From: a virus | DNA length: 24,680 bases | Virus record (IMG/VR): IMGVR_UViG_3300005753_000011 | Span: 1 to 24,680 of that record | Reading direction: 5' to 3' (one strand) | Shown here: positions 1-24,680 of the stretch, piece by piece | Position numbering within the stretch: position 1 is the stretch's first letter | How the letters are laid out: each line of letters opens with the position of its first letter | The notes under the pieces: generated by a model | Told to the model about the DNA's origin: nothing | The model's database searches: none | What the model saw: the letters and a program-made list of their open reading frames with translations, nothing else | Program-made: the position numbers and the translations under genes

Positions 1-1476
1 ATTGCTAAACGAGGTTGAGTCCAGGGCTTCGCGGAAATTTTCGCCCATTGCTTCACGCATACGCGCTTTGTCACAATCACGCATGTGGCCCGTGACACGC
101 CGATCACCCGTAATTTGTATATAGCATTCTTTAAATGATGTAACGCCGCGATTTTTCTTGTCGAAGAAATCGTCGAGCATTTTGTCAACTTTTTCAGAGT
201 ACTGTTCCCCGGCCTCAATAGTTGAATTGTCACCGAGTTCCAACACATGACCGGACTCTCTAAAATTTGACAGATAAACGCCTTCTGCCTTGATCGCATC
301 ATGTACCTGAGCTTCGGTAAACGTGGCGTTTTCGCCGAACTGCACACGTAGTTTGTCTTTCGCTGGATCAGGTAATTTAGACTCAGCAATGGCCGCACGT
401 GCCGTTGCACGCGCTTCGACCATGCGAATCATTTGTGTTGTTTCATCTCTCGACATAGTCTGCTGGCCTGTATCACCGGCATTGGCAGGGGGAGAAGCCG
501 CTGCCGGTGATTGCCCGCCATCGGGCTTCTTCGCTGGGGGATTGTTTGTAGCAAGTGCTTCCTTGTAGGATGCCTCTAATGTTTCATCGTTATCGATATC
601 AAGCCCGTCTGGCAGGCTTCCCTTGTTGGATTTTTTGATCGCCTCGATCATACGTTCACGTAGTGCCATGTCAGCATCCACCTCCGGTTTAAGTGCTTCG
701 ATTAAATTTATGATTTCGCCACCAGCGCCTGGTTCGATAATCAAATCGACGCTGTTGATTTTCGTGAGACTCTCTGCAATACGACGACCGCGTTTATATT
801 TAGCCGTTCCGTCTGCATCTATCGAGAAACCGAACAATTCATTTGCCATGCCACGCGTATATGCTTCAAGCATTTTTGCAGGTACATCACCTGCGGTCGC
901 CAGTAGTTCAAGATCGGCCTGAATTTCACCTTTGTCTTTGCCCTGGCCCTCGATAAACGCTGAGTTACTCAAACGACCGATTAAATTAGAGAACGATTTA
1001 CCTTTAAAATTTAAATGCTCATCATCTGATTTGACAAATGCACGTGCACCATTAAATAAAGGAGCGGCCTTTCTCAATACCGAATCCGGATAAAATGTTC
1101 TGTTTCCGGACATACCTGATTCAATAACGCGTATTCGCCACAGCAGTCCTTTGTCATCTTTTGCTTCAACAAAAAAACCTGCAGCCTCAACCATTCTCAC
1201 TTGCTTATGGTCCAGAACAACTTCGCTGGGCTCGCCTAACTTAACCGAGTTGTTGTCATCTAATGTATACGGATACGCAAATAGACGGCCACCTTTGTCT
1301 ATCACAACACGATCCGGGTATATAGCATCGATAGGTACAAAATCAGTGACTAAGCGTAACTTTAATTCGTCTCTTAATAACTGAATAACAGCACGAAATT
1401 CAGTAGCAGCCGCTTCAACCAAAGATGCCTCACCATGAATTCCTCGCGCTGGTATTTTTTTGAATTTGTCAGTCAT
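1..1476 (-). CDS. Prohead protease / scaffold / major capsid polyprotein (3' end outside window)
   Basis: The frame is open from ATG at 1476 to the left edge: 492 residues, no stop. Residues ~110-255 resemble a prohead serine protease of the T4 gp21/herpes assemblin type: His154 (in DDEHLNF), Ser218 (in ELFGFSID) and Asp244 (in NSVDLIIEP), with spacing like the His-Ser-Asp triad of that family. Residues ~256-370 are charged, then Pro/Ala/Gly-rich, as expected of a scaffold or linker. From ~375 the sequence becomes folded-looking, with a segment (HMRDCDKARMREAMGENFRE, near the left edge) like the N-terminal part of major capsid proteins. Proteins annotated as 'prohead protease/major capsid protein fusion' exist in phages, and this fits. 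Start: ATG eight bases after the preceding stop, only a weak GAG ribosome site. The capsid part is inferred because the C-terminus is missing; a protease-scaffold protein alone is the alternative. Confidence 0.75.
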   Translation of the reverse strand, partial: MTDKFKKIPARGIHGEASLVEAAATEFRAVIQLLRDELKLRLVTDFVPIDAIYPDRVVIDKGGRLFAYPYTLDDNNSVKLGEPSEVVLDHKQVRMVEAAGFFVEAKDDKGLLWRIRVIESGMSGNRTFYPDSVLRKAAPLFNGARAFVKSDDEHLNFKGKSFSNLIGRLSNSAFIEGQGKDKGEIQADLELLATAGDVPAKMLEAYTRGMANELFGFSIDADGTAKYKRGRRIAESLTKINSVDLIIEPGAGGEIINLIEALKPEVDADMALRERMIEAIKKSNKGSLPDGLDIDNDETLEASYKEALATNNPPAKKPDGGQSPAAASPPANAGDTGQQTMSRDETTQMIRMVEARATARAAIAESKLPDPAKDKLRVQFGENATFTEAQVHDAIKAEGVYLSNFRESGHVLELGDNSTIEAGEQYSEKVDKMLDDFFDKKNRGVTSFKECYIQITGDRRVTGHMRDCDKARMREAMGENFREALDSTSFSN

Positions 1477-1484
1477 TATTTTTT

Positions 1485-1766
1485 TTACTCAGGTTTATCA
1501 GTCAGCTTCTGACCGTCAACAGTAACGACGACAACATACTTGCCGTAATTTTTGAAATTCAGGACTTCGCCAGCCTCGACATCAACAGCATTAAAAACAA
1601 GCTGTCCGTTGTTATTGACCTTCTGTTTCTTGGTTTTCTCATTAATAGCAGGTACTAATCGTTTAACGCGCTTTGCTGCATCAGTAGCGGTCATTTTTTT
1701 CGCCTTAGTCTCATTAGGCTTGGCTGCACCATCTGCAGCTTTATTCGTTTTATTTGAATCTGCCAC
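1485..1766 (-). CDS. Small Lys/Ala-rich head-module protein, function unknown
   Basis: A 93-residue protein. Residues 1-50 are rich in Lys, Ala, Asn and Thr with little hydrophobic content, so probably disordered or nucleic-acid/scaffold-like. Residues 55-93 look like a small beta fold (GEVLNFKNYGKYVVVVTVDG). The start is GTG, supported by GGAG seven bases upstream. It is the first gene of the second late operon, between the candidate late promoter at 1817-1858 and the protease/capsid gene, so a role in head assembly or decoration is plausible. I do not recognise a family. Confidence 0.65.
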   Translation of the reverse strand: MADSNKTNKAADGAAKPNETKAKKMTATDAAKRVKRLVPAINEKTKKQKVNNNGQLVFNAVDVEAGEVLNFKNYGKYVVVVTVDGQKLTDKPE

Positions 1767-1816
1767 GGGATATCTCCATTAAATTTGACTACTTAATTGA
1801 AGTCGTCGTGACACCT

Positions 1817-1858
1817 TAGCGACCGAAAACATATAAATACACTAAAGGGCTTTAGTAA
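1817..1858 (-). promoter_or_regulatory. Candidate late promoter/activator site, copy A
   Basis: Positions 1837-1858 are identical to 13513-13534 (22 bases). They contain the dyad ACTAAAGGGCTTTAGT (1841-1856). Read on the minus strand, the element is followed after exactly 13 bases by GTCGCTAA (1823-1816), which matches 6 of 8 positions of the sigma-28 -10 consensus GCCGATAA. Both copies precede minus-strand late genes. If GTCGCTA is the -10 element, the dyad centre lies at about -38, close to where Mor/C-type activators bind in Mu. Assignment to Mor and the phage sigma factor is inference. Confidence 0.6.
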
Positions 1859-1900
1859 AATGAATTGAAATAGCGTGAGTTAAAACAAATATCAGAACAC

Positions 1901-1922
1901 AAAAAAACCGCGACGGGCGCGG
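1901..1922 (-). terminator. Rho-independent terminator of the first late operon
   Basis: On the minus strand the sequence reads CCGCG-CCCGT-CGCGG followed by seven T residues: a G+C-rich five-base-pair stem with a five-base loop and a T tract. It lies about 40 bases after the stop codon of the MuF-like gene and just before the second candidate late promoter. It would end the endolysin-to-MuF transcript and isolate the capsid operon. Confidence 0.75.
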
Positions 1923-1959
1923 CGATGATCTTACAGGCTAACGATCATACATAATCAGG

Positions 1960-2883
1960 TCAAGCAGTTTTCGGCAGTGGCGCGCTTGATGCAATATCTC
2001 TTTTTAATTGACTGTTTTGTAACTCCAAATCAGAAAAAGGTTTTTTTCCTGCGTTTTTCACTGTCCAGTTATACATAATCGGCAATGATTCACAGCCGCA
2101 GTTGATTGTTTCATCCGCCGGTGCCGCAGGATCACGTGGAAAAAGTAACGTCACTTTAAACTTACCCTTCGGAAACAAGTTAAAGTTATCTTTTACTTCC
2201 TGCACTTGGCCATCCGCCGTGTCGTGGTGTGGTCGAGAATGTATTTTTCCCGATCGACGCCATTGTTTTTTCAGACCAGGCAAAATTTCATTGGCTTGCT
2301 CATGCCGTTGCTGCGATGCAATCGAATACGCGCGGCCTAATTCAGTGCGTACGATCGTAATGGCTCGGCCTCGGCCCCCTTTTTTCAACAGCTTTGCGAT
2401 ATTTGAAAATGCATCTGACTGATTTTGAGCGCCAATGGCGACCAAACCGAGCTGAGAATTTATTTTATTTGCTAATTGGAGTCCCACATCTTTAATACGA
2501 TCGGTCATAAATGAGCGCAATGACCTGAGCTGGCGAGTATCAATTTCGTTCAACACACCAGACAGTCTCACACCACCTGCCTCGATCGGCTTATCAACCA
2601 GGTCAATGCCTGCACGCCAGGCGTCGCCCGCACCGGTTGATAATTTTGCAGCGGCGTTAGCGCTCATTTCATCGAGCGCCTTGGTAATACTCTTTTGCAT
2701 TTGAGGTAAAAAGTATTGTTCCCAGTCAGTCGGTGCGCCCGCCAGCGTCTGGTTAATTTGCCGCCGTGCAGTGTTGAGCAACTTAACGATTTCCTTGCTT
2801 GTGTTTTTCTGTATCCGCGTGCGATCTTTAAGACGTTGCTTCAGTTCCTTGCGAAACTTTCGATTACGCTCATTGTCAGTCAC
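1960..2883 (-). CDS. Phage head morphogenesis protein (Mu gpF-like, MuF domain)
   Basis: A 307-residue protein. The N-terminal ~150 residues are basic and helical. The C-terminal part (about 170-275) has the MuF pattern: a RAITIVRTELGRAYSIASQ segment, then the H-(S)-R-x-H-H-D-T-A-D-G region, and a closing NCGCES that resembles the conserved NCxC motif. MuF-type minor head proteins sit near the portal and have roles in head assembly or DNA ejection. The gene starts at GTG six bases after the portal stop, with a poor ribosome site, so translation is probably coupled to portal. A terminator follows, making it the last gene of the first late operon. Confidence 0.85.
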   Translation of the reverse strand: MTDNERNRKFRKELKQRLKDRTRIQKNTSKEIVKLLNTARRQINQTLAGAPTDWEQYFLPQMQKSITKALDEMSANAAAKLSTGAGDAWRAGIDLVDKPIEAGGVRLSGVLNEIDTRQLRSLRSFMTDRIKDVGLQLANKINSQLGLVAIGAQNQSDAFSNIAKLLKKGGRGRAITIVRTELGRAYSIASQQRHEQANEILPGLKKQWRRSGKIHSRPHHDTADGQVQEVKDNFNLFPKGKFKVTLLFPRDPAAPADETINCGCESLPIMYNWTVKNAGKKPFSDLELQNSQLKRDIASSAPLPKTA

Positions 2884-2889
2884 GATTTT

Positions 2890-4362
2890 TTAATCCGGGT
2901 CATCAACTGAATCATCATCAGGTGGATCAGTAAATACATCTTCCTCATTTCTTTTCCCGGCTTCTGCGACTGCATTCTTCAATTCTTCATCTACATCATA
3001 TTCAACACCCAGCCGTGCGCTGATATTTCGGATGATATTGACCCCGGTCTTCGATGTCATAATGCCACGATCAATCGCCAAACCGACAGACACAGTGACT
3101 TGTTGTAATGCCGATGCGTATTTTGTGGTGTCCTTTGTGACCATTTCAGGGAATTCGACTTCAATCATATCCATCACGTTATCGTCAACAATGTCACCAT
3201 TGGCTAGCATCCATTGGCGTACAACATAACAACCCACTGTTTTCAATATATAACCCAAGTAACGTTGTCTCATTGAAAACATTTTAAATGTCGGATCACC
3301 CATCGCGTCTGCAGTCGATCGGTTCACATCACCGCCGCCACCGTACCAGGTCTCAGGTAATGTGGCTCCACCCAGTATATTATTGCGAAATAAACGGGCT
3401 GTTTCGTTTCCATCGCTGGCATTGAGGTCGGGTGTTAACGTCTCCCACACCTCGGAATCATTGTGTACGCGCACGCTTCTGGGTCCAGGTCGCGTGATTT
3501 GTTTTGCACGCGCAGTCACTTCGTCAGGCGTTGCGCCTTTCATTGTCACATCGTAGTTAAAGGCACGTAAATCTTGAGCGCGATCCAGCTCACCATACAT
3601 AAACTGGTCATACGCATCGAGCCAGTCAATTTGAGCAAGTAAATCAGATCGTCCGAATTTACCGTTCGAGATGTCATTTATCGGAAAATAAAACAATTCA
3701 CCGTCGGTAAAGTCTTCGCGTATTTCACGCGTACGCTGAGTAAACAAATCGTCTTCGTCACCATTGATAATGACTTTGTATTTTCGTGACCGTCCTTTTG
3801 AATCTTTTTTTGTCACCACACCAATCGGCAGCTCACTGTTGCCAGGATCAGTTACGACAGTCTGCACCAATGCCGGGTCCAGATAACCTAATCGCACATG
3901 GCCGGTCATTTCATTAACAAAGGCAGGCCAGAACTGCATGCCGAACAAAGACAGCTCGCGGCATTTTTTAGGTAATTTCAAATCCATTGCATTAATTGGA
4001 TCATCCCAAAACTTATCTAGAATATCCTGCACCACTTCATTGTCTGATTTCAGCTTGACGCCTTCAGCCAGCATGTACGCAATCGGTAATTCAATAATAC
4101 GATTCGCCAGCAGATTCGATTCCCATAAATACAGCGCCAGTTTCATCGACCGCTCGCGTGTCATGGGCGACAAATCACGATTACTGTCGCCAGTTAATTT
4201 GCGCCACTGATCTTCATCTTCATCAACCGTCACGCCGTGCGCTTCGACAAACTTGACAGCACTTGCATTGTATATATCTTGCGCATCAATGATGTCTCTC
4301 AACACTGTATCGCCCAACGAATCAGCGATTTTATGCCGTACATCCGTCTCAATCGCCGCCAT
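2890..4362 (-). CDS. Phage portal protein
   Basis: A 490-residue protein. The fold and order fit a portal: an N-terminal helical region, a segment with LWESNLLANRIIELPIAYML (about 79-98) typical of portal wings, a beta-rich middle (about 150-210), then a long helical C-terminal half ending in an acidic tail (DPPDDDSVDDPD). The portal forms the dodecameric ring through which the terminase packs DNA. It does not look like the DUF935/gp29 portal of Mu itself, so the head module seems to come from another lineage than the gp24-gp28-like packaging genes. GAGGA seven bases before the ATG supports the start. The 150-base gap upstream separates it from the tail-spike block. Confidence 0.8.
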   Translation of the reverse strand: MAAIETDVRHKIADSLGDTVLRDIIDAQDIYNASAVKFVEAHGVTVDEDEDQWRKLTGDSNRDLSPMTRERSMKLALYLWESNLLANRIIELPIAYMLAEGVKLKSDNEVVQDILDKFWDDPINAMDLKLPKKCRELSLFGMQFWPAFVNEMTGHVRLGYLDPALVQTVVTDPGNSELPIGVVTKKDSKGRSRKYKVIINGDEDDLFTQRTREIREDFTDGELFYFPINDISNGKFGRSDLLAQIDWLDAYDQFMYGELDRAQDLRAFNYDVTMKGATPDEVTARAKQITRPGPRSVRVHNDSEVWETLTPDLNASDGNETARLFRNNILGGATLPETWYGGGGDVNRSTADAMGDPTFKMFSMRQRYLGYILKTVGCYVVRQWMLANGDIVDDNVMDMIEVEFPEMVTKDTTKYASALQQVTVSVGLAIDRGIMTSKTGVNIIRNISARLGVEYDVDEELKNAVAEAGKRNEEDVFTDPPDDDSVDDPD

Positions 4363-4512
4363 TTTGATTTCCTCGCTCAGATATCATGATTAAATGCCTT
4401 CAAACCCCTTTAAAAACATCTTTAGGTAAACTTTTTTCAATTTTACGTACATTGACGTGGCTTGATATAACAAGCCCACACAACGCCTGTCGCTCGGTTG
4501 TTATGTTAAAAA
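4363..4512. other. Intergenic gap with a small hairpin, between 210-aa protein and portal
   Basis: This is the only sizeable gap inside the first late operon. It holds an inverted repeat, GGCTTG (4459-4464) and CAAGCC (4471-4476), around a six-base loop. No T tract directly follows on the minus strand, so it is not a clear terminator. A minus-strand stretch (about 4440-4400) is A/T-rich and contains CTAAAG but not the 22-base late element found elsewhere. It may mark the edge of an inserted block. Confidence 0.4.
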
Positions 4513-5145
4513 TCATACAGGTGCAGCAAAGCCGAATTTGAACGATGGAATATTTATTGTGTTTGCATCCAAAATGGCCTGATCTGTCAGCTCATTGGTT
4601 ACCATCAACAGACGTGGAGTGCCACCGTCGTAGATTGCCAGATGTAGATCCTCATAGATTTCATAGGTCGATGTGTTGTCAGGTTGCGTATTCCAGTTCG
4701 ACGGTATCGTAATTGTGTCGCCTGTGTTCGACACAATCGTCTGCGTGGCTTGCTCTGCGCCGAAACCCGATGTGATCTTAATCACTTTTCCGGCATACGC
4801 AGCAGCCACCCATGATTTTAATGTATCAGTCAGCGTGTTCGACGTTGCACTACTGACATTACCAGTCTCGACCAATGGCACCGCGACTTGTGCTGTTCCA
4901 TTCTTTGCAATAATGGTAATTTCACGTCCACCCCCGGTTTTATTTCCTAGTGTCACATCGGCCTGTAACAATATAATTTCGTCGGAGATGCGTTTACCTG
5001 TCGGGAACAGCGTGGCTGCTTCACTTTGTGTCACTGGTTCACCAGCGCAAACCACCAGACGTAAAATACCACCGCCCCAGTTTGCCTCTACACCGATTTG
5101 TTCGAGGCCTTTATCAAGTATGTCGTTATTAAACATTTTACCCAT
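4513..5145 (-). CDS. Putative virion protein following tail spike, 210 aa
   Basis: Function not recognised. The protein is beta-rich and Thr/Ser/Asn-rich, without signal peptide or membrane segment. The start (NNDILDKGLEQI...W) recalls small structural proteins of other phages that open with 'LYDKGRE...W', but this is a weak likeness. The start overlaps the tail-spike stop by 8 bases, and GAGGA lies upstream of the ATG at 5145, so the two proteins are probably made together. A tail-spike accessory, collar or decoration protein is plausible; nothing in the sequence decides. Confidence 0.6.
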   Translation of the reverse strand: MGKMFNNDILDKGLEQIGVEANWGGGILRLVVCAGEPVTQSEAATLFPTGKRISDEIILLQADVTLGNKTGGGREITIIAKNGTAQVAVPLVETGNVSSATSNTLTDTLKSWVAAAYAGKVIKITSGFGAEQATQTIVSNTGDTITIPSNWNTQPDNTSTYEIYEDLHLAIYDGGTPRLLMVTNELTDQAILDANTINIPSFKFGFAAPV

Positions 5146-8100
5146 TTAAAATTCCTCGCCAGAAAAGATCGTGTGTATAGCGTGCAGTGGTGCCGTCTAG
5201 ATGTGTCACATCAACGAATATCTTCATAATATCTCCTTCAAATGCCGTTGAAGTTTCAATCTTGGTAACCAGGCCTCTGTCAACAACGTGTTTTAATGCA
5301 GCGGAAGCACGCGACTGAACATCATTCAATGCACCCTGATTAGCAACGGCACGCGATGAAAGCCAGATATCCGATCCAATCTGATCACCCTCTATCAATG
5401 CAAACGAGTCACCCCACCAGCCACGCACATCGCCTTTGCCTCCGGGCGTAACAGCATCATCATGCGCGTGCTTGTCTGTAAACAAGCTAGTATGAATCAA
5501 AAGACCCAGTCCATTATCCGTTGGTGCAGGCGCATCGCTTACCACGGCAGGAATAACAACGGGCTGATTGATTTGTATGTCGTCAACAACGCCGGCACTG
5601 TAAGTATCACCAGCAGTCAAGACGTGCGTTCCTGCGGTCGAAGTAAATATAGCCATCAACCGCATATCTGTGTCAGCGTTTTGTAATTTGGCTTGAATGT
5701 CGCCATTGCTATCAGGTTTAGTCACCCAATAAGCCTTACGTGTGCCTGGGTCAAAATACTGATCGTCGGCATCACCGTTTTTTCGAATATTGAATGCATT
5801 ATCATACGAGGCGCACACATCAAAAAAGTAACCTATAGCATTTGCTGGTAGCGTTGTTATTGGCTGATAACTGGCTGTTATGGCTGGCCCATAATCTATA
5901 GGTGAAACGTAATAAATAACTCCGCCAATCATATAACCTAATAAACGTACATTAGTCTTTGCTGAATCTAAATAAACATCGAATGACTTTGCACTATCAA
6001 CACCTACGCCACCGCCAATGTGACGTTGAATAACAGAGTTTATATTTGTGTATGCCGCTGCTGAATCACCAGGTCGAAGACCAACGGTAAGGCCATTACT
6101 GACAGTGTCAATTTCTAACAACGCAAAAATTGGCACGTCTGACCCTGCTTGCGCAGTAATGTCAACCGTGTACCAGCCAGGCACAGTATATGTCGGCGTT
6201 ACATCAATCGGCGTTGATAAGAATATGGATTCACCACGAAAATAACCCACTATTTCAAATGTGCTGTTTACAGTGTCGTTTGTATACGTCTGAAATGTAT
6301 CCTTTCCAGTATCGCCTAATCCGACATAATGCATTGTATGAGTAGATGTAGATAAATTAGACGTTGGCGCGAAAGTATCGCCAAAACGCCTTACTCCACA
6401 AGATATTTGTCCACCTGCTGTGTTAGATACTCTAACCATCACTCCTGTTACGTTGGGGTCACTGACTATCGTTGATTTCCACGCGCTGTTTGTCGTAGGT
6501 GAGCAATCAACAAAATCAGCTGAGTCGAGCAGCAAGACGCCGTTTGACGAAATCGGTGCAAGCGGCGCAAAAGTGTCAGTTTTTATTAAAACTGAATTTA
6601 ATCTTGCAATATTGTTTACCCAACTGCCGTGTTGAAATCCACTGTATTTTCCTTGCGTGATAGTGCTATCTTGCCAAACAATCTTGTTTACGCCATCCAT
6701 CTTGAGTGTCAAATTTGACCCTTCTATTTTAAGCGTTGCAATATAAGTAAGCGCCGTGTTAATAGTAAAATTAACCTGTACCAGCAGCGTATCAATATTT
6801 GCTATTCTTTTTAATAACTTCAGGGAATTGACGCCTGAGCGTATAACTACGAAATAAGTAGTTTCTAGTCCTGACGCTAAACCATCATGTCTGACAAATA
6901 AATGCAGTCTATTATCTGTAAGTCCAGGATAAAATGGCGCTTCTATTTCTTGATTATTCGATCCTGCGTAATAAATTAAGCCATTATTTGCAGCGTTAAA
7001 CTTCAGTGCACCGGTATCCAATACAGGACTAGCCAATACTGCTGCACTACCCTGACCGCTTGAATCTATCTCTAGCTGACTCGCGGTCGCAAGAGCGCCA
7101 TCAGTTCCGACGAAATCATCACTGATTCTAGTCGTCCACACAGCCGACCCAGAGCCTGCCCCATATCTAAATGCCCCAACAGATGTGCCGTAAGCGTTCC
7201 CATCCGGGTCTAATTCAGAGTGAGTCTCCCCGACATGTGTTCCGATCGGGATATGAAAATCTGGCGGTGTACCAGTTTCATTCGCGAAAGTGTCTTTAGT
7301 GGCGAAATTACCAGTAAAATTATCCCCTAAAGTTGCAGCTTCAGCACCTGCGATAGTGTAAACTGTGCCCTTGTAATTTATTAAATTTACTACGCCCGAT
7401 CTAAAAAGAGTGTTTTTTCTCCATGTATTTCCAGTTATACCAACATAATTATTAACAATAATTTGTCTGTCATAGCCAGTCGGAGCTCCGCAATTTAAAA
7501 TAATATTATTCTCACCGGTATTATTAATTATACCGGCTCCACCATTATCGCTCAGTCTGATTCCACCAGCATCGCAGTTTGTAAGTACATTGCAGAAAAT
7601 CAATAAATTTCTTATTGTGTCAGATCCGGCTTGTGTAAATAAATTTAATCCTGCTCCATTATTTGTTTCCCTGTTTTTATTTGAAATAGCATTGCCATAA
7701 TAAAGAGTAGCTTGCATGCCTGTGTGCGTATGTGATGGGCAGTCATCTTCTATATTGTAGCGAATAAAGTTACCAGATGCGTTGTTTGTCGCACCGCTAA
7801 CTGTACCGCCGAATTGCCAACCACGACCATGATTCGCATTAGGTGCAGAAAATTCATTGTACGATATTATATTGTTTTTAAAGTCTGTAGCGCTATCTAC
7901 TATTATTCCCGCGTGTGTGTAATCGATAGTCTTGTTATTGTTGTAATTAGAATTAGTCGACTGCTTACTTAAAGCTAGTGCATCTTTGTTACCGTCATCA
8001 ACGTTTTCAATTTCACCACCATTTAAATTGAAGTCAAATATATTGTTTGTAACAGCAGCATTATCAGTAGCGAAATTACCGAATAAAACGGATCGTCTGA

Positions 8101-8962
8101 ATTGATTACTAAATCTATTATTGTTAATTATGGTGTTATCTAAGGTATTGCCATTGTTCTCCCAGATATTTAGCGGACCACCGTGCAACTCAACACCATC
8201 TAATTTGAAGCCGCCTTTAGCTGCACCGTTGGGGTTTTTTACAACGATTAAATCTTTATCAAACCCAACAACTTCAACGCCAATCGTTAGTAATGACGGA
8301 TCACCGTAAATATACAGCTCAGACCCTGACTGGAACCACTTATCTGTGGCATTTACACCGGCGACATTTGCAGAGTTTGATTGAGATTCATCGTCTAATA
8401 ATATTCTTGCGGTGCCAGACAAATCGACAGAGCTGACAGTATTATCGAGCGTTCCTGAATCGAGCGTAAAATCCAGTCTTCCTAGACTACTTACAGTATT
8501 GTCTGGCGAAGTAATCGTCCCATACCACGGGCCACCTGATCCATTTAATCTAATTCGTCGACCGAATCTATACAAAGGATCTTTAGCATTGGCTCCCGAA
8601 ATATTAATTCTCGTCTGGCTGACAAAAGACGCCGTGGAAGAATACCGACCCCAATTTGAATATGTTTTTTTATAAACCGAACCAGAATGTAAGGAAAACC
8701 CGGTGACAAGATCATTGTTTGTATATATCGGTCTCGCGCCAGTGTTGTACGGCTCGATAGAGAACTGCACGCTTGCAGCCACGTCGAATATTTGCCAAGC
8801 GGCAAACGCAGCATTTCTAAACCGGCTTCCAGATTTGAGAAAGAAAGAACCACCGCTGACAAGGAATGAGGTTTTATTTTCTGGTCTTTTATACGGACTG
8901 AGATCAGAGTCACCTGTATTCAAAGTGTCATCGCCTAACTCGAAATCAAACCATTTACTCAT
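5138..8962 (-). CDS. Giant tail spike with beta-helix and C-terminal Mu gp46-like baseplate domain
   Basis: A 1274-residue protein. Residues ~240-530 are Asn/Gly-rich short strands with repeated N-N-x-I/F patterns, typical of a right-handed parallel beta-helix as in tail spikes and pectate-lyase-like proteins. Residues ~610-790 look like a lectin/concanavalin-like beta sandwich (SDDFVGTDGALATASQ). Several beta-rich segments follow. Residues ~1149-1274 resemble the Mu gp46 baseplate family: LLIHTSLFTD, PGGKGDVRGWWGD, QIGSDIWLSSR, then an alpha/beta end. Gp46 is normally a separate protein of about 150 residues in the baseplate gene cluster. The fusion could anchor a receptor-binding or glycan-degrading spike to the baseplate. 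Neighbours overlap on both sides: ATGA with the upstream gene, 8 bases with the downstream one. Enzymatic activity cannot be read from the sequence. Confidence 0.8.
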   Translation of the reverse strand: MSKWFDFELGDDTLNTGDSDLSPYKRPENKTSFLVSGGSFFLKSGSRFRNAAFAAWQIFDVAASVQFSIEPYNTGARPIYTNNDLVTGFSLHSGSVYKKTYSNWGRYSSTASFVSQTRINISGANAKDPLYRFGRRIRLNGSGGPWYGTITSPDNTVSSLGRLDFTLDSGTLDNTVSSVDLSGTARILLDDESQSNSANVAGVNATDKWFQSGSELYIYGDPSLLTIGVEVVGFDKDLIVVKNPNGAAKGGFKLDGVELHGGPLNIWENNGNTLDNTIINNNRFSNQFRRSVLFGNFATDNAAVTNNIFDFNLNGGEIENVDDGNKDALALSKQSTNSNYNNNKTIDYTHAGIIVDSATDFKNNIISYNEFSAPNANHGRGWQFGGTVSGATNNASGNFIRYNIEDDCPSHTHTGMQATLYYGNAISNKNRETNNGAGLNLFTQAGSDTIRNLLIFCNVLTNCDAGGIRLSDNGGAGIINNTGENNIILNCGAPTGYDRQIIVNNYVGITGNTWRKNTLFRSGVVNLINYKGTVYTIAGAEAATLGDNFTGNFATKDTFANETGTPPDFHIPIGTHVGETHSELDPDGNAYGTSVGAFRYGAGSGSAVWTTRISDDFVGTDGALATASQLEIDSSGQGSAAVLASPVLDTGALKFNAANNGLIYYAGSNNQEIEAPFYPGLTDNRLHLFVRHDGLASGLETTYFVVIRSGVNSLKLLKRIANIDTLLVQVNFTINTALTYIATLKIEGSNLTLKMDGVNKIVWQDSTITQGKYSGFQHGSWVNNIARLNSVLIKTDTFAPLAPISSNGVLLLDSADFVDCSPTTNSAWKSTIVSDPNVTGVMVRVSNTAGGQISCGVRRFGDTFAPTSNLSTSTHTMHYVGLGDTGKDTFQTYTNDTVNSTFEIVGYFRGESIFLSTPIDVTPTYTVPGWYTVDITAQAGSDVPIFALLEIDTVSNGLTVGLRPGDSAAAYTNINSVIQRHIGGGVGVDSAKSFDVYLDSAKTNVRLLGYMIGGVIYYVSPIDYGPAITASYQPITTLPANAIGYFFDVCASYDNAFNIRKNGDADDQYFDPGTRKAYWVTKPDSNGDIQAKLQNADTDMRLMAIFTSTAGTHVLTAGDTYSAGVVDDIQINQPVVIPAVVSDAPAPTDNGLGLLIHTSLFTDKHAHDDAVTPGGKGDVRGWWGDSFALIEGDQIGSDIWLSSRAVANQGALNDVQSRASAALKHVVDRGLVTKIETSTAFEGDIMKIFVDVTHLDGTTARYTHDLFWRGILNG

Positions 8963-9453
8963 TTGCTTTGATAGGATTTTCCATTAAGTTTAAAGAGTTC
9001 AAACGTTTTCTCCCAGTCAACTTCGTTCATATTAAATTCGATGCCTAATTTAGACAGCTTCTCTCGTAGACCACTGACTATCTGGACAACACTCGTTATT
9101 CTTCTTTGGCAAACATCAATAGATATGTGCCGCTTTATTGTTGTAAGTACACTTTCAACGTCAGCAAACATGTTGTGAATTAATTTCCATTGTCTATTTT
9201 GCTCGGCAGCAAATGACCTTGTAAAATACAAAGTAGTTTCTTGATTGCTTTGACCATCGATATTTTGCTGCTGAACTTGTCTAATATAGTCTTCTAGTTG
9301 ATTTATTCGCTTCCACATTTGTGCTTTAGAAGGCATCTTTACATCGTATTCGAACCTCTTCACTTCAAACATCTCCAGCGGTTTTAGTTGAGGTTCGCGG
9401 ATATTAACAACATTACTGTCTCTGTCTGGAAGTTTTAAATTAACTTTTTCCAT
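8959..9453 (-). CDS. Putative coiled-coil protein of the tail-spike cassette, 164 aa
   Basis: Not recognised. It is charged and mostly helical, with heptad-like stretches at about 45-65 (MWKRINQLEDYIRQVQQQN) and 85-135, no signal peptide and no membrane segment. A GAGGA ribosome site precedes the ATG. Its stop overlaps the start of the tail-spike gene (ATGA), which suggests coupled translation and a partner role such as chaperone, trimerisation helper or baseplate adaptor for the spike. This is inference from context only. Confidence 0.6.
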   Translation of the reverse strand: MEKVNLKLPDRDSNVVNIREPQLKPLEMFEVKRFEYDVKMPSKAQMWKRINQLEDYIRQVQQQNIDGQSNQETTLYFTRSFAAEQNRQWKLIHNMFADVESVLTTIKRHISIDVCQRRITSVVQIVSGLREKLSKLGIEFNMNEVDWEKTFELFKLNGKSYQSK

Positions 9454-9479
9454 TATTTTTTTCCTCGTATAGTTTCTTG

Positions 9480-11114
9480 CTACCGAAACATCGATACACG
9501 CTGACGGCCTTGCATAGACTCAGGCTCGTAGTCATCATCATTAATAGAATCAACTGTTTCACCCGCCGCCGGTTGACCTTCCTGATTTGTCGCAGCCCAG
9601 GCAAGTAGCCCGGCCACTGCAGAATCACCGTGACGTTGTTTACCATCGCTGCCTTTGTCACGACCATCATCCATTTTCGGGATGCCTTTAACTAAAATCA
9701 CTCGTCGGTGATCTGCAATAACATCTTCCGACTTCGGTACAATAATAGATTTGTCTTCGTAGGCACTTTTGTATTTAGGGAAATTTTCTGAGTACCACTT
9801 CAGAGATAGCATCACACATTCAACTTTGTGAGCTCCGGAATGCTGCATGGCTTTTTCAGCATGCGACTGGCCATTACCGCGTGCATCAAATTTGGCATGA
9901 TGAAACAATGGAAATTCATCCATGATGTAGCGAATTATATGTTCCTGTACATCGAATGGAATATTCCTGAGCTCCAGAATAAAGGGTGTTCGCCATTGTG
10001 TCGGTGCTTCTTGTTGCAATGGCCATATCACAGATAAATCGCCACTGCGTCCAAAATCCTGACCGAAAACGGTACGCTGGTCAGTCGGCATATTATCGAT
10101 AACGGGTTTCAGAATATCCTTGATCCATATATCAGTTTCAGCAATACGCGAATCATTCGTCACCCACGAAGCTGATTTAGTAAAATTAAGTATTGGTATA
10201 CCTTCTTGCGAACAACGCTCAATCAGGATTCGTGTGAAATATGAGCCTGAACCTTTCTTCGGAATACAACCAAGCTCTTCGTTTGCATCTTCCTGATCAG
10301 GATAGTCTGCATACGCATCGGCTTTAAACTGTACTTCTTTTTCTTTCGACCAATCAACGCCGGTCACCAAACAAATACGCTTATAAAAACCTTCGCTCAG
10401 TGCTTTATCAAAATCGATTCGATGATAAGACCACGGCAATTTACCGGCTTTGATTTCTTTCTCGAACTCATAAAACACATTATCTTCACCATTCTCGGTG
10501 CTGACTATATCAATGCGCCCACCCCACAACCGGAACGCCAGCGCACCCTTAACAACTTCGCGCAACGACTGATGAAACGCTGCCTCGTCAATACGCGCAT
10601 GGCCTTGCCGCCCACGCCAGTTGTGTGGCGCAGAACTCAATGCTTCGTAAACATGACCGCTGGCAAACGTGATCTTATATTTAATGATATCTTTACTTTC
10701 ATTCGCCAACACATGGCGTTCTTTTTTAACACTGATCGCGCCAGCCGCAAGCGAGTAGGCACGCGCAAAAAAAGCAGCATCGCCGATGTTCTCCGCAGCC
10801 ATGCCAAGATTGAACCCCATATAATATTGGTCCATGCCGCTATTCATTGCCGCTTCCATCACGCCCTCTGCAGCAAGTGATCCCCACGAGAAGCCAATAC
10901 GGCGTGACTTCGCGCAAAATCGGACAGTCGATTTATCCTGGTGCCATCGCGCCTGATAAGGTAATAGTATTTTCGGTACCTCGATAAGCTTTAGTTTCTT
11001 ACTCGCACGCGGCACCTGGGCTTCTTCCACTAATTCGATGTAATCTTTTTCTTCACCCTTGCCAAGCTGTACCTGCTCAACTTTCGTGTGTTCAGCAACA
11101 GGCTGTTCAGACAT
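9480..11114 (-). CDS. Terminase large subunit (Mu gp28-like)
   Basis: A 544-residue DNA-packaging motor. The ATPase domain shows a Walker A variant KSRRIGFS (about 69-76), Walker B-like RIDEAAF with Asp176-Glu177, and a coupling motif STENG (205-209). The nuclease domain starts at VFGQDFGRSGD (Asp353), with further acidic candidates Asp410 (AKFDARGNG) and Asp497 (HGDSAVAGLLAW). This is the layout of the gp28 family of Mu-like phages, which packs headful lengths from integrated copies with host DNA at the ends. The gene overlaps the DUF3486 gene by 8 bases, and GGGGTGA lies before the ATG. In Mu the portal follows directly; here the tail-spike block intervenes. Confidence 0.92.
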   Translation of the reverse strand: MSEQPVAEHTKVEQVQLGKGEEKDYIELVEEAQVPRASKKLKLIEVPKILLPYQARWHQDKSTVRFCAKSRRIGFSWGSLAAEGVMEAAMNSGMDQYYMGFNLGMAAENIGDAAFFARAYSLAAGAISVKKERHVLANESKDIIKYKITFASGHVYEALSSAPHNWRGRQGHARIDEAAFHQSLREVVKGALAFRLWGGRIDIVSTENGEDNVFYEFEKEIKAGKLPWSYHRIDFDKALSEGFYKRICLVTGVDWSKEKEVQFKADAYADYPDQEDANEELGCIPKKGSGSYFTRILIERCSQEGIPILNFTKSASWVTNDSRIAETDIWIKDILKPVIDNMPTDQRTVFGQDFGRSGDLSVIWPLQQEAPTQWRTPFILELRNIPFDVQEHIIRYIMDEFPLFHHAKFDARGNGQSHAEKAMQHSGAHKVECVMLSLKWYSENFPKYKSAYEDKSIIVPKSEDVIADHRRVILVKGIPKMDDGRDKGSDGKQRHGDSAVAGLLAWAATNQEGQPAAGETVDSINDDDYEPESMQGRQRVSMFR

Positions 11115-11652
11115 CGAGCGTCACCCCAAGGATTCTCGCATTGATAATCGCGGCATCTTCATCACTCATGCCGCCATTTTCAGCAATCGAGTCAACCAAT
11201 TCAGCCGTCTCTTTTTTCTGTTTTTCCAGTTGCGCCAACACATCGCGTCGATATTTTTTCTGATTAACTGATGCGCGAGACAATCGAGATACAGCTAACC
11301 CAATCTTATTTAGTGCCTTCGGATCCTCTATATCAATCAACGTTTCGAACAACTTGGTCTGCACCAGGCGTATCAGCGCCTCATTCATTGCACCTTCGTC
11401 GTCACCAGACGCACTTGCAATCGCGTTCGCTTGCTCGGTCGCAATTCGCATCGATTCCAGTTTCTCTTCGAACTGTTGACCATGACGATGCAGTGCTGAT
11501 TTACTGATACGCAATTCCAGGCCGAGTCCCTGGAGCTCACCGTTAACCCAATCAGTGAAATCCTGATAGCCACTGAATCCACTTTTTACCAGGCGCTTGT
11601 TTAGATCGGCTCGCAACGAGTCTGGTATCTGTAAAATTGAGGATCTCTGCAT
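11107..11652 (-). CDS. DUF3486 protein (Mu gp27-like, putative small terminase)
   Basis: 181 residues from the ATG at 11652. That start is preferred over an upstream in-frame ATG because the family begins about there (MQRSSILQIPDSLRADLNKRL), and because TAGG, formed by the preceding stop, lies just before it. Helical, with an N-terminal HTH-like segment (about 10-60) and a longer coiled-coil-like part. In Mu-like phages this protein sits between gp26 and the large terminase and is thought to act as the small terminase that recognises phage DNA. Context and motifs agree. Confidence 0.85.
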   Translation of the reverse strand: MQRSSILQIPDSLRADLNKRLVKSGFSGYQDFTDWVNGELQGLGLELRISKSALHRHGQQFEEKLESMRIATEQANAIASASGDDEGAMNEALIRLVQTKLFETLIDIEDPKALNKIGLAVSRLSRASVNQKKYRRDVLAQLEKQKKETAELVDSIAENGGMSDEDAAIINARILGVTLDV

Positions 11653-11659
11653 AACCGAC

Positions 11660-11977
11660 CTACGAATTAAAGTTCTTGAGCGGTCGAGCAATGCCGGAAT
11701 GGCTGTTTTTATTTGTGTACTCAACGAAATCAACACCGTCTGATTTCAAACGCGCACACCATATATCATCTGTATCGTCAATATCGATACTGACAAAACC
11801 TTTGTCACAGAGATATTGATAAGCTGATCGCACCTTGTTTCTGTCTATCGTGATCGAATCGTCGTTGACCATCTCACTGATGATATGCTCTGACAAACAA
11901 CCGGGCCTTGCGCTATGTAACGAAAGCAAAATCCTCCACCGCATGACTTTCATATTCATACTCTGATTAATCGTCAT
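11660..11977 (-). CDS. Small winged-helix phage protein (Mu gp26 position)
   Basis: A 105-residue protein. The first ~80 residues look like a winged helix: helices around MRWRILLSLHSA, DRNKVRSAYQYLCDKGFVSI, then a wing (DTDDIWCARLKSDGVDFVE). The ending NKNSHSGIARP is close to the GxxRP end of a small protein family common in Mu-like phages, named VpaChn25_0724 in some annotations. Role unknown; perhaps packaging or regulation. It overlaps the upstream gene by 11 bases, with AGGGG upstream of the ATG. Confidence 0.75.
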   Translation of the reverse strand: MTINQSMNMKVMRWRILLSLHSARPGCLSEHIISEMVNDDSITIDRNKVRSAYQYLCDKGFVSIDIDDTDDIWCARLKSDGVDFVEYTNKNSHSGIARPLKNFNS

Positions 11978-12356
11978 TATGTTTACCCCTGACCACGTTT
12001 TTATTTACCTTTTCAGACAGAGAATCGAATCGCTTGAACATTGTGTCGAAATTATTTTCAATGCTGCTTCTAAATGCGGAGAACTGGTCCTGACTTGCAT
12101 ATTTAGTAAATAACTTCTCTCGCGTTTCTGTCAGAGTAGCCTCTAGATTATCAATACGTTGTTTTTGTTCTTTGAGTCGGCCATTAGTCGCAGTGGATAA
12201 TGTGGCCAGTGCTTTTTCAGACGATTCACTCTGCGCACTAAGCAAGCCGGCTACCTGCTTCTCGTGTCCGCTCGCTATCCATTTCGCAACACTGGCGATA
12301 CCGATTATTAATGCCGTAGCAGCGGCAAGTGTGGTGCCCGTGTCTATCTGAATCAT
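11967..12356 (-). CDS. DUF2730-like membrane-anchored coiled-coil protein (Mu gp25-like)
   Basis: 129 residues from the ATG at 12356, which overlaps the preceding stop as ATGA and has GAGGG upstream; this is better than the longer frame opening at 12407. An N-terminal membrane segment (about 9-27, TLAAATALIIGIASVAKWI) is followed by coiled coil to the end (LEATLTETREKL; FSAFRSSIENNFDTMFKRFDSLSEKV). This fits the DUF2730 family found at this place in Mu-like phages. A single membrane anchor plus a periplasmic coiled coil also resembles an inner-membrane spanin, and no other spanin is visible here, so a lysis role is an alternative. Confidence 0.7.
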   Translation of the reverse strand: MIQIDTGTTLAAATALIIGIASVAKWIASGHEKQVAGLLSAQSESSEKALATLSTATNGRLKEQKQRIDNLEATLTETREKLFTKYASQDQFSAFRSSIENNFDTMFKRFDSLSEKVNKNVVRGKHNDD

Positions 12357-12583
12357 GCGTTTGCCCTCATTTGTTTTTTTTCGTAAATGGATTTGCACTC
12401 GACACATCGCGCTGCATCTTTCTGCGCTTTTAATCTTTCCTCTGGAATGGTTTCCAAACAGTCAATACAAAGAACAACGCCATCTATTATTTTTTGTTTT
12501 GGAAACGGTTGATTGAGCGAATTTTTAATCGATCGATTGCGATGTTCTTGCTCGTCGATCTTTGCGCGGTCTACATCATCCAT
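12353..12583 (-). CDS. TraR/DksA-type zinc-finger protein (Mu gp24-like)
   Basis: A 76-residue protein with Cys39-x2-Cys42 and Cys60-x2-Cys63, the four-cysteine zinc finger of the TraR/DksA family, preceded by an acidic start and a helix. Short TraR-like proteins bind the RNA polymerase secondary channel and imitate DksA with ppGpp. In Mu-like phages such a gene sits after the lysis genes. The start overlaps the end of the holin gene by 8 bases and has no clear ribosome site, so translation probably depends on coupling. It may adjust host RNA polymerase during late infection. Confidence 0.85.
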   Translation of the reverse strand: MDDVDRAKIDEQEHRNRSIKNSLNQPFPKQKIIDGVVLCIDCLETIPEERLKAQKDAARCVECKSIYEKKQMRANA

Positions 12584-12989
12584 TTTTTTTCATTGCATCG
12601 ATGACCTTTGGCAATATCTTCTCAGCACTGCGCCCGACAACATAACCGCTCAGGCCTAACTGCAACAGCGTCCAGGCTTCTGGTGCCAATGGCGTCGACA
12701 ACAGACCAAAGCTGTCCATCACAACGAGAAATAGAAATGTGAGCATTGTTATTGGTCGCCAGTTTCTGGCAATCCAACTTTGGCTTTGTGCTTCCGCGAC
12801 GATGATGCTTGTCTTTGATTCTAATAACTGCGATTCGTAGTCTAGAATCTTGACAGACATCGCTGATTGCAACTTGAATAATTCGTTGCTCAACTGTGCC
12901 ATCTCTTCATCAGATGAATGCACATTATCAATGATGTCAGCAATTGGCTGAAACGCTGACGTCAGGAAACCCCAGATCGGATTAGGCAT
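12576..12989 (-). CDS. Putative three-TM holin
   Basis: A 137-residue protein. After a helical stretch with a charged middle comes RNWRPITMLTFLFLVVMDSFGLL (about 72-95) and a second hydrophobic segment (EAWTLLQLGLSGYVVGRSAEKIL, 104-127), ending in a Lys-rich tail. The WRP-then-membrane pattern is that of the 3TM holin family of phages and gene transfer agents. It follows and overlaps the endolysin gene by 8 bases; AAGGAG lies 11 bases before the ATG. Holins time membrane permeabilisation so that the endolysin reaches the cell wall. Confidence 0.82.
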   Translation of the reverse strand: MPNPIWGFLTSAFQPIADIIDNVHSSDEEMAQLSNELFKLQSAMSVKILDYESQLLESKTSIIVAEAQSQSWIARNWRPITMLTFLFLVVMDSFGLLSTPLAPEAWTLLQLGLSGYVVGRSAEKILPKVIDAMKKNG

Positions 12990-13482
12990 TGACTGCGTTC
13001 TCCTTTTTGTGAAGACCCATAATATATTTCGTTTTCTTTTCTAGCTTGTGTTTGGTTTTAACCCGATATGCTGTCTTGACTTGACGACGCCTTTCTCGTC
13101 TAGGAGAGAACGTACCTACATGCATCCACGCACCGTATTCAAGAATTAACTGATCAAACGGAACACCAAGACTGATAACCGCCTTGCATAACTGCATAGG
13201 GGTGCGAGTATATGAAATTACATCAGCGCAAAGGCCGTGGATATGACCAGAACTGCGCGACCCACGCGCCAGTTTATTAACAGCTAAAGGTCTAAAACCA
13301 GAAGATAGGTGTAATGGACCTTCAGAATCACGCAACGGCTGCAAGATAGATTCGCAAAGGTATTTCAAATTACGAAAATCCTGGCTATCCTCTTTTACGA
13401 CAATATCAATGCCATGTCGGGCAGCGATCTGTGAGTGAGTGAACTCATCAAGGTAGAAATTTTTGCTCAGTTGAATACGCAT
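12982..13482 (-). CDS. Endolysin, M15 family peptidase
   Basis: A 166-residue peptidase, probably an L-Ala-D-Glu or D-Ala-D-Ala type zinc peptidase that cuts peptidoglycan cross-links. Visible ligands follow the M15 pattern: His80 (SSGH), Asp87 (LCADV), Glu115 (LILEYG) and His121 (WMHVG), with the conserved SGFR at 61-64. The N-terminal LSKNFYLDEFTHSQIAARHGI is typical of the family. The last ~40 residues are very basic (KTKHKLEKKTKYIMG), perhaps a surface-binding tail. No signal peptide, so export depends on the holin downstream. It is the first gene of the late operon; no Shine-Dalgarno sequence is seen before the ATG, which lies ten bases after the GTCGCTA element. Confidence 0.88.
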   Translation of the reverse strand: MRIQLSKNFYLDEFTHSQIAARHGIDIVVKEDSQDFRNLKYLCESILQPLRDSEGPLHLSSGFRPLAVNKLARGSRSSGHIHGLCADVISYTRTPMQLCKAVISLGVPFDQLILEYGAWMHVGTFSPRRERRRQVKTAYRVKTKHKLEKKTKYIMGLHKKENAVNA

Positions 13483-13492
13483 GCTGCGATAC

Positions 13493-13534
13493 TAGCGACA
13501 AGAATCAAAGAGATACACTAAAGGGCTTTAGTAA
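13493..13534 (-). promoter_or_regulatory. Candidate late promoter/activator site, copy B
   Basis: The 22 bases at 13513-13534 are identical to the element at 1837-1858, again with GTCGCTA (13499-13493, minus strand) exactly 13 bases further on. The dyad ACTAAAGGGCTTTAGT lies at 13517-13532. It heads the lysis-to-MuF operon. Identity across the dyad plus fixed spacing to a second conserved block, in otherwise unlike flanks, is what a shared promoter would look like. Mor (dyad) and sigma-28-like (-10) recognition is inferred. Confidence 0.62.
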
Positions 13535-13558
13535 CGGGAGCAGGGAGTGTATTATAAT
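13530..13558 (+). promoter_or_regulatory. Candidate promoter of the secreted accessory gene
   Basis: A perfect TATAAT (13553-13558) lies 30 bases before the GTG start of the plus-strand gene. The expected -35 position (13530-13535, AGTAAC) is poor and overlaps the dyad of the late element. A weak -35 next to a dyad suggests control by whatever binds that dyad. Confidence 0.45.
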
Positions 13559-13588
13559 TATCCACTCGAATCACAGAAGGACAAGATC

Positions 13589-14119
13589 GTGAAATATATC
13601 ATAAAATGCAGTTTGTTTATTTTTATTACGTTTTTCACTACACTGGTATTAGCCGATCAGCCGGAGTATCAGTTGCAGCTAACCTCTGCCGAGAGACCAG
13701 TGAACCCAGTTTACATCAATAAGAATCTCACGCGCCAATACATGAAAATAGCTGAGAGCATGGGATTTAATTTCAATCACTTGTTTGGATACAGAGAGTT
13801 TTGGTTGATGACTGTCGATAATAATATCGGCACAAAAGAAGGATCTGAAAATCTGCTTTATTCCACTGGTGGTAATATCAATGATAACGAAGCGTCGTTA
13901 AGAAATGGTAAATCAAAAGATAAATGGGAATTGACCTATTACTCAAATTACGACATCACATGGATAAAACGAGTGGTCAGTATAAAAGACAAGTCATACG
14001 TAAAAATATTAAAAATAGCAAAAGGCCGAGTGCCAAATCTTAATCTTCGAGAGTCACAACACAAGATTGTTCCAGCAAAGCCTCAAGAAAAATTTCTAGG
14101 TTGGGGAGTAAAAAAGTAA
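13589..14119 (+). CDS. Putative secreted/periplasmic accessory (moron-like) protein
   Basis: 176 residues from a GTG start supported by AGAAGGA eight bases upstream; a frame extension to ATG at 13547 has no such site and would spoil the signal peptide. Residues 1-22 form a signal peptide (KYIIKCSLFIFITFFTTLVLA, cut likely before DQ). The mature part has mixed charge, with aromatic strands such as GYREFWLMTVDNN and KWELTYYSNYDITW. No family recognised. The gene lies alone on the plus strand between the late operon and the repressor, with its own -10 box, as is typical for lysogenic conversion genes. No clear terminator separates it from the convergent repressor gene. Confidence 0.65.
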   Translation: MKYIIKCSLFIFITFFTTLVLADQPEYQLQLTSAERPVNPVYINKNLTRQYMKIAESMGFNFNHLFGYREFWLMTVDNNIGTKEGSENLLYSTGGNINDNEASLRNGKSKDKWELTYYSNYDITWIKRVVSIKDKSYVKILKIAKGRVPNLNLRESQHKIVPAKPQEKFLGWGVKK

Positions 14120-14131
14120 CTGGTAATTTAT

Positions 14132-14584
14132 TCAATTATTATCATCGGCATCGAAAAACAATTTATACGCCAACTGAACATTTCGTTTATCCATGTTGGT
14201 TTTAAAAGCTAATTCCATAAGCGCGATGCCTTTTTTTGATTCAGCAAAATCTATACCTCTTTCTTCTTCTATTTCTGAAAACCAACCACGTATCTGCGCA
14301 ATGCGTTTAAGCTTGTCTTCGAATTCACCTTCCGTATATTCGCAGTCTGGAGAAGACTCTTTGACAACCATATCGAGATTCAAAGACTTTACCCCGGTCA
14401 ATACAAACTGAACGTCTACACCGATTTTCACTAAATTAACAAAATAACTTGAGTCTGGATTTCGGTTGCCACTCTCATACGCAATTTGCGCACCTTTCTT
14501 TACACCACCTAATCCACCAAATTTAGTCTGGCTGAATTTAAGCCTCTTGCGTTCTAATTTTAATCGCTCTCCAAGAGTAATCAT
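14132..14584 (-). CDS. Phage repressor (HTH, Cro/CI-like)
   Basis: 150 residues from the ATG at 14584 (ITLGERLKLERKRLKFSQ), the usual start of an XRE-type helix-turn-helix protein. An upstream in-frame ATG at 14632 would place the coding region over the early promoter and operator and is rejected. The HTH spans about 5-60 (FSQTKFGGLGGVKKGAQIAYESG). The C-terminal half is helical and acidic, likely for dimerisation; no S24 peptidase Ser/Lys is evident, so induction is not by simple RecA-stimulated self-cleavage. Two related operators lie over its start codon and in the early promoter, fitting autorepression and control of early genes. Divergent from the Ner-like gene. Confidence 0.8.
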   Translation of the reverse strand: MITLGERLKLERKRLKFSQTKFGGLGGVKKGAQIAYESGNRNPDSSYFVNLVKIGVDVQFVLTGVKSLNLDMVVKESSPDCEYTEGEFEDKLKRIAQIRGWFSEIEEERGIDFAESKKGIALMELAFKTNMDKRNVQLAYKLFFDADDNN

Positions 14585-14593
14585 TTGGATACC
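14576..14593. promoter_or_regulatory. Operator O2 (imperfect copy, overlaps repressor start codon)
   Basis: AGTAATCATTTGGATACC matches O1 at 14 of 18 positions in the same orientation. Its centre is 30 bases from that of O1, about three helical turns, which suits cooperative binding on one face. It covers the repressor ATG, so binding would block the repressor gene. Confidence 0.6.
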
Positions 14594-14599
14594 TTTTAC

Positions 14600-14628
14600 T
14601 TGACAGGTACTCATTTGAGTACCATACT
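14600..14628 (+). promoter_or_regulatory. Early promoter with perfect TTGACA
   Basis: A consensus -35 TTGACA (14600-14605) is followed by a 17-base spacer and CATACT (14623-14628, four of six -10 matches). It points toward the Ner-like gene 52 bases downstream and probably drives the whole early operon. Operator O1 fills the spacer. Confidence 0.72.
14606..14623. promoter_or_regulatory. Operator O1, perfect 8-2-8 palindrome
   Basis: GGTACTCATTTGAGTACC: arms GGTACTCA and TGAGTACC are perfect reverse complements around TT. It occupies the spacer between -35 and -10 of the early promoter, so a bound dimer would exclude RNA polymerase. Probable ligands are the phage repressor and/or the Ner-like protein. 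Confidence 0.75.
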
Positions 14629-14680
14629 TCATATAGTTTAATTTTTAACCAGCTTCACACATACAAAATACGAGGAATAC

Positions 14681-14890
14681 ATGAATCCCCACGACATTAA
14701 AGCCGAGTTAGCAAAACGGAATTTCACACAGACCGCTATCTCAAAGGAATTTGATATTTCCTCTGAGGCGGTACATCGCGTCATATTTCGAAAATCTGGA
14801 TCTGCTCGAATCGAAAAAAGAATATCGAAAATTCTAGGCAAACCACGAAGTCAGGTTTTCAGCGAAATAGTATCTGAAAATAAACCGTAA
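14681..14890 (+). CDS. Ner/Cro-like early regulator
   Basis: A 69-residue protein, first gene of the early arm, divergent from the repressor. The pattern MNPHDIKAELAKRNFTQTAISKEFDISSEAVHRVIF, then RIEKRISKILGKPRSQVF, fits a short HTH protein of the Ner type, which in Mu turns down early and repressor transcription. GAGGA seven bases before the ATG. Its place directly after the early promoter, facing the repressor, supports the role. Confidence 0.78.
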   Translation: MNPHDIKAELAKRNFTQTAISKEFDISSEAVHRVIFRKSGSARIEKRISKILGKPRSQVFSEIVSENKP

Positions 14891-14968
14891 ATCTGCATAC
14901 CAATCGCTCACGTAAACATTGTTACAGCTTATTAACATATTAATCTGACTGACTTAGAGAGACATTAA

Positions 14969-15274
14969 ATGCCCAAATACGAAAGCGCATCCCAACAAAG
15001 AATTCTCAAAATACTTATGTTTCTTGCCGGTCACGAGGTCGACGGACTTGCGCCTGGAGTGATTGCTTCATCTCTTAGTATAAATCCAAGCAATGTCACC
15101 CACGACATGGAAAATCTATTAATTGCCGGACTTGCTGAAAAAACACCTGACAAAGGTACATGGCGGCTAACGCCTCGTATCACCCAGGTCGCGTTATCAA
15201 TGATGAATGAACTTGATCGACATCAAACAAAACTTGACGAACTGAAGCAACGACACACGCGCAATCCATATTAA
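14969..15274 (+). CDS. Winged-helix (IclR/MarR-like) regulator, small
   Basis: 101 residues. About 8-70 form a winged helix: QQRILKILMFLAGHEVDG, then LAPGVIASSLSINPSNVTHDMENLLIAGLAEK and a wing (GTWRLTP), like the N-terminal domain of IclR proteins but without the ligand domain. A basic helical tail follows. Small proteins of this kind occur near the transposase in Mu-like phages. AGAGAGA upstream is a modest ribosome site. Confidence 0.65.
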   Translation: MPKYESASQQRILKILMFLAGHEVDGLAPGVIASSLSINPSNVTHDMENLLIAGLAEKTPDKGTWRLTPRITQVALSMMNELDRHQTKLDELKQRHTRNPY

Positions 15275-15312
15275 TACTCTAGTTTACCAACAGATCAGAA
15301 GGAGTAGCGACT

Positions 15313-15744
15313 TTGAAAAAAAAATTTAACTTAAAAGTAACTATTAAATTTCTTCAGATAAGAGCCGCATGCCAAGCATGTAGAAACATAAAACTCGGCT
15401 ACCTCATTAATGAAATTAAGTTACACGAAAAGAAAAATATATTTCTAAATGAATTAAAAAAAATGGGTATTAATATTTTTATCGCCAATGCGCTGTGTAA
15501 ATACTTTAATCAGTTTGTTGATGATTATCTTAGTCTCCCGGAGTTGAGTGATGATGAAATTGATAAAATAGAAAATTCTTCGGATGCCGAGATTAAAAGT
15601 TTTATCAATGGTTCAGCGCTACACGGCTTTACTAAACTGCAAGTCGACCTCATCGCGACAAAGGAAATGATAATCGAATCACAGAGGATTTCTGTAATGC
15701 AAATTGAACAAATGCTAAACGGGCAAAAACGCACGATTGTATAA
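15313..15744 (+). CDS. Unknown early protein with TTG start, 143 aa
   Basis: The start is TTG at 15313, supported by a strong AGAAGGAG eight bases upstream; no ATG start is available nearby. The N-terminal 60 residues are very basic and helical, with Cys19/Cys22 (CQAC). The rest is helical with an acidic patch (LPELSDDEIDKIENSSDAEI). Codon use is more AT-rich than in its neighbours. No family recognised; early position suggests host takeover or DNA metabolism, but that is a guess. Confidence 0.55.
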   Translation: MKKKFNLKVTIKFLQIRAACQACRNIKLGYLINEIKLHEKKNIFLNELKKMGINIFIANALCKYFNQFVDDYLSLPELSDDEIDKIENSSDAEIKSFINGSALHGFTKLQVDLIATKEMIIESQRISVMQIEQMLNGQKRTIV

Positions 15745-15757
15745 ATAGCGATCAAAC

Positions 15758-15771
15758 CCGCCTACTGGCGG
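15758..15771 (+). other. Short G+C hairpin in the early operon
   Basis: CCGCC-TACT-GGCGG can form a five-base-pair stem between two early genes. There is no T tract after it, so it is not a standard terminator; it could be an RNA processing or stability element, or chance. Confidence 0.3.
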
Positions 15772-15814
15772 CGGACTTGAAGAAACTACCAATTAAGATA
15801 ACAACGGAGGATAC

Positions 15815-16645
15815 ATGTCCAAAAAAATTGTACCTGACACAAACAATCCTATCGATAAGAGTAGCAAGCGTCTCGCAGAGATAGACGCAACATACGCCCT
15901 TAGTCAAGAATACGACTTTCTCCGAATAGCTAATGAAGGTCGGTTTCACTTTTCAAACGCTGCTGAACATTTCCTCCACGGAGGCAGGTGCGCCATTTTG
16001 ATAAAGGAGCACGAACCGCATGGCAGATTTATTGAAGGACTAAAAATAATGGGCCTCGCCGAACGGGCTGCGCAGAAGGCAATGCAAGCGACTTACAAAT
16101 TCGCAGGTGATCGCGCTGCGCTCACCTCTCTCGGTAAAACAAAAATGCTAGAGCTGCTAACTGAAGACGACGAGAAACTTTCCGTACTGTCAAAGGGTGG
16201 CACGCTCGCTGGTCATACGATGGACGAATATGATCGCATGACAAAGTCTGAAATGAGAATAGCACTTCGCAAATCACGCGAGCAAGAAAAACAATCGACA
16301 GAAACACATGAAAAAATTCTCGCAAAAAAAGATAAAAAAATAAACCAGCTCGATAAGAAGCTCATGAAGTCACAACCTTGGCCGGATCGAGTCGAGGACA
16401 TCAACGCTGAGATTGCAAAAGCCGCCACAAAATTAATAGCCGGATGCGAGCAACTCCAACAGTTACGTGAAGTTATTTTTGCAGAGGAATTCGAAGCTCA
16501 CGAAAGCGAAGAAGCACTCAACAATATGTGTGTCAGATATTTCAAGGAAGTCGAATCAGCATCAGAACACGTCGCAATGTTGATTAAAGACTGCAACGAC
16601 AATGTTAGCGGTTATACAGACAGGCAAATACAGGACCTCGTCTAA
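15815..16645 (+). CDS. DUF3102-like protein upstream of transposase
   Basis: 276 residues. About 30-95 (LRIANEGRFHFSNAAEHFL, then LIKEHEPHGRFIEGLKIMGLAERAAQKAM) resembles the DUF3102 pattern, a HTH-containing family often found in phages and plasmids. Residues ~145-190 are a charged coiled coil (KSREQEKQSTETHEKILAKKDKKINQ). Start ATG with a strong CGGAGGA. It ends one base before the transposase start codon, so the two are surely co-expressed; a helper in transposition or partition-like DNA binding is conceivable but unproven. Confidence 0.55.
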   Translation: MSKKIVPDTNNPIDKSSKRLAEIDATYALSQEYDFLRIANEGRFHFSNAAEHFLHGGRCAILIKEHEPHGRFIEGLKIMGLAERAAQKAMQATYKFAGDRAALTSLGKTKMLELLTEDDEKLSVLSKGGTLAGHTMDEYDRMTKSEMRIALRKSREQEKQSTETHEKILAKKDKKINQLDKKLMKSQPWPDRVEDINAEIAKAATKLIAGCEQLQQLREVIFAEEFEAHESEEALNNMCVRYFKEVESASEHVAMLIKDCNDNVSGYTDRQIQDLV

Positions 16646-16646
16646 C

Positions 16647-18434
16647 ATGCCTATTTCAAACAATCCGGCCATCATCGCGCTACAAGTAATTACGCAGCTA
16701 GCGAAACGACTTGATGCAACGCCACACAATAGTCGCGGTGAGATTATATTAAATTTTGCAACGCAATTCGGTTGGAGCAATGCAAAAGTCTATCGCCAGC
16801 TAAAAACAGTAGGCTGGTCAAGTTGCCGTAAATCTCGATCAGATAAAGGGCAAACATCTCAGGATCCAGAAGCCCTGACGCACCTATCTGCAGCAGTCAG
16901 GCTCGGTGTACGTAAGAACGGAAAAATAACCATGCAAACACCGAACGCACGCAGCATGCTCTCGGCTAATGGAAGACAATTCGCAGTCGGCAACGCTAGA
17001 CTTAACACGTTAATGAAAGAACGTTGCATGGACATTAAAAAACAAAAACAGCCCAGTGCCTATCAGCCACAAAAATCATTGTATCCAAACCACGTACATC
17101 AAGTCGATCCTTCATTGTGTTTGATTTATTATTTAAAAGACGGCTCACAAAAAATACTCGGTGATGATGAAATATATAAAAACAAACCCGAAAATATCGA
17201 GCGATTAGGCAGCTTGAAAGTCTGGCGCTATGTCTTAACAGATCACTACAGCTCAACCATTATCGTTCGTTATTATCAAGCCAAGGGCGAAACGCAAGAA
17301 AACCTCTTTGACTTTTTATTATACGCATGGAAAAAATTAGGTGATCGGGTGTTCCACGGCGTGCCTAAAATATTGTCCTGGGACAAAGGCAGCGCAAACA
17401 CTGCCAAGGCAATAGCATGCGCACTCTGTGCATTGGATGTCGAAGCGATTACACACGAAGCAGGCAACCCACGCGCCAAAGGCTCTGTCGAGCAATCAAA
17501 CAACCTGGTAGAAAAACTTTTCGAATCACGCCTTCGATATGAGCCTGTTAAAAATATTGATGAAATAAATTATGCGGTCGAAAGTTGGTACAACGCCTAC
17601 AATTCTGATTCGATACCATATTATGATGCAAAGCTAAGTCGACGCTTCATGGCAGAACCAAAAGCACGCTACAGCATCTGGCAAATAATAAACAAGAATC
17701 AATTACGCATACTACCTGATGAGGAACTGTGCCGTTATCTGCTAAGTGCTAAACCCGAAGAAAGAAAAGTGCGTGCTGATTTGAGCGTATCGTTTAAGCA
17801 CCCCAATAAAAAACGTACATCCTATTACGACATTAGTCACATAGACGGCGTCTATCCACGCGCAATAATAAAAGTCAGCCCGCTGATCTACGGCGAAGCG
17901 CAGATAATCGTTTATGTTGAAAATTATCAAGGTATCGAGCAAACATTTATTATTGATGCTATTGAAGCAGATTCATTCAGTGGCTTTGCTAATAACGCAG
18001 CCATCATCGGTGAAGAATACAAATCACAACCAGACACCGTGATTGAACAAGCAGGCAAAGCTGCAGATCGTGCAGCGTTCCCAAACAAAGATGAAGACGA
18101 AATTAAAAAAGAAAAAAATAAAAACCACGCACCTTTCAACGGCACCATTGATGCACATTCACACTTGCGCAACGTCAGAACGCCTGATTACATGCAACGC
18201 CCAGGCAGTGAGCTCTCAATACCTGATCGTAAACACACAGAGATCAAGCCCCTAACAAATATCGAAGCATGCAAGCGACTGATATCTGAACTAGGTCGAA
18301 TCGACGGCGTGAACTATCACGACATTGTCAGTCAGTATTATCCAGAGGGTGTGCCGCTATCCGAATTTGATGAGCTGGTTAAACGTATCACACAACCCGT
18401 AACAGCATTGTCTGTTATCAACGGTGGAAAATAA
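16647..18434 (+). CDS. Phage transposase A (DDE, D-35-E, rve core)
   Basis: 595 residues from the ATG at 16647; an earlier in-frame ATG (16602) lies inside the previous gene and lacks a ribosome site. The N-terminal ~140 residues are a basic helical DNA-binding region. The catalytic core shows Asp154 (NHVHQVDPS), Asp246 (ILSWDKGSA) and Glu282 (GSVEQSNN), with exactly 35 residues between the last two, the classic DD(35)E spacing of retroviral-integrase-like enzymes. MuA, by contrast, has 55 there, so this is closer to the Tn552-like/BcepMu type. A beta-rich domain (about 380-440) and a charged linker follow. It would join phage ends to target DNA for integration and replicative transposition, with the AAA ATPase downstream as partner. 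Confidence 0.9.
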   Translation: MPISNNPAIIALQVITQLAKRLDATPHNSRGEIILNFATQFGWSNAKVYRQLKTVGWSSCRKSRSDKGQTSQDPEALTHLSAAVRLGVRKNGKITMQTPNARSMLSANGRQFAVGNARLNTLMKERCMDIKKQKQPSAYQPQKSLYPNHVHQVDPSLCLIYYLKDGSQKILGDDEIYKNKPENIERLGSLKVWRYVLTDHYSSTIIVRYYQAKGETQENLFDFLLYAWKKLGDRVFHGVPKILSWDKGSANTAKAIACALCALDVEAITHEAGNPRAKGSVEQSNNLVEKLFESRLRYEPVKNIDEINYAVESWYNAYNSDSIPYYDAKLSRRFMAEPKARYSIWQIINKNQLRILPDEELCRYLLSAKPEERKVRADLSVSFKHPNKKRTSYYDISHIDGVYPRAIIKVSPLIYGEAQIIVYVENYQGIEQTFIIDAIEADSFSGFANNAAIIGEEYKSQPDTVIEQAGKAADRAAFPNKDEDEIKKEKNKNHAPFNGTIDAHSHLRNVRTPDYMQRPGSELSIPDRKHTEIKPLTNIEACKRLISELGRIDGVNYHDIVSQYYPEGVPLSEFDELVKRITQPVTALSVINGGK

Positions 18435-18435
18435 T

Positions 18436-18738
18436 ATGTCCATAAAACTCAGAGAGATTGAAGCGGGTACGTTATTCAGGTTTGTTGACCATTATAAAAC
18501 GCTGATATGTGTTATTGCGGACGGCACCATATTCGACCGTATGTATAGCTCCGCGCAATTTCAATCACGGTCAGTAACTTATGTCGTCTTAATCGCAAAT
18601 ATTTCAAGTGAAGAAGATGATAGAGAAACGGAACATTGTGGTTTCACTTTTCCAATGTATAAAGACACCCAAGTCGTTCCACTTGATCTAATTGAAATAC
18701 CGAAATTTATAGACAAACCAATAATGGAAAAGCAGTAG
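18436..18738 (+). CDS. Unknown small protein between A and B genes
   Basis: 100 residues from the ATG at 18436, which follows the transposase stop by one base and has GGTGGA before it; an alternative GTG at 18424 lies inside the transposase gene. The protein is a small beta fold (AGTLFRFVDHYKTLICVIADGTIFDRM; SVTYVVLIANIS), soluble, without known motifs. Its position between A and B suggests a transposition or early regulatory role; nothing more can be seen. Confidence 0.6.
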   Translation: MSIKLREIEAGTLFRFVDHYKTLICVIADGTIFDRMYSSAQFQSRSVTYVVLIANISSEEDDRETEHCGFTFPMYKDTQVVPLDLIEIPKFIDKPIMEKQ

Positions 18739-18753
18739 CAGGAGCAGTTGAAT

Positions 18754-20064
18754 ATGAACACCATCGCCAAAAATGCAGTAGAAAGACCTATCCCCGTAAA
18801 CGCGCACGGCAGCGCAGATGATGTTACGGATTATAAGGAGGCTAAAAAAGCCATCACTAATATGAAAGGGGAAAAACAGTACATGCCAATTCTATTAAAA
18901 CAGGTATTGGAGGACTACGGAATCACACAGGTAAAGTTATGCCAATCAGTTAACTACACACACAAAAATGCATACAAAAAACTGTCTGAATCCGCGCTCA
19001 ATCAAATACTGAACTGGGATACCTGGCCAAAAAACTGTAAACCAGAACTTATCCGAGATCTTATTGAAGCATCACTTGTTCAAAAAGGTGTGCCGAAATT
19101 AGCTCTCATCAGACTGTGGGACACAGATATTGACGGCGCGCACAAACCCGTGCGTTACAAAAAAAATAAACGCTCTATTGCCAGAACAATTCAACTTCCG
19201 GAGAATCAAATGCTAAGTGAAAATGCGAAAAAACACTTCCGTCTAAATAAAGACCCATTCGTCAATGATATACATTCATACAAAGACGTATTTTTATCAG
19301 CAGACCAGCGCTACATCAGTGAGTCGATGTACCAGACAGCAAAACACGGCGGCTTCCTTGCGGTTGTTGGTGAGTGCGGTGCAGGTAAGACCACGTTGCG
19401 GCGTGACTTGCTCGAACGCATAGAACGCGAAAACCTCAATGTAACTGTCATACAGCCTCGCATCATTGACAAAGCCAGGCTCAGTGCAGGTGCAATCTGC
19501 GAAGCAATAATCGAGGATATTTCATCAGAAAAGCCACGCTCATCTCTGGAGCACAAAGCGCGACAAATCGAACGATTACTAAAAGGCTCAAGCCGAGCTG
19601 GCAATGTCCATGTGCTGATTATCGAGGAAGCACACGATATGTCTGTCACTACCTTGAAATACCTAAAGCGATTTTGGGAACTCGAAGATGGCCATAAAAA
19701 ATTACTATCGATTATTTTGGTCGGGCAGCTGGAATTAAAAAACACGCTCGACGAAAAACAAAACTGGGAAGCACGCGAAGTTATCAGACGTTGTGAAGTC
19801 GCCGAACTGCTACCACTCAACAATGATCTGGAAAAATATCTTGATCTGAAATTTGAGCGCGTAGGCAGAAGTCTGACAGACATTTTCGAAGACGATGCTT
19901 ACAGTGCAATTCGCGAACGGCTATCACTCCGCAATCGAGGACACGAGCACGCCGTCAATATGATGTTCCCTCTCGTCGTCAATAACGCAGTCACAAAAGC
20001 AATGAATCTTGCTGCAGACATTGGCCTACCTAAAATCAACGCAGACCTTATTAAGGAGGTGTGA
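18754..20064 (+). CDS. Transposition AAA+ ATPase (B-type, ExeA-like)
   Basis: 436 residues from the ATG at 18754; AGGAG lies ten bases upstream, and a TTG six bases earlier is less likely. An N-terminal HTH-like part (about 42-95, PILLKQVLEDYGITQVKLCQSVNY) precedes the AAA+ domain: entry motif HFRLNKDPF (161-169), Walker A GECGAGKT (206-213), Walker B VLIIEEAH (287-294) and a sensor-like ILVGQ. The ExeA-like HFxLxxDPF entry separates it from classical MuB and matches the BcepMu-type partner. It would bind target DNA, activate the transposase and give target immunity. Confidence 0.87.
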   Translation: MNTIAKNAVERPIPVNAHGSADDVTDYKEAKKAITNMKGEKQYMPILLKQVLEDYGITQVKLCQSVNYTHKNAYKKLSESALNQILNWDTWPKNCKPELIRDLIEASLVQKGVPKLALIRLWDTDIDGAHKPVRYKKNKRSIARTIQLPENQMLSENAKKHFRLNKDPFVNDIHSYKDVFLSADQRYISESMYQTAKHGGFLAVVGECGAGKTTLRRDLLERIERENLNVTVIQPRIIDKARLSAGAICEAIIEDISSEKPRSSLEHKARQIERLLKGSSRAGNVHVLIIEEAHDMSVTTLKYLKRFWELEDGHKKLLSIILVGQLELKNTLDEKQNWEAREVIRRCEVAELLPLNNDLEKYLDLKFERVGRSLTDIFEDDAYSAIRERLSLRNRGHEHAVNMMFPLVVNNAVTKAMNLAADIGLPKINADLIKEV

Positions 20065-20065
20065 C

Positions 20066-20446
20066 ATGACAAGACATGGCATTTATCAAAATGAATATAT
20101 CGATCACTGGGGTGTAATATTTACTAGTCTAGATATATATAACAAGTACGGAGTCAACTTCAGCGTTTTCTTATTGAATCCGTCGATTATGATGGACCGG
20201 CTGGGCAGCAAGGGCGGTCCTCATTTACCACTACTCAAAAAACAGCTCGAAGTCCACAAGCGAATCCTGTCTGATGATATGCAATCTACTGATTCAGCAG
20301 AGATACAAGAATTCCAAGAATTCGAATCACAGAGGTTGCGATGTGAAAAGCCGAATGTTGTATTCCGCAACGGTGGTTTCTTTGAGCGAATGCTTCATAA
20401 GGCGCATCCCCGGCGTAAGCCTAGGCGATTCAAGGTTGCCGTATGA
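20066..20446 (+). CDS. Unknown early protein, 126 aa
   Basis: The ATG at 20066, one base after the B stop, has a perfect AAGGAGGTG. The N-terminal half is aromatic-rich (NEYIDHWGVIFTSLDIYNKYGVNFSVFLLNP), the C-terminal end very basic (ERMLHKAHPRRKPRRFKVAV), suggesting nucleic-acid contact. Its stop overlaps the next start (ATGA). Family not recognised. Confidence 0.6.
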   Translation: MTRHGIYQNEYIDHWGVIFTSLDIYNKYGVNFSVFLLNPSIMMDRLGSKGGPHLPLLKKQLEVHKRILSDDMQSTDSAEIQEFQEFESQRLRCEKPNVVFRNGGFFERMLHKAHPRRKPRRFKVAV

Positions 20447-20748
20447 CTCTCAAGAAGCGTCAGCCTGGTCAGCGTATCGATCATAAATATCTGGACGAAA
20501 ATAATCTGATATTTGACGACCGCAGAAAAGCCGAAGGCTTGACTTTGCGTAATCTTGTTTCGCTAGGCGAGCAGATGAAGCAGCAACTGGAAATTCAGAC
20601 GGACGATCCTCACAAAACTTTAAAAGACAAATGTACTCGAGTTGGATTAATAGCGTTATGGGAGCGAAGTATAAAGCAGTTACATCGCATCGAGAAATCA
20701 CATGATTACCAAATAGATGACCGGCTGCATGAAACTAAACTGCCCTGA
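20443..20748 (+). CDS. Unknown small basic early protein, 101 aa
   Basis: Charged helical protein with basic start (LKKRQPGQRIDHKY) and a coiled-coil-like centre (LRNLVSLGEQMKQQLEIQ). The ATG overlaps the preceding stop (ATGA), so translation is coupled. Its end overlaps the start of the zinc-motif gene by 20 bases. No family recognised. Confidence 0.55.
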   Translation: MTLKKRQPGQRIDHKYLDENNLIFDDRRKAEGLTLRNLVSLGEQMKQQLEIQTDDPHKTLKDKCTRVGLIALWERSIKQLHRIEKSHDYQIDDRLHETKLP

Positions 20749-21268
20749 TTGCGGCACTACGTTCGACTTGATACAGGCGATGGAAGACGCCGACGGTCGC
20801 CGCTTCGTTGATTTGATAAAGGAGCTGCCACCGATAACAATAAAGCCGTTCGTGCGCTACCTGCGTCTGTTTAAGCCAGGCCAGCAAAGTTTACGCTGGT
20901 CTCGCATGCTGAAGCTAGCGCACGAACTACATCCGAACATTAAAGACGCTGTTGTCATGCGCAATGGTCAAGCGTATGTCGTAACTGGACAGCAGTGGGC
21001 AGATGTAATGACAAGCCTGGTAGATACGCCACCAAAAAACTTACGACTGCCATTAAAGACGCATGGCTATCTACTTGAAGTACTAGCAACATCAACGGAG
21101 AAGAAAATATCGAAAAAAGAGCAAGAAACGGAAAACAGAAAAAGACAAATTACACGAAATCATAATAATTCACCATCGCCTATTTCATCTGTAATCAACA
21201 AAACTGGATCTATGCCACCAGCTAATTGGAAAAAAGATGCATTCAAACCATCCGGAGGAAAACAATGA
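20729..21268 (+). CDS. Zinc-motif early protein, possible DNA-binding/replication accessory
   Basis: 179 residues from the ATG at 20729 (MKLNCPDCGTTFDL), chosen because proteins of this type begin with this CPDC motif; an ATG four codons earlier is possible. The first ~90 residues combine a CxxC knuckle, an aspartate-rich helix and IKPFVRYLRLFKPGQQSLRWSRMLKLAHEL, a pattern I have seen in proteins of Mu-like phages of unknown role. The C-terminal third is Lys/Asn/Ser-rich and probably disordered. Only one CxxC is present, so zinc binding would need dimerisation or other ligands. Stop overlaps the next ATG. Confidence 0.6.
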   Translation: MKLNCPDCGTTFDLIQAMEDADGRRFVDLIKELPPITIKPFVRYLRLFKPGQQSLRWSRMLKLAHELHPNIKDAVVMRNGQAYVVTGQQWADVMTSLVDTPPKNLRLPLKTHGYLLEVLATSTEKKISKKEQETENRKRQITRNHNNSPSPISSVINKTGSMPPANWKKDAFKPSGGKQ

Positions 21269-21657
21269 AAGAAGCGACACGGGCAAAGTTGATATTTAAA
21301 ACAAAAGCAGTATTGCGCAGACACATAGGGCCAGACGAATGCATCAAAATGGTCCAGGTGTATTACGAAGTGACAGGAATACTAGTTACGCCGGGAAAGC
21401 AATACGACGAAACGCGAATGATCAGGTCTGCAATCGAACAGTTGCGAACTGATGGCCACCCAATTTGTATCAAGGACGGAAAAAATGGTGGCTATTTCTG
21501 GGCGAGAAACAGCGCAGATCTGGAACCGACTATACGCAGATTCCACTCGCGTGCGTTAGCAAGCTTAAAACAAGAGGCATCGCTAAAAAAGATACCCTTT
21601 GGCGATTTATTAAAACAATACGAGATTGATTTCGATCAACATCGATTAACAGCATAG
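21265..21657 (+). CDS. Winged-helix-like early protein, 130 aa
   Basis: The ATG at 21265 overlaps the preceding stop (ATGA) and has CGGAGGA upstream; frame extension to 21226 lies within the previous gene. About 25-80 look like a HTH with wing (DETRMIRSAIEQLRTDGHPICIKDGKNGGYFWAR), similar to small DNA-binding proteins of phage early regions. The C-terminal half is helical and basic. It precedes Gam in the operon. Role unknown. Confidence 0.6.
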   Translation: MKEATRAKLIFKTKAVLRRHIGPDECIKMVQVYYEVTGILVTPGKQYDETRMIRSAIEQLRTDGHPICIKDGKNGGYFWARNSADLEPTIRRFHSRALASLKQEASLKKIPFGDLLKQYEIDFDQHRLTA

Positions 21658-21664
21658 GTGATCC

Positions 21665-22180
21665 ATGACAACATTGACGCTCGAAGATATAGAAAAAAAA
21701 GCACGTCGATATTCAGATGTCCGCTCTGAGCTTACTGCAGAGGTAACTGAACTCGAAGACGTTACTCGTGAAGCAAAGCGTGAATACATCCCTCGAATTA
21801 AGAAAGTACTTCATAGAGTAAAAAGTGCATATGAATTACTTAAGGATGCAATAGACAACAACCGTGAGCTGTTCACGAAACCTAAATCAAAGACATTTCA
21901 CGGTATTAAGACCGGCTTGCATAAACAAAAGGGTAAAGTCACCTTCGACGATTCAGATAAAGTCGTAAAGTTAATTAAGAAAAAATTCCCTGAGAAAGTC
22001 GACATACTAATTTCGACAAAAGAGAAACCCTCCAAAGATGCGCTGCAGCACTTGACAGTTAATGAGCTGAAATCACTTGGATGTGAAATTACAGACACAA
22101 CTGACGTTGTTCTTATCAAAGCGACCGATTCCGACATAGACAAACTGGTCGACGCACTTCTGAAAGACGAAGAGGATTAA
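21665..22180 (+). CDS. gam: Gam: host-nuclease inhibitor (Mu Gam-like)
   Basis: 171 residues with the Gam pattern: N-terminal coiled coil (about 6-75), then the conserved FTKPKSKTFHGIKTGLHKQK (70-89) and the strand-rich DDSDKVVKLIKKKFPEKVD. Mu Gam is a Ku-like dimer that coats DNA ends and shields them from RecBCD-type nucleases; it matters for linear or recombining phage DNA early in infection. Length matches the family. AGGTGA lies before the ATG. In Mu, gam is also an early gene after A and B. Confidence 0.9.
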   Translation: MTTLTLEDIEKKARRYSDVRSELTAEVTELEDVTREAKREYIPRIKKVLHRVKSAYELLKDAIDNNRELFTKPKSKTFHGIKTGLHKQKGKVTFDDSDKVVKLIKKKFPEKVDILISTKEKPSKDALQHLTVNELKSLGCEITDTTDVVLIKATDSDIDKLVDALLKDEED

Positions 22181-22183
22181 TTT

Positions 22184-22375
22184 ATGGAGAAAAAATACGA
22201 CATTGTATTTTTTATTCTCGATCACGTTCATATCATCCAATTAGACAGACCTGGGCGTGTTATTGGGATATGGATTGGGCGAGGAGCAATCGAATATCAA
22301 GTACGCTATTTCGACAACTGTGAAGCAAGAACAGTCTACTTTTTTGAAGATGAATTAAGGATGGTTACAAAATAA
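22184..22375 (+). CDS. Small early protein, 63 aa
   Basis: Three bases after gam with AGAGGA upstream. Beta-rich, aromatic (YDIVFFILDHVHIIQL; IEYQVRYFDN; RTVYFFEDELRMV), SH3-like in feel. No family assigned. Coupled to gam, so probably part of early host control. Confidence 0.6.
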   Translation: MEKKYDIVFFILDHVHIIQLDRPGRVIGIWIGRGAIEYQVRYFDNCEARTVYFFEDELRMVTK

Positions 22376-22377
22376 TA

Positions 22378-22611
22378 ATGAAAATGACTCGAGATTGTTT
22401 TATAAAAAAATACTGCGATGCATTCAAAATGAATGAGCAGGATTTCCATGAAAGTATTGTAGCACTACCCTGTGCTTGTCGTCGGCGAGGTTGCCGTGGG
22501 TGGGCCGCTGTTTCAGACAATCCAGCATCAATTAAATTCCATAATGACTTATATGCGCCAACAATCAACAGAAAAATAGAAAACAATATATTGAGGAAAA
22601 AATGTGGCTAG
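22378..22611 (+). CDS. Small Cys-motif early protein, 77 aa
   Basis: Residues 30-42 (ALPCACRRRGCRGW) hold Cys32, Cys34 and Cys39 with a following GW, a pattern that recurs in small proteins of Mu-like phages upstream of GemA. Cys7 and Cys13 could add metal ligands. The start follows the preceding stop by two bases. The end overlaps the GemA start by 8 bases. Function unknown. Confidence 0.6.
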   Translation: MKMTRDCFIKKYCDAFKMNEQDFHESIVALPCACRRRGCRGWAAVSDNPASIKFHNDLYAPTINRKIENNILRKKCG

Positions 22612-23068
22612 TCTAAATGATATAAGGAAAAAAGAACTCGCCATCATCCACATCGGCGCTGCAAAACTTGGCCTCAAGACCAAAGACGACGATTCTGCCT
22701 ATCGGGAAATGTTGATGTCAGTTTGTAACGTTAAATCAGCGGCTAAACTAGACGCAGTTGGCCGTAACAAAGTCATCATGCACTTGAAAAAATGCGGCTT
22801 CAAGATGCAGAGGAGAACTGGAAACAATATTAATATAACAGGCGACAGAGAACGCCTGGTATACAAAATAACTGCTCTATGGAAACTACTCGCAGGCGCA
22901 GGTGTTATTACAGACCCGTCTGAAAAATCGATGATTAAGTGGTGCGCCAGAATCACAAAAAAACCAGCTCTTCAATGGTCAACAAAATCCAGTCTGATCA
23001 AATGTGTCGAGGGACTAAAACAGTGGTGCAGCCGCACCGGTGTAACTTATTTGGACAGTAAAAAATAA
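22604..23068 (+). CDS. gemA: GemA regulator (Mu gp16 family)
   Basis: 154 residues, GTG start with GAGG upstream. N-terminal KKELAIIHIGAAKLGLKTKDDDSAYREML is the DUF1018/GemA signature, followed by SAAKLDAVGRNKVIMHLKKCGFK and a C-terminal HTH-like part. In Mu, GemA influences host gene expression and DNA supercoiling. It lies directly upstream of Mor, overlapping by one base (TAATG), as in other Mu-type phages. Confidence 0.88.
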   Translation: MASLNDIRKKELAIIHIGAAKLGLKTKDDDSAYREMLMSVCNVKSAAKLDAVGRNKVIMHLKKCGFKMQRRTGNNINITGDRERLVYKITALWKLLAGAGVITDPSEKSMIKWCARITKKPALQWSTKSSLIKCVEGLKQWCSRTGVTYLDSKK

Positions 23069-23436
23069 TGTCTTACCACACTGATAAGCCAGAATTTCAC
23101 ACAGACATAGTCATCTTCGCATCCGCCAAGCTGCACGAAATATCGGGCCTCGAACCTGATATGTGTCAAAGCATCGCAGAAGCCCTTGCTGACGAGATCA
23201 GACGCAACTGGGGTGGACAATCAACCTACATCGCAAAAGGCCAGGCGCTCGACATCTCTGCCCGAGATAAAGAAATATATCTTATGTACAACAAACATAA
23301 CATGCACCAGGTCATTAAAAAATTCGGTTATACAGAGCAGTGGATCCATCAAATAATAAAGCGTGTACATGCCTCAGAAATGGAATGCAAACAGCCAGAC
23401 ATGTTTAGTGGCTATCTAAGTAAGGAGGTAGTTTGA
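23068..23436 (+). CDS. mor: Mor-family middle/late transcription activator
   Basis: 122 residues. The GGQSTYIAKG motif (49-58), RDKEIYLMYN (66-75) and C-terminal HTH QVIKKFGYTEQWIHQIIKRV (81-100) are hallmarks of the Mor/C family. These dimers bind dyads upstream of weak-minus-35 promoters and recruit RNA polymerase. Start overlaps the GemA stop; stop overlaps the TTG of the next gene. Candidate targets are the two identical dyads at 1841-1856 and 13517-13532. In Mu, Mor turns on C, which then activates late genes; here no C is seen, but a sigma factor follows. Confidence 0.9.
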   Translation: MSYHTDKPEFHTDIVIFASAKLHEISGLEPDMCQSIAEALADEIRRNWGGQSTYIAKGQALDISARDKEIYLMYNKHNMHQVIKKFGYTEQWIHQIIKRVHASEMECKQPDMFSGYLSKEVV

Positions 23437-23603
23437 AAAAACCACATTCAGCAGCAACTAAAAAAATACGGAGAACCCTCGGTTGGTATGTAGCCCTAGT
23501 AATGATTCTTCTACTTGCATCGTATGGGCTGTCATTTAAAAAAGAATGTACCAGATACGAAAAGTTGTCTTATCTGCCAGATATTGACGTTTGTGTTGAA
23601 TAA
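23433..23603 (+). CDS. Small single-membrane-span protein between Mor and sigma
   Basis: 56 residues with a TTG start that overlaps the Mor stop (TTGA) and has a very strong AAGGAGG upstream. A basic start (MKKPHSAATKKIRRTLG) precedes one membrane segment (about 18-34, WYVALVMILLLASYGLS), then a short tail with Cys39 and Cys54 that would face the periplasm. No family recognised. Possible roles: membrane signalling, holin-like/antiholin, or modulation of the sigma factor encoded next. Confidence 0.65.
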   Translation: MKKPHSAATKKIRRTLGWYVALVMILLLASYGLSFKKECTRYEKLSYLPDIDVCVE

Positions 23604-23620
23604 ATTATCGGAGTAAATAA

Positions 23621-24337
23621 ATGAGTGCAATTATAAAAATAAAAGATGAACAAAGCGTATTGATAGAACAGTACAGCCCGTTGGTTAACCGCATAGCAAA
23701 TTTCCTAATTTTACCTTTCAAAGAAATAATGCAAGTCAGTGACCTAATACAAGTAGGAATGATAGGGTTGATTAAAGCGTCTGATAACTATGTCGAGACC
23801 AAAGGCGCTACCCGCGACACTTATTACAATATATGGATACGCGGTGCAATGCTCGATGAAATAAGACGAAATGTATGGTCACCTCGATCAGTCGGCTTAA
23901 AATTACGAATGATTGACAGCGCAAAATCAAATGTAGAAAATTCCGCATTCCACATCGCCAGTGACCGAGATATTGCAAAAGAGCTTCGCCTTAGCCTGCC
24001 AGAATATTCAAAAGTACTGGCAGATTCAGTTGCACAAACTCAAATTGGTTACGAAGACGTAAATATGAAAGAAAGTTATTTTTCTTCAGGTTTAACCGAC
24101 ACTACACCTGGCCCATCTGACAGCCTACAGAACGAAGACTACAAGCGAAGCTTTGCCACCCTTATATCCGAGTTACCTAAACAGGAACGCAAAGTAATAT
24201 CTCTTTATTACTATCAGGATCTGGACCAAAAGCAGATCAGCCAGATTATGGACGTAAGTGAAAGTCGCATAAGTCAAATCAGAAAATCCGCTCTTGAACG
24301 ACTAAAAAAACACAAAAAACAGTTTATTGAAGGCTAA
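23621..24337 (+). CDS. Phage-encoded sigma-70 family factor, FliA (sigma-28)-like
   Basis: 238 residues, the size of FliA. Region 2 spans about 15-86 with DLIQVGMIGLIKA and TYYNIWIRGAMLDEIRR (67-83), followed by the FliA-like linker VWSPRSVGLKLR. Region 3 is about 88-165. Region 4 is 175-235, with the -35-binding HTH QKQISQIMDVSESRISQIRK (203-222). FliA-type factors direct RNA polymerase to promoters of the TAAAGTTT-N11-GCCGATAA kind. GGAG eight bases before the ATG. As last but one gene of the early operon, directly after Mor, it is well placed to switch transcription to late genes. A host-derived flagellar sigma acquired by the phage is a likely origin. Confidence 0.9.
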   Translation: MSAIIKIKDEQSVLIEQYSPLVNRIANFLILPFKEIMQVSDLIQVGMIGLIKASDNYVETKGATRDTYYNIWIRGAMLDEIRRNVWSPRSVGLKLRMIDSAKSNVENSAFHIASDRDIAKELRLSLPEYSKVLADSVAQTQIGYEDVNMKESYFSSGLTDTTPGPSDSLQNEDYKRSFATLISELPKQERKVISLYYYQDLDQKQISQIMDVSESRISQIRKSALERLKKHKKQFIEG

Positions 24338-24340
24338 ATA

Positions 24341-24529
24341 ATGAACAATATAAATATTGAATTAATTAATAATCAGATGATTTTTGCAGCTAAAAAAGCC
24401 ATTGACCAGGCTTTAGAAAATATAGGGAAAACCGGCAAATTCCCTAAATCACTCAGCATTAATATTACGCTCTCATTCGAGAATGAAATAACGCCATCCT
24501 TTATCGAATTCAGAGGCAAGATTACCTAA
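24341..24529 (+). CDS. Small protein after sigma factor, 62 aa
   Basis: The ATG lies three bases after the sigma stop, with GAAGG inside the end of the sigma gene as ribosome site. N-terminal amphipathic helix (NQMIFAAKKAIDQALENIGK), then two beta strands (SLSINITLSFENE; SFIEFRGKI). It does not look like FlgM. A sigma partner or unrelated early protein are equally possible. Confidence 0.5.
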   Translation: MNNINIELINNQMIFAAKKAIDQALENIGKTGKFPKSLSINITLSFENEITPSFIEFRGKIT

Positions 24530-24680
24530 TTACGACCATATTTTCATTTTCACTATTTTAAACACTCTTTAAAAAAAACGTCCCGTATAACCCCGTTTCA
24601 TACCTAATCATCCCACTTATCGCACGCGATGCCCTATAGTTATCTCACGTCTGTTCAGAATGCTATCTTTTCTCACAGTG
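24530..24680. other. Gene-free right edge, possible approach to phage terminus
   Basis: No coding frame is visible. The stretch contains CGTTTCAT (24594-24601), like the first half of a Mu end-binding site, and three related TTATCTCACR-type words (see the repeat entry). In divergent BcepMu-like phages the transposase-side genes read toward a genome end, so a terminus is expected around here. No TG/CA end or target duplication can be confirmed within the window. Confidence 0.35.
24617..24677 (+). repeat. Short direct repeats near right edge, candidate transposase sites
   Basis: TTATCGCACG (24617-24626), TTATCTCACG (24640-24649) and TTTTCTCACA (24668-24677) are similar ten-base words in the same orientation, 23 and 28 bases apart. 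About two helical turns between copies resembles arrays of transposase-binding sites at the ends of transposable phages. The words are short, so chance is not excluded. Confidence 0.35.

Follow-up and report, generated by a model that had tools for sequence, protein, structure and literature searches.

The locus examined here raises the question of whether a baseplate wedge domain can stand at the end of a very long virion protein, and what it would do there. In an IMG/VR virus fragment of 24,680 bases (the whole stretch analysed, called the window below), the minus strand encodes a 1274-aa protein, spike-gp46, which an earlier note had read as a tail spike built into a Mu-type baseplate as a single chain. 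Domains of the gp46/gp25 type are regarded as a hallmark of the contractile tail, and phages are called contractile on their presence; spikes, for their part, are usually anchored by their N-terminus. The analysis addressed whether the gene is intact, what its two parts are, and in which kind of phage it lies.

The gene is a single uninterrupted frame of 1274 codons (Table 1). It overlaps the upstream gene by ATGA and the downstream gene by ATGGGTAA, and is therefore integral to the late operon. Ahead of the gp46 domain, the frame has no internal start preceded by a convincing ribosome-binding site. A frameshift artefact joining two genes, which the earlier note had named as grounds for refuting its reading, was thus ruled out, the frame containing neither a frameshift nor a stop.

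Table 1 Features of the window in and around the spike-gp46 gene
Feature	Coordinates	Strand	Basis
Spike-like protein with C-terminal gp46 domain, 1274 aa	5138..8962	-	Single open frame, overlaps both neighbours
gp46 domain, residues about 1149-1270	5153..5518	-	Pfam, PHROG, PDB sequence match, AlphaFold2 model, fold match
Two weak internal repeats, residues about 847-923 and 952-1026	5885..6424	-	Pairwise alignment, low-confidence model strands
Asn-rich region, residues 271-570, possible beta-helix (unproved)	7253..8152	-	17% Asn, weak motif excess
P0002, 210 aa, next gene after spike-gp46	4513..5145	-	Homologue in Mae-JY22 spike cassette
P0003, 164 aa, upstream of spike-gp46 gene	8959..9453	-	No family match above a curated cut-off
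Terminase large subunit (TerL)	9480..11114	-	Pfam Terminase_6N, phrog_2
Portal protein	2890..4362	-	SPP1_portal, phrog_10963; 61% to L007, 54% to Mae-JY22

The C-terminus belongs to the gp46 family, far beyond chance. Pfam GP46 (PF07409) matched residues 1156-1257, the match covering almost all of the model (101 positions, of which 5-99 aligned; E 5.6e-18; 65.2 bits against a cut-off of 28.6), and PHROG 180 (phrog_180, baseplate wedge subunit) matched residues 1146-1271 (E 4.2e-19). A phmmer search retrieved Mu gp46 from the PDB (9ki1, E 5.6e-11), to which the domain is 33.6% identical. The motifs on which the assignment had originally been based (LFTD, GDVRGWWGD and IGSDIWLSSR) are all present. 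When residues 600-1274 were modelled with AlphaFold2 together with 41 gp46 relatives, high confidence was reached only at residues 1149-1270, with block means mostly at pLDDT 69-98. This modelled domain aligned to Mu gp46 (9ki1_A) with Z 11.5, unrelated rows lying near Z 5, and to T4 gp25 with Z 10.6 (5iv5) and 10.0; sheath initiators of other contractile systems also aligned well above the background rows, and Foldseek matched the domain to 9ki1 with probability 1.00. Compared with a normal gp46, the domain lacks only the initial ~22 residues, and the long N-terminal part stands in their place. The structure prediction that the earlier note had proposed as a check thus agrees with its reading of the C-terminus, as do the profile searches, a failure of which it had named as grounds for abandoning that reading.

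The description of the first ~1000 residues as beta-helix and lectin-like fared differently. Pfam and PHROG searches with residues 1-620, 605-800 and 800-1140, read up to E 5, returned no match, and neither did NCBIfam for the N-terminal part nor a PDB sequence search with the N-terminal parts searched. AlphaFold2 run without an alignment gave a pLDDT of 30 for residues 1-620. The Asn-rich region has a weak excess of NxIxxN-type steps. The two internal repeats are 26% identical over 77 aa (pairwise E 4e-6), their strands appear in the AlphaFold2 model at low confidence, and they probably form a beta-sandwich stalk. Lectin- or CBM-like fold matches at residues about 826-911 were rejected, their Z of about 4 lying within background. 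The N-terminal half is lower in GC (0.40) than the gp46 domain (0.48). Neither the full protein nor its first 1139 residues had a close homologue in IMG/VR, as searched with peptide patterns, or among 50,697 phage records, and a plasmid search with the full protein gave none either. Because the N-terminal part has no profile match, no relative and no confident fold, its spike-like nature is something that we infer, as plausible, from its length and composition and from the neighbouring genes.

The gene lies in the order TerS, TerL, P0003, spike-gp46, P0002, portal, gp30 and protease, and is thus flanked by P0003/TerL and P0002/portal instead of by gp45 and gp47. P0003 matched no family above a curated cut-off in Pfam, PHROG or NCBIfam. 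There is no gp47 in the 24,680-base window, a fragment that ends before the tail genes, inside the protease/MCP gene. The protease-scaffold and the major capsid protein are apparently one fused gene in this lineage (window 1-1476; L002:33019-35334 and L007:15075-17363), as judged from phrog_29592 and from phrog_133 and phrog_4523 in the second half; the window stops short of the capsid portion. Positions 23621-24337, which follow GemA and close the early region, encode a sigma-70 family factor (Pfam regions 2 and 4) in this Mu-like phage.

By portal identity, the closest relatives are L007 and the Microcystis phage Mae-JY22 (L002, PP438414), and more than 10 window genes, both early and late, have tblastn relatives in the latter. 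The portals of the window and L007 (60.8%) are as similar as those of Mae-JY22 and L007 (59.3%), which places the window phage inside that bracket for this gene; for gp30 the identity of window and L007 is likewise as high as that of Mae-JY22 and L007. For TerL and the protease, Mae-JY22 and L007 are closer to each other and the window is more distant. The two relatives have a common long-tail module (terminator-like protein, tape measure, tail hub phrog_11439 and fibre) and their tail modules are non-contractile, with no GP46, Baseplate_J or sheath in either. GP46 was also absent from the relatives with a portal identity of at least 27%, and Baseplate_J and sheath from the viral relatives tested with a portal identity of at least 31%, several of which are records of 39-45 kb. 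Since the relatives lack contractile genes, parsimony favours a non-contractile tail for the window phage as well, whose contig stops before the tail genes.

The relatives also bear on the setting of the spike-gp46 gene. P0002 is 32% identical over 121 aa (E 6e-7) to the product of positions 39320-39664 of Mae-JY22. There, this P0002 homologue shares the gap between portal and gp30 with a fibre-tail adaptor of the Gp77 type (PF23148) and with a beta-helix spike. This gap and the spike-gp46 gene beside P0002 are read as one variable spike cassette. Next to the cassette, positions L002:39942-40619 encode a 225-aa protein with roughly 30-residue repeats of the type DATHAHxVDxIALTQxHQL. The corresponding gap in L007 holds a protein matching phrog_3758, which is filed as a head-and-packaging virion structural protein.

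The window domain has kept the gp46 fold and lost conserved residues. In an alignment with 41 other gp46 domains, which average 1.4 changes at 34 near-invariant positions and reach 8 at most, the window domain is altered at 12. This count is partly biased, as most of the comparison sequences were chosen in the first scan by the pattern GS[RD]L[WY]LL. Outside this motif, the domain still differs at nine near-invariant positions. The basic residue of the GSR motif, R or K in all ten gp46 of cultured phages, which were picked independently of the pattern, is replaced by D in the window (R1198 to D, GSDIW), so that the conserved GS[R/K]LW motif of a functional Mu gp46 is absent. A retained fold with altered conserved residues is as expected of a reused docking module, and relaxed selection on an extra gp46 copy would look the same. 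For the single-chain proposal, these results mean that one chain does join a long region to gp46. The proposed Mu baseplate setting is not supported, given that the gene lies between terminase and portal, that the window contains no gp47, that the nearest relatives are non-contractile and that conserved residues are altered.

Gp46 fusions of this kind are rare. In tblastn against the phage collection, 27 records matched, all in the C-terminal region only. Eleven of these were opened: in all nine annotated ones gp46 is a small protein of its own next to gp45 and gp47, L027, which is unannotated, has the same layout, and L025 has no annotation. The IMG/VR loci came from two sampled scans, and the counts cover the loci sampled. 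In the first set (n = 80), gp47 was directly adjacent in 71 loci and in the same locus in 6, and the other three reach a contig end, so that gp47 was nearby in 77 of 77 testable loci. Altogether 165 gp46 frames were examined over about 160 loci, some contigs being counted twice. Real N-terminal fusions were found in three of these loci: the window (1149 residues), L062 and L123. Five other long candidates (L135, L137, L118, L141 and L119) were discarded as spurious, being Arg-rich frames that stay open in high-GC DNA, gp46 beginning at a later methionine in four of them.

In L062 (IMGVR_UViG_3300005918_003326, 1-1164), at least 240 extra N-terminal residues precede gp46 in a frame of at least 387 aa that is open to the contig edge, and gp46 directly precedes gp47, gp48 and fibres. 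In L123 (IMGVR_UViG_3300018933_000008, 5563-10121), the only gp46 of this Mu-like 46 kb record has an Ig-like N-terminal domain of about 125 residues and has been relocated behind gp48 and fibres, followed by a 1239-aa spike-like protein. Judging by these two cases, surface domains can be added to gp46 itself within the baseplate clusters of real contractile phages. Two further loci (L045:3051-7086 and L058:664-2845) have a gp46 with a C-terminal Ig-like extension and at least one extra gene between gp46 and gp47; in L045 this gene encodes 1081 aa, and its end resembles an SGNH hydrolase by eye. Among 50 listed BFVD matches, the confident gp46/gp25 were small proteins of 113-154 aa with no fusion, and 395 genomes from the phylum to which G017 belongs contained no PF07409. 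The search for the same fusion in databases, which the earlier note had suggested, brought up two other gp46 with N-terminal domains and no close homologue of the full spike. No gp46/gp25 domain fused to a spike was found in the literature searched (open-access, with many journals missing), and gp46 with added surface domains, as found here, was not found there either.

The explanation that we favour, for which we judge belief and doubt to be about equal, is that a spike-like adhesin is anchored on the virion by a repurposed C-terminal gp46 plug in a phage without a sheath. The gene would encode a long, probably receptor-binding virion protein whose gp46-fold C-terminus would serve as a docking plug onto the virion. 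The phage would be a Mu-like transposable one whose variable spike cassette sits amid packaging and head genes; in the window phage, adhesin and putative anchor would form one chain, and in Mae-JY22 spike and adaptor are encoded separately. Because the nearest relatives have non-contractile tails, the domain probably starts no sheath here. It has been reported that Mu gp46 resembles sheath domain I and contributes two strands that pair with the sheath arms, which starts the sheath (PMC11915804); the diverged and probably captured wedge domain may act as an adaptor, perhaps through this same strand-pairing. A broader proposal is that a siphoviral phage captured a wedge/sheath-initiator domain of contractile tails and made it the plug at the C-terminus of a giant spike, so that part of the contraction machine would serve generally as an adaptor for receptor-binding proteins; this we doubt somewhat more than we believe.

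Several lines of evidence lead to the docking-plug explanation: the gp46 fold and sequence, the position between TerL and portal, the P0002 homologue in the Mae-JY22 cassette, the tail modules of the relatives, the altered near-invariant positions, and L062 and L123 as cases of N-terminal domains on gp46 in contractile clusters. It is weakened because the tail genes lie past the contig end and tail modules recombine, because the window falls outside the Mae-JY22 and L007 pair for TerL and protease, because of the partial bias in the divergence count, and because the N-terminal 1100 residues have no family or fold match to a spike.

It is unlikely, in our judgement, that the phage is contractile and spike-gp46 its sole baseplate wedge 1, moved out of the cluster and placing a spike at each of the six wedges. 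L123, with its relocated only gp46, Ig-like domain and adjoining spike-like protein, and L062, with its extension right before gp47, are precedents for such an arrangement, the gp46 fold of the window protein is intact, and this explanation retains some weight because the tail genes lie beyond the end of the contig. Against it, the head-gene relatives lack every contractile gene tested, the gene lies among packaging genes and conserved gp46 residues are lost. Beta-helix tailspikes are moreover usually trimers, whereas gp46 is present in one copy per wedge.

A contractile phage with a normal gp46 beyond the contig, in which spike-gp46 is an extra adhesin docking on sheath or baseplate, would account for both the relaxed conservation and the off-cluster position. 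We regard it as improbable, as it meets the same evidence against a contractile tail, and none of the four fused or extended cases searched has two gp46 copies in one record. Distinctly improbable is a head-attached fibre or decoration protein whose gp46 domain docks on capsid or neck and not on the tail; the gene does lie within the head module and the L007 gap protein does match a head-and-packaging family, but the corresponding Mae-JY22 cassette, with its fibre-tail adaptor and tail-spike match, points to the tail. An assembly chimera or decayed gene deserves very little credence, since the GC drop and the lack of a close relative of the full protein in the collections searched are set against a frame that is open over 1274 codons and overlaps both neighbours at start and stop, with a downstream neighbour, P0002, from the same phage lineage.

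If the docking-plug explanation is correct, a gp46 spike anchor outside the baseplate cluster would mean that wedge domains are reusable as adaptors and that adhesins can also be fixed to virions by their C-terminus, and would warn against tail-type calls made from a gp46 domain alone.

Compared with known systems, the window domain resembles Mu gp46 (baseplate wedge 1, the sheath initiator; PDB 9ki1; PMC11915804) in both sequence and fold. Mu gp46 is a separate small protein encoded by a 438-base gene between gp45 and gp47, whereas the window domain makes up the C-terminal ~125 residues of a chain of 1274 aa encoded between terminase and portal, behind a 1149-residue N-terminal part and with GSR changed to GSD. 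The window protein is not classed as a working Mu gp46, from which it departs in size, gene position and motif. T4 gp25 and its relatives in contractile systems are similar in fold, but gp25 is a stand-alone sheath initiator with a sequence identity of 8-9%. L062 shares with the window a gp46 domain at the C-terminal end of a longer chain; it differs in that its baseplate cluster is a normal one, with gp47 and gp48 directly following, in keeping GSRLWLLSR and in its dissimilar N-terminal part. L123 likewise combines gp46 with an N-terminal domain outside the gp45-gp47 slot and beside a spike-like gene, yet its cluster is clearly of the contractile type (gp45, gp47 and gp48) and its extension is only about 125 aa. 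In Mae-JY22, which has no gp46, spike and adaptor are separate genes, while its head and early genes are related to those of the window and its P0002 homologue lies in a beta-helix spike cassette between portal and gp30.

Follow-up and report, generated by a model that had tools for sequence, protein, structure and literature searches.

Gene layout of the phage fragment

The stretch of DNA analysed here (the window) is an IMG/VR record of 24,680 bp taken whole, and it represents a fragment of a Mu-like phage. By Pfam and PHROG assignment it encodes MuA, MuB, Gam, GemA and Mu-type head genes, which places it among the Mu-like transposable phages. The late genes run leftward from 13.48 kb in the order M15-type lysin, holin, terminase, portal, MuF, a second promoter (1.8 kb) and head protease, the last of which is truncated by the left end of the window. 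The early genes run rightward from 14.68 kb in the order small HTH gene, MuA, MuB, Gam, GemA, Mor, a 56-aa ORF, a sigma factor and a 62-aa ORF. The main features on this side are:

16602–18434, plus strand: MuA-type transposase (phrog_310, 1.3e-68)
18748–20064, plus strand: MuB-type transposition ATPase (phrog_296, 4.7e-65)
22604–23068, plus strand: gemA, directly 5' of mor (PF06252, 9.8e-26)
23068–23436, plus strand: mor, Mor-family late activator of 122 aa (PF08765, 8.9e-26; phrog_532; Mu Mor structure 1rr7, 1e-6)
23433–23603, plus strand: 56-aa ORF with one hydrophobic segment and a TTG start overlapping the mor stop (from the sequence)
23621–24337, plus strand: FliA-family (sigma-28-type) sigma factor of 238 aa with regions 2, 3 and 4 (family models and structures)
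24341–24529, plus strand: 62-aa ORF, final gene of the operon (ORF call; no known family)
24579–24646, plus strand: conserved right-terminal sequence, likely a MuA-binding array (alignment to the post-mor sequence of relative G001/L110)

A preliminary description of this DNA had reported a Mor activator followed by a sigma-28-like factor in one operon. Family models confirmed that both genes are real and in place, and the genes from mor through the 56-aa ORF and the sigma gene to the 62-aa ORF lie on one strand with small gaps or overlaps, forming the end of an early operon that is predicted from the sequence. The 56-aa ORF between mor and the sigma gene was absent from that description and had no Pfam or PHROG match.

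Two further genes were observed outside this operon. The minus strand at 5138–8962, between the terminase and portal genes, encodes a protein of 1274 aa that is probably a tail spike and carries a GP46 domain at its C-terminus (PF07409, 5.6e-18); this is an odd location for a tail gene. An ORF of 190 aa whose N-terminus is hydrophobic and signal-like (13547–14119, plus strand) matched no Pfam family, and it diverges from the late promoter beside the repressor and is possibly a lysogeny gene.

The Mor activator and its paired operators

The Mor ORF scored 90.4 bits against PF08765, whose gathering cut-off is 24.9, and matched phrog_532 ('late transcriptional activator') at 4e-27 and the structures of Mu Mor and C at 1e-6 and 8e-6, respectively. 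The succession of two such proteins known from Mu, Mor and then C, was not found, as a single Mor/C protein is encoded in the window, which does not extend into the left part of the genome. The 16-bp dyad ACTAAAGCCCTTTAGT has an exact match at only two sites of the window, each upstream of a late operon:

13517–13532, minus strand: candidate Mor operator ACTAAAGCCCTTTAGT of the lysis/head late promoter (core 13519–13530; homologous pairs in sigma-less relatives)
13489–13499, minus strand: −10 region GTCGC-TAGTAT of this late promoter (promoter comparison)
1841–1856, minus strand: candidate Mor operator ACTAAAGCCCTTTAGT of the second late promoter (core 1843–1854; exact match)
1813–1823, minus strand: −10 region GTCGC-TAAGGT of the second late promoter (promoter comparison)

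Comparison of both promoter regions revealed dyad pairs at the homologous two late promoters in 11 relatives that lack the sigma gene. Palindrome-only searches for operators in other phages were too noisy, unlike this comparison of homologous regions. Across these relatives and the window the operators mostly follow TAAM-N4-KTTA, with the core TAAA-N4-TTTA in G025, G026, G038, G043 and G045 and a sequence near it in G023, TAAC-N4-GTTA in G001, G007, G047 and G048, and TGAC-N4-GTCA in G006. A hexamer nAnnnT begins 30 or 31 bases past the dyad centre at all 24 of 24 sites (background 9.7%, binomial p 5e-25, the sites being less independent than this value supposes because the phages are related); G050, whose operator pair was unclear, was left out of these sites. 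No operator pair emerged from the two-promoter comparison in G014 and G041, and in L190, a relative with 64% MuA identity, the late promoter was not assignable. In the relatives searched as whole contigs, no more than two Mor operators were found, and the window carries this pair as well.

The arrangement at these promoters, a dyad operator in the place of the −35 element with a −10 element downstream, is that of Mor/C-activated promoters, and the operator class covaries with the Mor recognition helix. Five of the six TAAA phages have glutamate at position 2 of this helix, against none of the five TAAC or TGAC phages, a comparison in which the Mor of G023 was not recovered and G025, G026 and G038 are close kin. 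The recognition helix of the window's Mor matches that of sigma-less phages sharing the TAAA operator. We infer that Mor binds the paired dyads; because operator class and recognition helix covary, Mor is taken as the late switch, and we conclude from these sequence comparisons that it would act directly at both late promoters in this phage group. The preliminary description had further proposed that the phage replaces the Mor–C cascade by Mor plus its own sigma factor. This found no support: nothing appears to have been replaced, because the sigma-less relatives likewise have, as far as seen, a single Mor/C activator, with operators at the same two promoters. The relatives without a tblastn match to Mor had, in those checked, a C-like gene (phrog_836) or a divergent Mor gene at the equivalent position.

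The paired operators at two late promoters, present in a dozen phages including L111, L114 and L110, amount to a readable Mor recognition code, and they offer a simple late-control rule for the group and a handle on how Mor reads DNA. The predicted start of the first late promoter (13480–13494 in the window) coincides with or adjoins the ATG with which the first gene begins, similarly in G043, G001 and G025, and no clear ribosome-binding site was seen there in several phages; late mRNAs from this promoter are possibly leaderless.

The sigma factor is a diverged relative of FliA

A sigma factor is the subunit that directs RNA polymerase to its start sites. Residues 8–231 of the phage protein aligned with FliA models and structures, covering regions 2–4 at full length without a region 1.1. 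The protein scored 192.3 bits (1e-56) against NCBIfam PRK06986 (curated cut-off 201) and 188.4 bits against TIGR02479 (curated cut-off 189.6), and because both scores lie just under the curated cut-offs, we call it a diverged FliA-family relative and not FliA itself. Its match to the P. aeruginosa FliA structure 9wsm reached 2.6e-43. Regions 2, 3 and 4 had all been read in it before; regions 2 and 4 pass their Pfam cut-offs and the FliA models align through region 3, but region 3 alone is weak and falls below its cut-off (18.2 bits vs 25.3). AlphaFold2 gave no more than a fair model (pLDDT 69, pTM 0.36); its top PDB match is sigma-28, and as a prediction it adds little past the fold class.

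A phylogeny against host FliA, which the preliminary description had suggested, nested the phage sigma among gammaproteobacterial FliAs, but on a branch of 3.27 that carries a long-branch warning. Identity to the host FliAs of 369 genomes is at most 47%. The closest host FliA (47%, L376) is flanked by an ORF resembling oligoribonuclease and one for a membrane protein, with no evident flagellar cluster around it, and several host genomes carry two FliA-like genes.

The sigma ORF is intact and much diverged from host FliAs, and the divergence is unevenly distributed. Of the columns with 95% or higher conservation in host FliAs, 9/12 are kept in regions 2.1–2.2, 16/20 in 2.3–2.4 and 3/3 in region 3, so that regions 2 and 3 are mostly preserved (28/35), together with 5/6 in region 4.1 and 10/16 in region 4.2, where 6/16 are lost. 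The residues D79, R82 and R89, which correspond to E. coli D81, R84 and R91, are all retained; in E. coli FliA, Koo et al. reportedly found in 2009 that these three residues read the CG and GC of GCCGATAA. Region 2.3 has changed relative to host FliAs (F65R, A69Y and R72W), D85 is also lost, and the tryptophan at R72W is the residue type that sigma-70 has at this position. The helix of region 4.2 that reads the −35 element is altered (ESRISQIRKSA vs ESRVSQLHSQA, with IRKS for LHSQ) and does not conform to the helix for a TAAA −35 element.

The sigma gene lies inside the phage

Of the relatives whose right flank is preserved, G001/L110 is the closest, and there mor is followed by no more than 190 bp; the contigs of relatives L191 and L192 end directly after mor. 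Within the last 100 bp of the window, positions 24579–24646 align with this 190-bp right end of L110 with a score of 34, against a maximum of 25 in 300 shuffles, in the blocks CGTCCC.TAT ... ATCCCA.TTATC ... TATAGTTATCTC. The gap between mor and the sigma gene gave no alignment with the L110 right end above chance (score 18 vs shuffle 23). Since the right-end sequence comes after the sigma gene and not before it, the right end of the phage lies beyond this gene, and the 56-aa ORF, the sigma gene and the 62-aa ORF are, on this alignment, an insertion between mor and the phage end.

Occurrence of the arrangement

A tblastn search of 50,697 phage records returned 11 FliA-like matches, six of them in large Bacillus phages and the others in unannotated gut contigs, and the two of those gut contigs that were inspected contained nothing matching the MuA, Mor or GemA of the window; none of the 50,697 records was a Mor phage with a FliA-like sigma. 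A FliA-like sigma was likewise absent at 80 IMG/VR Mor loci, at 160 loci of the nearest MuA relatives (genomes and IMG/VR), from 35 virus records of relatives searched whole and around the additional Mor matches obtained from 369 genomes of the same class; about 100 of the 175 Mor matches had at least 0.9 kb of sequence downstream. About 50 other IMG/VR contigs carry a FliA-like sigma, with no Mor or MuA in the stretches examined. Among the IMG/VR contigs, L093–L098 have FliA, at the contig end in several of them, without Mor or MuA; one groups closely with E. coli FliA, and these contigs may run into host DNA. Single-sequence scans of viral contigs, with the sigma or Mor only, gave no matches, and alignment scans did work. 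The other FliA-like sigmas of phages are found, among those examined, only in unrelated phages. Family models confirmed the mor–sigma pair here, and none was found in the other Mor phages examined, in agreement with the earlier impression that the arrangement had not been described in Mu-type phages. The record is a singleton, and unsampled relatives are possible. The papers searched, with most subscription journals outside the search, contained no description of a transposable phage that has a sigma-28-type factor.

Does the sigma factor act at the late promoters?

The two late promoters of the window share GTCGC at −17 to −13 in all five bases, where the promoter pairs of other phages usually share one or two and at most four, and this element stands where sigma-28 reads GCCGA. 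Summed over both promoters, the match to the sigma-28 −10 sequence GCCGATAA is higher than in any other pair (11/16, next best 9); 3 of 276 random promoter pairs reach 11, giving a p of about 0.01 that is post hoc and comes from two sites only. The G and CG of the element match positions read by the retained D79, R82 and R89. Similar bases occur in sigma-less promoters, presumably by chance (TCGC in G006b, GCCG in G048a). A scan of the window for FliA consensus promoters (TAAA-N15-GCCGATAA, and GCCGATAA) stayed at chance level with no excess. The reading of GTCGCTAA as proof of a sigma-28 −10 element was withdrawn, as sigma-less relatives show nAnnnT at the same offset. The two-key late switch suggested in the preliminary description is a possible reading: the shared GTCGC matches part of the sigma-28 extended −10, but the promoters also fit the ordinary nAnnnT pattern of Mor promoters. 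Because the hexamers TAGTAT and TAAGGT follow this pattern of the sigma-less relatives, host sigma-70 should suffice. As only two Mor operators were found, the two late promoters are the known ones open to the phage sigma.

Our tentative reading, which we hold at somewhat below even probability, is that Mor and the phage sigma act jointly at these two promoters. A Mu-like phage would have acquired a gammaproteobacterial FliA-family sigma gene and placed it between mor and the right end, so that Mor and the sigma would appear together after early transcription. The sigma would bind host core polymerase, Mor on its operator would replace the −35 element, and the sigma would read the extended −10 GTCGC-TAnnnT at the same two promoters, alongside host sigma-70 or in its stead. 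Region 2 retains the sigma-28 residues for the CG step, and the altered region 4.2 suits promoters without a −35 element. The place of the sigma gene in the operon after mor, the right end lying beyond it and the FliA similarity count for joint action, and activation of the E. coli aer promoter by CRP together with sigma-28 provides a precedent (PMC2859248); the accessory position of the gene and its singleton status count against it, as does the requirement of Mu Mor for the C-terminal region of sigma-70, which is attributed to a paper cited in PMC4390567. The strict two-key form, in which the late promoters need both Mor on the dyad and the phage sigma on GTCGC-TAnnnT, is unlikely. If true, it would be the first transposable phage to pair a Mor-type activator with its own sigma in the late switch.

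Joint action is possible, and roughly level with it stands a host-directed action, whereby Mor and host sigma-70 run the late genes as in the relatives and the sigma is moron-like cargo for the host side, acting during infection or lysogeny on flagellar, chemotaxis or other FliA-type host promoters, or diverting core polymerase; the preliminary description had also suggested that host flagellar promoters are perhaps captured. We give host-directed action a slightly lower probability than joint action. The late promoter layout is that of the sigma-less relatives, the Mor recognition helix agrees with theirs where the operator is TAAA, the gene occupies the accessory right end, all relatives examined lack it, and the phage has no excess of FliA consensus promoters. 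But the phage protein departs from host FliAs in the region 4.2 recognition helix and in region 2.3 (F65R, A69Y and R72W) and sits on a very long branch, so that faithful host FliA specificity is unlikely, and the GTCGC common to both late promoters would be left unexplained. The long branch and the six lost positions of region 4.2 would suit a decoy or decaying import that binds core polymerase or partners such as host FlgM without specific transcription; the intact ORF, the tight operon and the retention of most conserved positions of region 2 with D79, R82 and R89 make this improbable. That the sigma gene is host DNA beside a prophage end, or that the contig is a metagenome assembly chimera, is very improbable. 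FliA is a normal host gene, the closest relatives have only the phage end after mor, and the arrangement is known from one contig, but the genes overlap or abut from mor through the 62-aa ORF, flagellar neighbours are absent, the sigma is far from every host FliA found, and the idea of flanking host DNA was rejected on the conserved right-end sequence after the gene. With its own sigma beside the activator, the phage offers a two-component system whose activator and sigma are testable apart.

Comparison with known systems

The textbook example of late genes controlled by activators that borrow sigma-70 comes from the Mu-type phages, and a phage of this type that encodes a sigma of its own next to the activator would show the late switch rewired in evolution. 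Late control in transposable phages is evidently replaceable, because Leptospira transposable prophages lack Mor/C (PMC8705779). At the Mu promoter Pm, a 16-bp Mor dyad centred at −43.5 replaces the −35 element (PMC4390567). The window resembles this system in its Mor-family protein, the dyad in the −35 place and the weak −10 hexamer, with the dyad centred near −42.5 when −7 is assigned to the T of TAnnnT; unlike in Mu, the presumed operators belong to two late operons of the opposite strand, C is missing from the window and mor is followed by a sigma gene. The nearest systems are G001/L110, a Mu-like prophage in a Thiobacillus denitrificans MAG, and IMG/VR contig L191, which are syntenic (MuA 57%, TerL 65% for L191, Mor 38%) and carry the Mor operator pair at the two corresponding promoters; L110 differs in that mor is directly followed by the right end, without a sigma gene.

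The sigma shares regions 2–4, the D81, R84 and R91 residues (E. coli numbering) and up to 47% identity with gammaproteobacterial host FliA, but it is phage-encoded, scores just under the cut-offs, has lost signature residues of regions 2.3 and 4.2 and has no flagellar genes around it. T4 gp55 and SPO1 gp28 are phage-encoded sigmas as well, and T4 late promoters use a co-activator. The window is like these phages and like the roughly 50 IMG/VR contigs with FliA-like genes in that the sigma is encoded by the phage, whereas the T4- and SPO1-type sigma phages are not transposable and the FliA-like IMG/VR contigs showed no Mor or MuA in the stretches examined.
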